Positions 1 through 60,219 of a stretch of DNA of 60,219 nt are shown piece by piece. Position numbers and translations under genes: made by a program. The DNA lies in NCBI GenBank assembly GCA_902634455.1, contig CACPKQ010000006.1, forward strand, positions 1 through 60,219, written 5' to 3'. Every line of letters begins with the position of its first letter. Within the stretch, counting starts at the first letter, position 1. The DNA comes from an uncultured Pelagibacteraceae bacterium (GTDB taxonomy: Bacteria; Pseudomonadota; Alphaproteobacteria; Pelagibacterales; Pelagibacteraceae). The notes below the pieces were generated by a model. It saw nothing but the letters and a program-made list of their open reading frames with translations, did no database searches and was not told the origin of the DNA.

Positions 1-1
1 A

Positions 2-895
2 GCTGCGTATGGATTGGTTTTAGCAATTATAGAAAATAATGACCAAACTTTTTTAAAAAAATCCAGTGAAGATTTAATTAATTCTAGACCCACAGCTATT
101 AATCTTAAATGGGCAGTAGACAGAATGATGAAAAAGCTTTCAGGAGTTAATAGTGATCAAATTTTAAATATAGCTTTAAATGAAGCAAAAGAAATATGCG
201 AAGAAGATATTAAGTTTTGTGAAAATATAGGTTTAAATGGATTAAAAATTATTGAAGAAATTTATAAAAAAAAAAAAGATAAAGTAAATATTTTAACTCA
301 CTGTAATGCTGGTTGGCTTGCAACAATTAACTGGGGCACAGCTACTTCACCAATTTACCATGCTCATAAAAAAGGTATTCCAGTTCATGTTTGGGTAGAT
401 GAAACAAGACCAAGAAACCAGGGAGCCAATCTTACATCTTACGAGCTTAACGAAGAAGAAATATCCAACACAATAATTGCTGATAATACAGGAGGAATTT
501 TGATGCAAAGAGGCGAGGTTGATATGTGTATTGTTGGAACGGACAGAACACTTTCAACTGGAGATGTTTGCAATAAGATTGGTACTTATCTTAAAGCTCT
601 TGCAGCAAAAGATAATAATGTTCCTTTTTATGTAGCACTACCAAGTTCAACTATTGATTGGAATATTAAAGATTTTAAAGAAATACCAATTGAAGAAAGA
701 AACTCAGAAGAACTTTCTCATATAGAAGGATTAGATGAAACTGGTAAAGTTATAAAAGTTCAAGTGTATCCAAAGAAAAGCAAATCTATGAATTTAGCTT
801 TTGATGTAACACCAGCTAAATATGTTACAGGTTTAATAACAGAAAAAGGTGTATGTGAAGCATCTAAAGAAGGTTTAAAAAAGTTATTTAAATGA
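2..895 (+). CDS. mtnA: S-methyl-5-thioribose-1-phosphate isomerase (5' end cut by window)
   Basis: This enzyme isomerises 5-methylthioribose-1-phosphate to methylthioribulose-1-phosphate in the cytoplasm, a step in recycling methylthioadenosine. The reading frame is open at the left edge, starting with residues AAYGLVLA, so the true start lies outside the window. Family members are about 360 residues, so roughly 65 are missing. The motif THCNAG carries the expected catalytic Cys, and GTDRTLSTGDVCNKIGTY carries the catalytic Asp. Its stop overlaps the next start by 4 bases (ATGA). The relative eIF2B-like fold is unlikely because both catalytic motifs are intact. The class II aldolase and the SpeD-SpeE fusion found 6-8 kb downstream belong to the same metabolic theme. 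Confidence 0.93.
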   Translation, partial: AAYGLVLAIIENNDQTFLKKSSEDLINSRPTAINLKWAVDRMMKKLSGVNSDQILNIALNEAKEICEEDIKFCENIGLNGLKIIEEIYKKKKDKVNILTHCNAGWLATINWGTATSPIYHAHKKGIPVHVWVDETRPRNQGANLTSYELNEEEISNTIIADNTGGILMQRGEVDMCIVGTDRTLSTGDVCNKIGTYLKALAAKDNNVPFYVALPSSTIDWNIKDFKEIPIEERNSEELSHIEGLDETGKVIKVQVYPKKSKSMNLAFDVTPAKYVTGLITEKGVCEASKEGLKKLFK

Positions 896-1101
896 AAAAA
901 AATATTATTACCATTATTTTAATAATAGTTGGAATAATTGTTCTTTTTTTAATTCGATCAAATTATAGCGATCATAACTTAAAAAGAACAGTTGAAGCAT
1001 GTGTGCTTGCAAAAAAACAAACTACAAAAAACTTTAACAGACAAGAAGCCAAAAAATACTGTGAAGAAGAGATCAAAAAGAAAATAAAGAGTAAAGATTA
1101 G
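892..1101 (+). CDS. Small single-pass membrane protein, unknown function
   Basis: This 69-residue protein has one hydrophobic segment at about residues 4-22, followed by a Lys/Glu-rich tail with two Cys residues (EACVLAKK and KKYCEEE). The start codon overlaps the mtnA stop as ATGA, which suggests translational coupling. The hydrophobic segment could be an uncleaved anchor with the charged tail outside the membrane. I do not recognise a family. The tight overlap and the clean positively charged start support a real gene rather than a chance frame. Confidence 0.7.
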   Translation: MKKNIITIILIIVGIIVLFLIRSNYSDHNLKRTVEACVLAKKQTTKNFNRQEAKKYCEEEIKKKIKSKD

Positions 1102-1105
1102 ATTC

Positions 1106-2083
1106 ATGGATTCAATTAGAATGGTCGAGGTAACAAGAAGCAACGAGGTCGAAAGTGTACATTATGGTACCGCAGTACTAATTAATTCATCGGGAGAAGT
1201 ATTAAAAGAATGGGGGAATTCAGATTTATTAATATACCCAAGGTCTGCTCTAAAACCTATTCAATCATTAAATCTTTATAAAGATGGAGTTGCAGAAGGT
1301 TTAAAATTAACTGATGAATATATAGCGCTAACTACAGCTTCACATCATGCAGAAGATCTTCATCAAAAAATGATAACTGAATGGTTGCAAAAAATTAATA
1401 TAGGGGAAGATAAACTTTGTTGTGGAGCAGATTGGCCATGGAATATGGATGATAAATTTAAAGCGAATTTAAAATATAAAAAAAAAAGAAGAATTTTTCA
1501 CAATTGTTCTGGAAAACATTGTGGTCATTTAGCAGTAAGTAAGTACAAAGATTTACCTATTGAGAATTACAATCAAAATAATCACCCAATACAGAAAGAA
1601 CTAATCAATTTAATTGAAAATTTATCTAATTTTAAAATTAAAAAAATTGGTATAGATGGATGTACATTGCCGAACCCACTAATTCCTTTAAAAAAATTTG
1701 CTTTAGCAGCAGCGAAAATTGTTGATTATAAATCACTTAATGAAGCTTCTGATATAGCTAAAAGAATTTTTGATTCATGTGTAAAATTTCCTGAAATAAC
1801 AGGAGGATCTAAAAGTGTTAACTGTGCTTTAACTAAACTTTCAAAAGGAAAAGCATTTTTTAAGAATGGTGCCGAAGGTGTTTTTGTAGCAATAATTCCA
1901 GAACAAAAATCTGCTTTAGCTGTTAAAATAACAGATGGCGCTGCAAGAGCAGCTGAAGTTGCAATAGCCGGATTAATATCTGAGTTAAAGATTATTGATG
2001 AAGATCAGATTGAAAAATTTAAAAAAAGACCTGTAAAAAATTCCACCGAACAAGTTATAGGTTATATGAATTGCCTAATATAG
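1106..2083 (+). CDS. Asparaginase, thermolabile/type II-like (Asparaginase_II family)
   Basis: This 325-residue protein belongs to the family named L-asparaginase II (PF06089), unrelated to the classical AnsA/AnsB fold. It is expected to hydrolyse asparagine to aspartate and ammonia. Visible family blocks are EVTRSNEVESVHYG near the start, PRSALKPIQ, TASHHAED, CSGKHCGHLA and GIDGCTLPNPLIPL. There is no signal peptide, so it is probably cytoplasmic. It follows the small membrane ORF by 4 bases and is probably in the mtnA transcription unit. An in-frame ATG five codons in (MVEVTRS) is an equally plausible start. It converges with serA, whose stop lies 1 base away. Confidence 0.85.
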   Translation: MDSIRMVEVTRSNEVESVHYGTAVLINSSGEVLKEWGNSDLLIYPRSALKPIQSLNLYKDGVAEGLKLTDEYIALTTASHHAEDLHQKMITEWLQKINIGEDKLCCGADWPWNMDDKFKANLKYKKKRRIFHNCSGKHCGHLAVSKYKDLPIENYNQNNHPIQKELINLIENLSNFKIKKIGIDGCTLPNPLIPLKKFALAAAKIVDYKSLNEASDIAKRIFDSCVKFPEITGGSKSVNCALTKLSKGKAFFKNGAEGVFVAIIPEQKSALAVKITDGAARAAEVAIAGLISELKIIDEDQIEKFKKRPVKNSTEQVIGYMNCLI

Positions 2084-2084
2084 A

Positions 2085-3020
2085 TTAAACAGTATTTTTC
2101 TTTACCCCATTTAATAGAAAATCAGTCATTTGATTTGCGACCATTTCAGCTACTACTATTGAAGCTTCAGTAGTTGATGCAGCTATATGAGGAGTCAAGA
2201 TTGCTTTTGGGTTGTTAAATAAAATATTTTCTTTTGCTGGTTCTTTTGAAAAAACATCTAAAGCAGCTCCAGCTATCAAATTTTCATTTAAAGCATCATT
2301 TAGATCTTTTTCATCAACAATATTTCCTCGTGCTGCGTTAATTATATAAGTAGTAGTTTTCATTTTTTTATAATGTTCTTTAGTTAATAATGGTTTGCCA
2401 TCAGCTGCTGCTTTGCAATGAAAACTTATTATGTCGCTATTACTAATTAAATCATCAAAACTAACATCGTTCACATGAGGAAAATCTTTCTTTCTCGAAG
2501 CAAGCGATTTTGAGTTTACTAAAATTTTTACATCAAAGCCTTTAACTAATTGGCTTAATCTAACACCAACATTTCCAAAACCTACTATACCAAGTGTTTT
2601 TTTTGAAAACTCAGTTCCTTTGATATTTTTTTTCTCCCACTGGCCCTTATGAGTTGTTTCATTTGCGTATGGAGTTTTTCTAAGTACTGACATTATTAAT
2701 GCGAATGCATGTTCTGCTGTTGCGTTAGCATTTCCTCCTGGAGTGTTCATAACAATCATATTTTTTTCTTTAGCTGCAACAACATCTATATTATCAACTC
2801 CTGCCCCCGCTCTTCCTATAACTTTTAAATTTTTTGCTGCTAAAATTATATTTTTAGTTACTTTAGTAGCTGATCTAACAACCATACCATCATATTCTGG
2901 AATTATTTTTACAATTTCTTCTTCAGACAAACCTGTCTTTACATCAACTGAAATATTATTTTTTTCAAATATTTTTTGAGCAACATTACTCATTGAGTCT
3001 GATATTAAAATTTTAGGCAT
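2085..3020 (-). CDS. serA: D-3-phosphoglycerate dehydrogenase, short form without ACT domain
   Basis: SerA oxidises 3-phosphoglycerate to 3-phosphohydroxypyruvate with NAD, the first step of serine synthesis. The 311-residue protein shows the dinucleotide motif LGIVGFGNVG near residues 143-152, the substrate Arg in NAARGNIVDE (R231), Glu260 and the catalytic His278 in LTPHIAAST. It ends soon after the catalytic domain and lacks the C-terminal ACT region of long SerA proteins, so serine feedback through ACT is not expected. It overlaps the end of serC by 8 bases. Other 2-hydroxyacid dehydrogenases share the fold, but the position next to serC settles the call. Confidence 0.92.
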   Translation of the reverse strand: MPKILISDSMSNVAQKIFEKNNISVDVKTGLSEEEIVKIIPEYDGMVVRSATKVTKNIILAAKNLKVIGRAGAGVDNIDVVAAKEKNMIVMNTPGGNANATAEHAFALIMSVLRKTPYANETTHKGQWEKKNIKGTEFSKKTLGIVGFGNVGVRLSQLVKGFDVKILVNSKSLASRKKDFPHVNDVSFDDLISNSDIISFHCKAAADGKPLLTKEHYKKMKTTTYIINAARGNIVDEKDLNDALNENLIAGAALDVFSKEPAKENILFNNPKAILTPHIAASTTEASIVVAEMVANQMTDFLLNGVKKNTV

Positions 3021-4167
3021 TATTTTTTACCGAATGATATGCCCAGTCTATCCAAGGTAACAATACTTTCATGTCATCATTTTGTACTGTTGCTCCACCC
3101 CATATTCTAAGACTTGGCGGTGCTTTAGCGTATCCATTAATATCGTTAGCAACACCTTCTTTTTTAAGTATTGAAACAATTTTTTTAATTGTATCTCTTT
3201 GTTCTTCTTCTTTAAATTTATTAAACCAATCATCTTTAATACTAAGCGTGATGCTTGTTGAAGATCTTGAGTTTTTGTCTTCACACATAAATTTAATCCA
3301 ACTACTTTTATTTACCCAATTTTCTACAATATTAAGATTTTCATTAGAAATTTTCATTAATTCTTTTGAACCACCAATAGATTCAACCCAGTTTAAAGCA
3401 TCTAAAACGTCTTCAACACAAATCATTGATGGGGTGTTAATAGTACTTCCTTCAAAGATTCCTTTAATTAATTTTTTTTTATTAGCTATTCTAAATAATT
3501 TTGGTATTGGCCAAGAAGGAATATGATTTTCTAATCTTTGAACTGCACGTGGTGATAAAGCTAACATACCATGTGAAGCTTCACCTCCCAAAACTTTTTG
3601 CCAAGACCAAGTAATTACATCAAGTTTATTATAATCCATTTCCATAGCGAAAATACCTGAGGTAGCATCACAAATAGTTAATCCTTTTCTATCACTTGGT
3701 ATCCAGTCAGCATTTGGAACTCTTACTCCAGAAGTGGTTCCGTTCCATGTAAAAATTACATCATTATCAAAATTTACCCTGTTTAAATCTGGTAGTTTTC
3801 CATAATCAGCTAAATGACTATTTACTTTTTTAATTTTTAACTGATCAATTACATCTGCTACCCAATCTTTTCCAAAATTTTCCCAAGCTAGAATATCAAC
3901 GTCATTTAACCCCAGTAAGGACCAAAGTGCTGCTTCTAAAGATCCAGTATTTGAACCTGGCATAATTCCTAAAAGATAATTATCTGGCAATTTTAATAAT
4001 TGCTTAGATTTAACTATAGCTTCATTTAGTTTTTCTTTGCATTCTTTTGATCTATGAGATCTTCCTACAGGTGAATTTTTTAATGATTCAATACTCCAAC
4101 CTGGTCGTTTAGCGCATGGTCCGCTAGAAAAATTTGTATTGCCAGGTTTTATTGTTGGCTTTTCCAT
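3013..4167 (-). CDS. serC: Phosphoserine aminotransferase
   Basis: SerC transfers the amino group of glutamate to 3-phosphohydroxypyruvate, making O-phospho-L-serine; it uses PLP. The 384-residue length and motifs match the alphaproteobacterial SerC type: NFSSGPCAKRPGW near the start, GSNTGSLEAALW, WNGTTSGVRVPNADW, and the PLP Lys in SWQKVLGGEASHG (K191). It sits between the upstream DUF1015 gene and downstream serA, all on the minus strand. Only 63 bases separate it from DUF1015, so one transcript is likely. No serB (phosphoserine phosphatase) is seen in this window. Confidence 0.94.
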   Translation of the reverse strand: MEKPTIKPGNTNFSSGPCAKRPGWSIESLKNSPVGRSHRSKECKEKLNEAIVKSKQLLKLPDNYLLGIMPGSNTGSLEAALWSLLGLNDVDILAWENFGKDWVADVIDQLKIKKVNSHLADYGKLPDLNRVNFDNDVIFTWNGTTSGVRVPNADWIPSDRKGLTICDATSGIFAMEMDYNKLDVITWSWQKVLGGEASHGMLALSPRAVQRLENHIPSWPIPKLFRIANKKKLIKGIFEGSTINTPSMICVEDVLDALNWVESIGGSKELMKISNENLNIVENWVNKSSWIKFMCEDKNSRSSTSITLSIKDDWFNKFKEEEQRDTIKKIVSILKKEGVANDINGYAKAPPSLRIWGGATVQNDDMKVLLPWIDWAYHSVKNNA

Positions 4168-4230
4168 AAAAATTAATTTTTTTTAAACGTATAACGATAA
4201 AAAAAATTTTTGGAAGCTTTTAGTTTTGTT

Positions 4231-5433
4231 TTATTCAAAATCATATGCGACCAAACCGTCTAATGGTTTTGGATCAAACCAGGTAGATTTGGGAGGCATA
4301 GTTAGTCTTTTGTCAGCAAAATTAATAATATTTTCCATCTGAGTTGCAAATAAAGCAAAACCTACTTTTGCTTCACCTGAATTAACTTTTTTTTCAATAG
4401 CTTCTAAACCATGAAAACCTGCTAAAAAGTCAATTCTATTGTCGTATCTAGGATCGCCGATTCCTAAAGTAGGTTCTAGTAAATAGTAGTGTAATAAATT
4501 GATATCTAAATTAATGATATGAAATAAATTTGGATGAGGTTTTTCTTTAAGTTCCAAAGAATACCACTGTTTATCTAAATACATTCCAAATGTTTGAGGT
4601 TTTTTTGGTTTGAAATAAGAACTTTGTTTTTCTACTTTAAATTTTTTTTTAATTTCTTTAATAAAATCTTTCGGTGAATAACCATATAAATCTTTTATAA
4701 GTCTATTATAATCAAGTATTCTTGCTTGGCTTGTAGGAAAAATTGCTATCATAAAAAAATTGTATGCTTCCTCACCAGTATGATTTGGATTTTGATGTTG
4801 TTTAAACTGTGAAAGTTTTAATAAAGCTTCCATTCTGTGATGACCATCAGCAATATAAATTCTATTAATAGAATTAAATAAATCACTAATTTTTTCGACT
4901 TTATTTTTTTTATCAATTACCCACATCTCATGTTTGCATCCATCCATAGCTTCAAAAGAATAAAAAGCAGGATTGGTAAGTTCATTATCTACTAATTTAT
5001 TAAGCTGTTCGTTGTCGGGGTATACGGCGTATATAGGGCCTATTTGCGCATTTAAATTATCCATTTGTTTCATTCTTTTTTGAGCCCTTTCAATAAAAAT
5101 TTCTTCATGACCTCTAATATGTAAATTATCATAAGCGGATAATTTTGCTGTTCCCACTACTCCAACTTGTTTAAAATCTCCTTTAGAAATTTTATAAATA
5201 TAAAAAGAAAAATTTTTGTCTTTTGTTATTACTGATTTTTCTTTCATTAATTCGAATTGTTCTTTAGATTTTTTTTTATTTTCCGCATTAAAAACATTTA
5301 GATAGCTCCACGGATTTTTCTTTAGATGGTCTTTTTGCATATCTTCAGATAAATGATCTGTGCTTGCTATTGGAACCGAGGAAGAGTTTTCTTTGGTTGG
5401 TCTTAAAGCTTTAAATGGATTTATAAAATACAT
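4231..5433 (-). CDS. DUF1015 family protein (serine-pathway associated)
   Basis: This 400-residue protein fits DUF1015 (COG4198). The block MYFINPFKALRPT at the start and IYIADGHHRMEALL, with DGHHR at residues 196-200, are characteristic. The DGHHR loop resembles the nucleotide-binding loop of the ParB/sulfiredoxin fold, which also includes free-serine kinases such as archaeal SerK. That resemblance is by eye only. It lies between trpB2 and serC-serA on one strand, consistent with a role in serine or phosphoserine metabolism. There is no signal peptide or membrane segment. A kinase or phosphatase acting on serine/phosphoserine is a reasonable hypothesis but unproven. Confidence 0.85.
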   Translation of the reverse strand: MYFINPFKALRPTKENSSSVPIASTDHLSEDMQKDHLKKNPWSYLNVFNAENKKKSKEQFELMKEKSVITKDKNFSFYIYKISKGDFKQVGVVGTAKLSAYDNLHIRGHEEIFIERAQKRMKQMDNLNAQIGPIYAVYPDNEQLNKLVDNELTNPAFYSFEAMDGCKHEMWVIDKKNKVEKISDLFNSINRIYIADGHHRMEALLKLSQFKQHQNPNHTGEEAYNFFMIAIFPTSQARILDYNRLIKDLYGYSPKDFIKEIKKKFKVEKQSSYFKPKKPQTFGMYLDKQWYSLELKEKPHPNLFHIINLDINLLHYYLLEPTLGIGDPRYDNRIDFLAGFHGLEAIEKKVNSGEAKVGFALFATQMENIINFADKRLTMPPKSTWFDPKPLDGLVAYDFE

Positions 5434-5473
5434 TGTGACTACTCATCAATCTTATAAATAAAACTTATTTCCT

Positions 5474-6835
5474 TTAGGCAATTTTTGGTAACTTTTCTAA
5501 TGCTGAGTTTACTTCTGCCTCATTGTATTTATCATCAGAAAGTTTGTTATTAAAATAATCACCATAAGCCTGCATGTCAAAATGACCATGACCACATAAA
5601 TTGAAAAGAATTGTTTTCTTTTCTCCATTTTTTTTGCACTCAAGAGCAGCATCTATTGCTCCTTTCACAGCATGAGTTGCTTCTGGAGCTGGAACAATTC
5701 CTTCTGCATTTGCAAATTTTACACCAGCATCAAAACATTCTTTTTGACCAAAGGCTTTAGCTTCAACAGCACCTATGTCTACAAGATGACTTACCATTGG
5801 TGCCATACCATGATATCTCAAACCACCAGAATGAGTTGACGGTGGCATGAAAGAAGAACCTAAAGTATGCATTTTAACTAAAGGTGTTCGATTTCCAGTA
5901 TCTCCAAAATCATATGCAAATTTACCTTTTGTTAAAGAAGGGCAAGATTTTGGTTCACATGCAATTACCCTAATATCTTTTTTTTCTCTAAATTTTTTTC
6001 CAAGAAATGGAAATACTAATCCAGAAAAATTACTTCCACCACCTGTGCATCCAACCAATATATCTGGGTAATCATTTGCCATTTCCATTTGTATTATTGC
6101 TTCATTTCCAACTATAGTTTGGTGCATTAATACATGATTTAAAACACTTCCGAGTGAATATTTAGTTGATTTATCTTGTGCAGCCATTTCTACAGCTTCG
6201 GAAATAGCTATACCTAAGCTTCCTGAATTATTTGGATCTTTTTCTAAAATAGCTTTACCTGTTGGAGTTCGGTTGGATGGACTAGCATAACAATTTGCTC
6301 CAAATGTTTGCATAATCATTTTTCTATATGGTTTTTGTTCATAACTTACTTTAACCATATAGACATCTAGCTCGATTTTAAAAATTGAACATGCAAAAGC
6401 TAGTGAGCTTCCCCATTGTCCTGCACCAGTTTCAGTTGTAATTTTTTTTGTGCCTTCTTCTTTGTTATAAAAAGCTTGGGCAACTGCAGTATTAGGTTTA
6501 TGACTTCCTGTTGGACTTACTCCTTCGTACTTGTAATAAATTTTAGCAGTAGTATCTAAAGCTTTTTCAAGTTTTCTAGCCCTATATAATGGAGAAGGTC
6601 TCCATTGCTTATAAATTTCTCTAACAGGTTCTGGAATTTCAATTTCTCTTTCTTGCGATACTTCTTGTCCTATGAGTGCCATTGGAAACAAAGGCGCTAA
6701 ATCATCTGGTCCAACAGGTTTAAGAGTCCCAGGATGAAGTACTGGTGAAAGAGGTTTTGGAAGATCTGCTGCAATATTATACCAAGTTTTCGGCATTTTG
6801 CTTTCTTCTAGTAAAAATTTAATTTTATCAGACAT
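5474..6835 (-). CDS. trpB2: TrpB2-type tryptophan synthase beta chain
   Basis: This is a PLP enzyme of the TrpB2 branch, which condenses indole with serine or O-phosphoserine to give tryptophan. At 453 residues it is longer than classical TrpB1 (about 400) and has the TrpB2-specific N-terminus (KTWYNIAADLP..LHPGT). The PLP Lys is in SPTGSHKPNTA (K113). The catalytic Glu is in ETGAGQWG, and a phosphate-binding loop GCTGGGSNF is present. No trpA lies next to it, as expected for this type. It is the first gene of a minus-strand run ahead of DUF1015, serC and serA, so it sits beside the enzyme that makes O-phosphoserine. Confidence 0.9.
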   Translation of the reverse strand: MSDKIKFLLEESKMPKTWYNIAADLPKPLSPVLHPGTLKPVGPDDLAPLFPMALIGQEVSQEREIEIPEPVREIYKQWRPSPLYRARKLEKALDTTAKIYYKYEGVSPTGSHKPNTAVAQAFYNKEEGTKKITTETGAGQWGSSLAFACSIFKIELDVYMVKVSYEQKPYRKMIMQTFGANCYASPSNRTPTGKAILEKDPNNSGSLGIAISEAVEMAAQDKSTKYSLGSVLNHVLMHQTIVGNEAIIQMEMANDYPDILVGCTGGGSNFSGLVFPFLGKKFREKKDIRVIACEPKSCPSLTKGKFAYDFGDTGNRTPLVKMHTLGSSFMPPSTHSGGLRYHGMAPMVSHLVDIGAVEAKAFGQKECFDAGVKFANAEGIVPAPEATHAVKGAIDAALECKKNGEKKTILFNLCGHGHFDMQAYGDYFNNKLSDDKYNEAEVNSALEKLPKIA

Positions 6836-6890
6836 TTTATTTTTATGATAGTTTGTTATTTATATTAATTAAAATCAAGTATTAAATATA

Positions 6891-7550
6891 ATGATAGAAC
6901 TAAAGAAAGAGGTGATAAAATATGCACAAAAGCTTAACAGCACAAATTTATCTCCTTTAAGATCTGGGAATGTTTCTATAAGAGCAACCAAGGATAATGT
7001 TGAAGGTTTTCTTCTAACACCATCGGGTAAAAGATATGAAGATCTTGTACCAGAGGATATTGTTTTTCTTGCTTTAAAAGAAGAATATAACAATCTTAAA
7101 TTGTTTAATTCATCATTAAATCCTTCTTCTGAATGGAGATTTCATCAAGATATTTATTTAAAAAAAATTGAAGCTAAAGCTATAGTTCATGCTCATTCCC
7201 CTCATGCAACCGCAGTTTCAGCTCATGGAAAACCAATACCAGCATTTCATTATATGATAGCTTTAGCTGGAGGAGATGACATAAAGTGTGCAGAATATGC
7301 AACTTTTGGAACAACTGAATTATCAAAAAATATTCTAAAAGCTTTAGAAAAAAGAAAGGCTTGTCTAATGTCAAACCACGGACAGGTTGCATTTGGTACA
7401 AATTTAAAACAAGCTTTTGAACTTGCAGAAGAAGTAGAAAATATTTGCTATCAATACATAATTGCTTTAAAAATTGGAGATCCGAAGATTCTTTCATCTG
7501 CAGAGATGAATAAAATTTTGGATAAAATAAAACATTATAAAAAAGCATAA
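6891..7550 (+). CDS. Class II aldolase/adducin-family protein, candidate methylthioribulose-1-phosphate aldolase or dehydratase
   Basis: This 219-residue metal-dependent protein has the class II aldolase/adducin fold. Zinc ligands are visible in HAHSPHA and in MSNHGQVAFG near the C-terminus. The family includes fuculose-phosphate aldolase, ribulose-phosphate epimerase, MtnB (methylthioribulose-1-phosphate dehydratase) and Ald2 of the DHAP shunt. The gene lies 27 bases upstream of the SpeD-SpeE fusion, whose reaction yields methylthioadenosine, and mtnA is nearby. I therefore favour action on methylthioribulose-1-phosphate, either splitting it to DHAP and methylthioacetaldehyde or dehydrating it. 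Exact substrate cannot be read from sequence. It is divergent from trpB2 with a 55-base gap. Confidence 0.75.
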   Translation: MIELKKEVIKYAQKLNSTNLSPLRSGNVSIRATKDNVEGFLLTPSGKRYEDLVPEDIVFLALKEEYNNLKLFNSSLNPSSEWRFHQDIYLKKIEAKAIVHAHSPHATAVSAHGKPIPAFHYMIALAGGDDIKCAEYATFGTTELSKNILKALEKRKACLMSNHGQVAFGTNLKQAFELAEEVENICYQYIIALKIGDPKILSSAEMNKILDKIKHYKKA

Positions 7551-7577
7551 ATTTTTATAATTATTATTGAGGGAGCA

Positions 7578-8618
7578 ATGACTAAAGTAGGGGAACATAT
7601 AACTTTAGATATTATTGGAACTAAGAAGGAGTATTCTCCTTCATTTTATGAGAAACTTGTCTATAAAATTGCAAAAAAAGCAAAAGTTACTGTTTTAGGA
7701 ATTTCTAAGCACAAATTTGAGCCTCAAGGATTTACTTTAGTGGCATTATTAGCAGAAAGTCATATTAGTTTTCATACATTCCCTGAAAAAGGAATAGTAA
7801 GTTTTGATTTTTTTACTTGCGGAAAGGTATCACCTGCAGTTGCTTTAGATATTATTAAGAAAGAAATTGAACATAAAAGAATTGTGAAAAAAGAATTTAA
7901 CAGAGATTCCTTAGGTCTTTATGATGATATTTATAGTTCTCCAGGTCAAAAAAAATACTATGTAGTTAAAAAATATTTAGAAAATTTTACATCCAAAGTA
8001 GGACAACACATTGAAATTATTGATTTAGAGGAATTCGGTAAATCTTTGTTCATTGATAATGAGCTACAAGTAGCTGAAAAAGACGAGCATCTTTACAGTT
8101 CTACTTTTGTAAACTCAGGAATAAAATTAAATAAGAAAAATGACAAAGCAGCTATAATTGGAGGAGGAGATGGCGGCGTAGCCAGAGAGTGTATAAATAG
8201 AAATTTTAACTTTATAGATTGGTACGAACTTGATCCAGAAGTTGTTGAAGTTTGTGACAGACATTTATCTAAAGTAGGTCAAAGAGCAACAAAGAAAAAT
8301 TCTGTTAAATGTGTATGGGGGGATGCTTTTGAAAGTATTAAAAAAGTAGAAGAAAACAAATATGATAAAATATTTGTAGATCTAAATGATGATCAATATT
8401 GCATAGATCTTGCTGCAAAAAATATAAAATCTTTAAAGAGAATTCTTAAAACAAATGGCACCATAACAGCTCAAGTTGGTAGCCAAGATAAAAAACCAAA
8501 ACAGGTTAAAAATTGGTTGAATTTGTTCAATAGAAACTTTGGAAATGCAGAGTTAGATAGAGTACATATACCTAGTTTCGATTGTAATTGGAATTTTGCC
8601 ACGTCAATAAACAATTAA
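7578..8618 (+). CDS. Fused S-adenosylmethionine decarboxylase - aminopropyltransferase (SpeD-SpeE)
   Basis: One 346-residue chain joins two polyamine enzymes. Residues 1-110 are a bacterial SpeD proenzyme: AESHISFHTFPE contains the self-cleavage site Glu60-Ser61, where Ser61 would become the pyruvoyl group. His66 and Cys81 in FFTCGK are also present. Residues 114-346 are a spermidine-synthase-like domain with the SAM-binding loop IGGGDGGVARE (195-200 are GGGDGG) and the ELDPEVV block. The usual YHE...H segment after DE is replaced by YSSTFVNS, so the amine acceptor may not be putrescine. Self-cleavage would split off the first 60 residues, leaving the rest joined to SpeE. A strong ribosome site, GAGGGAG at 7569-7575, precedes the ATG. 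Confidence 0.9.
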   Translation: MTKVGEHITLDIIGTKKEYSPSFYEKLVYKIAKKAKVTVLGISKHKFEPQGFTLVALLAESHISFHTFPEKGIVSFDFFTCGKVSPAVALDIIKKEIEHKRIVKKEFNRDSLGLYDDIYSSPGQKKYYVVKKYLENFTSKVGQHIEIIDLEEFGKSLFIDNELQVAEKDEHLYSSTFVNSGIKLNKKNDKAAIIGGGDGGVARECINRNFNFIDWYELDPEVVEVCDRHLSKVGQRATKKNSVKCVWGDAFESIKKVEENKYDKIFVDLNDDQYCIDLAAKNIKSLKRILKTNGTITAQVGSQDKKPKQVKNWLNLFNRNFGNAELDRVHIPSFDCNWNFATSINN

Positions 8619-8677
8619 TTTATCTTTTTAAATCTTCAAATTTGTGGAATACTCCATTTTATATTTTTGGAGGGAAA

Positions 8678-9505
8678 ATGATAAAACTTAAAAAATTTGG
8701 ATTGGGATTATTAATATCTCTATTCTTGTCGTTTACAGCAAATGCTGGCTCAATTAAAATAGGAACTGAGGGTGCTTATCCTCCTTGGAACTCAAAAGAT
8801 GCTTCAGGCGCATTAATAGGTTTTGAAGTTGAACTTGCAGAAGAGCTTTGCAAGATCATGGGTCATGATTGTACAATTGTAGAACAAGATTGGGATGGAA
8901 TGATTCCAGCTTTAGTTGGAAGAAAATTCGATGCAATAATGGCAGGAATGTCAATTACAGCTGAAAGAAAGAAAACAATTAACTTTTCAGATGGTTATGC
9001 AGATGAAGTTGCTTCACTAGCAGTAATGAAGGGTTCTAAAAATGAAGGTTTAAAAACTATGTCTGCTATTAATCTTTCAGAGATTAGTGCAGATGAACAA
9101 GCAACTTTAGATGTTTTAACAAAAGCATTTAAAGGAAAAACAATTGGTGTTCAAACAGCAACTATTCATCAAAACTTTTTAGAATCAGGTTTGATGGGTA
9201 AAGTAACTGTTAGAACATACAAAACTCAGGATGAAGTTAATCTAGATTTAGAAGCAGGAAGAATTGATGCTGCTTTAGCAGCTGCTGTTGCTTTCACTGA
9301 CTATGCAGAAAAATCAGGAAAAGCAGTTGTGCTAACAGGACCTACATTTGCTGGAGGTGATTTTGGTAACGGTGTAGGAGTTGGAATTAGAAAATCAGAT
9401 CAAAAACTTTTAAATGATTTTAATAGAGCTATAGATAAAGCTAGAGACGAAGGTATTATCAGTAAGCTTGCTATTAAATGGTTCGGTTTCGACGCTTCTA
9501 TGTAA
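8678..9505 (+). CDS. Amino-acid ABC transporter periplasmic binding protein (His/Lys-Arg-Orn/octopine type)
   Basis: This is the extracytoplasmic solute-binding subunit of a polar amino-acid importer. I place the start at 8678 because the signal peptide MIKLKKFGLGLLISLF..ANA begins there (likely cleavage after residue 23) and GGAGGG lies at 8669-8674 just ahead. An in-frame frame extends upstream but overlaps the end of the previous gene. Mature-protein motifs are IGTEGAYPPWN, GFEVELAEELC and DWDGMIPAL. These match the family 3 binding proteins for histidine, lysine/arginine/ornithine, octopine or nopaline. It is followed by a strong hairpin and then by two permease genes. Confidence 0.9.
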   Translation: MIKLKKFGLGLLISLFLSFTANAGSIKIGTEGAYPPWNSKDASGALIGFEVELAEELCKIMGHDCTIVEQDWDGMIPALVGRKFDAIMAGMSITAERKKTINFSDGYADEVASLAVMKGSKNEGLKTMSAINLSEISADEQATLDVLTKAFKGKTIGVQTATIHQNFLESGLMGKVTVRTYKTQDEVNLDLEAGRIDAALAAAVAFTDYAEKSGKAVVLTGPTFAGGDFGNGVGVGIRKSDQKLLNDFNRAIDKARDEGIISKLAIKWFGFDASM

Positions 9506-9519
9506 AGTATTTAAGAAAT

Positions 9520-9549
9520 GGCGACTATAATGTATAGTCGCCTTTCTTT
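9520..9549 (+). terminator. Hairpin with T-rich tail between binding-protein and permease genes
   Basis: GGCGACTATA at 9520-9529 pairs perfectly with TATAGTCGCC at 9533-9542 across a 3-base loop. The tail TTTCTTT follows directly, giving the form of an intrinsic terminator. It ends at the base before the permease ATG (9550). As the only spacer in the operon it probably attenuates transcription, or protects the 3' end of the binding-protein message, so that the binding protein is made in excess. It also occupies the place of a ribosome site for the permease. Confidence 0.85.
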
Positions 9550-10242
9550 ATGGATCTTCTAGCATTTGGAAAAACTGGATGGGGCGACGAGTTATTTTAC
9601 GCAACTCTAATGACTATAGCTGTATCGATTACAGCTATGATTATTGGATTTGTTTTTGCATTAATTTTTACACCACTAAAACTTTCAAATAAAAAATATC
9701 TTAACTTAATAGGAAATTTTTACACAACTGTTATTCGAGGAGTTCCTGAATTATTAGTTATCTATTTACTTTTTTTTGGCGGCAGTGGAGCAATAATGTA
9801 TGTTGCTTCTATTTTTGGATACAATGAATACATTGAAATAAATGCTTTTTTAACAGGATCCTTTTCAATAGGAATTATATCTGGAGCTTATTCAACTGAA
9901 GTATTTAGAGGAGCCATTCAATCTATCGATAAGGGTCAATTTGAAGCTTGTAAAGTATTAGGATTTAAAAAAAAAATTCAGTTTTTTAAAGTAATTATGC
10001 CACAAATGTTAAGATTGGCTATTCCAAATCTTAGCAATGTTTGGCAAATAACTTTAAAGGATACGTCTCTTATTTCTGTTACTGGATTAGTTGAAATAAT
10101 GAGACAATCATATATTGCAGCGGGATCTACTAGAGATCCATTATTCTTTTATTCTTTTGCAGCAGTTTTGTATTTGTTGCTAACTTATTTAAGTATGAAA
10201 CTAATCAATAGATTGGAAGTTAAATACAGTAGAGGGTTTTGA
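9550..10242 (+). CDS. Amino-acid ABC transporter permease (HisQ/OccQ type)
   Basis: This 230-residue inner-membrane permease of a polar amino-acid ABC importer has about five hydrophobic segments. The conserved cytoplasmic loop for ATPase contact is near residues 120-145 (FRGAIQSIDKGQFEACKVLGF). The segment TVIRGVPELLVIYLLFFGG is typical of HisQ/OccQ proteins. The start at 9550 directly follows a hairpin, and no Shine-Dalgarno sequence is visible. It overlaps the next permease by a single base in TGATG. With the neighbour it would form the heterodimeric channel. Confidence 0.9.
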   Translation: MDLLAFGKTGWGDELFYATLMTIAVSITAMIIGFVFALIFTPLKLSNKKYLNLIGNFYTTVIRGVPELLVIYLLFFGGSGAIMYVASIFGYNEYIEINAFLTGSFSIGIISGAYSTEVFRGAIQSIDKGQFEACKVLGFKKKIQFFKVIMPQMLRLAIPNLSNVWQITLKDTSLISVTGLVEIMRQSYIAAGSTRDPLFFYSFAAVLYLLLTYLSMKLINRLEVKYSRGF

Positions 10243-10916
10243 TGGATTTTGATTTAATGATAACCAGTTTTCCAAAGTTGTTAAATGCAACTCTTGTGAC
10301 TTTAAAATTACTATCTTTGTCATTGGTGTTTGGATTATTTATTGGTCTTTTTTTTGCAGTTTTAAGATTAAGAAAAAATATTTTTTTAAATAAGTTCGCA
10401 TATGGTTATTCATATGTATTTAGAGGAACTCCTCTTTTAGTTCAAATTTTTATAATTTATTTTGGATTAGGACAAATTGAATATCTAAGAACAACTATAC
10501 TTTGGGTAGTTTTAAAAGAACCTTATTGGTGTGCTATAATTGCATTTGCTTTAAATACAGGAGCCTATACATCTGAAATACTTCGTTCTGCTTTCCAAAC
10601 AATCAAACCTGGATTTATAGAAGCAGGAAAAAGTTTAGGAATATCAAATAAAATTATATTTTATAAAATTCAGATTCCTATCGCCATAAGACAATCTTTA
10701 CCTGCTTATGGTAACGAAATTATACTTATGATGAAAGGTACATCTTTAGCAAGCACTGTTACATTGTTGGATTTAACTGGAGTTGCTAAATATATAATTT
10801 CTACAACTTTTAAACCTGTTGAAGTTTTTATTGTCGCTGGTGGTATTTATTTATTTATGACTTTTATAATTCACAATTTAATTAAGTATTTAGAAAAGCG
10901 ATTTGGGTATCAATAA
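10242..10916 (+). CDS. Amino-acid ABC transporter permease (HisM/OccM type)
   Basis: This is the second permease subunit, 224 residues, with several hydrophobic helices. It has the motif SYVFRGTPLLVQIFIIYFG and the ATPase-contact loop LRSAFQTIKPGFIEAGKSLG. I start it at the ATG at 10242, which overlaps the previous stop as TGATG, rather than the in-frame TTG one codon earlier. Permease genes of this class are normally followed by an ATPase gene, but here the next gene is a convergent DUF6165 gene whose stop overlaps by 7 bases. The ATPase must therefore be encoded elsewhere or shared with another importer. Confidence 0.9.
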   Translation: MDFDLMITSFPKLLNATLVTLKLLSLSLVFGLFIGLFFAVLRLRKNIFLNKFAYGYSYVFRGTPLLVQIFIIYFGLGQIEYLRTTILWVVLKEPYWCAIIAFALNTGAYTSEILRSAFQTIKPGFIEAGKSLGISNKIIFYKIQIPIAIRQSLPAYGNEIILMMKGTSLASTVTLLDLTGVAKYIISTTFKPVEVFIVAGGIYLFMTFIIHNLIKYLEKRFGYQ

Positions 10917-11299
10917 TCAGTGTATTCTTTGACTTCTCTAATCTTTGAACCTGTTAATTGATTAATTTCTAATTTAATTTTAGCTCGTTTATCATTTAAA
11001 AAATGTATATTTCTTGAAAGTTCAACGAATTTTTCACTAAAATCTGATTTTTTTTCACACATTCTTTTATCGTCCTCAATTACCCAAAGTTTAGAATTAA
11101 TCTCCTTTAGAGATAGAAATAGCTTATTTAATTTTTCATCATTTTTTACATTATTTTTTAGCTGTTCTTTTAAGACGTTATATTCATCATCAATGAATTT
11201 AAGTTTTGAGTTGTCTTTAATTTTTTCTTTTTTAATTTCTAATATAGAAATTTTATCTAAAAGTTCACCAACTGAAACTTCAACTAGAATTTTATTCAT
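10910..11299 (-). CDS. DUF6165-like coiled-coil protein
   Basis: This 129-residue soluble protein is rich in Lys, Glu and Asn with heptad-like Leu/Ile spacing over much of its length, suggesting a helical coiled coil. The N-terminus, VEVSVGELLDKISILEIKK, resembles DUF6165 proteins, which I recall as neighbours of LPS glycosyltransferase genes. It is divergent from the GT9 gene beside it (32-base gap) and its 3' end overlaps the upstream permease gene by 7 bases. No catalytic motif is seen. A role in cell-surface carbohydrate synthesis is inferred only from the neighbours. Confidence 0.7.
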   Translation of the reverse strand: MNKILVEVSVGELLDKISILEIKKEKIKDNSKLKFIDDEYNVLKEQLKNNVKNDEKLNKLFLSLKEINSKLWVIEDDKRMCEKKSDFSEKFVELSRNIHFLNDKRAKIKLEINQLTGSKIREVKEYTDY

Positions 11300-11331
11300 A
11301 AAATCTTATATTGTGTTAAGTTGTTAAAAAT

Positions 11332-12267
11332 ATGTCTAACATATTAGTCATTAAACATGGTTCTTTAGGTGATATAGCCCAAGCAAGTGGTGCAATTCAA
11401 GATATATTTGAAAATCACGATAATGATCAAATATACTTACTAACCACTAAACCATATTTAGATTTATTTAAGAAAAGTCCTTATATACATGATGTTATTT
11501 TAGATAAGAGGTTGTCGAGATTTAATTTGATTTATCTTTATTCATTAATGAAAAGTATTAAAAAATTAAACTTTCAAAAAGTTTTTGATCTTCAAAACTC
11601 ATCAAGGACTAAGTTTTATAAAAGAATTCTTTTTCCAAATTCTAATTTAAACAAATGGTCTAGTTCAGATACAACTTTACCGGCAGATAAAACAAAAGAA
11701 GAGTTCGATAAAAATCCAGTGCTTGATAGATTTGAACATCAATTAAAAGAATCTGGAATAATTACAAAGAACACAATGCTCCCGGATTTTTCTTGGGCAT
11801 GTTCAGATATTAGTAAAATTAAAAATGAATATAAATTAGATAATTATATTGTTTTATTACCTTTTTGTTCACCCCATTTAGATCAAAAGAAATGGCCACA
11901 CTACAATGCTTTAATAGATATAATTAAAAAAAAATACCAAGATCAATTTAAAATTATTGTGGCCCCAGGACCAAATGAAATAAGTCAATCAAAAGAAATT
12001 AATGCAGTGTGTATTTTAGACAATGGCAAACCAATAGATATTTCGCAATTATCATCTTTAATTAAAGAAAGTTCTTTTGTAATTGGAAATGATACTGGGC
12101 CCGCACATATTGCGGCACACTTAAATGTAAAAGGATTAACTTTGTTTGGTTCACATACAACTGCAAAAAAAGTAAGTATTGAGAGAGAGAATTTTAAACC
12201 TATCCAAGTTAGTGATTTGTCAAAACTTAGTCCTGAAAAAGTTTTCGAAAAAATAAATATAAATTAA
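11332..12267 (+). CDS. Glycosyltransferase family 9 (heptosyltransferase-like)
   Basis: This 311-residue GT-B enzyme of family GT9 would transfer a heptose or similar sugar to the LPS core on the cytoplasmic face of the inner membrane. The N-terminal NILVIKHGSLGDIAQASGA and C-terminal GNDTGPAHIAAHL are diagnostic: the first is the acceptor-side loop and the second the nucleotide-sugar site. The gene converges with a GT4 gene (6-base gap). The sugar donor cannot be deduced. Confidence 0.9.
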   Translation: MSNILVIKHGSLGDIAQASGAIQDIFENHDNDQIYLLTTKPYLDLFKKSPYIHDVILDKRLSRFNLIYLYSLMKSIKKLNFQKVFDLQNSSRTKFYKRILFPNSNLNKWSSSDTTLPADKTKEEFDKNPVLDRFEHQLKESGIITKNTMLPDFSWACSDISKIKNEYKLDNYIVLLPFCSPHLDQKKWPHYNALIDIIKKKYQDQFKIIVAPGPNEISQSKEINAVCILDNGKPIDISQLSSLIKESSFVIGNDTGPAHIAAHLNVKGLTLFGSHTTAKKVSIERENFKPIQVSDLSKLSPEKVFEKININ

Positions 12268-12273
12268 AATTTT

Positions 12274-13356
12274 TTATAGAATATTTAAATATTCTTTAAC
12301 AGTATTTTCCCATTCAAATTTTTTTGCATATTCTTTTGCTTTTTTTCCAAACTCTTTATAAAGATTGTTTTTTAACATTGAGTCTATGCTAGAATAAATT
12401 TCTTCTAAATTATTTCCATCACAAATAATTCCCGTTTCTTTGTCTTTAATTGCATCTGGTGCACCACCATCTTTTCCACCAATAGATGGAATTCCATATT
12501 GAGCTGCCTCAACGTAAGAAATACCAAATCCTTCGACAGATTTTTTATGAATAATTGAAGGCATTACAAATAAATTTGATTTTGCTACAAGGGCATTCTT
12601 TAAATCTTGAGAAATATTTTTTAAAAATAAAACTTGTTTCTCTAAATTTAATTCCTTAACAAGTTTTTTTATATTTTCTTCTTCATCACCATATCCAATA
12701 CATGTGTAAATTATATTTGGATAAATTTGTTTTAAATTTCTTAAAGACATTATTACTTTTTCATGATTTTTTCGTTTATCAAATCTAGAAACTGTAATTA
12801 ACCTTGGATTTTTATTTTGAAGTATACTATCAGCTTCGTTTAAAATCTTTTTATTAATTTCTTTAACAGGATATACCCCAGGGTTAATTACAATGATTTT
12901 TTCTGAATTAACGCCATTTTCTATTGCTAAATTTTTTGTAAACTCTGAGTTTGAAACAACATAATCAACATTATTTAAAACATTTGTCACTCTTTTATTT
13001 AATAAACTACCTTTATTATGATTAATTTCTTTTGAATGGATTAAGCAAATCTTTTTCTTATTTGATTTAATTAATTCTAAGCTTTTCCAATGATCTGCAA
13101 TTATGCATTTAATATTTTTGTTATCTTTAATGAAGTTATTAATTAAAAAAGCTTTTCTATACTTTCTTATTAATTTTGCTCCTTTTATTCTTTCAATTGA
13201 ATATGATACTGTATCATCAATATTTTTGTGATCTTCATGATAATCCGCATATACTTTTGTTAAATTATATTTTGAAATTGAGTTAACTAAACCCCACATA
13301 AGGTTTTGCATTCCTCCTACTTCTGGAGGAAAAGATCTTGTAACAACTAAATACAT
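12274..13356 (-). CDS. Glycosyltransferase family 4 (group 1)
   Basis: This 360-residue GT-B retaining glycosyltransferase is probably in LPS or other surface-glycan assembly. The start VVTRSFPPEVGGMQ carries the acceptor-side glycine loop. SRFDKRKNHEKVI and the C-terminal EGFGISYVEAAQYGIPSIGG form the donor phosphate-binding E-x7-E region of family GT4. The start codon overlaps the stop of the thioredoxin-like gene by one base, so the two are probably co-transcribed. It sits opposite the GT9 gene. Confidence 0.9.
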   Translation of the reverse strand: MYLVVTRSFPPEVGGMQNLMWGLVNSISKYNLTKVYADYHEDHKNIDDTVSYSIERIKGAKLIRKYRKAFLINNFIKDNKNIKCIIADHWKSLELIKSNKKKICLIHSKEINHNKGSLLNKRVTNVLNNVDYVVSNSEFTKNLAIENGVNSEKIIVINPGVYPVKEINKKILNEADSILQNKNPRLITVSRFDKRKNHEKVIMSLRNLKQIYPNIIYTCIGYGDEEENIKKLVKELNLEKQVLFLKNISQDLKNALVAKSNLFVMPSIIHKKSVEGFGISYVEAAQYGIPSIGGKDGGAPDAIKDKETGIICDGNNLEEIYSSIDSMLKNNLYKEFGKKAKEYAKKFEWENTVKEYLNIL

Positions 13357-13913
13357 TAATTATTTATCCACTTAATATTACAACCCATACTTGGAATTTG
13401 ATCTTCTGGACCTTTTCCAGTTTCAGCAATTTGTTTCATTGCTTTATATAAATCACTATCTCCACTTCCAACTGGCTTTAATTCTTTCAACTCTCTTATT
13501 CTTCCTCTGTATTGTAGCTCCAAATTTTTATTGTAACCAAAAAAATCTGGTGTGCAAACCGCTCCATAGCTTTTTGCAATTTTTTGTGTTTCATCAAATA
13601 GATAAGGAAAATTAAATTTATGATTTTTTGAAAACTTAATCATGTTATCAAAAGAGTCTTCAGGATAGTTTTTTACATCGTTAGAACAAATTGCAACTGA
13701 TTTTATTCCATTTGATTCTAATTTTTTGCAATCCTCAACAATGTCATCTACAACTGCTTTAACATAAGGACAATGATTACAAATAAACATTACCAATGTT
13801 CCATTTTCACCTTTAACATCATTTAAAGAGATTATTTTATTATCAGTAGAATTTAATTCAAAGTTTTCAGCTTTTTTTCCAAAATCACATATTGGAGTTT
13901 TTGTAAGAGCCAT
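13356..13913 (-). CDS. Thioredoxin-fold protein with CxxC (AhpC/TSA-like)
   Basis: The 185-residue reading starts at MALTKTPICDFG (13913). A longer in-frame frame exists upstream, but it would overlap the divergent gamma-carbonic-anhydrase gene and has no sensible protein sequence. The central motif FICNHCPYVKAVVDD contains the redox pair C-N-H-C, and VKGENGTLVMFI matches the thioredoxin-like beta strand before it. The family is often annotated as a peroxiredoxin-like or thioredoxin family protein. No signal peptide is visible, so it is probably cytoplasmic. Redox partner and substrate are unknown. Confidence 0.85.
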   Translation of the reverse strand: MALTKTPICDFGKKAENFELNSTDNKIISLNDVKGENGTLVMFICNHCPYVKAVVDDIVEDCKKLESNGIKSVAICSNDVKNYPEDSFDNMIKFSKNHKFNFPYLFDETQKIAKSYGAVCTPDFFGYNKNLELQYRGRIRELKELKPVGSGDSDLYKAMKQIAETGKGPEDQIPSMGCNIKWINN

Positions 13914-13932
13914 GTTAAGTATTATATAAAGT

Positions 13933-14445
13933 ATGTTGTACGATTTGGAAAATAAAAAACCAAAAAATTTAGGCGAAAATTGGGTCGCTCCTAATGCTGT
14001 TGTAATAGGTGATGTAACATTAGAAAAAAATACAAGCGTTTGGTTTAATACAACCCTAAGAGGAGACATTGAAAATATTCATATAGGCGAAGGTTCAAAT
14101 ATTCAAGATGGCAGCGTATTACATACCGATCCTGGGTATCCTTTAAAAGTTGGAAAGAATGTAACTATTGGGCATCTTGTTATGCTTCACGGATGCACCA
14201 TTGGAGATAACAGCTTAATAGGAATAGGTGCGGTTATTCTTAACAATGTAAAAATTGGAAAGAACTGTATCATTGGAGCAAAATCTTTAATTACTGAAAA
14301 TAAAGAAATTCCAGACAACTCTCTAGTTGTAGGATCGCCAGGAAAAGTTATTAGAAAGCTTACAGAAGAAGAAATTAAAGCTGTAGAGAAAAATGCAATT
14401 CATTACCAAGAAAACTGGAAAAAATACTCAAAATCAATAAAGTAA
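13933..14445 (+). CDS. Gamma-carbonic-anhydrase-like hexapeptide-repeat protein (YrdA/PaaY type)
   Basis: This 170-residue left-handed beta-helix protein has repeated hexapeptide turns (VIGDVTL, IGEGSNIQDG, VGKNVTIG, IGDNSLIGIG, IGKNCIIGA). The His residues in LHTDPG and TIGHLVMLHG match the three zinc ligands of gamma-class carbonic anhydrases at subunit interfaces of the trimer. Many members lack proven hydratase activity, so the reaction is uncertain. It is divergent from the thioredoxin-like gene with 19 bases between, and the secreted HExxH protein gene follows 4 bases later. Confidence 0.88.
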   Translation: MLYDLENKKPKNLGENWVAPNAVVIGDVTLEKNTSVWFNTTLRGDIENIHIGEGSNIQDGSVLHTDPGYPLKVGKNVTIGHLVMLHGCTIGDNSLIGIGAVILNNVKIGKNCIIGAKSLITENKEIPDNSLVVGSPGKVIRKLTEEEIKAVEKNAIHYQENWKKYSKSIK

Positions 14446-14449
14446 CTTA

Positions 14450-15316
14450 ATGAAAAAGTTACTATTAATACTTACAATCATATTTTTTAGCACATCCTTA
14501 TTCGCATCTGATGAAAAACCAGGAAGATTTTTTGAAGACCAACCGGATGTAAATGATGATTTTCAAATTCATTTTATTTATTTATTAGCCAAGAAAACAA
14601 AAGATAAAGAAAGAGATATCAATGGCTGGATAGAAAAAGAGGTTAAAAAAATAGATGATTTATTTTTCCAAATGACTGGCAATAAGCAAAGATTAAAATT
14701 TGACTACCGACAAGACGGTAAACTTGATATTTCATTTGCAAGAATGGATCGAAAAGCAAGAAAAGGTGGATGGAACGTTAACTATCCAGACTATTACTTG
14801 CAAAAACAAGGATTTACTAATCCCAAAAAAATGTATTTCTCTTTTACGGATGCATCAAGTGGCGATGGAGGTCAGATGGGACCTCATCACGGATACTTAT
14901 TTATTGGTAAAGCTAAAGGTCAAATTACTAAAATTTCAATTCACGAATTACTTCATGGTTTAGGTTTTGCTATGCCTTGCACTAAAGGAGTTAGGGATGG
15001 AGCTCACTTAGGTACTGGTATACTTAGTCATGAACTCTCACCAAAATTTGGAAAAGCTGTTTACGAACATAAAGATCCAACATGTCCTGATTTAAAAGAC
15101 TCGGTTTATTTAACTCCAACTTCTGATAATCCTTTTGATCCATTGCAAATAGCATGTGCTTTAGGTCAAAAGAAAAGAGGACAGCCACCAGGGAATTATG
15201 AAATTCCAGCAAGATACACGCATAAAAAATTACTCAAAGGTAGAAAAAATGAGTGGTGTACTTATAAATTAACCGAGTATGCTAAAGAGGATTGGTTTAA
15301 AAAGTGGAAAAAATAA
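14450..15316 (+). CDS. Secreted HExxH protein, candidate zinc metalloprotease
   Basis: This 288-residue protein has a clear signal peptide (MKKLLLILTIIFFSTSLFAS, cleavage near residue 19-20). The motif ISIHELLHGLGFAMPC gives H165-E166-x-x-H169, the zinc-binding signature of gluzincin/metzincin proteases. His186 in DGAHLG is a possible third ligand. Four Cys residues (177, 212, 236, 270) could form two disulfides in the periplasm. The rest of the sequence matches no protease family that I recognise. It lies 4 bases after the gamma-carbonic-anhydrase-like gene. The protease call rests on the motif and signal peptide only. Confidence 0.6.
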   Translation: MKKLLLILTIIFFSTSLFASDEKPGRFFEDQPDVNDDFQIHFIYLLAKKTKDKERDINGWIEKEVKKIDDLFFQMTGNKQRLKFDYRQDGKLDISFARMDRKARKGGWNVNYPDYYLQKQGFTNPKKMYFSFTDASSGDGGQMGPHHGYLFIGKAKGQITKISIHELLHGLGFAMPCTKGVRDGAHLGTGILSHELSPKFGKAVYEHKDPTCPDLKDSVYLTPTSDNPFDPLQIACALGQKKRGQPPGNYEIPARYTHKKLLKGRKNEWCTYKLTEYAKEDWFKKWKK

Positions 15317-15319
15317 CCT

Positions 15320-15520
15320 TCAACTAAAAAGCAAATCATTAACCGAATAAATAATCAATCCTAAAATTATTATAAAAAAGATTCCAAAAGCAATTTGTTC
15401 AGGTAATTTCTTTTTAATTTTAGTTTTACCTTGTTTGTATTGTCTTATTTGGATTATGCCAAATCTCATAACAAACATTCCAAAAATTATGAGAGATAAA
15501 TAAAAAATAAATTTTATCAT
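15320..15520 (-). CDS. Small two-helix membrane protein, unknown
   Basis: A 66-residue protein starting at MIKFIFYL (15520), two bases after the stop of the PNPOx-like gene; an in-frame TTG six codons upstream is less likely. Two hydrophobic segments (about residues 2-20 and 42-61) flank a basic loop RQYKQGKTKIKKKL, predicting a helical hairpin with the loop in the cytoplasm. It is the last gene of the minus-strand set 16998-15320. No family is recognised. Confidence 0.65.
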   Translation of the reverse strand: MIKFIFYLSLIIFGMFVMRFGIIQIRQYKQGKTKIKKKLPEQIAFGIFFIIILGLIIYSVNDLLFS

Positions 15521-15522
15521 AC

Positions 15523-16122
15523 TTAAGGAACTAGCCAAGATTCTTTATTATTTATTAAATCAAATCTAGCTCTTCGATGTCCTTTTGCAGCTAAATAAAG
15601 CCATTCAATACTTTTTATTTTACACTGAATTACAGTAAAGTTTTTATAACCTTCTTCACTTTGTTCCATTGTAAATTCAAAATTATCTAATTCAGGTTTT
15701 AATCCAGATGTTGGAGAAGGGGACTTTGTCCCAGGTCCATTATCAACTAAATAACATTTTCGACTTATGTGACCTGTTTTTGACCAAGACTCTTTAGTTA
15801 TTTCATTCTCATGATTAATAATACATTCAACTTTTAACCTTACTTGGATTTTTTCTTCTTTATCATAAAATAACATAGAAGCTTTTTTATTATTTTTTAA
15901 TTTTGGAATTTTATCTGATCTAATATCACTATGAAATTGTATTAGATTATTTGATTGATCAGATTTTCTAAGAACCACTATTCTTCCATCAAAGTCAGAT
16001 TGATCTCCACAAATAAATATAGGAATTCTAAATTGAGAACCTCTGTTAGTCACAGCATCATCTAGCATTGACCAAATTTTTTTTTTGATTTCTTTAAAAT
16101 CTTCGTAGTATGCTGGTTGCAT
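15523..16122 (-). CDS. Pyridoxamine 5'-phosphate oxidase-fold flavoprotein
   Basis: The 199-residue protein resembles the PNPOx-like split-barrel FMN family. The segment RGSQFRIPIFICG..FDGRIVVLRK corresponds to the flavin-binding strand. FHSDIRSDKIPKLKNNKKASMLFYDK matches the PNPOx block around the phosphate-binding Ser/Lys residues, and the C-terminal WLYLAAKGHRRARF matches the family end. True PdxH has a stricter substrate motif and is about 210-220 residues, so this may be a PdxH paralogue acting on another substrate. It lies between the HIBADH-family gene and the small membrane protein on the minus strand. Confidence 0.75.
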   Translation of the reverse strand: MQPAYYEDFKEIKKKIWSMLDDAVTNRGSQFRIPIFICGDQSDFDGRIVVLRKSDQSNNLIQFHSDIRSDKIPKLKNNKKASMLFYDKEEKIQVRLKVECIINHENEITKESWSKTGHISRKCYLVDNGPGTKSPSPTSGLKPELDNFEFTMEQSEEGYKNFTVIQCKIKSIEWLYLAAKGHRRARFDLINNKESWLVP

Positions 16123-16128
16123 ACAATA

Positions 16129-16998
16129 TTACTTTCTAAATCTCCTAATTAAACTAGAAGTATCCCATCTATTTCCACCCATATCTTGAACTTCAGCATA
16201 ATATTTATCTATCACTTCAGTTATTGGTAGAGGAGAATTATTTTTTTTAGCTTCTTCAAGTGCAATTTTTAAATCTTTCCTCATCCAATCAACAGCGAAA
16301 CCAAATTCAAACTTATCATCAATCATAGTTTTATATCTATTTTCCATTTGCCAAGATTGTGCAGCTCCTTTTGATATAACTTCAATTACATCTTCCATCT
16401 TAAGTCCTGCATTAATACCAAAATTAATAGCTTCAGATAAAGCTTGAACTAAACCACCAATACAAATTTGATTAACCATTTTGGCTAGCTGACCACTTCC
16501 AGATTTACCTAAAAGTTTCATTTTTTTGCTGTAACAATCAATTATATGATTTGCTTTATCGTAATTTTTTTGGTCACCACCAATCATTACAGTTAGTGCA
16601 CCATTTTCTGCACCTGCTTGACCTCCTGAAACTGGAGCATCCAAAAATCCAAATCCATTTTTATTTGCATAATCATTTATTTCCCTTGCAATAGTTGCTG
16701 AAGCAGTCGTGTTGTCTATGTAAACAGCGCCTTTCTTAATTGTTTTAAAAATTCCATTATCACCAAAAGTTACTTCTCTTAAATCATTGTCATTTCCAAC
16801 ACATGTTAAAATATAATCTGCATTTTCTGCAGCTTTAGCAGGAGTATCAGCTTTTGTGCCTTTATATTCTTTAATCCATTTGTCTGCTTTTGAAGTTGTC
16901 CTATTAAATACAGTTACATTATGTCCTGCTTTTGATATATAACCAGCCATTGGATAACCCATTACACCTAGACCAATGAATGAAACATTACATGTCAT
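16129..16998 (-). CDS. 3-hydroxyisobutyrate dehydrogenase-family oxidoreductase
   Basis: This 289-residue NAD(P)-dependent beta-hydroxyacid dehydrogenase has the N-terminal dinucleotide loop FIGLGVMGYPMAGYISKAGH. The substrate motif DAPVSGGQAGAENGALTVM and the catalytic Lys in GQLAKMVNQ are present. The family includes 3-hydroxyisobutyrate dehydrogenase, tartronate semialdehyde reductase and glyoxylate/succinic semialdehyde reductase, which cannot be separated by eye. The gene is divergent from an MFS transporter (6-base gap) and first in a short minus-strand operon. Confidence 0.85.
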   Translation of the reverse strand: MTCNVSFIGLGVMGYPMAGYISKAGHNVTVFNRTTSKADKWIKEYKGTKADTPAKAAENADYILTCVGNDNDLREVTFGDNGIFKTIKKGAVYIDNTTASATIAREINDYANKNGFGFLDAPVSGGQAGAENGALTVMIGGDQKNYDKANHIIDCYSKKMKLLGKSGSGQLAKMVNQICIGGLVQALSEAINFGINAGLKMEDVIEVISKGAAQSWQMENRYKTMIDDKFEFGFAVDWMRKDLKIALEEAKKNNSPLPITEVIDKYYAEVQDMGGNRWDTSSLIRRFRK

Positions 16999-17004
16999 AA
17001 AATT

Positions 17005-18213
17005 ATGTTTAAAAATTTAAGTTTAAAAGTAATTATATTTGGATTTATATTTACATTTTTTTCAAGCTTTGGACAGAGTTTTTTTTTAGGATTGTTTAAT
17101 TCTAGTATTAGAAATGAACTATCTATCACTCATGGGCAATTTGGCTCAATATACGCTTCTGCTACTTTATTAAGTAGTTTTTTTTTAATTTGGTTAGGTA
17201 AAAAAATTGATGACATAGATATATTTAAATTTGCTTTTTTAGTTACTCTATTGCTTTCTTTTTCTTGTTTCTTTTTTTCTAAAATTTCTTCAGTAACAAT
17301 TCTTTTTTTAGCTATATTTCTCATGAGGTTTTCTGGTCAAGGAATGATGTCTCATACAGCAACAACTACAATTTCAAGATATTTTAGTAAATCAAGAGGG
17401 AAAGCCTTAAGTACAAGTTGGTTTGGACTTTCATCGGCTGAATTTATTTTACCAGTGTTAATTATATATCTGCTCACCATTTATGATTGGAAAAATATAT
17501 GGATGTCAATTTCTGCTTTAGTAATAATTTTTTTACCCATTGTCTCTTATATATTGCTCAAAAATCTTCATTTAGATTCAAGAGAAATTACTAATGATAA
17601 AAATTATAAAGATGAAAATATTAAACAATGGAAAAGAAGTGAGGTGCTTAAAGATTATAGATTTTATATTATTGGTGCGAATATGTTGGCTATGCCGTGG
17701 ATTGCGACAGGTGTTTTTGTTTATCAATCTTTTATTTTAGAATCGAAAAATTGGGGTCCATATATAATAGCTCAATCTTTTATGGCTTACTCAATACTTT
17801 CTGTAATAACATTATTTTTTTCTGGTTTTTTAATTGATAAGTTTTCTAGTAGAAAGATTTTAATATATATGAATATTCCACTATTATTAGCAGCTCTAAT
17901 ACTAATTTATTTTAAAAACCCTATATCGTCTTTTGTATTTCTAGGTCTAATTGGTATATCCAATGGTTTTGCTAACGTACTAGGGTCTTCAACATGGGCT
18001 GAGATTTATGGAGTAAAATATATAGGCTCAATAAAAGCATTAACCACTGCACTAATGGTATTTGCAACGGCATTTGGTACAGCATTATTTGGAGTTCTTA
18101 TAGATTATGGTTTTTCCATCGAACAAATAGCAGTAGTTTCAGCTACTTACATTTCTATTTCTTTGGTTTTACTCTTTCTAATAAGAAAAACACTAAATCC
18201 TATAATCTTGTAA
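17005..18213 (+). CDS. Major facilitator superfamily transporter
   Basis: This 402-residue integral membrane protein has about 12 hydrophobic helices and an N-in, C-in layout. The signature loop between helices 2 and 3 reads WLGKKIDDID, a version of the MFS G-x-x-x-D-R motif. SRGKALSTSWFGLSSAE in helix 4-5 resembles monocarboxylate/oxalate-type MFS carriers. The start at 17005 is divergent from the HIBADH-family gene, with only 6 bases between, so promoters must lie within coding sequence. Substrate unknown. Confidence 0.85.
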   Translation: MFKNLSLKVIIFGFIFTFFSSFGQSFFLGLFNSSIRNELSITHGQFGSIYASATLLSSFFLIWLGKKIDDIDIFKFAFLVTLLLSFSCFFFSKISSVTILFLAIFLMRFSGQGMMSHTATTTISRYFSKSRGKALSTSWFGLSSAEFILPVLIIYLLTIYDWKNIWMSISALVIIFLPIVSYILLKNLHLDSREITNDKNYKDENIKQWKRSEVLKDYRFYIIGANMLAMPWIATGVFVYQSFILESKNWGPYIIAQSFMAYSILSVITLFFSGFLIDKFSSRKILIYMNIPLLLAALILIYFKNPISSFVFLGLIGISNGFANVLGSSTWAEIYGVKYIGSIKALTTALMVFATAFGTALFGVLIDYGFSIEQIAVVSATYISISLVLLFLIRKTLNPIIL

Positions 18214-18220
18214 AAATCTC

Positions 18221-18247
18221 TTGATTTTACAAAATTCCAAGTATAAA
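18221..18247 (+). promoter_or_regulatory. Candidate sigma-70-type promoter for rpoZ
   Basis: TTGATT at 18221-18226 and TATAAA at 18242-18247 are separated by 15 bases, slightly short of the usual 16-18. They lie in the 42-base gap between the MFS stop and the rpoZ ATG at 18256. Transcription starting 6-7 bases after the -10 would leave almost no leader. This is a pattern match only. Confidence 0.4.
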
Positions 18248-18255
18248 CACCTCGC

Positions 18256-18795
18256 ATGGCAAGAGTAACCGTTGAAGATTGTATAGATAAAGTTGAAAGT
18301 CCATACCAATTAGTATTAGTTGCCAAGGAAAGAGCTACTCAACTTAATTCTGGTCTTGAACCTAACCTACCTAGAGAAAATGATAAAAACACTGTAATTT
18401 CTTTAAGAGAAATCGCTGAAGAAAAAATAAAAGTTTCTGATTTAATAGATAGTGCAGTTTACAAACTAAGAAAACATATTGAGCAAGTTGACGATATATC
18501 AGAAGACGATGAAGAGGTAGGAGATGATTTTGAAAATCTTTATAAAGGAGAAATATCAAAAAGTGGAGTACCTATATTACCTTCAAAAAGAGCAAGAAAA
18601 GTACCAGAAAAAATTAAAGTTTTACAAGAAGATCTTGATGAAATAAAAAATCCAGTATCGGAGCAGCCAGCACCAGAATTACCATCAGAAGAAACTCAAA
18701 ATGAACAGGAACAAGATGTTTCTATAGAAGATTTAAAGGAAGAAGAAGCATCAACATCAGAACAAGAAGATACAGACACTACAAATAATCAATAA
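18256..18795 (+). CDS. rpoZ: RNA polymerase omega subunit with long acidic C-terminal extension
   Basis: Residues 1-75 (MARVTVEDCIDKV, RATQLNSG, VISLREIAEEKI) are a standard omega subunit, which helps assemble the beta-prime subunit of RNA polymerase. The usual protein is about 90-130 residues; this one is 179. Residues 76-179 form a low-complexity tail very rich in Glu, Asp, Gln, Ser and Thr, interrupted by a basic stretch PSKRARKVPEKIK (109-121). No spoT/relA gene, the common rpoZ neighbour, follows; a tRNA-dihydrouridine synthase gene does. The tail is probably disordered. Confidence 0.92.
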   Translation: MARVTVEDCIDKVESPYQLVLVAKERATQLNSGLEPNLPRENDKNTVISLREIAEEKIKVSDLIDSAVYKLRKHIEQVDDISEDDEEVGDDFENLYKGEISKSGVPILPSKRARKVPEKIKVLQEDLDEIKNPVSEQPAPELPSEETQNEQEQDVSIEDLKEEEASTSEQEDTDTTNNQ

Positions 18796-18817
18796 AATAA
18801 TATATTAATCTTATATT

Positions 18818-19801
18818 ATGGATAGAAAAGTATCAGTAGCTCCAATGATGGATTGTACTGACAGACACGAAAGATATTTTCTTAGATTAATTAGTAAGAA
18901 TGTACTTTTATACACTGAAATGATTGTCTCTGAAGCAATAGCCAGGGGAGATAAGAAAAAATTATTATCATTCAACATAAACGAAAAACCTGTTGCTTTA
19001 CAACTTGGAGGATCTTCACCAAAATTATTAGCCACTTCTTCTAAAATTGGTGAAGAATTTGGATATGATGAAATTAATTTAAATTTAGGATGTCCTAGCA
19101 AAAAAGTGCAAAAAAATAAATTTGGAGCATGCTTAATTAAAGAACCAAATCTTGTAGCCGATTGTTTGAATGAAATGCAGTCATCAACAAAACTACCTGT
19201 AACAGTAAAAACAAGGATTGGTTATGACGATGTAGAAGATTACGAAAGTTTGTTTAATTTTATTAATCTTTTAAAATCTACTGGAGTAAAAACATTTATT
19301 ATTCATGCAAGGAAGGCCATGCTTGGTAAATTTACTCCAAAACAAAATTTAAATATTCCTCCATTAAAATATGAAATGGTTTATAAATTAAAAAAAGATT
19401 TTAATGATTTAGAGATAATTATTAATGGTGGTATAAGTTCGGTTAGCGAAATTAAAAATCATTTAAACAAAGTCAATGGAGTTATGTTGGGTAGATCTGT
19501 TTATCATTCACCATATATTTTAGCAGATATAGAAAGAGAAATTTTTAAAAATTTTAATGTTCCATCAAGAAAAGATGTAATTCAAGAATTAGTACCTTAC
19601 GTAAAAAAAGAAACTGAGAAAGGAACAAGAATTAATCAAATTATGAGACATACTTTAGGTTTATTTCATGGTCAGGTAGGTTCTAGTTTTTGGAAAAGAT
19701 ATTTAAGTGAAAATATGTGTGTAAGAGATGCAGATGTAAAAAAAATAGATCACATAATGGATAAAATTACTTTTAATAATTTAAATACTTCTGCGGGATA
19801 A
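18818..19801 (+). CDS. dusA: tRNA-dihydrouridine synthase (DusA type)
   Basis: This FMN enzyme reduces specific uridines to dihydrouridine in the tRNA D-loop. The 327-residue protein shows VAPMMDCTDRHERYF at the start (FMN site) and LNLGCPSKKVQKNKFGACLI with the catalytic Cys. VTVKTRIGYDDVEDYE, IIHARKAMLGKFTPKQN and INGGISS complete the TIM-barrel pattern. CTDRHERYFLRL and HARKA..G match DusA rather than DusB/DusC. It lies 22 bases after rpoZ; the next gene begins 1 base after its stop. Confidence 0.92.
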   Translation: MDRKVSVAPMMDCTDRHERYFLRLISKNVLLYTEMIVSEAIARGDKKKLLSFNINEKPVALQLGGSSPKLLATSSKIGEEFGYDEINLNLGCPSKKVQKNKFGACLIKEPNLVADCLNEMQSSTKLPVTVKTRIGYDDVEDYESLFNFINLLKSTGVKTFIIHARKAMLGKFTPKQNLNIPPLKYEMVYKLKKDFNDLEIIINGGISSVSEIKNHLNKVNGVMLGRSVYHSPYILADIEREIFKNFNVPSRKDVIQELVPYVKKETEKGTRINQIMRHTLGLFHGQVGSSFWKRYLSENMCVRDADVKKIDHIMDKITFNNLNTSAG

Positions 19802-19802
19802 A

Positions 19803-20639
19803 TTGGATTTTAATTTTTTATCAAATCAATACTTATTTTTTGCATTACTAATGCTTATATCAGCAGTACCAGCTGGATTTATGGCTGGACTATTTGGAAT
19901 TGGGGGAGGCATAATTACTGTACCAGTACTTTATTATGTTTTTGAAGCTGCTGGTTTAAATAGCAACTTTCTAATGCACATTGCGGTAGGAACATCATTT
20001 GCAATAATATTACCAACTTCTATATCTTCAGTAATAACTCATAATAAATTTGAAGCAGTAGATTTTAATGTTGTAAAAAGCTTTGGTTTATTTGTGATAA
20101 TTGGAGTAGTTTTTGGAACAATTTTTGCATCTATCCTTAAAACAGAACAACTAGTCCTTATTTTTTCAATAGTAATTTTCTTTTTGGGTCTATATTTAAT
20201 TTTTCTAAAATATAGAGAGATAGAGTCATTATCTAATTTCAAAATACAATACAAAATTATTTTTGGCTTTATTTCAGGTTTTATTTCAGGACAATTAGGT
20301 TTAGGGGGAGCTGTGATGAATGTGCCAATTTTAAGATTTTTTGGAGGATATAGTATTAACAAGGCTATTGGAAGTGCGGCAGCCATTGGTTTTTTAATTG
20401 CAATAACTGGAGCTTTAGGATTTTTATTAATTGGAAATTATAAAGGTATACAAGAACCTTTAACTATAGGCTTTATAAATATACCTGCATTTTTAATATT
20501 TACTCCCATTACTATTATTATGGCAAAGTTTGGAGCTAAAACAGTACATAAAATTGATAAAAAAATAATTACAAAACTATTTGGATTATTAAATATAGTA
20601 GTTTCAATTTTATTATTTATTGAATATTTAAATTATTAA
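19803..20639 (+). CDS. TauE/SafE (TSUP) family anion permease
   Basis: This 278-residue membrane protein has about eight helices. It contains two copies of the TSUP signature: GFMAGLFGIGGGIITVPVL near residue 25 and FISGQLGLGGAVMNVPIL near residue 155. The family exports or imports sulfite, sulfoacetate, taurine-derived anions or other organic acids. The apparent start is TTG at 19803, 1 base after the dusA stop; no nearer ATG gives the full first helix. It converges with the phosphohexomutase gene and the two overlap by 4 bases. Substrate unknown. Confidence 0.88.
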   Translation: MDFNFLSNQYLFFALLMLISAVPAGFMAGLFGIGGGIITVPVLYYVFEAAGLNSNFLMHIAVGTSFAIILPTSISSVITHNKFEAVDFNVVKSFGLFVIIGVVFGTIFASILKTEQLVLIFSIVIFFLGLYLIFLKYREIESLSNFKIQYKIIFGFISGFISGQLGLGGAVMNVPILRFFGGYSINKAIGSAAAIGFLIAITGALGFLLIGNYKGIQEPLTIGFINIPAFLIFTPITIIMAKFGAKTVHKIDKKIITKLFGLLNIVVSILLFIEYLNY

Positions 20640-22081
20640 ATTTTTTGATCGTATTCACCAATTTTACCAGTTTGTTTTAGCAATTTGTCAATAAAATAAA
20701 ATATTTCTTTTTTTCTTTTATCAGAAGTTGGGCTTTCAGTGACAACAACAAGCGAAGGTTTGTTAGATGATGCTCTAATTAATCCCCAAGAACCATCCTC
20801 TAAAGTAAATCTAACTCCGTTTACAGTAAGAATAGTTTTGATTAACAAACCATCTATTTTATCATTATTTTTTTTTAATTTATTAATTTTAACAATTAAA
20901 TCATCAATTACTTTATATTTTTCATCATCTTTGCAAAATGGACCCATTGTCGGGCTTTGAAATGTTTTAGGTAAATTTTTAATTAGTTCGCTCATTGTTC
21001 GATTTTGATTGTTTAACAAATGACAAACTTGAATAGCTGAATTTATTCCATCATCAAAACCAAAACCAATAGGTTCATTAAAAAAGAAGTGACCACTTTT
21101 TTCAAAGCCAGCTATTGCTCTATCTTTATTAACTTTTCTTTTAATATATGAATGTCCTGTTTTCCAATATATAGTTTTACAATTATTTTTGTTCAAAATC
21201 TCATCTTTTTCAAATAAACCAGTTGACTTAACATCTACAATAAATTTTGAATTTGGATATTGATTTGAAATATTTCTAGCTATCAATAAACCAACTTTAT
21301 CCGCAAAAATTTCATTTCCGTTATTATCAATTACTCCTACACGATCGCCATCACCATCAAATCCAAATCCTACATCAGCATTTTTTTCTTTTACGCATTT
21401 GCTTATTTCATTAAGCATTTTCATATCTTCAGGGTTTGGGTTGTATTTTGGGAAGTTAAAATCTAAATTGCAATCTAATTCAATAACATCACATCCAATT
21501 TTTCTTAAAATATCAGGGGCAAATATTCCAGCAGTTCCATTTCCACAAGCAGCAACAACTTTAATTTTTTTTTTTATTTTGTTTTTAGATAATTCATCTA
21601 TATAGATTTTATTAAAATCTTTTATCTCTTTATAGCTTCCTTTCCCAGTAGCAAATTTTTTATTTAATACTATATTTTTAAGTTCCAACATTTCTTCTTT
21701 ACAATGAGTTAAACCTTTTTCAATACCCATTTTAATTCCTGTCCAACCATTTTCATTGTGACTTGCGGTGATCATAGCTACCGCATCTGAATTTAATTTA
21801 AATTGTGAAAAATAAATTGTAGGAGATAAACACAAACCTATATCTTCCACATTACACCCTGTTGAAATCAAACCATCAATAAAATTTTTTTTTACTTCTT
21901 CACTATAAGATCTGTAGTCATGACCAACAGTAATTCTTGGATTTTTATTTTTTTTAATAACTTGTGTTCCAAAACCTTTTCCAACTTGCTTAATTCCTTC
22001 GTTGTTAATATTACCAGGGTACAACCATCGAGCGTCATATTCTCTAAAACCCAATGGATCAATTTTTATTGCTTTTTGCAT
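20636..22081 (-). CDS. Phosphomannomutase/phosphoglucomutase
   Basis: This 481-residue member of the alpha-D-phosphohexomutase family interconverts mannose-6-P/mannose-1-P or glucose-6-P/glucose-1-P. These supply GDP-mannose and other activated sugars for surface glycans. The four domain signatures are present: phosphoserine loop TASHNENGW (Ser107), metal loop DGDGDR, sugar-binding loop FEKSGHFFF and phosphate-binding RASSNKP near the C-terminus. FEKSGHFFF replaces the common GEMSGH. It is divergent from nrdA, sharing a 150-base regulatory region. Its product could feed the GDP-sugar enzymes of the 45-50 kb region. Confidence 0.9.
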   Translation of the reverse strand: MQKAIKIDPLGFREYDARWLYPGNINNEGIKQVGKGFGTQVIKKNKNPRITVGHDYRSYSEEVKKNFIDGLISTGCNVEDIGLCLSPTIYFSQFKLNSDAVAMITASHNENGWTGIKMGIEKGLTHCKEEMLELKNIVLNKKFATGKGSYKEIKDFNKIYIDELSKNKIKKKIKVVAACGNGTAGIFAPDILRKIGCDVIELDCNLDFNFPKYNPNPEDMKMLNEISKCVKEKNADVGFGFDGDGDRVGVIDNNGNEIFADKVGLLIARNISNQYPNSKFIVDVKSTGLFEKDEILNKNNCKTIYWKTGHSYIKRKVNKDRAIAGFEKSGHFFFNEPIGFGFDDGINSAIQVCHLLNNQNRTMSELIKNLPKTFQSPTMGPFCKDDEKYKVIDDLIVKINKLKKNNDKIDGLLIKTILTVNGVRFTLEDGSWGLIRASSNKPSLVVVTESPTSDKRKKEIFYFIDKLLKQTGKIGEYDQKI

Positions 22082-22156
22082 GATAATATATGTATAGTTT
22101 TTTCTAATTTTTTATTGATTTTTTTTTATACTGTTCTATAAATGTTCTATTGATTT

Positions 22157-22203
22157 CTATATTATATAGTATATTAAAGAAATCTACATACAACATCTAG
22201 TTG
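22157..22203 (+). promoter_or_regulatory. Candidate NrdR box pair upstream of nrdA
   Basis: The 10-base NrdR core is CWATATATWG. CAACATCTAG at 22191-22200 fits it with two substitutions at weak positions, and TATTATATAG at 22160-22169 fits 8 of 10. The two cores are exactly 31 bases apart, the usual face-of-helix spacing of tandem NrdR boxes. They lie 32-72 bases ahead of the nrdA ATG, where NrdR would repress ribonucleotide reductase when dATP is high. No nrdR gene is in the window. Confidence 0.6.
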
Positions 22204-22231
22204 TTTTGCACTAAAATACTAAGGGAGTTAA

Positions 22232-24169
22232 ATGAATAAAAACCTGTCTCAAGCAATAAAGAAAGCTGTCTCTGAATTTTCACCATCTGTAGAAGATAAA
22301 AATCAAGCTAAAAGACCAGATTTATTCTCATTGAATAATGAAACTGAGCTTTTTCAAAATTCCAAAGGTGTCACGATTAAAATTGATAGATCTAAAGATT
22401 CAAATTTAACTGGATTCGGTAAAGCCACACTAAGCGATAGATATTTAGGAATCAATGAATCTTATCAAGATCTTTTTGCAAGAGTTGCTAGCTACTATGC
22501 TGACAACAATTTACATGCGCAAAGACTATATAATTATATTAGTGATCTTTGGTTTATGCCCGCTACTCCTGTTCTTTCAAATGGAGGAACTAAAAGAGGA
22601 TTGCCAATTTCATGTTTTTTAAATGAAGCAGGAGATAGTTTAGATGGAATTTTAGATTTATGGAATGAGAATGTTTGGCTTGCTGCTAAGGGCGGAGGTA
22701 TTGGAAGTTATTGGGGAAATTTAAGATCAATTGGTGAAAAAATAGGAAGAGTAGGAAAAACTTCTGGAATAATTCCGTTTATTAAAGTTATGGATTCTTT
22801 AACAATGGCAATAAGCCAAGGATCTTTAAGAAGGGGTTCTGCTGCTTGCTACCTTCCCATAGATCATCCAGAAATAGAGGAATTTATTGAAATGAGAAGA
22901 CCGACGGGTGGTGATCCTAATAGAAAATCATTAAATCTTCACCATGGTATACTTGTTTCTGATGCTTTTATGAGAGCTGTAGAGCTTGATGAACAATGGG
23001 TTTTAAAAAGTCCAAAAGATGGTTCTGTACAAGGAACTGTTTCGGCAAGAAATTTATGGATAAGATTACTGACAGCAAGAATAGAAACTGGAGAACCATA
23101 TATAATTTTTATTGATACTGTGAATAGACTTATTCCACAACATCATAAGTTAGCAGGGTTAACAGTCAAGACATCTAATTTATGTAGTGAGATTACTTTA
23201 CCTACTGGAATCGATAGAGAGGGTAGAGAAAGAACAGCTGTTTGTTGTTTATCTTCTTTAAATTTAGAAAAATATGAAGAATGGAAGGATGATAAAAATT
23301 TTATTAAAGATGTAATGATATTTTTAGATAATGTCTTAAATGATTTTATAGAAAAAGCGCCCGAACATTTTAAAGATGCAACTTATTCTGCTTTAAGAGA
23401 AAGAAGTGTAGGTCTAGGTGTTATGGGATTTCATTCTTTACTGCAGCAAAAAATGATTCCAATCGAATCTGTAATGAGCAAAGTATGGAACAAAAAAATA
23501 TTTGAGCATATTCAAAAAGAAGTTGATCAATCATCAAAAGACCTAGCAGAAGCAAGAGGACCTTGTCCTGATGCAGCCGACTATGGTATAAAGGAAAGAT
23601 TTTCAAATAAAACTGCCATTGCTCCTACAGCTTCTATTTCAATTATATGTGGTGGAACCTCTCCTGGAATTGAACCAATAGCTGCAAATAGTTATACCCA
23701 TAAAACGTTATCAGGATCTTTTAATGTTAGGAATAAATATCTTCAAAAAATTTTAGAAAAATATAATAAAAATAATGATGAAATATGGTCAAGTATTACT
23801 ACCAACGAAGGTTCGGTATCCCATTTAGATTTTTTAACTAATGAAGAAAAAGATGTTTTTAAAACAGCATTTGAAATAAATCAAAAATGGATTGTAGAAC
23901 TTGGGGCAGACAGAACTCCGCACATATCACAGGCACAATCAGTTAATATTTTTGTACCAGCAGACATTCACAAAAAAGAACTTCACCAAATACATTTTCA
24001 AGCATGGAAAAAAGGTTTAAAAAGCCTTTATTATTGTAGGTCTAAATCTATACAAAGAGCTGAAAATATAAATAGCGGATCATCAACCGATGTAACTAAG
24101 AATGTTTATAATTCAGACAATAGTAATTCGAACCAAGCTGATTATGAAGAGTGTTTATCATGTCAGTAG
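22232..24169 (+). CDS. nrdA: Ribonucleotide reductase class I, alpha subunit
   Basis: The large subunit reduces ribonucleotides to deoxyribonucleotides using the radical delivered by NrdB. In 645 residues it has the redox Cys pair C128 (GLPISCFLNE) and C338/C339 (TAVCCLSSLNL), the active site NLCSEI (N316, C318, E320) and a C-terminal thioredoxin-accepting pair in EECLSCQ. Typical NrdA is about 760 residues; the N-terminal ATP-cone domain appears to be absent. AAGGGAG lies 4 bases before the ATG. The nrdB start lies inside its last codons. Confidence 0.93.
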   Translation: MNKNLSQAIKKAVSEFSPSVEDKNQAKRPDLFSLNNETELFQNSKGVTIKIDRSKDSNLTGFGKATLSDRYLGINESYQDLFARVASYYADNNLHAQRLYNYISDLWFMPATPVLSNGGTKRGLPISCFLNEAGDSLDGILDLWNENVWLAAKGGGIGSYWGNLRSIGEKIGRVGKTSGIIPFIKVMDSLTMAISQGSLRRGSAACYLPIDHPEIEEFIEMRRPTGGDPNRKSLNLHHGILVSDAFMRAVELDEQWVLKSPKDGSVQGTVSARNLWIRLLTARIETGEPYIIFIDTVNRLIPQHHKLAGLTVKTSNLCSEITLPTGIDREGRERTAVCCLSSLNLEKYEEWKDDKNFIKDVMIFLDNVLNDFIEKAPEHFKDATYSALRERSVGLGVMGFHSLLQQKMIPIESVMSKVWNKKIFEHIQKEVDQSSKDLAEARGPCPDAADYGIKERFSNKTAIAPTASISIICGGTSPGIEPIAANSYTHKTLSGSFNVRNKYLQKILEKYNKNNDEIWSSITTNEGSVSHLDFLTNEEKDVFKTAFEINQKWIVELGADRTPHISQAQSVNIFVPADIHKKELHQIHFQAWKKGLKSLYYCRSKSIQRAENINSGSSTDVTKNVYNSDNSNSNQADYEECLSCQ

Positions 24170-25173
24170 AAAACTTAAAAAAGGCTGAAATAGTTCAAAA
24201 CAAACCAAAAAAAATGGGCTTGTTAATTGAAAATCCTGTTTATAAACCTTTTAGATATCCATGGTGTTATGATGCTTGGCTGACACAGCAAAGAATACAC
24301 TGGCTTCCAGAAGAAGTTCCATTAGGGGATGATGTAAGAGATTGGCAGAAAAATCTTAAACCTGAAGAAAAAAACTTATTAACTCAAATTTTTAGATTTT
24401 TTACTCAAGCTGATGTTGAAGTAAGCAATTGTTATATTAGACATTACATGAATGTTTTTAAGCCAACCGAAGTTTTAATGATGATGTCATCATTTGCTGC
24501 AATGGAAACAGTTCATATTGCTGCATATTCACATTTGTTAGATACAATCGGTATGCCTGAAGCAGAGTATTCTGCTTTTTTAAAATATAAAGAGATGAAA
24601 GATAAATACGATTACATGCAAGGCTTTGATGTAAAATCTCATCATGATATTGCTAAAACAATTGCAGTGTTTAGTGCATTCACAGAAGGCTTACAACTGT
24701 TTGCAAGTTTTGCAATTTTACTAAACTTCCCAAGGCAAAATAAAATGAAAGGCATGGGCCAAATAGTAACATGGTCTGTTAGAGATGAGACATTGCATTG
24801 TAATTCTATGATTAGACTTTTTAATACTTTTGTTAAAGAACAACCAGAAATATGGACACCACAATTAAAAAAAGAAATTTATGAAGCTTGCAGAACAATT
24901 GTTTCTCATGAAGATGCATTTATAGATTTAGCTTTTCAACAAGGACCCATAGAAGGTTTAACTGCTCAAGAAATTAAAGATTATATAAGATGGATTGGAA
25001 ATAGAAGATTGATCCAACTTGGACTTGAACCAATTTACAAAGTGGATAAAAATCCTCTTACTTGGTTAGATACAATGTTAAATGCCGTCGAGCATATGAA
25101 TTTCTTTGAAGGTAGAGCAACAGAATATTCTAAAGCATCAACTCAAGGTACTTGGGCAGAGGCTTTTTCTTAA
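24160..25173 (+). CDS. nrdB: Ribonucleotide reductase class I, beta subunit
   Basis: The small subunit houses the diiron-tyrosyl radical cofactor. I take the ATG at 24160 (MSVENLKKAE) rather than an upstream in-frame GTG; it overlaps nrdA by 10 bases. Metal ligands and radical site are visible in order: FTQADVEVSN, the METVHIAAYSHLL helix with Glu, His and the probable radical Tyr, FTEGLQLFASF, and RDETLHC. The length (337 residues) is normal. It works only as a complex with NrdA, and the overlap fits equal production. Confidence 0.93.
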   Translation: MSVENLKKAEIVQNKPKKMGLLIENPVYKPFRYPWCYDAWLTQQRIHWLPEEVPLGDDVRDWQKNLKPEEKNLLTQIFRFFTQADVEVSNCYIRHYMNVFKPTEVLMMMSSFAAMETVHIAAYSHLLDTIGMPEAEYSAFLKYKEMKDKYDYMQGFDVKSHHDIAKTIAVFSAFTEGLQLFASFAILLNFPRQNKMKGMGQIVTWSVRDETLHCNSMIRLFNTFVKEQPEIWTPQLKKEIYEACRTIVSHEDAFIDLAFQQGPIEGLTAQEIKDYIRWIGNRRLIQLGLEPIYKVDKNPLTWLDTMLNAVEHMNFFEGRATEYSKASTQGTWAEAFS

Positions 25174-25177
25174 AAAA

Positions 25178-26302
25178 TTATCTTTGATTAAGCAACATTA
25201 CTTTACGATGATCTGGTCCACTGTACTTTGATAGAGGTCTAATCAGTTTATTTGCAGCATGTTGCTCCATAATATGTGCTGACCAACCTGTAATTCTAGA
25301 AATAACAAAAATCGGTGTAAAAAAATCGGTATCAAAACCCATTAAATGATATGTTGGACCAGTTGGGTAATCAACATTAGGATGTATATTTTTTCTATCT
25401 ATCATTACTTTTTTAACAATTTCATAAATTTTAATAAATTTTTTATCTGATTTTACTTTAGATACTTTTTTAAAATATTTTTCCATTGTTGGAACTCTTG
25501 AATCTCCTTTTTTATAAACCCTATGACCAAAACCCATTACCACTTCTTTTTTATCTAGAGTTTTGTTAATCCATTTTAAAGCATTTTCTGGTTTTTTTAT
25601 TTTATTCATCATATGCATTACTTCTTCGTTTGCTCCACCATGTAAAGGACCTTTTAGGCTAGCTATAGCACCTGTTATAGCACCATGAATATCTGATAAA
25701 CTACTTGTTATAGTTCTTGCGGTAAATGTAGAAACGTTAAAACTATGCTCTGCATAAAGGATTAGAGATACATCAAAAGCTTTTACTATTTCTTTATTTG
25801 GCACCTTTCCAAAACACATGTAGAAAAAATTTTCGGAAAAAGACAAATTTTTCTTTGGAGGTATTACATTTTTACCTTTTCTTGCTCTAAAAAAAGCTGC
25901 TATTGCTGTAGGTGCTTTAGCAAAAATTCTAATTGCTTTTTTCATGTTTGCTTCAGGTGAGTTGTTATTTGTTTCTTTATCCTCAAGACCTAAGACGCTA
26001 ACGATTGTTCTTGTTACATCCATCGGATGAGATCTTTTTGGCATATGCTTAACAATTTCTCTTAGATTTATTGTTATATTTCTGTTTTCTTCTAATTGCT
26101 TTTTAAATTTTTTTAGCTCTTTTTTTTTTGGAAGGTCCCCATTTAAAACAAGATAAGCAACTTCTTCAAAACTACATTTTTCACAAAGGTCTTGTACAGC
26201 ATAACCTCTATAGGTAAGTGAATTTATATCAGGCATTACTTGAGATATAGTTGTTTCATCTACAACAATTCCCAATAAACCTTTTTTTACCTCATCACCC
26301 AT
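25178..26302 (-). CDS. prpC: 2-methylcitrate synthase / citrate synthase family
   Basis: PrpC condenses propionyl-CoA with oxaloacetate to 2-methylcitrate. The 374-residue protein has the citrate-synthase active-site blocks: HSFNVSTFTARTI and GPLHGGANEEVM with catalytic His residues, and GFGHRVYKKGDSR. The short type-I-like length and position after prpD and prpB support methylcitrate rather than housekeeping citrate synthase. It is the last gene of the minus-strand set prpD-prpB-prpC, and its start overlaps the prpB stop by one base. It converges with nrdB (4-base gap). Confidence 0.88.
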   Translation of the reverse strand: MGDEVKKGLLGIVVDETTISQVMPDINSLTYRGYAVQDLCEKCSFEEVAYLVLNGDLPKKKELKKFKKQLEENRNITINLREIVKHMPKRSHPMDVTRTIVSVLGLEDKETNNNSPEANMKKAIRIFAKAPTAIAAFFRARKGKNVIPPKKNLSFSENFFYMCFGKVPNKEIVKAFDVSLILYAEHSFNVSTFTARTITSSLSDIHGAITGAIASLKGPLHGGANEEVMHMMNKIKKPENALKWINKTLDKKEVVMGFGHRVYKKGDSRVPTMEKYFKKVSKVKSDKKFIKIYEIVKKVMIDRKNIHPNVDYPTGPTYHLMGFDTDFFTPIFVISRITGWSAHIMEQHAANKLIRPLSKYSGPDHRKVMLLNQR

Positions 26303-27198
26303 TATTCATGTCCTTCTGTACTAAAATTGTATATTTTTTCATCAAGCGAGTTGTACTTTTTATAATCAACTAAATCATACAATCTTTTTCTAGTTTGCAT
26401 TTTACCAATAATATTATTTTGATGTCCATCTTCAAAAATAGCACGCAATCCATCTTCAACGTTTTTCATTGCTAATCTTTGAGTAGTTACTGGATATATA
26501 ACTATGTTATATCCAAGATTTTCTAGCTTTTTAAAATTCAAAAGCTTGGACTTTCCAAATTCAGTCATATTAGCTAGTAGATAGCAATTTAATTTTTTTC
26601 TAACTGTTTCAAATTCTTTTTCATTTTTAAGCGCTTCAGGAAAAATTATTTCTGCACCAGCATCTATATAATATTTACACCTATCTATCATTTTTTCTAA
26701 TCCCTCAACATTTCTAGCGTCTGATCTAGCTATAATTTTAAAATTTTTATCTTTTTTAGCTTTTACACATTCTTCTATTTTTTTTACCATTTTTTTTGGT
26801 GAAATTAGTTCTTTATTATCTAGATGACCACATCTTTTCTGGTTTACTTGATCTTCTATGTGAACAGCAGTTACTCCAATTTTTTCAAAAGTTTTTATTG
26901 TTTTTTTGCAAGATTTAAAACCAGTATCTATATCAACTATTGTAGGTAGATTTGTTACTCTTGCAATTTGTTTTGATCTGTAACTAACATCCTTAAGTGA
27001 GGTTAAACCTATATCTGGGTAACCTAAGTCATTAGACATCACACCACCCGAAACATAAACCGCATCATATCCAATTTCTTCAATTAGTTTAGCTGTTAGT
27101 GGATTATAAGCTCCAGGAACTCTTAAGATTTTATTTTTTTTTAATTTTTTTGAAAAATCTAATCTTTTTTGTTTTGGTTTTTTTTTTACAAAATGCAT
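26302..27198 (-). CDS. prpB: Methylisocitrate lyase
   Basis: PrpB splits 2-methylisocitrate to pyruvate and succinate, the last step of the methylcitrate cycle. The 298-residue TIM barrel shows VSGGVMSNDLGYPDIGL, the metal loop VDIDTGF, and the catalytic QKRCGH (Cys123) typical of isocitrate/methylisocitrate lyases. The phosphoenolpyruvate mutase signature EDKxFPKxN is absent, so this is not a phosphonate-forming enzyme. Start and stop codons overlap those of prpD and prpC by single bases. Confidence 0.9.
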   Translation of the reverse strand: MHFVKKKPKQKRLDFSKKLKKNKILRVPGAYNPLTAKLIEEIGYDAVYVSGGVMSNDLGYPDIGLTSLKDVSYRSKQIARVTNLPTIVDIDTGFKSCKKTIKTFEKIGVTAVHIEDQVNQKRCGHLDNKELISPKKMVKKIEECVKAKKDKNFKIIARSDARNVEGLEKMIDRCKYYIDAGAEIIFPEALKNEKEFETVRKKLNCYLLANMTEFGKSKLLNFKKLENLGYNIVIYPVTTQRLAMKNVEDGLRAIFEDGHQNNIIGKMQTRKRLYDLVDYKKYNSLDEKIYNFSTEGHE

Positions 27199-28700
27199 TA
27201 AAAAATTCCTTTTTTATTATTTCTTTTTAAATATGATCTTTTAACAGAAATATTTAGTTTATGTAAATTTCCAGGTTTAATTTTTTTTATTTTTTGTACT
27301 TGATTTAAAAATCTATTACTTTCTTTTTTTGTAATTATATTTTTTGTTAGAGTTAAAAATTTATTTATATAGTCTTTTCTTTTAAAAGGTCTTTGACCAT
27401 ATGGGTGAGCATCAGCTCTATTTAAACTTTCTATGAATTTTTTTCCATCATTTAAAGTTACAACTACCTTTGCTCCAAAAGATTTTTTTTTAGGATCAGG
27501 ATCATGATATTTTTTGGTCCATTTTTTATCTTCATGAGTTTTTATAGATTGCCAAATTTTAATTGTACTTTTTCTATTTGCTCTGGCTCTAGTATAAGAT
27601 TTTATGTGGTGCCAATTTCCATCTTCGAGAGCTACAGCAAAAATATACATTATTGAATGATCTAATGTTTCTCTACTTGCTTTTGGATCCATCTTTTGAG
27701 GATCCTTAGCGCCTGTTCCAATCACATAATGTGTATGATGACTAGTATAAATGTCTATCTTTTTTATTTGATTTAAATTTTTAATTTTTTTTTTAAGTTT
27801 TTTTGCAATATCTATGAGAGCCTGAGCTTGATACTCAGCTGAATATTCTTTTGTATAGGTTTCTAGGATAGCTTTTTTTTCTTCATTTTTTTTTGGTAGT
27901 GGTATTTTATATATTGCTTTTTCCCCATCCAATATTCTTGCTATGACACTATCTTCTCCTTCATATATTGGGCTTGGAGCTCCTTCTCCTCTCATAGCTC
28001 TATCTACTGCTTCTATTGACAATTTTCCTGCATGAGCAGGCGCATAAGCTTTCCAACTTGAAATCTCGCCTTTTCGTGACTGCCTTGTAGAAATTGTTGT
28101 GTGCAAAGCTTGCTGTACTGCTTGATATATTATTTCGGTATTGAGTTTTAACATTGACCCAATTCCAGCAGAGACACTTGGGCCTAAGTGAGCAATGTGA
28201 TCTACTTTATGTTTATGCAAACAAATTCCTTTTACTAAATTTACTTGAACCTCATATGCTGTAATTATTCCTCTTAATAAATCTAAACCACTTTTTCTTT
28301 TTTGTTCTGCAACAGCCAATAATGGAGGGATATTATCTCCTGGATGGCTGTAATCAGCAGCTAAAAAAGTATCATGGAAATCTAACTCTCTAACAGCAGT
28401 ACCATTTGACCAAGCAGCCCATTCACAGTCAAATTTTAGTTTTGAGCTTACACCAAATAGAGTAGCTCCATTTTTTCTTGGATGTTTTAATGCCATTTCT
28501 CTTGAAGAAATAACAGGTTTTCTATTTAATGAAGCAATCGCAACAGAAGTATTATCTATAATTCTGTTTATTGCCATTTCTATAGAATGTTTATTTAGTT
28601 TAACATTATTACTTGCTATTTCAGCAATTTTCCAAGCAAGTTGTTTTTTTTTATTTAATTTTTTTCTAGAGGGACAAACTCTTACTTTATGTAAAATCAA
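27198..28700 (-). CDS. prpD: 2-methylcitrate dehydratase
   Basis: PrpD (MmgE/PrpD family) dehydrates 2-methylcitrate to methylaconitate in the cytoplasm. At 500 residues it is of usual length, with the family blocks ASLNRKPVISSREMAL, NGTAVRELDFHDT, YSHPGDNIPPLLAVAEQ and STRQSRKGEISSWKAYAPAHAG. It is first in the prpD-prpB-prpC set, so the organism can detoxify and use propionyl-CoA. Regulation is unknown; no prpR-type gene is nearby. The LysE gene ends 37 bases upstream on the same strand, so all could be one transcript. Confidence 0.92.
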   Translation of the reverse strand: MILHKVRVCPSRKKLNKKKQLAWKIAEIASNNVKLNKHSIEMAINRIIDNTSVAIASLNRKPVISSREMALKHPRKNGATLFGVSSKLKFDCEWAAWSNGTAVRELDFHDTFLAADYSHPGDNIPPLLAVAEQKRKSGLDLLRGIITAYEVQVNLVKGICLHKHKVDHIAHLGPSVSAGIGSMLKLNTEIIYQAVQQALHTTISTRQSRKGEISSWKAYAPAHAGKLSIEAVDRAMRGEGAPSPIYEGEDSVIARILDGEKAIYKIPLPKKNEEKKAILETYTKEYSAEYQAQALIDIAKKLKKKIKNLNQIKKIDIYTSHHTHYVIGTGAKDPQKMDPKASRETLDHSIMYIFAVALEDGNWHHIKSYTRARANRKSTIKIWQSIKTHEDKKWTKKYHDPDPKKKSFGAKVVVTLNDGKKFIESLNRADAHPYGQRPFKRKDYINKFLTLTKNIITKKESNRFLNQVQKIKKIKPGNLHKLNISVKRSYLKRNNKKGIF

Positions 28701-28737
28701 AACATCTCCTTAAATTTTTGTTTATAGTAATAATAAT

Positions 28738-29340
28738 TTATTTTTGTATTACAATCAAAATGGCAGTTACTAAAAGTAAAAAAGCTAGAAAATACTCAAT
28801 TAAAGCTTTTATTTTATTATTCCTTACCAAATTTCTAATCGCAGAGCCAAATGCTGCCCAGGGAGATATTGATAAAGGACATATAACTAAAGCTATGGAT
28901 GATATAAAAAAAATAGAAACAATTAAATTACCATCTTTTGGTAAAAAACTTGATGCTGCCATACTAGAAATTGTCCAGGCTTTAGGATTTACTATTTGAA
29001 ACAATGCAGCTTCATGAAATTTTAAAGGTCTAGAATCGTCTTCTTTAATTTTACTAAAAGAACCTATAATTTTATAACCAAGATACAATAGATATATAGC
29101 ACAAATTATTTTAAGTATATTTTGTAGTGATGGAAAAATTTGAAATATCTTTCCAAGACCCAAGCAAACTAAAATTAGTTGTAAAATATGACCAATTGTA
29201 ATCCCAGACATATGAGGGATGCTTTTTATAAAACCAAACTTAAGTCCTGAAGTTAGAACCATGGCATTATTGGGTCCTGGGGTTACATACATTACAAAAT
29301 AAAAACTAACTAAAGCAATAAAGAGATTAAGATCAAGCAT
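28738..29340 (-). CDS. LysE/RhtB family amino-acid exporter
   Basis: This 200-residue inner-membrane protein has about six helices. The family signature VTPGPNNAMVLTSGLKFG is near residue 20, followed by GHILQLILVCLGLG; LysE/RhtB proteins export lysine, arginine, threonine or homoserine. NPKAWTISSMAASSF in the middle is another conserved block. The start overlaps the gph stop by 8 bases and the gene precedes prpD on the same strand. Substrate cannot be assigned. Confidence 0.88.
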   Translation of the reverse strand: MLDLNLFIALVSFYFVMYVTPGPNNAMVLTSGLKFGFIKSIPHMSGITIGHILQLILVCLGLGKIFQIFPSLQNILKIICAIYLLYLGYKIIGSFSKIKEDDSRPLKFHEAALFQIVNPKAWTISSMAASSFLPKDGNLIVSIFFISSIALVICPLSISPWAAFGSAIRNLVRNNKIKALIEYFLAFLLLVTAILIVIQK

Positions 29341-30022
29341 TTAAATAATTAAATATTATTTTTTCAATACCTACATAATCTTTTATTAAATGGTCGTGAT
29401 ATATTTGTTCAATTTTTTTTTCAGTGTATCCGTCTTCTAAAAGAATCATAGGAATACCAGCTGACTTTGCAGCATCCGCATCATTTTCACTGTCTCCAAT
29501 CATAATACTTTTTTTTATATCACCATTCATTATTTCTATTGTGCTTGTTAAATGTCTTGGATCAGGTTTGCAATAGTCAAAAGTATTTCTTCCAGCAACA
29601 TATTCAAAAAAATCATAAATTTTTATTTTTTTTAAAAAATCAACAGCTAAATGCTCTTGTTTATTTGTACACACACCCATAGAGATATTATTTAATTTTG
29701 CCCATTTTAAAAATTCATACAGTCCATTGATAAGCTTACTTTTTACAACAATATTTTTTCCATAAAAGTTAAGAAATTCATTTATCATTTCATCTTTAAT
29801 TTTTTGATCACTTATTTTTGAAAGTTCTTTTCTTGCAGAACTCCATATAGATTTTCCAATCATTACTGCTGCACCGTGTCCAACATAGTCTCTTATTTCA
29901 TCAATATTTTTTGTTTCATAACCAAATTTTTTCATTACATGATTATGGGCACTTAAAAGATCTGGCGCAGTATCAGCCAAAGTTCCGTCAAGATCAAATA
30001 ATATTGTTAATTTTTGAGTCAT
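29333..30022 (-). CDS. gph: Phosphoglycolate phosphatase-type HAD hydrolase
   Basis: This 229-residue HAD-superfamily phosphatase has motif I LFDLDGTLADTAPD, motif II GVCTNKQ, Lys in YCKPDPRHL (motif III) and motif IV MIGDSENDADAAKSAG. The small helical cap after motif I and DYVGHGAAVMI are typical of Gph, which removes phosphate from 2-phosphoglycolate left over from DNA repair. The gene heads the minus-strand set gph-lysE-prpDBC and is divergent from the glmU-like gene (72-base gap). Related HAD phosphatases with other substrates cannot be fully excluded. Confidence 0.85.
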   Translation of the reverse strand: MTQKLTILFDLDGTLADTAPDLLSAHNHVMKKFGYETKNIDEIRDYVGHGAAVMIGKSIWSSARKELSKISDQKIKDEMINEFLNFYGKNIVVKSKLINGLYEFLKWAKLNNISMGVCTNKQEHLAVDFLKKIKIYDFFEYVAGRNTFDYCKPDPRHLTSTIEIMNGDIKKSIMIGDSENDADAAKSAGIPMILLEDGYTEKKIEQIYHDHLIKDYVGIEKIIFNYLNA

Positions 30023-30094
30023 TTTAAAAGTTTTTTTAAGAAATAATTTGTGAATTAAAGAACATATTTACTCAACTATAAGGAATTTTAATAA

Positions 30095-30706
30095 ATGAAA
30101 CAAATAAATTTACAAGAAAAATTAAGAAAAAAGTTTATTAAAAAGGGGGTTAGTATGATTGCTCCTGATACAGTATTTTTTTCTGTCGACACAAAAATTG
30201 GAAAAAATGTTTCAATTGAACCTTATGTTGTAATTGGAAAAAAAGTAAAAATTAACAATAATGTAACTATTCATTCTTTTTCACACTTAGAAAATACAAA
30301 AATTGAAAATAATGTTTCAGTTGGACCTTATGCAAGATTAAGACCGGGATCAATTTTAAAATCAGGTTCAAAAGTTGGAAATTTTGTTGAAGTAAAAAAA
30401 AGTATAATTGAAAAAGGATCTAAAGTTTCTCATCTTTCCTATATAGGAGATGCTTCTATTGGAAAAAATGTAAATATAGGAGCTGGGACAATTACTTGTA
30501 ATTATGATGGTGTTAAAAAAAACAAAACTAAAATCAAAGATAATGTTTTTATCGGATCTAATACTTCATTAGTAGCACCAATTACAATTAACGAAAAAAG
30601 TATAGTGGGAGCAGGATCAGTTATAACTAAAAGTGTTAAGAAAAATTCTTTAGCCTTAACTAGATCTCCCCAAATAGAAATTAAAAATTATAAAAGAAAA
30701 AAATAA
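30095..30706 (+). CDS. glmU: GlmU acetyltransferase half without uridylyltransferase domain
   Basis: This 203-residue left-handed beta-helix protein corresponds only to the C-terminal half of GlmU, which acetylates glucosamine-1-phosphate. Diagnostic residues are kept: RLRPG (81-85), GNFVEVKKS, the SHLSYIGDA block with the catalytic-base His (H113), and NIGAGTITCNYDG. Normal GlmU is about 450 residues with an N-terminal pyrophosphorylase domain beginning with a GxGTRM loop. Here the ATG follows 72 bases of intergenic DNA with no trace of that domain. Its stop overlaps the glmS start by one base, which confirms the aminosugar role. Confidence 0.88.
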   Translation: MKQINLQEKLRKKFIKKGVSMIAPDTVFFSVDTKIGKNVSIEPYVVIGKKVKINNNVTIHSFSHLENTKIENNVSVGPYARLRPGSILKSGSKVGNFVEVKKSIIEKGSKVSHLSYIGDASIGKNVNIGAGTITCNYDGVKKNKTKIKDNVFIGSNTSLVAPITINEKSIVGAGSVITKSVKKNSLALTRSPQIEIKNYKRKK

Positions 30707-32526
30707 TGTGTGGAATAGTAGGAATTACAAGTAATAAACAAGTTACTTCATCGATAATTAATTCTTTAAGAAAATTAGAGTACAGAGGTTATGACTCTGC
30801 TGGAATAGCAACATTAAATGATGGTTTTATTAATGAAGTTAAATGCGAAGGCAGAGTTGATACTTTAGAAAAAAATTTATCCAAGATAAAGATAGAAGGA
30901 ACTATTGGAATAGGTCATGTAAGATGGGCTACACATGGATCTCCAAGTACAGTTAATGCCCATCCTCATTCATCAGAAAAAGTTTCTGTTGTGCACAATG
31001 GAATAATTGAAAACTCAACTATACTAAAAAAATATCTAATTAAAAAAGGACACAAGTTTAAATCACAAACTGATACTGAAGTTATCGTTCATTTAATAAC
31101 TGAATATTTGAAAAAAAATGATCTTAAAAAAACAATACTTAAAGTTCTAAAAAAACTTCATGGAAGTTTTGCTTTAGGTATTATTTTTAAAGAACAACCG
31201 GATTTAATTGTTGGAGCAAGAAGAGGGTCTCCTCTAGCAGTAGGTTATGGACCTAATGAAAATTATCTTGGATCAGATTCTTATGCTCTTAAATCTATGA
31301 CGAATAAAATATCTTACTTAAACGATGGAGATTTTTGTATTGTTAAAAAGGATCAAGTTGAATTTTTTGATAACAAAGGAAACAAAGTAAATAAAAAAAT
31401 ATTAAAACTTTCTTCTAATGAACAAGATTATGACAAAGGAGACTACAAGCATTTCATGGCTAAAGAAATAGAAGAACAACCAACAACAATAAAAAATTGT
31501 GTAAATGAGTATATAAATAAAATGAGCGGAGATATTAATATTTTTAACTTTCCTTGGAAATCAAATGAAATTTCTTCAATAGTATTGATAGGTTGTGGAA
31601 CAGCATATCATTCATGTTTAATGGCTAAATATTGGTTTGAACAATTAACTAATTTAGATGTTGGTGTTGATATAGCTTCAGAATTTAGATACCGAAAAAA
31701 TAGATTTAAAAAAGATGCTCTTTATATATTTGTTTCTCAATCAGGCGAAACAGCAGATACTTTTGCGGCTTTGGATTTATGCAATAAAAATAACATGAAA
31801 ACTTGCAGTGTCGTCAATGTAGTTGAAAGTTCAATAGCAAGAGAGTCGAAATTTGTTCTTCCAATTCATTGTGGACCTGAAGTTGGAGTAGCTTCAACAA
31901 AGGCATTTTTGGGTCAAATGTTGGTTTTATACATATTATGTTTAAAATTTGCTCAAATGAGAAAAGAAATTAAAAAAAATGTATATATGGAAAAAATAAA
32001 ATCTCTTTTTTTACTTTCAAAACTGGCAAAAAAATCTTTGGAAACTGATAGTAAAATACAATCTGTTTGCAGTTCATTTACTGATATTAAAGGTTCAATG
32101 TTTTTAGGAAGAGGATATTCTTTTCCAATCGCACTAGAAGGAGCATTAAAACTAAAAGAACTATCTTATGTTCATGCTGAAGGATATCCAGCAGGTGAAA
32201 TGAAACATGGTCCACTTGCATTAATAGAAGATGGACTACCTGTTGTAGTGTTAGCTCCTAGAGATGAATATTACAAAAAAACAATTTCAAATATGCAAGA
32301 AGTGATAGCAAGGGGCGCTAAGGTTTTATTAATAACAAATAAAAGTAAAGATGAAGTTCACTCAGAAAATATTTGGGAAAAAATAGAAGTAGAAAATACA
32401 TCTGAAGATTTGCTTCCTTTCTTATTAACTATACCTTTGCAAAAACTGGCATATTATTCTGCGTTTAAAAAAGGTTACGATATAGATAAACCTAGAAATT
32501 TAGCTAAATCAGTCACTGTTGAATAA
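30706..32526 (+). CDS. glmS: Glucosamine-fructose-6-phosphate aminotransferase
   Basis: GlmS makes glucosamine-6-phosphate from fructose-6-phosphate and glutamine. The 606-residue protein starts MCGIVGIT, so Cys2 becomes the N-terminal nucleophile of the glutaminase half. HVRWATHGSP and the acceptor-side SIS domains (SQSGETADTFAAL, EGALKLKELSYVHAEGYPAGEMKHGP) are all present. It is translationally coupled to the glmU-like gene, giving a compact UDP-GlcNAc precursor unit. No glmS ribozyme-like structure is possible in the overlap. Confidence 0.95.
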   Translation: MCGIVGITSNKQVTSSIINSLRKLEYRGYDSAGIATLNDGFINEVKCEGRVDTLEKNLSKIKIEGTIGIGHVRWATHGSPSTVNAHPHSSEKVSVVHNGIIENSTILKKYLIKKGHKFKSQTDTEVIVHLITEYLKKNDLKKTILKVLKKLHGSFALGIIFKEQPDLIVGARRGSPLAVGYGPNENYLGSDSYALKSMTNKISYLNDGDFCIVKKDQVEFFDNKGNKVNKKILKLSSNEQDYDKGDYKHFMAKEIEEQPTTIKNCVNEYINKMSGDINIFNFPWKSNEISSIVLIGCGTAYHSCLMAKYWFEQLTNLDVGVDIASEFRYRKNRFKKDALYIFVSQSGETADTFAALDLCNKNNMKTCSVVNVVESSIARESKFVLPIHCGPEVGVASTKAFLGQMLVLYILCLKFAQMRKEIKKNVYMEKIKSLFLLSKLAKKSLETDSKIQSVCSSFTDIKGSMFLGRGYSFPIALEGALKLKELSYVHAEGYPAGEMKHGPLALIEDGLPVVVLAPRDEYYKKTISNMQEVIARGAKVLLITNKSKDEVHSENIWEKIEVENTSEDLLPFLLTIPLQKLAYYSAFKKGYDIDKPRNLAKSVTVE

Positions 32527-32561
32527 TCAATAAACTCTGTTAGAACACTCTAAGGTTGAAT

Positions 32562-33941
32562 ATGAAAAAATGGAAATTAAATAGTTGGAGAAATTATCCA
32601 GTAAAACACATCCCTACTTATGTGGATGAAAAAGAACTTAATATGGTTCTTAACAAAATAAAAAACTTTCCTCCTTTAGTTTTTGCTGGAGAAACAAGGC
32701 ATTTAAAACAGCAACTCGCTGATGTTGTTGATGGTAAGGCTTTTTTATTACAAGGAGGTGATTGTGCAGAAAGTTTTGCTGAATTTAATCCAGACAATAT
32801 AAGAGATTATTTTAAAGTTATGTTGCAAATGTCGCTCGTTTTAACCTACTCAGCATCTTTACCAGTAGTTAAGCTTGGAAGAATAGCGGGACAATTTTCT
32901 AAACCAAGAAGTGCACCAACTGAAAAACAAGGTGATAAAGAGCTACCAAGTTATCTTGGTGACAATATAAATGGTATTGAGTTTAATGAGAAATCAAGAA
33001 AACCAGATCCAAAAAGATTATTTAAAGCATATTCACAGGCTGCTTCTACTTTAAATTTATTAAGAGCTTTTTGTCATGGAGGATTCGCAGATTTAAAAAA
33101 AGTACATCTTTGGAATTTAGGTTATATAAAAAAAAGCCCACAAGCAAAAAAATTTAAAGAATTAGAAGATAAAATAGCCGATGCTTTAGCATTTATGGAT
33201 GCTTGTGGTATAAACTCAGATTTTAATAGAAGACTTAAAACAGTTAATTTTTGGACTTCTCATGAGGCATTACTACTACCTTTTGAAGAAAGTATGACAC
33301 GAATAGATTCAACGACAGGAGAATATCACGATACTTCTGCACATTTTGTTTGGATAGGAGATAGAACTCGTCAACTGGATGGAGGACATGTTGAGTTTTG
33401 CAGAGGAATAGAGAACCCAATAGGAATTAAATGCGGACCAACTTCTAAACCAGATGAAATAGTAAAGATCTGTAATATAATAAATCCTAATAATGAAAAA
33501 GGAAAAATAACTTTGATTTCTAGATTTGGTCATAACAATGTTGAAAAATTTTTACCAAAACTAATTAAAACAATAAAAAAAGAAGGCTTGAATGTTATTT
33601 GGTCATGCGATCCTATGCATGGAAACACCATTAAGTCTACAACAGGGTTCAAAACAAGACCTTTTAATAACGTTTTAAGTGAAGTAAAAAATGTATTTGC
33701 CGTTCATCAAAATGAAGGTTCTTATGCAGGAGGTCTACATATTGAAATGACAGGGCAAAATGTAACAGAATGTACTGGCGGTACGCAAAAAATTTCTGAC
33801 AAAGATTTGTCTAGTAGATATCGAACGCACTGTGACCCAAGACTTAACGCTAATCAAGCCTTAGAACTTGCATTTTTAATTTCAGATGAAATAAAAAAGA
33901 ATTCCATTTACGCAAGAAGTGGTATTAGAGCTGTATCTTAA
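32562..33941 (+). CDS. aroG: 3-deoxy-7-phosphoheptulonate (DAHP) synthase, class II
   Basis: This enzyme opens the shikimate pathway by joining phosphoenolpyruvate and erythrose-4-phosphate. It is of the class II (plant-like, AroA-II) type, 459 residues. Motifs are FAGETRHLKQQLADV, LLQGGDCAESFAEF, KLGRIAGQFSKPRS, WIGDRTRQLDGGHVEF, IKCGPTSKP, WSCDPMHGNT and HIEMTGQNVTECTGG. I use the ATG at 32562, preceded by TAAGG six bases away, rather than an in-frame TTG two codons before. It lies 35 bases downstream of glmS. Confidence 0.93.
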   Translation: MKKWKLNSWRNYPVKHIPTYVDEKELNMVLNKIKNFPPLVFAGETRHLKQQLADVVDGKAFLLQGGDCAESFAEFNPDNIRDYFKVMLQMSLVLTYSASLPVVKLGRIAGQFSKPRSAPTEKQGDKELPSYLGDNINGIEFNEKSRKPDPKRLFKAYSQAASTLNLLRAFCHGGFADLKKVHLWNLGYIKKSPQAKKFKELEDKIADALAFMDACGINSDFNRRLKTVNFWTSHEALLLPFEESMTRIDSTTGEYHDTSAHFVWIGDRTRQLDGGHVEFCRGIENPIGIKCGPTSKPDEIVKICNIINPNNEKGKITLISRFGHNNVEKFLPKLIKTIKKEGLNVIWSCDPMHGNTIKSTTGFKTRPFNNVLSEVKNVFAVHQNEGSYAGGLHIEMTGQNVTECTGGTQKISDKDLSSRYRTHCDPRLNANQALELAFLISDEIKKNSIYARSGIRAVS

Positions 33942-33977
33942 GCTTTATAATAAAACTCTATAAAGTATATTTGAATT

Positions 33978-34718
33978 ATGGAAGTAGGTAAAAAAATTGT
34001 TTTTATTAAAGATTGGATATTGGATTATGTAAATTCAATGCCCAAGAAAGCAGAATCTTTAATAATAGGAATATCTGGAGGGATAGACTCTTCAGTCTCA
34101 AGTACGTTATGTGCGATGACTGGTTTAAAAACAATTGTACTAACTATGCCTATTAAACAAATAAGCTCACAACATGAATTAAGCTTAAAACATCAGGACT
34201 GGTTAAAAAATAATTATCAAAACGTTGAACCTCATACTATAAAACTTGATAATGTATTTAGTGCTTTTAAAACATCTTTATCAAGTTTTGATAACGATCA
34301 TGGTATGGCAAATTCAAGAGCTAGAATAAGAATGACAACATTGTACCAGGTAGCATCAGCAAACAAAGGTATTGTAGTTGGTACTGGAAACAAAGTTGAA
34401 GATTTTGGGGTTGGTTTTTATACAAAATACGGAGATGGAGGGGTTGATATCTCACCTATAGCGGATTGTACAAAATCAGAAGTTTGGGAGCTTGGAAAAG
34501 AAATGGGGATTTTAAACGAAATAATAAATGCACAACCAACAGATGGTTTGTGGGATGATGGCAGAACTGATGAAGGCCAGCTTGGTCTAACTTACAAAGA
34601 ACTAGAAGAAGCAATGATAAATCCTAAATCTCTTAACAGGTCAAAATATGAAGAAATAAGAAAATTAAACTTACATAAGATGGAATCTATTCCTGTATGT
34701 AAAATTCCTAAGAAATAA
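33978..34718 (+). CDS. nadE: NAD(+) synthetase
   Basis: NadE amidates nicotinic acid adenine dinucleotide to NAD. The 246-residue protein shows the ATP-pyrophosphatase loop GISGGIDSSVSS, NSRARIRMTTLYQVA, VVGTGNKVEDFGVGFYTKYGDGG and the C-terminal QPTDGLWDDGRTDE. There is no glutaminase domain, so ammonia is probably the direct nitrogen source, or glutaminase is separate. cysS begins 5 bases after its stop, suggesting an operon with cysS, cimA and the DUF1989 gene. Confidence 0.92.
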   Translation: MEVGKKIVFIKDWILDYVNSMPKKAESLIIGISGGIDSSVSSTLCAMTGLKTIVLTMPIKQISSQHELSLKHQDWLKNNYQNVEPHTIKLDNVFSAFKTSLSSFDNDHGMANSRARIRMTTLYQVASANKGIVVGTGNKVEDFGVGFYTKYGDGGVDISPIADCTKSEVWELGKEMGILNEIINAQPTDGLWDDGRTDEGQLGLTYKELEEAMINPKSLNRSKYEEIRKLNLHKMESIPVCKIPKK

Positions 34719-34723
34719 AATTT

Positions 34724-36085
34724 ATGAATAAAGATATTTTTTTAACAAACAGTCTTGGAAATAAAAAAGAAAAATTTGTTCCAATTGATAAAAATAATAT
34801 TGGAATGTATGTTTGCGGACCAACTGTTTATGATGACCCACATATTGGTAATGCGAGACCATTAGTAGTTTTTGATATTTTGTATAAAGTTTTAAAATGT
34901 AAGTTTGGAAACAAATCAGTTACTTACATTAGAAATATAACCGATGTGGATGACAAAATTATAAAATCATCACTGGACAAAAAAATTTCGATTGAAGATT
35001 TAACAAAAATGGTTACTAAAAATTTTCATAAAGATTGTAATTATTTGTTTTGTGAAAAGCCTACAGAAGAACCAAAAGCTACTGAAAATATTTCACTAAT
35101 GATTAAGATGACTGAAGACTTAATAAAAAAAAATTATGCATACACTAATAATAACCATGTCTATTTTGAAGTAAAAAAATTTAAAGATTACGGAAAACTT
35201 TCTAACAAAAATTTAGATGAATTAATAGCAGGCTCAAGAGTAGAAATATCAGAAAATAAAAAAAATCCAGAAGATTTTGTTCTATGGAAACCATCTAAAG
35301 ATAACGAGCCAAACTGGGATTCTCCTTGGGGAAAAGGAAGACCTGGCTGGCACTTAGAATGTTCAGTAATGTCAAAAAAATATCTTGGTATTAAATTTGA
35401 TATTCATGGAGGTGGTAGAGATTTAATATTCCCACATCATGAAAATGAAATTGCCCAATCTAGATGTGCAAATGATAGCGATACTTTTGCAAATTATTGG
35501 GTGCACAATGGTTTTATAACAATTTCAAATGAGAAAATGGCAAAGTCACAAGGAAATATTTTAAAAATAAATGATTTTAAAAATAAAATTAATGGTCAAG
35601 TTTTAAGACTGGCATTAATAAGTGCACATTATAAACAACCACTTGATTGGAATGAAAATCTTATTGAACAATGTCAAAAAACATTAAACAAATGGTATGA
35701 GAGCTATGTACAGATAGAAAAAAAAGTTTTAATACCCGAAGAGTATCTTAGCCCTTTATTTGATGATTTAAATACACCTGGCTATATTGCAAATCTACAT
35801 AAACTCTATGAAAAATCGCAAAGTGGAAAAACTAAAGATAAAGAAGTTTTTACTTCTGCTTGCAATTTTATAGGTTTACTTAAAGATAATAAAAATAATT
35901 GGTTAGATTTTAAAAAAGAAAAATCAATAATATCCGAACAAGAAATTTTATTAAAAATTGAAGAACGCAATAAAGCAAGAGAAAATAAAAATTACAAACT
36001 TTCAGATAAAATTAGAGATGAATTGTTAGACAAAGGAGTATTAATTGAAGATAAAGATGGTAAAACCACTTGGAAATTAAAATGA
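34724..36085 (+). CDS. cysS: Cysteinyl-tRNA synthetase
   Basis: CysS charges tRNA-Cys. It has 453 residues with MYVCGPTVYDDPHIGNARP (HIGH motif), the zinc ligands in VCGPT, GWHLECSVM and HHENEIAQS, and the ATP-binding loop EKMAKSQGN. In most class I synthetases this loop is KMSKS, so the Ser to Ala change is noteworthy. The catalytic Lys residues are kept. The C-terminal helical tRNA-binding part is present (LLKIEERNKARENKNY). Its stop overlaps cimA by 4 bases (ATGA). Confidence 0.93.
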   Translation: MNKDIFLTNSLGNKKEKFVPIDKNNIGMYVCGPTVYDDPHIGNARPLVVFDILYKVLKCKFGNKSVTYIRNITDVDDKIIKSSLDKKISIEDLTKMVTKNFHKDCNYLFCEKPTEEPKATENISLMIKMTEDLIKKNYAYTNNNHVYFEVKKFKDYGKLSNKNLDELIAGSRVEISENKKNPEDFVLWKPSKDNEPNWDSPWGKGRPGWHLECSVMSKKYLGIKFDIHGGGRDLIFPHHENEIAQSRCANDSDTFANYWVHNGFITISNEKMAKSQGNILKINDFKNKINGQVLRLALISAHYKQPLDWNENLIEQCQKTLNKWYESYVQIEKKVLIPEEYLSPLFDDLNTPGYIANLHKLYEKSQSGKTKDKEVFTSACNFIGLLKDNKNNWLDFKKEKSIISEQEILLKIEERNKARENKNYKLSDKIRDELLDKGVLIEDKDGKTTWKLK

Positions 36086-37683
36086 GTAAAGAAAAGCTAT
36101 ATATTTTTGATACAACATTAAGAGATGGGGCTCAAACCCAAGGTGTAGATTTTTCTATTGATGATAAGTTAAAAATTGCTGAAGCTTTAGATAGGCTTGG
36201 AGTAGATTATATAGAAGGAGGGTGGCCAGGAGCCAATCCTACTGATACTGAATTTTTTCAAAAAAAAATAAATTTTAAAAATTCAATACTTACAGCATTC
36301 GGAATGACAAAAAAAATAGGTCGTAGTGCGGAAAATGACCCTGGTCTTTCAGCTTTAATGAATAGCAATACAAAAGCCATATGTCTTGTTGGAAAATCTT
36401 GGGATTTTCACGTTGATGTAGCTTTAGGTATATCAAATCAAGAAAATTTAGAAAATATATCTGAGAGCGCAAAACATTTTATAAAAGAAAAAAAAGAATT
36501 TATGTTTGATGCAGAGCATTTTTTTGATGGATACAAAAATAATAAAAAATATGCATTAGATTGTATCAAAGCTGCCTACAATGAGGGTGCCAGATGGATT
36601 GTTTTATGTGATACAAATGGCGGAACATTACCCCACGAAGTATTGAAAATTGTTACTGAAGTTACAAAGGAAATTCCAGGTAAAAATTTAGGAATTCATG
36701 CTCATAATGATACAGGAAATGCCGTTGCAAATAGTCTGGCAGCTGTTATGGGTGGTGTAAGACAAATACAAGGGACAATAAACGGTTTAGGAGAAAGATG
36801 TGGTAATGCAAATTTGATGTCACTAATTCCTACTTTTTATTTAAAAAAAGATTTTTCTGAAAAATTTCAAATTAATATTGATAAAGAAAATATTAAAAAT
36901 TTAACTCAATGTTCTAGACTTTTAGATGAAATTTTAAATAGAAAACCAAACCAACATTTACCATATGTTGGAGCTGCTGCTTTTTCTCATAAAGGAGGAT
37001 TACATGTTTCGGCAGTTCAAAAAAATCCAAAAACTTATGAACATATAAATCCTACACTAGTTGGTAATGCAAGAAATATTATAGTTTCTGACCAAGCAGG
37101 AAAATCAAATATTATATCTAGACTTAATTCAATTGGGATTAATTTTAAAGAAAATGATCCAAATATTAAAAAATTATTAGAGGAAGTTAAAGATAGAGAG
37201 TTTATTGGTTATAGCTATGATGGTGCTGATGCATCTTTTGAGTTACTAGCAAGAAGAATTATGGGAGAAATTCCAAGATACATTTTAATCAAAGAGTATG
37301 ATGTAAGTGTAAAAAAAGATGTCCAAGGAGAAATTATATCTTCTGCAAAAGCACAGCTGGAAGTAGATAAAAAAATAATTTTATGTGAGGGAGAAGGAAA
37401 TGGTCCAGTTCATGCTTTGGATAATGCAATAAGAAATAATGTAGACAAGCTTGCAAAATACTCAAAATATCTAAAAGATCTTAAACTAGTAGATTATAAA
37501 GTTAGAATATTAAACACCGGAACAGAAGCGGTAACAAGAGTTTCAATTGAGAGCACAGACTCAAGAGGTAAAAATTGGTTTACAATCGGTGTATCTGCAA
37601 ACATAATTGAAGCATCTTTCAAGGCACTTGTTGATAGTTTGGACTATAAATTATTTAAAGATAATGCTCCAGCTAGTAATTAA
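36082..37683 (+). CDS. cimA: (R)-citramalate synthase
   Basis: This 533-residue LeuA-related enzyme condenses pyruvate and acetyl-CoA to citramalate for isoleucine synthesis without threonine. The start ATG at 36082 overlaps the cysS stop. Visible motifs are FDTTLRDGAQTQG (metal and catalytic Arg), EGGWPGANPTD, GIHAHNDTGNAVANSLAA with two His metal ligands, GTINGLGERCGNANL and the C-terminal regulatory domain ending in ALVDSLDYKL. The EGGWPGANP block favours CimA over LeuA or homocitrate synthase. It is followed 3 bases later by the DUF1989 gene. Confidence 0.9.
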   Translation: MSKEKLYIFDTTLRDGAQTQGVDFSIDDKLKIAEALDRLGVDYIEGGWPGANPTDTEFFQKKINFKNSILTAFGMTKKIGRSAENDPGLSALMNSNTKAICLVGKSWDFHVDVALGISNQENLENISESAKHFIKEKKEFMFDAEHFFDGYKNNKKYALDCIKAAYNEGARWIVLCDTNGGTLPHEVLKIVTEVTKEIPGKNLGIHAHNDTGNAVANSLAAVMGGVRQIQGTINGLGERCGNANLMSLIPTFYLKKDFSEKFQINIDKENIKNLTQCSRLLDEILNRKPNQHLPYVGAAAFSHKGGLHVSAVQKNPKTYEHINPTLVGNARNIIVSDQAGKSNIISRLNSIGINFKENDPNIKKLLEEVKDREFIGYSYDGADASFELLARRIMGEIPRYILIKEYDVSVKKDVQGEIISSAKAQLEVDKKIILCEGEGNGPVHALDNAIRNNVDKLAKYSKYLKDLKLVDYKVRILNTGTEAVTRVSIESTDSRGKNWFTIGVSANIIEASFKALVDSLDYKLFKDNAPASN

Positions 37684-37686
37684 TAA

Positions 37687-38547
37687 ATGAAGATTAAAAA
37701 ATTTGCTAAAAAACCTAATGATTTAAATGATAGAGTGGGGAAAAAACTAATCGTTTGTTATCCAAATGATAGTCTGGATGATAATTTAAAAATTTTACAT
37801 AAAGCTAGAGAGAATCTTGAAAAAATCAATGAAGTAATAGTTTCACCAAGAGATGCTAAAACTTTTATTGTAGAAAAAGGAAATTTTTTTCGAATTGAAA
37901 GTATAAAAGGACCACAAGTTGGAGATTTAAATCTTTTTCAATTAAATAACCTTGAAGAAAAATTCTACTCAGGAAAAACTAGAGCATTTTATGGAACACA
38001 TCTTTCAGTAGGTGATAAAATGTTCAGTTGTTTTCCTTACCTAAGATCAATGGCAACTATCACATGGGATACACTAGATTGGTATGGTTATGATAATGAT
38101 GGTGGTGGAGTTCACGATGTAATTGGGACTCGTTGCGATCCCTATACCTCAAAACTATTAACAGATAATGATTATCATTATTGCTGTCATTCAAATTTAA
38201 CCAGAGCTTTAGTTAAAGAAAAAAATTTGAATATTAATGAAGCAGAAAAAATAGTTCATGATGTTTTAAATGTATTTATGTGCACGGGTTTTACTGATGA
38301 TACTAAACAATATTTTATGAAATCTAGTCCTGTAAGACCTGGCGATTACTTAGAATTTTTTGCTGAAACTGATTTATTAGGAGTTTTATCAACTTGTCCA
38401 GGTGGAGATTGCGGGTCTGAGCATTCCTCAGATGAAGCAAAATGCTATCCATTAAAAGTATCTATATGGAATGTAAATAAAAAATATTTAAAAGATATAA
38501 AACTTTCAACTATATCTTCATATAATAAAAATCACGGATTAGAATAA
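37687..38547 (+). CDS. DUF1989 (urea carboxylase-associated) family protein
   Basis: This 286-residue protein matches DUF1989, whose characterised members CgdA and CgdB form a carboxyguanidine deiminase next to guanidine carboxylase. Visible blocks are YGTHLSVGDKMFS, HDVIGTRCDPYT, SSPVRPGDYLEFFAE and STCPGGDCGSEHSS; the Cys residues probably bind zinc. Typical members are 200-230 residues and come in pairs. Here a single gene has an N-terminal extension of about 70 residues and no urea or guanidine carboxylase neighbour. It sits in the nadE-cysS-cimA run, 3 bases after cimA. The substrate is unknown. Confidence 0.82.
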   Translation: MKIKKFAKKPNDLNDRVGKKLIVCYPNDSLDDNLKILHKARENLEKINEVIVSPRDAKTFIVEKGNFFRIESIKGPQVGDLNLFQLNNLEEKFYSGKTRAFYGTHLSVGDKMFSCFPYLRSMATITWDTLDWYGYDNDGGGVHDVIGTRCDPYTSKLLTDNDYHYCCHSNLTRALVKEKNLNINEAEKIVHDVLNVFMCTGFTDDTKQYFMKSSPVRPGDYLEFFAETDLLGVLSTCPGGDCGSEHSSDEAKCYPLKVSIWNVNKKYLKDIKLSTISSYNKNHGLE

Positions 38548-38554
38548 CTGAATA

Positions 38555-39274
38555 ATGAAAAAAAATAATATTTCATTTATTTTACATAAACCCCAACTTT
38601 CTGAAAATATTGGTGCATGTGCTAGAGCAATAAAAAATTTTAATTTTACAAAACTTATTTTAGTCGATCCTAAACCAACATTTCCTAACGATAAGATTTT
38701 AGCAACTTCAGTTGGTGCTAAAAACATAATTAATGAAAGCAAAGTATATAATAATCTAGAACCAGCTTTAGAAAATATTGATTATGTAATAGCAACATCT
38801 TCAAGATTTAGAAATAAAAATTTGAGACACATTAAATTAGGTGATCTAAATAAAATAAGTTTTAATAAAAAAATTGGATTTTTATTTGGTTCAGAAGCTT
38901 CAGGATTGTCAAATAGTGAAATTAGTTACGCAAATTGTACACTACAGGTACCCACAAATCCTGAATTTAAATCATTAAATCTTTCACATAGCGTTATCAT
39001 TATTGCTCAAGTTGTTTCAAGTATTATCAAGTTAAAAAAAATAAAATACTCAAGGTCAAATAAAATAAAAACAGCTAATAAAAAAAGTATTAATAATTTA
39101 GTAAATTTTTGCATTAACAATCTGGAAAAAAAGAATTTTTTTAAACCTATGGAAAAAAAACCTATAATGTTAGAGAATTTAAGAAATATTTTTCACAAAA
39201 TGGAACTATCCGAAAAAGAAACGCGTATTTTATCAAGTGTATTTGCAGGACTTTCCAAAAAAAACGTTCATTGA
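38555..39274 (+). CDS. trmJ: tRNA (cytidine/uridine-2'-O-)-methyltransferase, TrmJ type
   Basis: This 239-residue SPOUT-class enzyme would 2'-O-methylate position 32 of tRNAs. Evidence is the start FILHKPQLSENIGACARAIKNF (motif 1), LFGSEASGLSNSE (motif 2) and VPTNPEFKSLNLSHSVIIIA (motif 3, the knotted SAM site). The C-terminal helical tail with LRNIFHKMELSEKETRIL is shared by TrmJ proteins. Its stop lies inside the -35 box of the rpsD promoter candidate. Confidence 0.9.
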   Translation: MKKNNISFILHKPQLSENIGACARAIKNFNFTKLILVDPKPTFPNDKILATSVGAKNIINESKVYNNLEPALENIDYVIATSSRFRNKNLRHIKLGDLNKISFNKKIGFLFGSEASGLSNSEISYANCTLQVPTNPEFKSLNLSHSVIIIAQVVSSIIKLKKIKYSRSNKIKTANKKSINNLVNFCINNLEKKNFFKPMEKKPIMLENLRNIFHKMELSEKETRILSSVFAGLSKKNVH

Positions 39275-39298
39275 CAAAATTATGCTTAAGTTTATAAA
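39271..39298 (+). promoter_or_regulatory. Candidate strong promoter for rpsD
   Basis: A consensus -35 TTGACA at 39271-39276 is followed after 16 bases by TATAAA at 39293-39298. The start point would be near 39305, leaving a leader of about 6 bases before the rpsD ATG at 39311. The -35 overlaps the trmJ stop codon (39272-39274). Confidence 0.65.
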
Positions 39299-39310
39299 CC
39301 CTTTTACTAA

Positions 39311-39928
39311 ATGACAAAAAGATTAAACTCTAAACATAAAGTAGACAGAAGACTAAGAGTAAATTTATGGGGTAGACCAAAGAGCCCCTTTAATACTAGA
39401 GCTTATCCACCTGGTCAACATGGTCAAACCAAAACATCAAAACCATCAGATTATGGTATCCAACTTCATGCAAAACAAAAATTAAAATCTTATTATGGCA
39501 ATATGAATGAAAGACAGTTTAGAAATGTTTATAAAAAAGCAATAATGAAAAAAGGTGATACTGCTGAAAATTTAATAGGATTTTTAGAAAGAAGACTTGA
39601 TGCAGTAATTTATAGATCAAAATTGTCTAATACTATATTTTCTTCTAGACAGTTAATTAACCATGGACATGTAAGAGTAAATGGAAAAAAAGTAAATATT
39701 TCCAGTTATCAAGTTAAAGAGGAGGATACAATAGAAATTAGAGATAAATCAAAACAATTGGCTTTAATTGATATTGCTCTTGCAAACAAAGAAAGAGAAG
39801 TTCCAGAATATTTACAACTTGATGAAAAAAATAAAAAAGTAAAATTTGTAAGAACTCCAAAGTTTGAAGAGGTTCCTTATCCAGTGCCAATGGAACCAAA
39901 TCTAGTTATAGAATATTATTCAAGATAA
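39311..39928 (+). CDS. rpsD: Ribosomal protein S4
   Basis: S4 is a primary 16S rRNA-binding protein of the 30S subunit. The 205-residue length and the blocks SKHKVDRRLRVNLWGRPKSP, RAYPPGQHGQ, DYGIQLHAKQKLKSYYG and the S4 RNA-binding domain (FLERRLDAVIYRSKLS, RQLINHGHVRVNGKKVN) are standard. It has its own promoter candidate and a very short leader, so the classical S4 leader pseudoknot is absent. It converges with grxD (8-base gap). Confidence 0.96.
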   Translation: MTKRLNSKHKVDRRLRVNLWGRPKSPFNTRAYPPGQHGQTKTSKPSDYGIQLHAKQKLKSYYGNMNERQFRNVYKKAIMKKGDTAENLIGFLERRLDAVIYRSKLSNTIFSSRQLINHGHVRVNGKKVNISSYQVKEEDTIEIRDKSKQLALIDIALANKEREVPEYLQLDEKNKKVKFVRTPKFEEVPYPVPMEPNLVIEYYSR

Positions 39929-39936
39929 TTTAGTAT

Positions 39937-40260
39937 TTAAATTAAAGAATTTTTTTTTAATAAATCTTTTAATTCGCCATTTTCGTACATTTCCTTAACA
40001 ATGTCACAGCCTCCTACAAATTCTTTTTTAATATATAACTGAGGTATGGTTGGCCAATCACTAAATTTTTTTATTCCTTCTCTTATATTTTGGTTTTCAA
40101 GAACATTTATTCCTTTAAATTCTACATTTAATATTTTTAATATATTTAAAACAGCCATTGAGAATCCACATTGAGGAGCATCAGGCGTTCCCTTCATAAA
40201 TAAACAAACATTGTTGTTATTTATTTCCTTTTCTATTATTTCTTTAGTTTGATTATCCAT
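39937..40260 (-). CDS. grxD: Monothiol glutaredoxin, Grx4/GrxD type
   Basis: This 107-residue CGFS-type glutaredoxin carries and transfers Fe-S clusters. MKGTPDAPQCGFS contains Cys31. WPTIPQLYIKKEFVGGCDIV is the glutathione-binding part. It overlaps the BolA gene upstream by 8 bases. GrxD-BolA pairs form a heterodimer that holds a [2Fe-2S] cluster, so co-translation fits the known complex. Confidence 0.93.
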   Translation of the reverse strand: MDNQTKEIIEKEINNNNVCLFMKGTPDAPQCGFSMAVLNILKILNVEFKGINVLENQNIREGIKKFSDWPTIPQLYIKKEFVGGCDIVKEMYENGELKDLLKKNSLI

Positions 40261-40489
40261 TTTTTTCCTTTGTTTTAATCGCTAATGCATGAAGTTCATT
40301 CCCCATTTTTCCTTTTAAAGAATTATATACCATTTTATGTTGTTCTATTTTACTTTTATTATTAAATTTTGATGAAGAAACTGTCGCAGAATAATGGTTG
40401 CCATCGCCTGCAAGATCTTGAATTTCAACTAAAGCGTCAGGAATACCTTCTTTAATTAATTTTTCAATTTCTTTAAGATCCATTGCCAT
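40253..40489 (-). CDS. bolA: BolA family protein
   Basis: This 78-residue protein has the BolA pattern: DLKEIEKLIKEGIPDALVEI at the start, GDGNHYSATVSSSKFNNKSKIEQHKMVYN and the end GNELHALAIKTKEK, with conserved His residues for cluster binding. The start could be either of two ATGs (40489 or 40483). It overlaps grxD, its expected partner in iron-sulfur cluster handling, by 8 bases. Confidence 0.92.
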   Translation of the reverse strand: MAMDLKEIEKLIKEGIPDALVEIQDLAGDGNHYSATVSSSKFNNKSKIEQHKMVYNSLKGKMGNELHALAIKTKEKNG

Positions 40490-40528
40490 TAATATATCAT
40501 ATACTTTTTTAGTTAATAATTATATTAA

Positions 40529-41821
40529 TTATTTAAATATTCTTCTAAATATATAGTTTACATTTTTAAAGTGCTTAGTGTATTTAAATATATTATCAAT
40601 TTTTTTTAAAGTAATTTTGCTTGTTATTATTTTATCTTTTTTAATCAAATCAATTAAATTGATATTTTTTGTATAACTTTCTCTAGCATGCTTCTGCACG
40701 ATTCTATAAGCTTTTTCTCTTTGTAGACCAGATTTCGTAAGTTCAATCATTACCTCTTGAGAAAAAACTAATCCTTTTGTTAAATTTAAATTTTTTAACA
40801 TTTTTTTTGGATAAACGATCATTTTATCCAATACATTCGCTAGTCTTACTAAAGCAAAATCTAGAGTAATATTTGCATCTGGCCCTATATTTCTTTCTAC
40901 ACTTGAATGGGAAATATCTCTTTCATGCCATAGAGCTATGTTTTCTAAAGAAGGAACAACATAACTTCTAACTATTCTAGCAAGTCCTGTTAGGTTTTCA
41001 CTTAAAATTGGATTTTTTTTATGCGGCATTGCTGAAGAGCCTTTTTGATCTTTTGAAAAATATTCTTGCAATTCATAAACCTCAGACCTTTGAAGGTGTC
41101 TAATTTCTGTTGCCACTCTTTCAACTGAACCAGCAATTATTCCTAGTACAGAAAAATAGTGAGCATGTCGATCTCTTGGTATAATTTGTGTTGAAATAGG
41201 CTCAGCTTTTAATTTAAGTTTTTTTGCAACATAAATTTCAACTTTAGGATTAATATTTGCAAAAGTACCTACTGCACCTGATATTGAACATGTAGAAACA
41301 TTTTCTATTGCATTCTCTAACCTTTTTTTATTTCTTTTAAATTCTTCGTAAAAGGAGGCTAACTTTAACCCAAAAGTTAAAGGCTCAGCATGTATTCCAT
41401 GGCTTCTACCAATACATGGTGTTAGTTTATATTTTTTTGCTTGTCTTTTGAGAATTAATAAAATTTTATCAATGTCTTTTAATAATATCTTTCCAGATTG
41501 CACTAATTGAATATTAAAACTTGTATCTAGTACATCAGAAGAAGTCATTCCTTGATGAAGATATCTTGCTTTAATACCTGCTTGTTCAGTTATTGATGTT
41601 AAAAAAGCTATTACGTCATGTTTTACTTTAGCTTCTATTTTATGAATTCTTTCGACTTTTATCTTTCCTCTTTTTTTTACAATAGCAGAAACACCTTTTG
41701 GAATAATTTTATATTTTTCCATTGCTTGTGCAGCAGCAATTTCTACTTCAAGCCAAATTTTATATTTGTTTTTTTCAGACCAAATATCAGTTAATTCTTT
41801 TCTAGAGTATCGCGATATCAT
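40529..41821 (-). CDS. purB: Adenylosuccinate lyase
   Basis: PurB works twice in purine synthesis, releasing fumarate from SAICAR and from adenylosuccinate. The 430-residue protein has the fumarase/aspartase superfamily blocks: IEAKVKHDVIAFL, HQGMTSSDVLDT, IGRSHGIHAEP, and the catalytic signature GSSAMPHKKNPILSENL. The N-terminus ISRYSRKELTDIWSEKNKY is typical of PurB. The start overlaps the map stop by one base. Confidence 0.95.
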   Translation of the reverse strand: MISRYSRKELTDIWSEKNKYKIWLEVEIAAAQAMEKYKIIPKGVSAIVKKRGKIKVERIHKIEAKVKHDVIAFLTSITEQAGIKARYLHQGMTSSDVLDTSFNIQLVQSGKILLKDIDKILLILKRQAKKYKLTPCIGRSHGIHAEPLTFGLKLASFYEEFKRNKKRLENAIENVSTCSISGAVGTFANINPKVEIYVAKKLKLKAEPISTQIIPRDRHAHYFSVLGIIAGSVERVATEIRHLQRSEVYELQEYFSKDQKGSSAMPHKKNPILSENLTGLARIVRSYVVPSLENIALWHERDISHSSVERNIGPDANITLDFALVRLANVLDKMIVYPKKMLKNLNLTKGLVFSQEVMIELTKSGLQREKAYRIVQKHARESYTKNINLIDLIKKDKIITSKITLKKIDNIFKYTKHFKNVNYIFRRIFK

Positions 41822-42594
41822 TAATTATATGGGGGCTTTCTATAACCTTTATCAGATTCTGTAAAAATTTCATAACCATTTTCAGTTATTCCAACTGTAT
41901 GTTCAAATTGAGCAGAAAGAGACTTATCTTTTGTAACAGCAGTCCACCCATCGTTTAAAATTTTAGTATCATATTTTCCTGAATTTATCATAGGTTCTAT
42001 TGTAAAAGTCATGCCCGGTGTTAATTCAATACCAGTATTTTTTTTTCCATAATGAAGAACATTGGGCTGTTCATGAAAAATATTACTTATTCCGTGACCA
42101 CAAAAATCTCTAACTACAGAAAAACCTTTTTCTTCTATGTATGACTGAATTTCATAACCTATGTCACCAAGTTTTGTTCCTGGTTTTAAAATTTTAATTG
42201 CTTTCATCATAGATTCATAAGTAGCATCTATTAAATTTTTTGCTTTTATAGAAACCTCTCCAACAGAAAACATTCTACTTGTGTCACCATGATAATCATT
42301 AACTATTGTAGTTACATCAATATTTAGTGCATCACCTTCATCAAGTGTTCTATCTGAAGGTATGCCATGACAAACAACATGATTTAATGAAGTGCAAAGA
42401 GATTTAGTATATCCTCTATAATAAAGTGGAGCAGAGTAACCACCATTATCTCTAATAAATTCGTGGCACATTTGATCTATTTTGTCTGTTGATATGCCTG
42501 GTTTAACATATTCAGTAATCATATCTAAAGTTTTTGATGCAAGCTTTCCAGCTATTCTCATTTTTTCAAATTTTTCTAAATAACTATTTTTCAT
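41821..42594 (-). CDS. map: Methionine aminopeptidase, type I
   Basis: Map removes the initiator Met from new proteins. The 257-residue pita-bread fold enzyme has the metal ligands in NIDVTTIVNDYHGDTSRMF (two Asp), GHGISNIFHEQPNVLHYG (His), FTIEPMI (Glu) and SAQFEHTVGI (Glu). No N-terminal zinc-ribbon extension is present. It overlaps sfsA by 11 bases upstream and purB by 1 base downstream, forming a sfsA-map-purB unit on the minus strand. Confidence 0.95.
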   Translation of the reverse strand: MKNSYLEKFEKMRIAGKLASKTLDMITEYVKPGISTDKIDQMCHEFIRDNGGYSAPLYYRGYTKSLCTSLNHVVCHGIPSDRTLDEGDALNIDVTTIVNDYHGDTSRMFSVGEVSIKAKNLIDATYESMMKAIKILKPGTKLGDIGYEIQSYIEEKGFSVVRDFCGHGISNIFHEQPNVLHYGKKNTGIELTPGMTFTIEPMINSGKYDTKILNDGWTAVTKDKSLSAQFEHTVGITENGYEIFTESDKGYRKPPYN

Positions 42595-43273
42595 TTATAA
42601 TTTTTATTTTTTTTTCAATTTTTATTTCTTTCGAACTTAAATAACATCTATAAGCTAAAAAATTAACTCCAGCCTTTTTAGCTTTCAAGTAATTTTGATA
42701 GTATTCATAGTCAATATCTTTAGCTATTCTAAAATACTCTATACCTTGGATTTGAGTTAGAAATAAGACATAGGGTTTAAATCCTTTTTTAATTGAACTA
42801 ATTAGTTGTATTAAGTGTTTTAAACCCCTTGAAGTTATTGCATCAGGAAATTCACCAATTTTATTTTCCCTCGTTAAAGTAACATTTTTTACTTCAATAA
42901 TTTTTTTATCACATAAAAAATCAAATCTAGTATCTTTACTGTATTTGAATTCACGTTTAATAGTTTTAACATCTTTAAATTCAGCAATTAGTTTGTTTTC
43001 TAAAGCATGCTCAACTATTCTATTTGCTCTATGAGTATTTACTCCAACCAAGCTTTTATTAACTTTAATCATCTCTAAGGTAAATTTTAATTTTCTGCTA
43101 GGGTCATCATTTTTAGAAACCCAAACATCATTGTCTTTTTCTAACAAACCCATCATCGAGCCAGTATTTGGACAGTGAGCAGTAACTGATTGATTATTTA
43201 ATTTCAAATCTGTAAAAAATCTTTTATATCGTTTGATTAATTTGCCTTTAATTAAAGTACTGGTAAATTTCAT
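42584..43273 (-). CDS. sfsA: SfsA family DNA/RNA-binding nuclease-fold protein
   Basis: The 229-residue protein matches SfsA: LIKGKLIKRYKRFFTDLKLN at the start, TAHCPNTGSMMGLL, GVNTHRANRIVEHAL, and the putative nuclease core DFLCDKKIIEVKNVTL..FPDAITSRGLKHL. E. coli SfsA was named for stimulating sugar fermentation and binds DNA; the fold suggests nuclease activity. It is divergent from the CinA-like gene, with 22 bases between starts. Confidence 0.92.
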   Translation of the reverse strand: MKFTSTLIKGKLIKRYKRFFTDLKLNNQSVTAHCPNTGSMMGLLEKDNDVWVSKNDDPSRKLKFTLEMIKVNKSLVGVNTHRANRIVEHALENKLIAEFKDVKTIKREFKYSKDTRFDFLCDKKIIEVKNVTLTRENKIGEFPDAITSRGLKHLIQLISSIKKGFKPYVLFLTQIQGIEYFRIAKDIDYEYYQNYLKAKKAGVNFLAYRCYLSSKEIKIEKKIKIINEK

Positions 43274-43295
43274 TATTATTTATTTATATTTGTAT

Positions 43296-44048
43296 ATGGA
43301 AAATAAAAAAGAAATAATTGCTGGGATCATTATCATAGGCAACGAGATATTATCTGGAAGGACAAAGGACTTAAATACAAGTACAATTTCAAAATGGCTA
43401 AATTCTATAGGAATTAAAGTTCAAGAAGCAAGGGCCGTTCCTGACAATGAAAAGATAATCATTAATACTGTTAATGAGTTTAGAAACAAATTTAATTATG
43501 TTTTTACCTCAGGGGGTATAGGTCCTACTCATGACGATATAACATCAGAAGCTATTTCAAAATCTTTTAATTTAAAGTATGAAATTAACAAGGAGGCTTT
43601 TAAAATTTTAGAAAAATATTACGGTGTTAATGAATTTAATGAAGGAAGACAAAGGATGACTTGGATGCCATCAAATGCAAATCTTATTTTAAATCCTGCT
43701 AGTGGTGCACCTGGTTTTTATGTTGAAAATGTTTTTTGTTTACCTGGAGTCCCCTCAATACTTGAGTCAATGCTACCGGATTTAAATAATAAACTTGTTG
43801 GGGGCAATCCTATACTTAGTAAAACAATTAGTTTAAGAACTTTGGAAAGTGAAATTGCTAAATCATTAAAAATAGTTCAAGAAAAAAATAAAGATATAGA
43901 TATTGGAAGCTATCCTTTTTTCAGAAAAGGTAAAATCGGTGTTTCTATTGTTTTAAGATCAGAGGACCAAAATAAAATAGATATTTGCAGCATTGAAATA
44001 ATGAAATTTGTAAATGAAATGCAAATTGAAATAGTTGAAAGAGATTAA
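43296..44048 (+). CDS. CinA-like molybdopterin-binding-domain protein
   Basis: I start this 250-residue protein at MENKKEIIAGII (43296); the frame continues upstream but would run into the divergent sfsA gene. It has the MoaB/Mog-like fold found in CinA N-terminal halves (COG1058): IIIIGNEILSGRTKDLNT, TSGGIGPTHDDITSEAI and PASGAPGFYVENVFCLPGVPS. The C-terminal CinA deamidase domain is absent. Members may hydrolyse nucleotide pyrophosphates such as ADP-ribose or FAD. The GGCT-like gene begins directly after its stop. Confidence 0.87.
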   Translation: MENKKEIIAGIIIIGNEILSGRTKDLNTSTISKWLNSIGIKVQEARAVPDNEKIIINTVNEFRNKFNYVFTSGGIGPTHDDITSEAISKSFNLKYEINKEAFKILEKYYGVNEFNEGRQRMTWMPSNANLILNPASGAPGFYVENVFCLPGVPSILESMLPDLNNKLVGGNPILSKTISLRTLESEIAKSLKIVQEKNKDIDIGSYPFFRKGKIGVSIVLRSEDQNKIDICSIEIMKFVNEMQIEIVERD

Positions 44049-44492
44049 ATGTTATATTTTGCTTACGGAAGTAATCTTAACCATCAACAAATGAAAGATA
44101 GATGTGATGGAGCTAAATATGTAAAGTCATATATATTAAAAGGATACAAACTTTGTTTTAGTCACAAGACTCAAACTTCAGTTTATGGGCATGCAAATAT
44201 AATTAAAAGTAAAAATTCAAGAGTTCCAGGAGCAATTTGGAAAATTACAAAAGCTGATGAAAAAGAATTAGATGGCTACGAAGGAGTAGATTACAATTAT
44301 TATTCAAAAAATTATTTATCTATAAGTGGGAAAAAAGCTTTAGTATATATTCAAAATGTTTATTATTTACAGAAACCCAGCTCAACTTATTTACATACAA
44401 TTATTGAAGGTTATAAAAATTGCGGTTTAGATCTAAACTATTTAAAAAGAAAAATTTTAACCTACACTGTAAATTATATTATAAATTGGTAG
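44049..44492 (+). CDS. Gamma-glutamylcyclotransferase-like (AIG2/GGCT) protein
   Basis: This 147-residue protein starts MLYFAYGSNLNHQQM, the substrate loop of gamma-glutamylcyclotransferases. GAIWKITKADEKELDGYEGV contains the catalytic Glu. Members release 5-oxoproline from gamma-glutamyl amino acids or amines. The ATG immediately follows the upstream stop codon. Its 3' end overlaps the convergent methyltransferase gene by 14 bases, at the point where the region turns into surface-glycan genes. Confidence 0.85.
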   Translation: MLYFAYGSNLNHQQMKDRCDGAKYVKSYILKGYKLCFSHKTQTSVYGHANIIKSKNSRVPGAIWKITKADEKELDGYEGVDYNYYSKNYLSISGKKALVYIQNVYYLQKPSSTYLHTIIEGYKNCGLDLNYLKRKILTYTVNYIINW

Positions 44493-45096
44493 ATTTAAAA
44501 GTTTTGTAAAAGTCCAATCTTCTCGTCTCGCTAGCTTTTATTGAGTAAAGCAAATTAAATTCTTTAGAAATTTTTTTTTTATTTATATTTACAGCTATAA
44601 TATATTTATTTTTTTTAGGAGAAATTTTTCTAATTTTATTGAAAATTTTTTTTATTTCTATTTTTTTTTTAAATGGATCGACTAAAATAAAACACCTTGA
44701 ATTAAAATTTTCAAATCTAAACTTAAATACATCTCCACAATATAATTTTACAGACTTGTTCTTGTATTTTAGAGATTTTTTGTAAACTTCATGATCATAT
44801 TCAATGCCATAACACTTGATTTTATTCTGAATATTTATGAAATTTATTACTCGTCCAAAACCAGACCCTATGTCAACCACTGATCTTATATTATTATTTT
44901 TGATAAATTTAGAAATTTGGTGAAGAAAGTAAAAAATGCAGGGTACTGTATCAGTTCTTGATTTATCATTATGTATTTTTATATTTTGAGAAAAATCTCT
45001 AAACTTTAATGAATAAATAATCTCGTAAAAAATTACTTTTAAAAAAATTTTTTTGTAAGAAGTAAGAAAATTTAACAAATAATTTAATTTTTTCAT
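44479..45096 (-). CDS. Class I SAM-dependent methyltransferase, unknown substrate
   Basis: This 205-residue protein has the SAM loop VVDIGSGFGRVINFI and GIEYDHEVYKKSL, followed by a strand ending in CFILVDPFKK, which resembles the D-P-F motif of some small-molecule methyltransferases. The N-terminal 45 residues contain aromatic-rich hydrophobic stretches. It is divergent from the sugar C-methyltransferase operon (77-base gap) and marks the left edge of the variable region. Very high Lys/Asn/Ile content reflects the higher AT bias there. Confidence 0.7.
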   Translation of the reverse strand: MKKLNYLLNFLTSYKKIFLKVIFYEIIYSLKFRDFSQNIKIHNDKSRTDTVPCIFYFLHQISKFIKNNNIRSVVDIGSGFGRVINFINIQNKIKCYGIEYDHEVYKKSLKYKNKSVKLYCGDVFKFRFENFNSRCFILVDPFKKKIEIKKIFNKIRKISPKKNKYIIAVNINKKKISKEFNLLYSIKASETRRLDFYKTFKSTNL

Positions 45097-45173
45097 TCAG
45101 TATATTATTTAACCATTACAATTTTTAAAATTATCTATCTTTTTGAAAAAATTTATATATTAATTTATTAATT

Positions 45174-46391
45174 ATGAAAATTCCAAAAACAACAAAAATC
45201 AAGAAATGTAGACTTTGTAATAATAAAAAACTTAAAAATATTTACAATTTTGGAACTCATTATGTAAGCAATTTTGTTAACAAATCTTCAATTAAAAAGG
45301 GTGTAAAAGCGCCTTTAAAATTAGTGTATTGTAATAACTGTAGCCTATTACAATTAGAACATTCAGCTCCACAAGAAATAATGTATAAAAAATTTTACTG
45401 GTATAGATCTGGAGTTACAAATACAATGAAACTTGCACTTAAAGACATCTATTTAAGTGCAAAAAAAGTTTGTTCTCTAAAAAAAGATGACTGCATTTTA
45501 GATATCGGAGCAAATGATGGAACATTATTAAAATTCTTTAAAAATAAAGGTTACAAAACAATAGGTTGTGAGCCAGCAAAAAATCTAACTAAAGAACTAA
45601 AAAAAAACTGTCACTACGTTCTCAATGATTTTTGGAATTACAATAATTTAAATAAAATTTTACATAAAAATAAACTTAAAAAACCAAAACTCATAACTGC
45701 AATTGGTATGTTTTATGATTTAGAGAATCCATCCAAATTTATTTCAGATGCAGCAAAATCTTTAGATGATGATGGTGTGTTTATCGCACAACTAATGTGT
45801 TTGGATGATATGATAAAAAAGAATGATCTTGGCAATATCTGTCACGAACATCTTGAATTTTATAGCTACAAATCTTTAAAGTATTTATTTGAAAAAAATG
45901 GTTTTAAAATATTCAAAGTAGAAAAAAATGATATCAATGGTGGAAGCTATAGGGTTTATTGTAATAAAAAACTTAAAAAATCAATACTTCATAGTGAAAA
46001 AACCTCTCTTATTGATGTAAAAAATTTTATTTCAAGAGTTGAAAAAAATAAAAGAAAATGTTTGAACTTTATAAATTGGTGTTTAAAATTTAATAAGAAA
46101 ATTTTTATATATGGTGCTTCAACAAAAGGTAATACATTACTGCAATACTACAATATAACACCCAAACAAATAAAGTACGCCGCTGAAAGAAGCCCAGAAA
46201 AATGGGGCAAGTATACAATTGGTACGGGAATAAAAATAATATCAGAAAAAGAGGCTAGACAAAAAAAACCAGATTATTTTTTTGTAATGCCTTATGGTTT
46301 TATTAATGAATTTAAAATAAGAGAAAAAAAATGGTTAAAGTCAGGTGGTAAATTTATTTTGCCATATCCAAATTTTAGAGTTGTTAAATAA
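45174..46391 (+). CDS. Sugar C-methyltransferase (NovU/TylC3-like, three-domain)
   Basis: A 405-residue protein with the three-part layout of deoxysugar C-methyltransferases. The N-terminal zinc ribbon is CRLCNNKK..YCNNCSLLQL (residues 13-63). The SAM domain has ILDIGANDGTLLKFFKNKGY and CHEHLEFYSYKSLKYLFEKNG. The C-terminal domain has FIYGASTKGNTLLQYYN and YAAERSPEKWGKYTIGTGI. Such enzymes methylate carbon 3 of a 4-keto-6-deoxy nucleotide sugar, although some act on other substrates. It is first of a co-directional run, and the next gene starts immediately after its stop. Confidence 0.82.
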   Translation: MKIPKTTKIKKCRLCNNKKLKNIYNFGTHYVSNFVNKSSIKKGVKAPLKLVYCNNCSLLQLEHSAPQEIMYKKFYWYRSGVTNTMKLALKDIYLSAKKVCSLKKDDCILDIGANDGTLLKFFKNKGYKTIGCEPAKNLTKELKKNCHYVLNDFWNYNNLNKILHKNKLKKPKLITAIGMFYDLENPSKFISDAAKSLDDDGVFIAQLMCLDDMIKKNDLGNICHEHLEFYSYKSLKYLFEKNGFKIFKVEKNDINGGSYRVYCNKKLKKSILHSEKTSLIDVKNFISRVEKNKRKCLNFINWCLKFNKKIFIYGASTKGNTLLQYYNITPKQIKYAAERSPEKWGKYTIGTGIKIISEKEARQKKPDYFFVMPYGFINEFKIREKKWLKSGGKFILPYPNFRVVK

Positions 46392-47378
46392 ATGAAAAAA
46401 AAAAAAGCACTTATCTTAGGAGCTACGGGTCAAGATGGATCTTACATGATCGATCTTTTGCTAAAAAAAAATTATGAAGTACATGGACTTTATAGAAAAT
46501 CATCTGTTGGAAACACAAATAATATTGATCACGTAATATCAAATAGAAAAATTTATAATAAAAGGTTTTTTCTTCATAAGGGAGATTTATTAGATACAGT
46601 ATCATTAAGTAATATTATAAATTCAATAAACCCCAAAGAAATATATAATTTTGCTGATCAAGATCATGTTGGATGGAGCTATGAAATTCCTTCATATTCT
46701 TTTAGAACTACAGCTTTATCTGTAATTGAAATTTTTGAGATTTTAAGAAAGAAGAATAAAAAAATTAAATTTTTTCAACCTATTTCTTCAAATATATTTG
46801 GAGAAACAAAAAAGTTTAAACAAAATGAAAAAACTACTCCAGAACCCAATAGCATATATGCTTTAGCTAAAACTACCGCACTTTATGCTTCTAAAATGTA
46901 TTCAAAAGTTTACAAATTGCATATCTGCGGTGCAATTTTTTTTAATCATGAATCGCCCAAAAGACACAGAGACTACGTTTCAAAAAAAATAGTTCAGAAT
47001 GTTTGTGAAATTTATCATAAAAAAAGAAAATATATTTATTTAGGAAATATAAAATCTAAGATCGACTGGGGTTATGCTAAAGAATACGTTGAATATGCTT
47101 GGAAAATTATGCAAAGAAAAAAACCTGATTTTTATATTATTGGCTCAGGTAAAAACAACTCAGTTGAATATTTTGTAAAAAGATGTTTTCAATATGTTGG
47201 CTTAGACTACAAAAAATACATTAAAATTGACAAGAAACTTTTCAGACCGTCCCAAACAAGAAATTTATTAGCCAATACAATTAAAGCAAAAAAGGATTTA
47301 AATTTCAAACTCAAAACTGATTTAGATGGATTAATTAAAATAATGATGGATGAAGAGTTGAAAAAATATAATGAGTAA
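46392..47378 (+). CDS. GDP-mannose 4,6-dehydratase-like SDR enzyme with altered catalytic residue
   Basis: This 328-residue extended SDR protein has the GMD layout: LGATGQDGSYMIDLLLKKNY (NADP loop), YNFADQDHVGWSYEIP, YALAK with Tyr156 and Lys160, and FFNHESPKR. The usual S/T-S-E motif reads SSN at 132-134, replacing the Glu that acts in dehydration of GDP-mannose. It may therefore be a divergent dehydratase, a reductase or an epimerase on a GDP-sugar. The C-terminal RPSQTRNLLANTIKAKKDL block is family-typical. A 12-base A run follows its start codon. It overlaps the GT2 gene by 8 bases. Confidence 0.78.
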   Translation: MKKKKALILGATGQDGSYMIDLLLKKNYEVHGLYRKSSVGNTNNIDHVISNRKIYNKRFFLHKGDLLDTVSLSNIINSINPKEIYNFADQDHVGWSYEIPSYSFRTTALSVIEIFEILRKKNKKIKFFQPISSNIFGETKKFKQNEKTTPEPNSIYALAKTTALYASKMYSKVYKLHICGAIFFNHESPKRHRDYVSKKIVQNVCEIYHKKRKYIYLGNIKSKIDWGYAKEYVEYAWKIMQRKKPDFYIIGSGKNNSVEYFVKRCFQYVGLDYKKYIKIDKKLFRPSQTRNLLANTIKAKKDLNFKLKTDLDGLIKIMMDEELKKYNE

Positions 47379-48069
47379 AAAAGTTTCAATTATTTTGTCT
47401 ACATTTAATGAAGCAAAGACAATTGAAAATACTATAAATAATATTTTTTCCGAATTAGACAATGTTGAAATTGTTTTAGTAGACGATAACTCCCAAGACG
47501 GCACGCTAGATATTATTAGTCAGATCAGAAATGAAAATCTTAAAATTTATTCGAGAAAGTCGAGAGGTCTAGCTTCAGCATTTCTACTAGGAATGATTAA
47601 TAGTTCTGGTGAATATATAGGTTGGTTGGACTCTAACATGCCAGACCTTGTTTTAAGATTAAAAGAGATGAAAAAAAATTTAGATGAATATGATTTATCT
47701 CTTCTATCAAGATATGTTGAGGGTGGTGGCGACCAAAGATCTAAAATGAGAATACTATCTAGTCAAATTATAAATTTATTTTGTAGGCTGATACTAGGAG
47801 GTCAAATTAGAGATTACACTAGCAGTATATTTTTGATGAAAAGAGATTTACTCAAACTAGCTGTGCCAATAGCTTATGGACATGGTGAGTTTTTTATAGA
47901 ATTTTTGTACAAATTGAAAAAACAAAAAATAAAAATCAAAGAAATTCCATATGTTCAACCTCCAGACATAGAAGGTACAAGCAAAACTGCTTCAAGTTTA
48001 TTTAGATTTGTTTCACTTGGTTTTGATTATTTGATAAGAATAATATTAATTAGGTTTAGAAAAAATTAA
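47371..48069 (+). CDS. Glycosyltransferase family 2 (polyprenyl-phosphate mannosyltransferase-like)
   Basis: This 232-residue GT-A enzyme opens VSIILSTFNEAKTIENTINNI and has the metal/nucleotide motif EIVLVDDNSQDGTLDII. It resembles dolichol/polyprenyl-phosphate mannosyl transferases, with GWLDSNMPDL in place of the usual MDADLQHPP and with no C-terminal membrane helices. The product could be a lipid-linked sugar used by the large membrane protein downstream (50376-52265). It overlaps the preceding gene by 8 bases. Confidence 0.83.
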   Translation: MSKKVSIILSTFNEAKTIENTINNIFSELDNVEIVLVDDNSQDGTLDIISQIRNENLKIYSRKSRGLASAFLLGMINSSGEYIGWLDSNMPDLVLRLKEMKKNLDEYDLSLLSRYVEGGGDQRSKMRILSSQIINLFCRLILGGQIRDYTSSIFLMKRDLLKLAVPIAYGHGEFFIEFLYKLKKQKIKIKEIPYVQPPDIEGTSKTASSLFRFVSLGFDYLIRIILIRFRKN

Positions 48070-48081
48070 TTTAAACAAAAA

Positions 48082-48513
48082 ATGATTGAAAAGATTTTTC
48101 ATAAAAAGCAGCTATACGCACTCATTGTAAGAGGAACGTATATTAAAAAAAAAGGTGTAAATTTTTTTACTGATGAAAATGCTACTCAGCAGTTTGGTTT
48201 TATGTCACATAAAAAAAATCATAGTATTTTACCTCATAGACATAATAAGCGTAAATCAAAAATTCTTTTAACAACAGAGGTTATAATCATATTGGATGGA
48301 ATTTTAAGAGTAGATTTTTATAATGATAATGAGAAATATTTATTTAGTAAAAAACTCTATGCAAAGGATATAGTAATGCTGGCAAAAGGTGGTCATGGTT
48401 TCAAAGTTTTAAAAAATGTAAAGATGATTGAGGTTAAACAAGGACCGTATTCATTATCTAAGGATAAAATAAAATTTAAACAAGTTGATGAAAAAAAAGT
48501 TCGAATTAAATGA
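48082..48513 (+). CDS. Small cupin-like protein, unknown
   Basis: This 143-residue protein shows a weak cupin pattern: LPHRHNKRKSKILLTTEVIII (metal-type His pair) followed by LDGILRVDFYND and KDIVMLAKGGHGFKVL. Sugar-nucleotide isomerases and epimerases with cupin folds are common in such operons, but the match is too weak to name an enzyme. The stop overlaps the following DegT aminotransferase start by 4 bases (ATGA). Together with its place between a GT2 and an aminotransferase, this suggests a role in making or modifying the same sugar. Confidence 0.6.
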   Translation: MIEKIFHKKQLYALIVRGTYIKKKGVNFFTDENATQQFGFMSHKKNHSILPHRHNKRKSKILLTTEVIIILDGILRVDFYNDNEKYLFSKKLYAKDIVMLAKGGHGFKVLKNVKMIEVKQGPYSLSKDKIKFKQVDEKKVRIK

Positions 48514-49625
48514 AAAAAAAATTCATACCGGTAAGCAAACCTTATATTTCAAAAAAAGATATCATATCAATTAATAAAGTTATTAAAAAAGGCTGGATCT
48601 CTTCAGATGGACCTGAGGTAAAAAAATTTGAAAAGGCTTTTTCAAAAAAGTTTAATAGAAAATTTTCAGTCGCAGTTTCAAATGGAACTGCTGCTTTAGA
48701 AATAGCTATAAAAGCTTTGGGAATTACAAAAAACGATGAGGTTATAATTCCAAATTTTACAATAATATCAAATGCAATTTCAGTGATTAAACAAAATGCA
48801 AAACCAGTTCTAATAGACTGTGATATTAAAAATTGGAATATCAAAATTGAAGATATAGAAAAAAAAATTAATAAAAAAACAAAAGCTATTTTAATTACTC
48901 ATATCTATTCTTTTGCTAATGATATGGACAAAATTTTGGGAATTTGTAAGAAAAATAAAATCCTGGTTATTGAGGATTCTGCAGAAGTCATCGGATTAAA
49001 ATACAAAAATAAAATTTGTGGCTCATTCGGCGATTTAAGTACATTTAGTTTTTACGCAAACAAACAAATCACAACTGGAGAAGGCGGAATGATATCAACA
49101 AATAATAAAAAATTATTTGAAAAGTGCAAATCTTTGAGAAATTTGTGTTTTGGAAAGATTAATAGATTTGATCATGATGATATTGGATGGAACTATAGAA
49201 TGACAAATATACAAGCAGCACTAGGTTTAAGCCAAATCCAAAATTTAGATTATACAATTAAAAGGAAAATTGAAATTGGTAAATTATACTACAAAGAGTT
49301 AAGTAAAAACAAAAATATATATATGGCACCACCCTCCATTTCTTACTCTAAAAATATTTACTGGGTTGTCGGAATATTAATTAAAAATAAAAAAGTTTTA
49401 GCTTCAAAGATTATTAAAAAATTGAAGAATTATGGAATTTCATCAAGAGCTTTCTTTTGGCCAATGCATGAGCAAAAGGTATTTAAAAAAATGAAATTAT
49501 TTAAAGGTAAAAAATATCCAAACTCATCTTATCTGGGAAGATACGGATTTTATATTCCTTCCTTTTTAGAAATTAAAAATTCTGAGATACGATATATTTC
49601 TTCTATTATAAACAAGTTACTGTGA
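48510..49625 (+). CDS. DegT/DnrJ/EryC1-family sugar aminotransferase (perosamine-synthase-like)
   Basis: This 371-residue PLP enzyme transfers an amino group to a keto-sugar nucleotide. The PLP Lys is in FSFYANKQITTGEGGM (K185), very close to GDP-perosamine synthase (FSFYGNKTITTGEGG), and GWNYRMTNIQAALG is conserved. IPVSKPYIS begins the protein in the usual way. With the GDP-mannose-dehydratase-like gene two genes upstream, GDP-perosamine or a related 4-amino-4,6-dideoxy sugar is a fair guess. The missing Glu in that enzyme weakens the guess. It overlaps the FkbM gene by 4 bases. Confidence 0.88.
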   Translation: MKKKFIPVSKPYISKKDIISINKVIKKGWISSDGPEVKKFEKAFSKKFNRKFSVAVSNGTAALEIAIKALGITKNDEVIIPNFTIISNAISVIKQNAKPVLIDCDIKNWNIKIEDIEKKINKKTKAILITHIYSFANDMDKILGICKKNKILVIEDSAEVIGLKYKNKICGSFGDLSTFSFYANKQITTGEGGMISTNNKKLFEKCKSLRNLCFGKINRFDHDDIGWNYRMTNIQAALGLSQIQNLDYTIKRKIEIGKLYYKELSKNKNIYMAPPSISYSKNIYWVVGILIKNKKVLASKIIKKLKNYGISSRAFFWPMHEQKVFKKMKLFKGKKYPNSSYLGRYGFYIPSFLEIKNSEIRYISSIINKLL

Positions 49626-50362
49626 ATAAGTTAATTTATAAAATTATAAATAGTCTTTTCATGAATGAAGTTGAGAGCGAGTTATTAAAAATACTTGGAG
49701 AAGAAAAAAAGATAATTTTTGACATTGGATGTTATAGGGGAAATTTTACTAAAAATATTATCAAACATGAAATTAAAAAAAATATAACTTCATCTTATTA
49801 TTTGTTTGACCCAAATCCTAATGTGAAAGAATATCTAAAGAATTTACTCAAAAGTGACAAAATTAAATATTATGAACTTGCACTAGATAATACGAATATG
49901 ACAAAAAAATTTGTAATTAATAGATACTTCGAGGCCTCAGGATCATCTCTAAAATCTGCTCATAGAGAAGATAAATTATATAATTTATCTCGTAAGGCTT
50001 TTATGAAAATTTTTCAACCATTTAAAAAAATTCAAGATTATGAGGAGATTAAAGTAAAAACAGATACAATAGATAATTTTTGCATAGCAAACAATATAGA
50101 CAAAATTGATTTATTAAAAATTGATACTGATGGTACTGACTATGAAGTATTACTTGGAGCAGAGAGAATGTTGTCTCAAAGAAAAATAGGTTTAATATAT
50201 ACTGAAATTTCTGGGTTTAAGAAAAATTTTGATCAAAAATTTAATGAAGTTGTTAAATTTTTAGAAAAATATGATTTCAAATTAGAAAAGGTATATAGCA
50301 TTCCATCATTCAGTATATTAAGTAATCTTAAATCAACTGATAATTTGTTTATAAAAAAATAA
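49622..50362 (+). CDS. FkbM-family methyltransferase
   Basis: A 246-residue SAM-dependent methyltransferase of the FkbM type: IIFDIGCYRGNFTKNI (SAM loop), YLFDPNPNVKEYL, KTDTIDNFC and LLKIDTDGTDYEVLLGAERML, a block found in nearly all FkbM proteins. It starts at GTG 49622, whose GTGA overlaps the preceding stop; a later ATG at 49661 would lose little. FkbM enzymes O-methylate sugars or antibiotics; here the surface glycan is the likely target. A second FkbM-like gene is at 59147-59941. Confidence 0.83.
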   Translation: MNKLIYKIINSLFMNEVESELLKILGEEKKIIFDIGCYRGNFTKNIIKHEIKKNITSSYYLFDPNPNVKEYLKNLLKSDKIKYYELALDNTNMTKKFVINRYFEASGSSLKSAHREDKLYNLSRKAFMKIFQPFKKIQDYEEIKVKTDTIDNFCIANNIDKIDLLKIDTDGTDYEVLLGAERMLSQRKIGLIYTEISGFKKNFDQKFNEVVKFLEKYDFKLEKVYSIPSFSILSNLKSTDNLFIKK

Positions 50363-50375
50363 TTTAAAAAAATAT

Positions 50376-52265
50376 ATGACATATACAAAAGAAGCAGAAT
50401 TGTTTAATGATAAAAAAAAAAATTTATATATAATTGTTTTTTCTTTTTTAATTGTATTCTTTAAATGGCTGATATCTTTTTATATATTTTCTAACGAAAG
50501 TCTTGTTAATAAAGTAATCTTTGATGTAAAGGATTATTATTATTTTTCTCATATTATTAATCTGTCAGACTTAAATTTTTTTCCTAATTACCTACAAGAT
50601 GTAGAACCAAATAAACTTATGCCAATTCCTATTTATTCAATACTTTTTCACTCTCTACTCTATAAATTTTTAGGTTTATATACTTTTTTTCTATTAGAAT
50701 TTATTTCATTAACAATATTCTTATATATTTTTACAAAAATTTTTAATCAATTAGATTTTAACAATAGCTCAAGTATCATTCTTTCAATTTTAATTTTTAT
50801 CTTACCTTTTATTTTAGTTTATGGAGATAATTTGAAACTAAATTTCATTAATTTTGAAATTTTTAAAAGTCTTTATTCTTTTAGATTTCCAAGACCTTTA
50901 ATTACAAGTCTTTATTTTTTTTGGGGTTTATATTTAGCAATTAAATATTTTTTAAACGAAAATAATTCATTAAAAACTTATATATATATAGGTATTTGTT
51001 TATCACTATGTTTTGTAAGTTTTTATTATAATTTCATTAATCTTCTAATTTTATTTTTTATAATTTTTTTGATCAAAATTTTTAGAAAAAAAAACTTTCT
51101 TGTAAATGATGTAAAAAAAATAATAATATCAATTATCATCTTTATTGTTTTAATATCACCATTTTTAATTTTAATTTTTTTTTCAGAAAAAGATTACTCA
51201 ATTATGATAGGTGTTATAGAACTTAATTACGAAAGAAAAATTACATTATTATCTTACCTTTTTGGAAAAATTCTTTCTTTAAGATTTATTATGGTTTTTC
51301 TTGTTTTATCAACCATGTATTTTTTTTTAAATAAACAGAAAGATGTTCTTTGCAAAAAAACTTTATTAATACTATACATGTTGTTTTTAACGTCAGCAAT
51401 TTCTCCATTTTTTTTTATTTTAATAAGTCCAGCAGTAAGTGAAATTTATCATTTTTTAAATTGGATTTTAATAAATGCAATTTTTGTCTTTTCAATATTT
51501 TTAATTATTTTATTTAGATTATGGTTTAAGAAAATTAATATTAAAAAAATTTTAAAGTTTCAAAATAATAATTCTTTTATAAGTGTATTTTTTTTTCTTA
51601 TACTTATACTATTTCAAACTAATCATTATATTATTAATCAGAAAGATGCTCATATTTTAAGAACAGATTTTGAAATTTTACAAAGATTATTAAATGAAAA
51701 CAAAGAAAAGCTTAATGTTCTTTTAACCTTTATCCCTAGAGGACAAATTTGGTGGATACTTAACGATAAAACGGAACTTTCAACTATTGAGTCATCAATT
51801 TCATCATTAAACTTTAATCAACTTGAAAAAAGTTTTATTGATAATTTAAAGTTTCTAAATATATCAACAGATAATTTTCAAAAAATTATATCTAATAAAA
51901 AAGAAGAGTGGAGATATGATAATAAGTACATAAAGTATCTCTCTTATTATAAATATCAGGCAAATTCCTTAATAACTTATAAAAATTCTTTAGATTTTGA
52001 TGAAAGTGAAAAAAAATATATTTTAAAGTCTAGACCGACCAAAACACAACAAATAATGATACCAAATTTTGATATAAAAAGATTGATTAACCTTTATGAA
52101 AACTATGAGTCAAACAGTAAATTTAACGATCCTGATATAATAATAGTTCAGAAAAATAGTTTAATAGATAAATTCTCTAAAATTAATAATAAATTGTATT
52201 GCCAAATTAAAAACTTCAATTTTTTAAAAGTTTACGTTAAAATAAAAAAAGGTATTTGTAATTAA
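50376..52265 (+). CDS. Large multi-pass membrane protein, unknown (possible glycan transferase or polymerase)
   Basis: The 629-residue protein has about 11 hydrophobic segments over residues 15-430, followed by about 200 soluble residues (DAHILRTDFEILQRL, FIPRGQIWWIL, KSRPTKTQQ). This resembles the layout of polyprenyl-sugar-dependent glycosyltransferases of the GT-C fold, or of O-antigen polymerases. The first lumenal loop reads DVKDYYYFSHIINLSDLNFFP and holds Asp residues. I do not see a recognisable family motif. It is the last gene before the tRNA-Leu fragment, ending 16 bases upstream of the repeat. Its position in the operon fits glycan assembly. Confidence 0.6.
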   Translation: MTYTKEAELFNDKKKNLYIIVFSFLIVFFKWLISFYIFSNESLVNKVIFDVKDYYYFSHIINLSDLNFFPNYLQDVEPNKLMPIPIYSILFHSLLYKFLGLYTFFLLEFISLTIFLYIFTKIFNQLDFNNSSSIILSILIFILPFILVYGDNLKLNFINFEIFKSLYSFRFPRPLITSLYFFWGLYLAIKYFLNENNSLKTYIYIGICLSLCFVSFYYNFINLLILFFIIFLIKIFRKKNFLVNDVKKIIISIIIFIVLISPFLILIFFSEKDYSIMIGVIELNYERKITLLSYLFGKILSLRFIMVFLVLSTMYFFLNKQKDVLCKKTLLILYMLFLTSAISPFFFILISPAVSEIYHFLNWILINAIFVFSIFLIILFRLWFKKINIKKILKFQNNNSFISVFFFLILILFQTNHYIINQKDAHILRTDFEILQRLLNENKEKLNVLLTFIPRGQIWWILNDKTELSTIESSISSLNFNQLEKSFIDNLKFLNISTDNFQKIISNKKEEWRYDNKYIKYLSYYKYQANSLITYKNSLDFDESEKKYILKSRPTKTQQIMIPNFDIKRLINLYENYESNSKFNDPDIIIVQKNSLIDKFSKINNKLYCQIKNFNFLKVYVKIKKGICN

Positions 52266-52274
52266 AACTTACTA

Positions 52275-52303
52275 TTGTTTAATTATAAATATTAGCATAA
52301 ATA
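52275..52303 (+). promoter_or_regulatory. Promoter retained with the tRNA-Leu fragment
   Basis: TTGTTT at 52275-52280 and TAAATA at 52298-52303 lie 17 bases apart. The arrangement is the same as at the intact tRNA-Leu (TTGTTG, 57459-57464; TAAATA, 57482-57487). All bases from 52281 through the -10 are identical in both copies. Transcription here would pass through the tRNA fragment into the gene at 52431. Confidence 0.55.
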
Positions 52304-52361
52304 CTCATGAAATTCACAAATGCCCTCGTGGTGAAATTGGTAGACACAAAGGACTTAAAAT
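52281..52361 (+). repeat. Direct repeat copy 1: promoter plus 5' half of tRNA-Leu
   Basis: These 81 bases are identical to 57465-57545. They start upstream of the tRNA promoter -10 and end at the first base of the 3' anticodon stem. Weaker similarity continues on both sides (TTGTT just before, CTTG just after). The two copies are 5184 bases apart and bracket the phosphonate-transport island. Confidence 0.95.
52322..52361 (+). pseudogene. Truncated tRNA-Leu(UAA), 5' 40 nt only
   Basis: The segment carries the 5' acceptor strand GCCCTCG, the whole D arm, the 5' anticodon stem AAGGA and the full anticodon loop with TAA. It diverges after one base of the 3' stem. No 3' acceptor strand, T arm or CCA follows, so it cannot be a working tRNA. 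The replacement sequence contains nested inverted repeats: CTTGTAA at 52363-52369 with TTACAAG at 52406-52412, enclosing TACATA / TATGTA. Confidence 0.9.
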
Positions 52362-52430
52362 GCTTGTAATTTTACATATTACTTTATGTATTTTAAAGTG
52401 AGAGTTTACAAGGCTTAAACATAAAATTTT

Positions 52431-53558
52431 ATGTTAAAAATTTTTTTTGAATCATTAATTAATTTAATAAAATTTGTTAATATTGATAATAATAAAAAAG
52501 AATTTGTTTTTTATTCAGAATCTAAATTTTATAGAGATCATTTTGTTGATTTAATTCTTAATTTAAAAAAATTAGGACAAAATAATATTATCCTTATAAC
52601 TTCAGATAAAGATGATATAGCTTTTTTTAAAGGAATTTTAACATGCTTCTATATTAAAAATTATTTTATTTTAAGTATTTTTTTTAAAATATTAAATTGT
52701 AAATTTATGATAATGACTTTAACCGATATAGGTAATCATTTTGCAAAATCAAAATTGTGCAAATATTATGTATATTTTTTTCATGCAATTGCAAGTACTC
52801 ATAAAATTTATACACACTCAGCATTTAAGAATTATGATATCATCTTAAGTAATGGTGAATACCAAACTAAAGAATTAACTTTGGCAGAAGAAAAGTTTAA
52901 TTTTCCAAAGAAAGAAATAGTGAATTCAGGTTATTTTTTTTTAGACAATATTAAAAGGAAAGCTAATTTAAAATCTAAGAAAAAACGTCATATTCTTTTT
53001 GCTCCATCTTGGAATTACAATAAAAGTAACTTATTTGATGATTATTGTATTGAAATAGTATCTAATTTATTAACAAAAAATTTTACACTAACTCTTAGAC
53101 CACATCCTGAACATTATACAAGGTCAAAAAAAACAATTAATAAAATAAAAGACTTATTTTTAAATAATGAAAATTTTTTTTTAGATAAAAATTTTTCAAA
53201 TTTGAAGTCATTGGAAAAATCCGAAATTCTTATTACTGACAATTCTTCAATTGTTTTTGAGTTTATATTAATTTTTGAAAGACCAATCATCTACATAGAT
53301 TATAAAGACAAGGTTCATAATGTAAGCATAGATAAAATATCCATAAAATCTATCGATGATGAATTCAAGGAAAATTTTGGCAATATATTAAATATCTCAG
53401 ATTTAGAAAAGCTACCCGGATTATGTGAAAATTTATTAATTAAAAATAATCTTTCTAGCGATTCAATAAATTCTTTTTCGAAAAAATATTTATCTAATTT
53501 AAATAATTCTGCCTCATTTGCTTCAAACTACTTAATTAATAAATCTAATAATGAATAA
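52431..53558 (+). CDS. CDP-glycerol glycerophosphotransferase-like protein (TagB/TagF family)
   Basis: This 375-residue GT-B-type enzyme has the blocks of PF04464, which transfers a phospho-alcohol from a CDP-alcohol to a glycan, as in teichoic acid synthesis. They are FFHAIASTHKIYTHSAF, DIILSNGEYQTKEL, ILFAPSWNY, LTLRPHPEHY and ILITDNSSIVFEFI. A teichoic acid is not expected in a Gram-negative, so the product is probably a phospho-alcohol decoration of a surface polysaccharide. It starts 69 bases after the tRNA-Leu fragment, whose promoter could drive it. The next gene encodes a cytidylyltransferase, a fitting source of the CDP- or CMP-linked donor. Confidence 0.82.
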   Translation: MLKIFFESLINLIKFVNIDNNKKEFVFYSESKFYRDHFVDLILNLKKLGQNNIILITSDKDDIAFFKGILTCFYIKNYFILSIFFKILNCKFMIMTLTDIGNHFAKSKLCKYYVYFFHAIASTHKIYTHSAFKNYDIILSNGEYQTKELTLAEEKFNFPKKEIVNSGYFFLDNIKRKANLKSKKKRHILFAPSWNYNKSNLFDDYCIEIVSNLLTKNFTLTLRPHPEHYTRSKKTINKIKDLFLNNENFFLDKNFSNLKSLEKSEILITDNSSIVFEFILIFERPIIYIDYKDKVHNVSIDKISIKSIDDEFKENFGNILNISDLEKLPGLCENLLIKNNLSSDSINSFSKKYLSNLNNSASFASNYLINKSNNE

Positions 53559-53612
53559 AAATTGTTAAAAGATATTTTTAAATAATTTGATAAACATGAT
53601 TTAAAATAATAA

Positions 53613-53618
53613 TATAAT
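53613..53618 (+). promoter_or_regulatory. Perfect -10 box (TATAAT) just upstream of the HTH-cytidylyltransferase gene
   Basis: TATAAT ends 6 bases before the ATG at 53625, so transcription would be expected to begin at about the first base of the start codon, giving a leaderless message. A poorer -35 (TTGATA, 53587-53592) is 20 bases upstream, which is too far for an optimal promoter. No Shine-Dalgarno sequence is present. Confidence 0.45.
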
Positions 53619-53624
53619 TGTCTT

Positions 53625-54761
53625 ATGGCAATTAAAAATAATTTTAAAATAAATTTTGGTCCATACATACGAGATTTACGAATTAAAAATGGTTTTGGTC
53701 AAAGAGAACTAGCCAAAAAAATTGGTGTTGCCGCATCGTATTTAAATGATATTGAAAAAGAAAAACGTGCTGCTCCTAAAGCAACCATAATAAAAAAGTT
53801 ATCTGTTTTACTTAAAACAAATATTGATTATCTAAATGATCTTGCTGGAATTTCAAAAAAAAGCTTAGCACCTGATATTGACGAATATATTGAGAGTAAT
53901 TCGCAAATAATTTCTCTTATAAGGTCTATTAAAAATAACAACCTAAATAATGAACAAATAAATGATATAGAAAATTCTATTAATAAAAATAATACCAAGG
54001 TATTAATTATTGCAGCGGGATTAGGAAGTAGATTAAAAAAACATACAGAAAATTTACCCAAATGCATGTTGGATTTTGGAGGAAAAACATTACTTGAAAG
54101 ACAACTAGATGCTTATAAAAAATGTGGTGTTAAAGATATTTCTGTAATTAGAGGGTATAAAAAAGACAAAATTAATTACAAAGGTTTAAAATATTTTGAG
54201 AATACAGATTATCGCAATAACAATATTTTAAATTCTATTTTTTATGCTGAAAAAATTATTAATGGCAATATCATAATCTCATATTCTGATATTTTATTTG
54301 AACCCGTTGTTGTTCAAAGAGCACTTGAATCTAATCATGATATCTCTGTAGTTGTTGATATTGATTGGAGAGGTTATTATGTTGGTCGTAAAGACCATCC
54401 AATTTCTGAAGCAGAAAATGTAATATTTAACTCGAATAATGAAGTTCAAAAAATAGGAAAAATTAACACAACTAATGAAGAAGTTCATGGAGAGTTTATA
54501 GGCATGATCAAGTTATCAAACAGAGGTGCTAATATTTTTAAACAACATTTTAATAGGTTAAAAAAAATTTACTGGAACAAACCATTCCAGAGAGCAAAAA
54601 CTTTTCAAAAAGCTTACTTAACAGACATGATTCAAGAACTTGTAGATATTGGTATTAAAGTTCATTGTGTAATTATTGAAAGTGGGTGGAAAGAGATTGA
54701 TACAGTAGAAGATTATAAGAAAGCTCTTGTAGGATTTAAAAAAAAATTCACAAAAACTTAA
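53625..54761 (+). CDS. XRE helix-turn-helix domain fused to a LicC/PntC-like cytidylyltransferase
   Basis: A 378-residue fusion. Residues 10-72 are a Cro/cI-type helix-turn-helix (LRIKNGFGQRELAKKIGVAA..LNDIEKEKR). Residues 125-375 are a nucleotidyltransferase with the NTP loop IIAAGLGSRLKKHTENLPKC (129-148), the NNNILNSIFYA block, metal SYSDILF, VDIDWRGYYVGRKDHP and ESGWKEIDTVEDY. The latter blocks match choline-phosphate (LicC) and 2-aminoethylphosphonate (PntC) cytidylyltransferases rather than hexose-1-phosphate enzymes. The fusion hints at an enzyme that also senses its product and regulates its own operon. It sits between a CDP-alcohol transferase and a phosphonate-type importer. Confidence 0.82.
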   Translation: MAIKNNFKINFGPYIRDLRIKNGFGQRELAKKIGVAASYLNDIEKEKRAAPKATIIKKLSVLLKTNIDYLNDLAGISKKSLAPDIDEYIESNSQIISLIRSIKNNNLNNEQINDIENSINKNNTKVLIIAAGLGSRLKKHTENLPKCMLDFGGKTLLERQLDAYKKCGVKDISVIRGYKKDKINYKGLKYFENTDYRNNNILNSIFYAEKIINGNIIISYSDILFEPVVVQRALESNHDISVVVDIDWRGYYVGRKDHPISEAENVIFNSNNEVQKIGKINTTNEEVHGEFIGMIKLSNRGANIFKQHFNRLKKIYWNKPFQRAKTFQKAYLTDMIQELVDIGIKVHCVIIESGWKEIDTVEDYKKALVGFKKKFTKT

Positions 54762-54778
54762 TATTTTTTTTCATTAAA

Positions 54779-54805
54779 ATTAACTTGTAAGCGAACAAAG
54801 TTAAT
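54779..54805 (+). promoter_or_regulatory. Inverted repeat upstream of phnD, candidate operator
   Basis: ATTAACTT at 54779-54786 and AAGTTAAT at 54798-54805 form perfect 8-base arms with an 11-base spacer; GT and AC inside the arms extend the pairing imperfectly. It ends 18 bases before the phnD ATG (54824). No T-run follows, so it is not an intrinsic terminator. The adjacent HTH-containing gene makes an operator plausible. No clear Pho box is seen. Confidence 0.5.
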
Positions 54806-54823
54806 GATAGAGAAATAACATTA

Positions 54824-55678
54824 ATGATAAAAAAAACTTTATTAATAATATTATTAATTTTATTTACTGGAATTTTGAATGCTGAGGAAAAAACATATAA
54901 AATGGTTTTTGTTCCAGCTAGTGAAAAAGGTGATGAAAGTGATTATACATCTTTAATTTCAATTACAGAAGAACTTACAGGTTTTAATATAGATATAATT
55001 AAAGTCACTGACTATAATGCAGCGGTTGAAGCTATGAGAGCAGGAAGAGCTCATATAGCTTGGTATGGTGGCAAAACATATGTTAAAGCTGCTGAGATAG
55101 CTAACGCTGAAGCGTTTGCTGCAGGCGTAAGACCTGGTGAAAAAGATGCTGGATACTATACTTATTTTGTAGTTAAGGAAGATAGTGACATAAAAAAATT
55201 TACTGATCTTAAAGGTAAAGTTTTATCATTAAACACTATAGGATCAACAAGTGGAGATCTTATTCCTCAAGTTGAACTTAATAAGATTAATCTTTCAATT
55301 AAAAATAAGGAACATTTTGAAAATGTGTTTTATGCTGGTAGTCATGATGCTTGCTTATTAGCTGTATTAAATAATCAAGCTAATGTTTGTGGAATGAGTT
55401 CTAGAAATTTTGAAGCTAGATTAGAGGACGGAACAATTGAATTTAGTGATGTTAGAATCATTCATAAGTCTGACAGGGTTCCACCACCACCTTTAGCTTA
55501 CTCAAAGTTAATTCCAAAAGAAGATAGAAAAAAAATTAAAAATGCTGTTTTAGAGGCTCACAAACATGGTGAGATAGGTGGATATGGAGGAAAAATGTCT
55601 CACTACATGGAAGTTAAAGATTCTGACTATAATGTCTTAAGACAAGTAATTAAATTACTAAATAAAAATAAAAGTTAA
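54824..55678 (+). CDS. phnD: Phosphonate/phosphite-type ABC transporter binding protein
   Basis: This 284-residue periplasmic protein has a signal peptide (MIKKTLLIILLILFTGILNA, cleavage after residue 20). It shows the PhnD pattern: YKMVFVPASEKGDE, DYNAAVEAMRAGRAHIAWYGG, KGKVLSLNTIGSTSGDLIPQ and FYAGSHDACLLAVLNNQANVC. Family members bind 2-aminoethylphosphonate, methylphosphonate, phosphite or related compounds. It begins the phnD-phnC-phnE set. No C-P lyase gene (phnGHIJ) is in the window, so the imported compound is not obviously broken down here. Confidence 0.88.
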   Translation: MIKKTLLIILLILFTGILNAEEKTYKMVFVPASEKGDESDYTSLISITEELTGFNIDIIKVTDYNAAVEAMRAGRAHIAWYGGKTYVKAAEIANAEAFAAGVRPGEKDAGYYTYFVVKEDSDIKKFTDLKGKVLSLNTIGSTSGDLIPQVELNKINLSIKNKEHFENVFYAGSHDACLLAVLNNQANVCGMSSRNFEARLEDGTIEFSDVRIIHKSDRVPPPPLAYSKLIPKEDRKKIKNAVLEAHKHGEIGGYGGKMSHYMEVKDSDYNVLRQVIKLLNKNKS

Positions 55679-55701
55679 AAATAATAAAACTGAACCAACT
55701 T

Positions 55702-56424
55702 ATGCTTGAAATAAACGATCTAAAAAAAACTTTTGACAACGGCAGTCCTGCTCTAAAAGGAGTAAATTTAAAAATTAATAAAGGGGAATTCGTTTCTATA
55801 TTAGGACCAAGTGGGTCAGGCAAAACAACTTTACTTAGAAGTATTAATGGTCTCGAGAGCATCAGTGGAGGAGAAATTTATTTTAATAAAAAAAAAGTAG
55901 ATGATAATTCGATAAAAGACGTCCAAAAAAAAACTGGCATGATTTTTCAAGAATTTAATTTAGTAAACAATCTATCAGCAATTAATAATGTTCTTACAGG
56001 TCTTTTAAATTCAAGTAATAAGTTTTTGTCATTATTTTATTTATTTGAAAAAAATCAAAAGTTAAAAGCTTTAGAATCTTTAGAAACAGTTGGTCTGCTT
56101 GAAAAATCTTATAATAGAGCTGATGAATTATCAGGAGGTCAAAGACAAAGAGTTGGTATTGCAAGAGCTATTATAAAAAAACCGTTATTGTTATTAGCAG
56201 ATGAACCTGTAGCTAGTTTAGATCCTAAAGCGGCAAATATAATTTTGTTATTATTAAAAAAGATCAATAAAGAATTTGGAACAACTATTATTTGTAATTT
56301 ACATCAATTTGATTTAGCTAAAAAATATTCAGATAGATTAATAGGCCTTCTTGATGGAAAAATAATATTTGATGAAAAATCAAATAGTATAAACAAATTA
56401 GATTTGGAACAAATTTATAATTAA
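55702..56424 (+). CDS. phnC: Phosphonate-type ABC transporter ATPase
   Basis: This 240-residue ABC ATPase has Walker A GPSGSGKTT, Q-loop MIFQEFNLV, signature LSGGQRQRVGIARA, Walker B LLLADEPVASLD and switch His in CNLHQFDLAKKY. The block QEFNLVNNLSAINNVLTG and DEPVASLDPKAA are typical of PhnC. Since the gene lies between phnD and phnE, the ATPase belongs to that importer. It starts 23 bases after phnD and ends 1 base before phnE. Confidence 0.92.
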   Translation: MLEINDLKKTFDNGSPALKGVNLKINKGEFVSILGPSGSGKTTLLRSINGLESISGGEIYFNKKKVDDNSIKDVQKKTGMIFQEFNLVNNLSAINNVLTGLLNSSNKFLSLFYLFEKNQKLKALESLETVGLLEKSYNRADELSGGQRQRVGIARAIIKKPLLLLADEPVASLDPKAANIILLLLKKINKEFGTTIICNLHQFDLAKKYSDRLIGLLDGKIIFDEKSNSINKLDLEQIYN

Positions 56425-56425
56425 T

Positions 56426-57253
56426 ATGAAAAATAATATCTTAAAATTAAAAGTTGATAATAGATATAAAAATTTAGAAAACTATTTAAAACCTCAATGG
56501 TCTTGGAAAACCTTTGCTTTAATAGCATTATTTAGCTTGATTTTAGTCTTCATTGTTCAAGATTTAGAAATAGATTTTTTCAAATTAATGACAGATTCTT
56601 CAAAATATTTTGGGGATATTATATCAAGAATGCTTCCTCCAGATTTTAGTAATTTTAATAATTTGCTATATGCAATGTTTGAAACAATAGAAATAGCTTT
56701 TTTAGGTACTTTTATTGCAATAGTTTTGTCAATACCATTAGGTTTATTTTCTGCTAGAAATTTAGCTCCTAATTATTTTGTTTATATCTTTTCAAAAACA
56801 ATAATTATATTTTTTAGAGCAATACCTGAATTTATTATTGCAATGATATTAGTTATTGCAATTGGATTTGGAGCTATACCGGGTGTATTAGCTTTAGGTT
56901 TACATACGATGGGTTTTTTAGCAAAATTTTATGCTGAAGACATTGAACATATAAACAAAGGACCAATCGATGCTCTTAAATCTTCAGGTGCCACAAAAAG
57001 TCAAATAATTTCTTTTGGCGTTATTCCACAAATCTTGCCATCTTTCGTTGCAAATAATTTATACATATTAGATAGAAACATAAGAATGGCCACAATGTTA
57101 GGAATTGTTGGCGCAGGTGGTATAGGTTATGAATTACAATCTTCTTTCAGAATGTTTGAATATGAAAGAGTTTCCGCAATAATAATACTTATTTTTTTAA
57201 CAATTTTTTTAATAGACCATTTGTCATCATTTATAAGATCTAAAATTAAGTAA
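56426..57253 (+). CDS. phnE: Phosphonate-type ABC transporter permease
   Basis: This 275-residue inner-membrane permease has about six helices. The conserved cytoplasmic loop for ATPase contact is DALKSSGATKSQIISFGVIPQILPS. It also has SIPLGLFSARNLAP near helix 2 and MATMLGIVGAGGIGYELQSSFRMF in the C-terminal part, as in PhnE proteins. Many marine phosphonate loci carry two PhnE genes; only one is present here, so the channel should be a homodimer. It is separated from the tRNA-Leu repeat by 211 bases that contain a 35-codon ORF. Confidence 0.92.
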   Translation: MKNNILKLKVDNRYKNLENYLKPQWSWKTFALIALFSLILVFIVQDLEIDFFKLMTDSSKYFGDIISRMLPPDFSNFNNLLYAMFETIEIAFLGTFIAIVLSIPLGLFSARNLAPNYFVYIFSKTIIIFFRAIPEFIIAMILVIAIGFGAIPGVLALGLHTMGFLAKFYAEDIEHINKGPIDALKSSGATKSQIISFGVIPQILPSFVANNLYILDRNIRMATMLGIVGAGGIGYELQSSFRMFEYERVSAIIILIFLTIFLIDHLSSFIRSKIK

Positions 57254-57323
57254 TTTTTGAAATTAAAGCAACACTAGAGCTCTAATAGATAATGTTGTAC
57301 GTTGACATTATGAAAAAATTTTT

Positions 57324-57431
57324 ATGAATTTGAACTGGGATTTAATTTGGACCATACTACAAGTAGTTTCATTATTAATTATAGCTAGAGAAATTGACAA
57401 AAGAATACGGAAAAGAAAAAATAATAAATGA
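57324..57431 (+). CDS. Small 35-residue putative membrane protein
   Basis: A short frame, starting MNLNWDLIWTILQ and ending in a basic tail REIDKRIRKRKNNK. It contains one hydrophobic helix (about residues 6-20) followed by many Lys and Arg residues, the usual pattern of small single-pass proteins. It lies between phnE and the right tRNA-Leu repeat and ends 33 bases before it. No good ribosome site is seen upstream, and chance cannot be excluded in such AT-rich DNA. Confidence 0.4.
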   Translation: MNLNWDLIWTILQVVSLLIIAREIDKRIRKRKNNK

Positions 57432-57458
57432 ATGGAAAAAAAATTTTACTTATTCCAC

Positions 57459-57487
57459 TTGTTGAATTATAAATATTAGCATAAATA
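57459..57487 (+). promoter_or_regulatory. Promoter of tRNA-Leu(UAA)
   Basis: TTGTTG at 57459-57464 and TAAATA at 57482-57487 are 17 bases apart. Transcription would start around 57494, leaving a leader of about 12 bases before the tRNA. The same elements occur upstream of the tRNA fragment at 52322. Confidence 0.55.
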
Positions 57488-57545
57488 CTCATGAAATTCA
57501 CAAATGCCCTCGTGGTGAAATTGGTAGACACAAAGGACTTAAAAT
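57465..57545 (+). repeat. Direct repeat copy 2: promoter plus 5' half of intact tRNA-Leu
   Basis: These 81 bases are identical to 52281-52361 and belong to the intact tRNA-Leu gene and its promoter. The identity ends at the 3' side of the anticodon loop, a common crossover point for integrases that target tRNA genes. Confidence 0.95.
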
Positions 57546-57591
57546 CCTTGCCCTTTTGGGAGTGCCAGTTCGAGTCTGGCCGAGGGCACCA
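57506..57591 (+). tRNA. tRNA-Leu(UAA)
   Basis: The gene is 86 bases with a 7-base acceptor pair GCCCTCG / CGAGGGC, discriminator A and encoded CCA. The anticodon stem AAGGA / TCCTT encloses a loop with anticodon TAA (57540-57542). A long variable arm (GCCCTTTTGGGAGT) follows, as in class II leucine tRNAs, and the T arm is CCAGTTCGAGTCTGG. nadK starts 11 bases after its end. Its 5' half is duplicated at 52322-52361. Confidence 0.97.
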
Positions 57592-57602
57592 AAAGAATTA
57601 AC

Positions 57603-58367
57603 ATGACAACTGTAGTATCTGATAAAAATTTTAAATCATTAAAAATAAAATCTTCTTTATTAAAAATACTTAGAAAAAATAAAATAAAAAATAAATTATT
57701 AACTATAGTTATAGGTGGAGACGGCTTTATGCTTCAAACATTAAAAAAAAATAAAAATACGAAAAAAAGCTTTTATGGCATTAACTCAGGCAATTACGGT
57801 TTTTTAATGAATAAATTTTCATCCAAAAATATTTTAAAAAATTTAATTAAGGCGAAAAGGATTTCCATATCACCTTTAGAGATGAGTGTTAAAAATAATA
57901 AAAATCAAATAAAAGATCATTTAGCAATAAATGAGGTTTCAATTTTAAGACAAAGTAGACAAACAGCATTATTATCAATAAATTGTGGATCAAAACAAAT
58001 TATTAAAAAATTAGTTTCAGATGGAGTTCTAGTTTCAACACCTGCTGGAAGTACTGCTTACAATCTTTCAGTACATGGACCAATTTTGAGCTTGAATTCT
58101 AAAAAATTATCAATTGCACCAATTAGCTCATTTAGACCAAGGAGATGGAAAGGAAAAGTTGTAAACGATAAATTAAAAATAATAATTAAAAATTTAAATC
58201 CTTCTAAGAGACCAGTTAGTGCTGTCGCGGATAATTTAGAAGTTAGAAATGCAAAAAGTATTGTAATTAAGACAAACAACAAAATTAAGTTTAATCTTTT
58301 GTATGATCAGAATCGAAGTTTACAAAAAAAAATTAAAATAGAGCAATTGAGAAAAGAGACTTCATAA
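57603..58367 (+). CDS. nadK: NAD kinase
   Basis: NadK phosphorylates NAD to NADP. The 254-residue protein has the catalytic loop VIGGDGFMLQTLKK (GGDG), FYGINSGNYGFLMN, LAINEVSILR and the NAD-binding block LVSDGVLVSTPAGSTAYNLS. It begins 11 bases after tRNA-Leu, so it is likely co-transcribed with the tRNA or driven from its promoter. Its stop is followed directly by the ATG of the next gene. NadK is a chromosomal core gene, so it marks the right edge of the island. Confidence 0.93.
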   Translation: MTTVVSDKNFKSLKIKSSLLKILRKNKIKNKLLTIVIGGDGFMLQTLKKNKNTKKSFYGINSGNYGFLMNKFSSKNILKNLIKAKRISISPLEMSVKNNKNQIKDHLAINEVSILRQSRQTALLSINCGSKQIIKKLVSDGVLVSTPAGSTAYNLSVHGPILSLNSKKLSIAPISSFRPRRWKGKVVNDKLKIIIKNLNPSKRPVSAVADNLEVRNAKSIVIKTNNKIKFNLLYDQNRSLQKKIKIEQLRKETS

Positions 58368-59159
58368 ATGTCTAACAATGTTTTCATACATCATCATCTC
58401 GGTTTGGGTGATCATTTTCATTGTAACGGGGTAGTTAGATTTCTTATTAAAAATAAGTATTTACAAAAAAAAATAAAATTATTTGCTAAAAAAAAATACC
58501 ATACAATGGTCAAATTTATGTATCGTGATATAGAAGATCTTGAAGTTATTTCAATTAGCAACGATGAAAAAAAAGAAATTGATGAAATTAATAATTATAT
58601 TTCTAAAAATGATATAATTGAAAAAATTGGATTTGATTATTTTTTAAAAAATAAAAATAAAAATAAAACCATTGATATGATTTTTTATGAACAGTTTAAT
58701 ATTGATTATTCAAAACGTTTTGAGCTTACCTATTGGAAAAGAGACTATATTAAGGAGGAAAAATTATATAATAAGCTTGTGAAAAAAGAAAATTATGCAT
58801 TTGTTCATGATGATCATGGTAGAGATTTTGTTATTAAAGATGAAAATATTTCTAGAGATGCTCAAATAATTAGAAATTCAAATGAGCATAGTATTTTTGA
58901 TTATTCTAAAATTATTGAAAAAGCAAAAGAAATTCATGTTATGGAAAGTTCAATTAGATGTATGTTGGAATATTTAAATACAAAAAATTCTAAACATTTT
59001 CTATATAAATTTAAAAGTGACAAAAGAGGAAGCATTCCTTTTTACAATAATAAAAACGAAATAGTTGGTTCTTCAAAGGAATGGAAAATAATAGATATTA
59101 ATAATATTAAAAAAAATAATATCATGACAAAAATTAAAAATTATTTTTACTCGAAATAA
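58368..59159 (+). CDS. Uncharacterised surface-type protein, possible glycosyltransferase
   Basis: A 263-residue protein, very rich in Lys, Asn and Ile, whose start VFIHHHLGLGDHFHCNGVVR resembles the Gly-rich acceptor loop of GT-B-type glycosyltransferases (compare GSLGDI in GT9). A later block, EIHVMESSIRCMLEYL, could be the donor-side loop. I do not know a family that fits end to end, so this is a guess. It directly follows nadK (no gap) and converges with the FkbM-like gene, overlapping its end by 13 bases. Confidence 0.5.
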   Translation: MSNNVFIHHHLGLGDHFHCNGVVRFLIKNKYLQKKIKLFAKKKYHTMVKFMYRDIEDLEVISISNDEKKEIDEINNYISKNDIIEKIGFDYFLKNKNKNKTIDMIFYEQFNIDYSKRFELTYWKRDYIKEEKLYNKLVKKENYAFVHDDHGRDFVIKDENISRDAQIIRNSNEHSIFDYSKIIEKAKEIHVMESSIRCMLEYLNTKNSKHFLYKFKSDKRGSIPFYNNKNEIVGSSKEWKIIDINNIKKNNIMTKIKNYFYSK

Positions 59160-59941
59160 ATTCTATGGTCGGGAATAAATGGATTATTTGGTTGATCCAA
59201 TCCATCAACTGGAAATTTTTTTATAAATTCTTCTTTTTTTATAAATTTTTTTTTTACAAAGGTAATCTCTAGTGTAGACGGAATATTGAGATCTCTAATT
59301 ATTGGGTCATGATTATTTCCATGTAAATGAACTATATGATAAAAATTTAATAGTTTTTTTAAAATTAATTTAAAAGCTACCAAATTCAAATCAACATGAT
59401 GAAATTCTATAATAATACAACTAATGAGTTTTTCATATTTTAAAATATTATCAACTATTTCGTATTCACCACCCTCAATATCACATTTTAAAATTGCATT
59501 TTGTAAATTTGATAATTTAATTATTTTATCAATGTTTATTTCATTATTATTTAATTCTTTTTTAACAATTTTTTTTTTGAAAAAGCTCACTTTTTTAGAT
59601 CTTATAAACTTATGATGACGTTTTAAATTATTGTAATGATAAATTACATCTTTAAATTTTTTTTTGAATAGTAAAAATCTTTTAAAATACTTAAGTAACT
59701 TTTTGATTAAAGTTAAGTAATCACAAGTATGATCAAAAATTAAAACTTTATTATTGCTTTTTTTTATATAATCATTTTCAAATGATGGATCGTATCCATA
59801 CCCAAAACTTATCAAACCATCAGAATTATTTATAAAATATTCTGGTAAAATGTATCCACCATCGAATTTATTTCCCAATCTCATGAGTTTAGAAAATTTA
59901 ATTGGTTTTAAAAAATTAAATTCTGAAGAAACTATATTCAT
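59147..59941 (-). CDS. FkbM-like methyltransferase
   Basis: This 264-residue protein has a weak version of the FkbM pattern: FDGGYILPEYF and GLISFGYGYDPSFENDYIK at the start, AILKCDIEGGEYEIVDNILKY (the FkbM K-x-D-I-E-G-x-E block) and CIIIEFHHVDLN at the C-terminal half. It may methylate sugars or other surface compounds. It lies between an unknown surface-type gene and tRNA-Thr, and its codon use is extremely AT-biased, like the 45-53 kb region. Confidence 0.72.
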   Translation of the reverse strand: MNIVSSEFNFLKPIKFSKLMRLGNKFDGGYILPEYFINNSDGLISFGYGYDPSFENDYIKKSNNKVLIFDHTCDYLTLIKKLLKYFKRFLLFKKKFKDVIYHYNNLKRHHKFIRSKKVSFFKKKIVKKELNNNEINIDKIIKLSNLQNAILKCDIEGGEYEIVDNILKYEKLISCIIIEFHHVDLNLVAFKLILKKLLNFYHIVHLHGNNHDPIIRDLNIPSTLEITFVKKKFIKKEEFIKKFPVDGLDQPNNPFIPDHRIYFE

Positions 59942-60004
59942 TTATTAAATATAAAATCATATAAAATAAAATAAGCCTTTTTAAAAAACAAATTTATTTT
60001 ATTA

Positions 60005-60080
60005 TGGTGCCCCCGCACGGATTCGAACCGCGGACCTATTGATTACAAATCAATTGCTCTACCAGCTGAGCTACAAGGGC
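60005..60080 (-). tRNA. tRNA-Thr(UGU)
   Basis: On the minus strand this 76-base gene reads GCCCTTG at the 5' end, with GCGGTTCGAATCCGT in the T arm and encoded CCA. The anticodon stem ATTGA / TCAAT encloses the loop TTTGTAA with anticodon TGT (plus-strand 60045-60047). The acceptor stem CGGGGGC contains two G-U pairs. It is on the same strand as the SpoU-type gene upstream. Confidence 0.95.
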
Positions 60081-60108
60081 TTATGTTTATTTATTAATAA
60101 TTACACAA

Positions 60109-60219
60109 CTAATCAAGTTCTTTTTTTTTCATAATATGGTGAAATGCAATAGATGCACTGTTAGAAATATTTAAACTTTCTATATTTTTATTTATATTAA
60201 TTTTTACTAAAAAATCGAT
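60109..60219 (-). CDS. SpoU-family rRNA/tRNA 2'-O-methyltransferase, C-terminal end (cut by window)
   Basis: Only the last 36 residues are present. They include NKNIESLNISNSASIAFHH, which matches motif 3 of SPOUT enzymes (SLNVSVAAGILLYE in RlmB). RlmB (23S rRNA G2251 2'-O-methyltransferase) is the likeliest identity, given that this gene often lies beside tRNA-Thr in alphaproteobacteria, but other SpoU members are possible. The stop is at 60109-60111. Confidence 0.7.
   Translation of the reverse strand: MDFLVKININKNIESLNISNSASIAFHHIMKKKELD

Follow-up and report, generated by a model that had tools for sequence, protein, structure and literature searches.

The window, by which we mean the whole stretch of 60,219 nucleotides analysed here, is contig C6 of an uncultured Pelagibacteraceae (SAR11) assembly of 1.09 Mb that is 81% complete. 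It holds a gene that fuses a helix-turn-helix (HTH) regulator domain to a nucleotidyltransferase and that lies downstream of glycan-type genes and a PF04464 transferase gene and upstream of phnD, phnC and phnE (Table 1). The window's PhnD scores 204 bits against the TIGR03431 PhnD model, under the cut-off of 261.1.

Table 1. Positions of the fusion gene, its domains, the operator-like block and the neighbouring genes in the window.
Feature	Positions	Strand	Basis
CDP-glycerol glycerophosphotransferase-like gene, candidate acceptor transferase (putative role)	52431..53558	+	PF04464 E 7.9e-13
HTH-nucleotidyltransferase fusion gene	53625..54761	+	378 aa, ATG start
XRE/SinR-like HTH domain, residues 11-72	53655..53840	+	Pfam HTH_3, AlphaFold2, Foldseek
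Helical segment, residues 73-122, possible oligomerisation hairpin	53841..53990	+	AlphaFold2 helices, 8bny profile match
LicC/PntC-type nucleotidyltransferase domain, residues 123-374	53991..54746	+	Pfam, PDB matches, alignment
-10-like hexamer TAAAAT of the phnD promoter	54775..54780	+	Column conservation over 34 sites; aligned set: TATAAT
27-base inverted repeat	54779..54805	.	Conserved block in alignment of relatives
Operator-like core TTGTAAGCGAACAA (consensus TTGTWAGCGAACAA)	54785..54798	.	Sole exact copy in own assembly (81% complete)
phnD, phosphonate-binding protein	54824..55678	+	PF12974 E 2e-49; TIGR01098 above cut-off
phnC, phosphonate ABC ATPase	55702..56424	+	TIGR02315 312 bits, above cut-off
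phnE, phosphonate ABC permease	56426..57253	+	TIGR01097 288.5 bits, above cut-off

A rare SAR11 fusion gene beside phosphonate import genes

A search of genome contigs returned 31 related loci, all titled Pelagibacteraceae or Candidatus Pelagibacter (SAR11). The locus set used below comprises 34 loci, of which 33 bear the HTH (L028 lacks it), and 32 of these 33 have a readable downstream side because the sequence of L026 ends inside the fusion gene; L031, matched over the last 105 residues only, was left out of the set. In a sample of 297 SAR11-family genomes, the full fusion is present in 7, while 227 show some match, the other listed ones being partial. A close phnD (E up to 1e-40) occurs in all 7 full-fusion genomes versus 2 of the 290 others, and these two (one by partial match), for each of which part of the stretch could not be read, count neither way. 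Besides the window's own, the match tables for 385 class genomes (84 matched, at E up to 1e-12) and 398 phylum genomes (22 matched, at E up to 1e-20) show no HTH-enzyme fusion; four matches were inspected and the others judged from the tables. The four inspected start ahead of residue 80 and extend into the enzyme; they belong to PepM-enzyme fusions (G466, G936 and G507) or a lone enzyme (G933). G371 and G523 match the HTH half alone and are uninformative (the neighbouring open reading frames retained include no reference gene, and the matching frames are not among them), and the match in G334 covers profile positions 90-207 and not the HTH itself. The fusion is a rare, conserved SAR11 gene, kept in 33 loci with 71-86% identity among the aligned proteins. 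A viral origin was considered and rejected: a scan of viral contigs with two peptide patterns gave no relative, and the 8 phage records that matched hold one domain each.

Downstream of the fusion gene, phnDCE follows in 30 of the 32 HTH-bearing loci. The exceptions are L004, where the gene for a methylphosphonate synthase (MPnS; 6b9s, E 1.7e-108) takes this place, and L022, which continues with a glycosyltransferase gene and has neither phnD nor the motif described below. The next upstream gene, readable in 27 loci, is PF04464-like in 7 (window included), mannose-1-phosphate guanylyltransferase-like in 6 and of some other kind in 11; in the remaining 3 (L004, L025 and L032) it is an iron alcohol dehydrogenase (ADH) gene behind genes for Ppd and a cytidylyltransferase-PepM protein (CyT-PepM), families that were named on L032. 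The upstream gene of L026, outside the 27, is guanylyltransferase-like too, and the HTH-less L028 also has a PF04464-like gene immediately upstream. None of the annotated neighbours of the fusion gene is a choline kinase. Together with the relatives considered below, these neighbours point to a pathway of phosphonate import, synthesis and tailoring. As observations in their own right, positions 4483-10570 of L004 form an apparent SAR11 methylphosphonate operon (CyT-PepM, Ppd, Fe-ADH, the HTH-nucleotidyltransferase fusion, the motif and MPnS), and positions 1-753 of L012 hold an additional, incomplete phnD/phnC pair that shares 86-88% identity with that of the window and lacks the exact motif.

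The two halves of the protein and their relatives

The protein had been described as an XRE-type HTH joined through a polar linker to a complete nucleotidyltransferase, and the joining of the HTH to an enzyme with intact motifs is borne out by Pfam matches to both domains and by the motif alignment. The HTH_3 model matches residues 15-70 (E 5.3e-11, 42.8 bits versus a cut-off of 23). AlphaFold2, run on a 29-row alignment (whole-chain mean pLDDT 57), places five helices within residues 11-74, with mean pLDDT values of 81-89 for blocks of residues 11-70, and in Foldseek this domain superposes with an rmsd of 1.2 A on SinR in complex with DNA (3zkc; TMt 0.86) and on P22 c2 (TMt 0.85-0.87), in agreement with the HTH fold that structure prediction had been meant to check. 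SinR is also the closest regulator by profile, and the match to the immunity repressor 8bny spans profile positions 7-119, i.e., the region of the HTH and the following helical segment. The HTH fold is thus alike in SinR, P22 c2 and immunity repressors (TMt 0.85-0.87), but those regulators lack an enzyme domain. The supposed linker is real as a joining segment, though it is predicted with moderate confidence to be mostly helical (residues 83-91, 93-104 and 109-122) and might form an oligomerisation hairpin. In the recognition region, G34 and the run S38-Y-L-N-D-I-E-K45 are conserved in at least 90% of the alignment. Across 29 of the 33 HTH-bearing genes (406 pairs), pN/pS is 0.157 for helices 2-3, 0.321 for the HTH, 0.425 for residues 73-122 and 0.148 for the enzyme, i.e., the DNA-reading helices are constrained as strongly as the enzyme.

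The enzyme half matches NTP_transf_3 (PF12804) at residues 126-244 (E 2e-10, 41.5 bits versus a cut-off of 27). Its best PDB sequence match is LicC, a CTP:phosphocholine cytidylyltransferase (1jyk; E 1.4e-12 by single sequence and 8.2e-16 by profile), and the PntC domain of the Treponema denticola protein PntC-AEPT (6pd1) ranks fourth in the single-sequence search and second in the profile search (E 1e-9). The consensus GXG(S/T)RX4-8PK is present as G132-x-G134-S-R136 ... P145-K146; in 29 aligned sequences, which include the query and the HTH-less L028, its G, G, R, P and K are invariant and S135 nearly so. R136, K146, D222, E357 and D359 are likewise invariant in these 29 sequences, and we presume the roles of D222, E357 and D359 from the LicC/PntC alignment. 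For R136 and K146, assigned by motif, the catalytic roles of arginine and lysine are those given in the PntC paper (PMC6697681). Since AlphaFold2 modelled this half poorly, at a quality too low for pocket analysis, the earlier description of the enzyme as complete holds at the level of intact sequence motifs. An alignment of 20 domains singled out no substrate. A sugar-nucleotide enzyme was rejected, as such models match weakly and far under their cut-offs and the gene context is one of phosphonate genes.

Relatives without the HTH bear on the substrate class. The closest HTH-less SAR11 forms seen were L028, with 269 aa and 84% identity, and L094, with 47% identity. L094 belongs to a gene row that also comprises CyT-PepM, Ppd, an alcohol dehydrogenase and an MPnS-like gene (6b9s, E 5.8e-70). 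Twenty further neighbourhoods of HTH-less relatives were compared with reference genes. They include L190 (an MPnS-like gene, a PF04464-like gene slightly short of the cut-off and an alcohol dehydrogenase at 64 bits), the SAR11 locus L202 (CyT-PepM, Ppd and ADH), PepM-enzyme fusions with Ppd in L207-L209, loci that combine a PF04464-like gene with a weak match to CyT (L191 and L196) and loci with an ABC ATPase (L192 and L195); L227 and L228 are PepM-enzyme fusions as well. In L194 (G371:C12, positions 2461-6878), from a non-SAR11 genome of the same class, phnC-phnD-phnE-phnE directly precedes an HTH-less enzyme, which gives another case of the enzyme next to phosphonate import genes, here with the regulator absent. 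Ten of the 20 neighbourhoods (L193, L197-L201 and L203-L206) hold no reference gene besides the enzyme. The genomic link to phosphonate genes therefore consists of phnDCE at nearly all fusion loci, PepM/Ppd/ADH genes adjoining three, MPnS at one and the PepM-fused relatives. Because several HTH-less relatives adjoin or are fused with phosphonate genes, and by the logic of PntC (PMC6697681), the enzyme half is most likely a phosphonate cytidylyltransferase.

Known systems frame this assignment. PntC-AEPT (6pd1/6pd2) shares the nucleotidyltransferase superfamily and the consensus, and its family is tied to phosphonate biosynthesis (PMC6697681); here an HTH takes the place of an aminotransferase or PepM as fusion partner, the gene mostly lies beside an importer, and in one alignment Glu104 of Tde-PntC falls on Tyr220. 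The lic scheme, in which a compound is imported, activated and attached to a glycan (PMC6697681), is comparable to the fusion locus, which differs from LicC in its phosphonate importer or synthesis genes and in the HTH fusion. Fom1-type cytidylyltransferase-PepM enzymes, which likewise activate a phosphonate with CTP (PMC6697681), are separate proteins of the CTP_transf_like family without an HTH, and it is a gene of this kind that lies upstream of the fusion in L004, L025 and L032.

A conserved block behind the -10-like hexamer of phnD

The inverted repeat noted earlier just after the fusion gene is present, with arms ATTAACTT and AAGTTAAT and an 11-base spacer. Taken alone it is not significant, with 32 inverted pairs in the same AT-rich stretch of 1.3 kb; it is more than chance because it is conserved in relatives, where alignment of the gap before phnD gives the block TATAAT-TAACTTGTWAGCGAACAAAGTTAATG. 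Columns were counted over 34 sites from 32 loci (30 phnD loci, L004 and L031); the search pattern itself dictated core columns 0-1 and 4-9. The counts T18 A29 T21 A27 A29 T34 of 34, for positions -12 to -7 relative to the core, describe a -10 box, directly behind which the core starts. A consensus promoter scan did not list the window's -10 at 54775 and found no -35.

The 12-base core TGTWAGCGAACA precedes phnD in 30 of 30 loci: 22 copies are exact, 7 have one change (L008, L023, L024, L025, L027, L086 and L088) and 1 has two (L032). In L004, which lacks phnD, the block precedes MPnS. Allowing one change, no core was found in the HTH-less L028 and L094, nor in L022 though its HTH is present. 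The repeat had been proposed to let the protein control its own operon; its operator-like character, conservation and confinement to the locus hold up, but it precedes the next operon, phnDCE. A second core does precede the fusion gene itself in L011, L013 and L014, which have no same-strand open reading frame just upstream. L012, L019 and L089 also lie behind an opposite-strand frame yet have no such core, so autoregulation is not general.

We searched for the exact 12-base core in 36 genomes, namely the 33 with an HTH-bearing gene, that of L031, and two HTH-less ones, L028's and G221. It matched 30 times in 26 genomes, with 29 matches at the fusion/phnD locus, against 5 for a reversed control. 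Genome by genome, 28 of the 30 tally with the copies in the loci; of the other two, one precedes phnD in the genome of L026, on a different contig, and one lies elsewhere (G073:C1) with no reference gene nearby. A 13-base core gave 11 matches in 10 genomes of the 297-genome family sample, 3 of them at the locus, versus 13 control matches, and the core elsewhere in SAR11 is thus at background level; G073:C1, the one inspected of the 8 matches away from the locus, adjoins no reference gene. The other fusion genomes in that sample (G252, G277, G073 and G006) carry near variants before phnD. The block is therefore a strongly conserved, operator-like element that is near-exclusive to the fusion locus, and a putative binding site. 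The GTTCGCT half of it resembles the SinR consensus GTTCTYT (PMC3163267). Two arrangements deserve mention on their own: tandem cores before phnD in L007 (4908 and 4940) and L008 (9167 and 9200), 32-33 bases or about three helical turns apart, and, before phnD in L023, L025 and L032, an additional partial core in inverted orientation (TGTTCGCTAAA) that precedes the main core by about 30 bases.

Proposed function and alternative explanations

NadR of Enterobacterales resembles the fusion protein in having an N-terminal HTH and a nucleotidyltransferase in one protein, the latter being of another fold class than the enzyme half studied here. The pathway is a different one, and the fusion protein has no kinase domain (neither the NMN adenylyltransferase nor the ribosylnicotinamide kinase family of NadR is among its Pfam matches and the 25 of 31 NCBIfam matches listed), which makes NadR a comparison of how such a protein may work and not of family membership. 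In the pathway to which it belongs, NadR represses genes for uptake and for synthesis, among them pnuC, and orthologues without the HTH exist (PMC12421817).

We think it rather probable that the fusion protein is a bifunctional, NadR-like enzyme-repressor that supplies CMP-phosphonate for the tailoring of glycans and, according to its ligand state, represses genes of uptake or synthesis. Its C-terminal domain would move CMP from CTP, the presumed donor, onto a small phosphonate (perhaps methyl-, hydroxyethyl- or aminoethylphosphonate) that could be imported or home-made, and the neighbouring PF04464 or another glycan transferase would attach the phosphonate of CMP-phosphonate to a surface polysaccharide. 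PepM was found above cut-off in 8 of the 36 genomes (HTH-bearing L002, L004, L009, L025, L032 and G073, HTH-less L028's and G221), i.e., in 6 of 34 without the latter two, so a home-made substrate is not general, and most fusion genomes, whose assemblies are incomplete, show no phosphonate synthesis. The N-terminal XRE domain would bind TTGTWAGCGAACAA, directly behind the -10 hexamer of the following operon, and would repress rather than activate that operon, the target being phnDCE in most strains, methylphosphonate synthase in L004 and the fusion gene itself in a few. The affinity for DNA could then depend on whether substrate or product fills the active site, matching uptake to need as in NadR. 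Counting against this reading are L022, the -10 hexamer missed by the consensus scan, the score of PhnD under its equivalog cut-off, the PhnZ-like genes discussed next and the ten HTH-less neighbourhoods without reference genes.

One alternative, which we regard as improbable, is that the HTH does control phnDCE but that import feeds phosphorus nutrition by oxidative catabolism, the enzyme domain serving mainly as a ligand sensor with little biosynthetic role. PhnZ-like genes (162-170 bits, under cut-off) occur in 11 of the 36 genomes, all HTH-bearing and including the window's own, and 15 more have weak HD-type matches only. In the own genome, positions 4651-7597 of another contig (L226, G000:C9) hold a row of a PhnZ-like HD protein gene (170 bits), a TauD-family dioxygenase gene and a choline-dehydrogenase-like gene, possibly a phosphonate catabolic set; with the PhnZ-like gene adjoining a TauD-family gene, imported phosphonate might be catabolised. 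Yet this row lies away from the locus and without the motif, 25 of the 36 (incomplete) genomes have no comparably strong PhnZ match, and the enzyme is strongly constrained, has intact motifs and adjoins glycan or phosphonate-synthesis genes in many loci. That the C-P lyase gene phnJ was found in 0 of the 36 genomes says little because only 2 of 147 SAR11-family genomes have it.

We give about equally low credence to a constitutive or autogenous repressor whose DNA binding is ligand-independent, with the fusion merely tying expression levels together. No coupling is visible in the sequence, and the inter-domain segment is the least constrained part of the protein, as this explanation would have it; it fits less well with a fusion kept in 33 loci at 71-86% identity among the aligned proteins and with ligand-controlled NadR as a precedent (PMC12421817), and an autogenous main role sits poorly with a core before the fusion gene in three loci only. 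Less probable still is binding of the block by another regulator or its action as a 5' UTR RNA element, with the HTH acting elsewhere: the outer arms can pair and differ between lineages (ATTAACTT.. vs TGTTATTA..) and L022 has an HTH and no block, but an RNA element was ruled against by RNAalifold, which gave no consensus pairs over 19 chosen sites, and by Rfam, which had no match in 52000-57500, and other points opposing this are copies with reduced or broken arms (L007 first copy, L011 and L014), the motif following the HTH gene even without phnD in L004 and its background level in other SAR11.

The favoured enzyme-repressor reading would bear on how SAR11 handles phosphonates. Our search of the open-licence literature found no paper on a SAR11 phosphonate nucleotidyl- or cytidylyltransferase fused to an HTH regulator, and the pertinent portions of two studies place SAR11 phosphonate genes often near glycan genes and name no such fusion (PMC8931226, PMC9381506). 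One of them states that SAR11 may account for as many as half of the plankton cells at the surface and is potentially a main producer of phosphonates, and classes cells as producers (by pepM) or consumers (by four degradation pathways) (PMC8931226); a locus for import plus activation would escape both labels. We raise, tentatively and as a possible though rather doubtful generalisation, a third SAR11 phosphonate lifestyle in which many non-makers scavenge phosphonates via PhnDCE and, instead of degrading them, attach them to their own surface glycans via CMP-phosphonate, under a repressor that doubles as the activating enzyme and senses its own substrate or product. If true, dissolved phosphonate would be re-used for surface decoration, with an effect on pools of methane-yielding methylphosphonate, and surface phosphonate would perhaps be relevant to defence against phages or grazers. 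The locus would also offer a NadR-style enzyme-repressor for phosphonates with a defined candidate operator.
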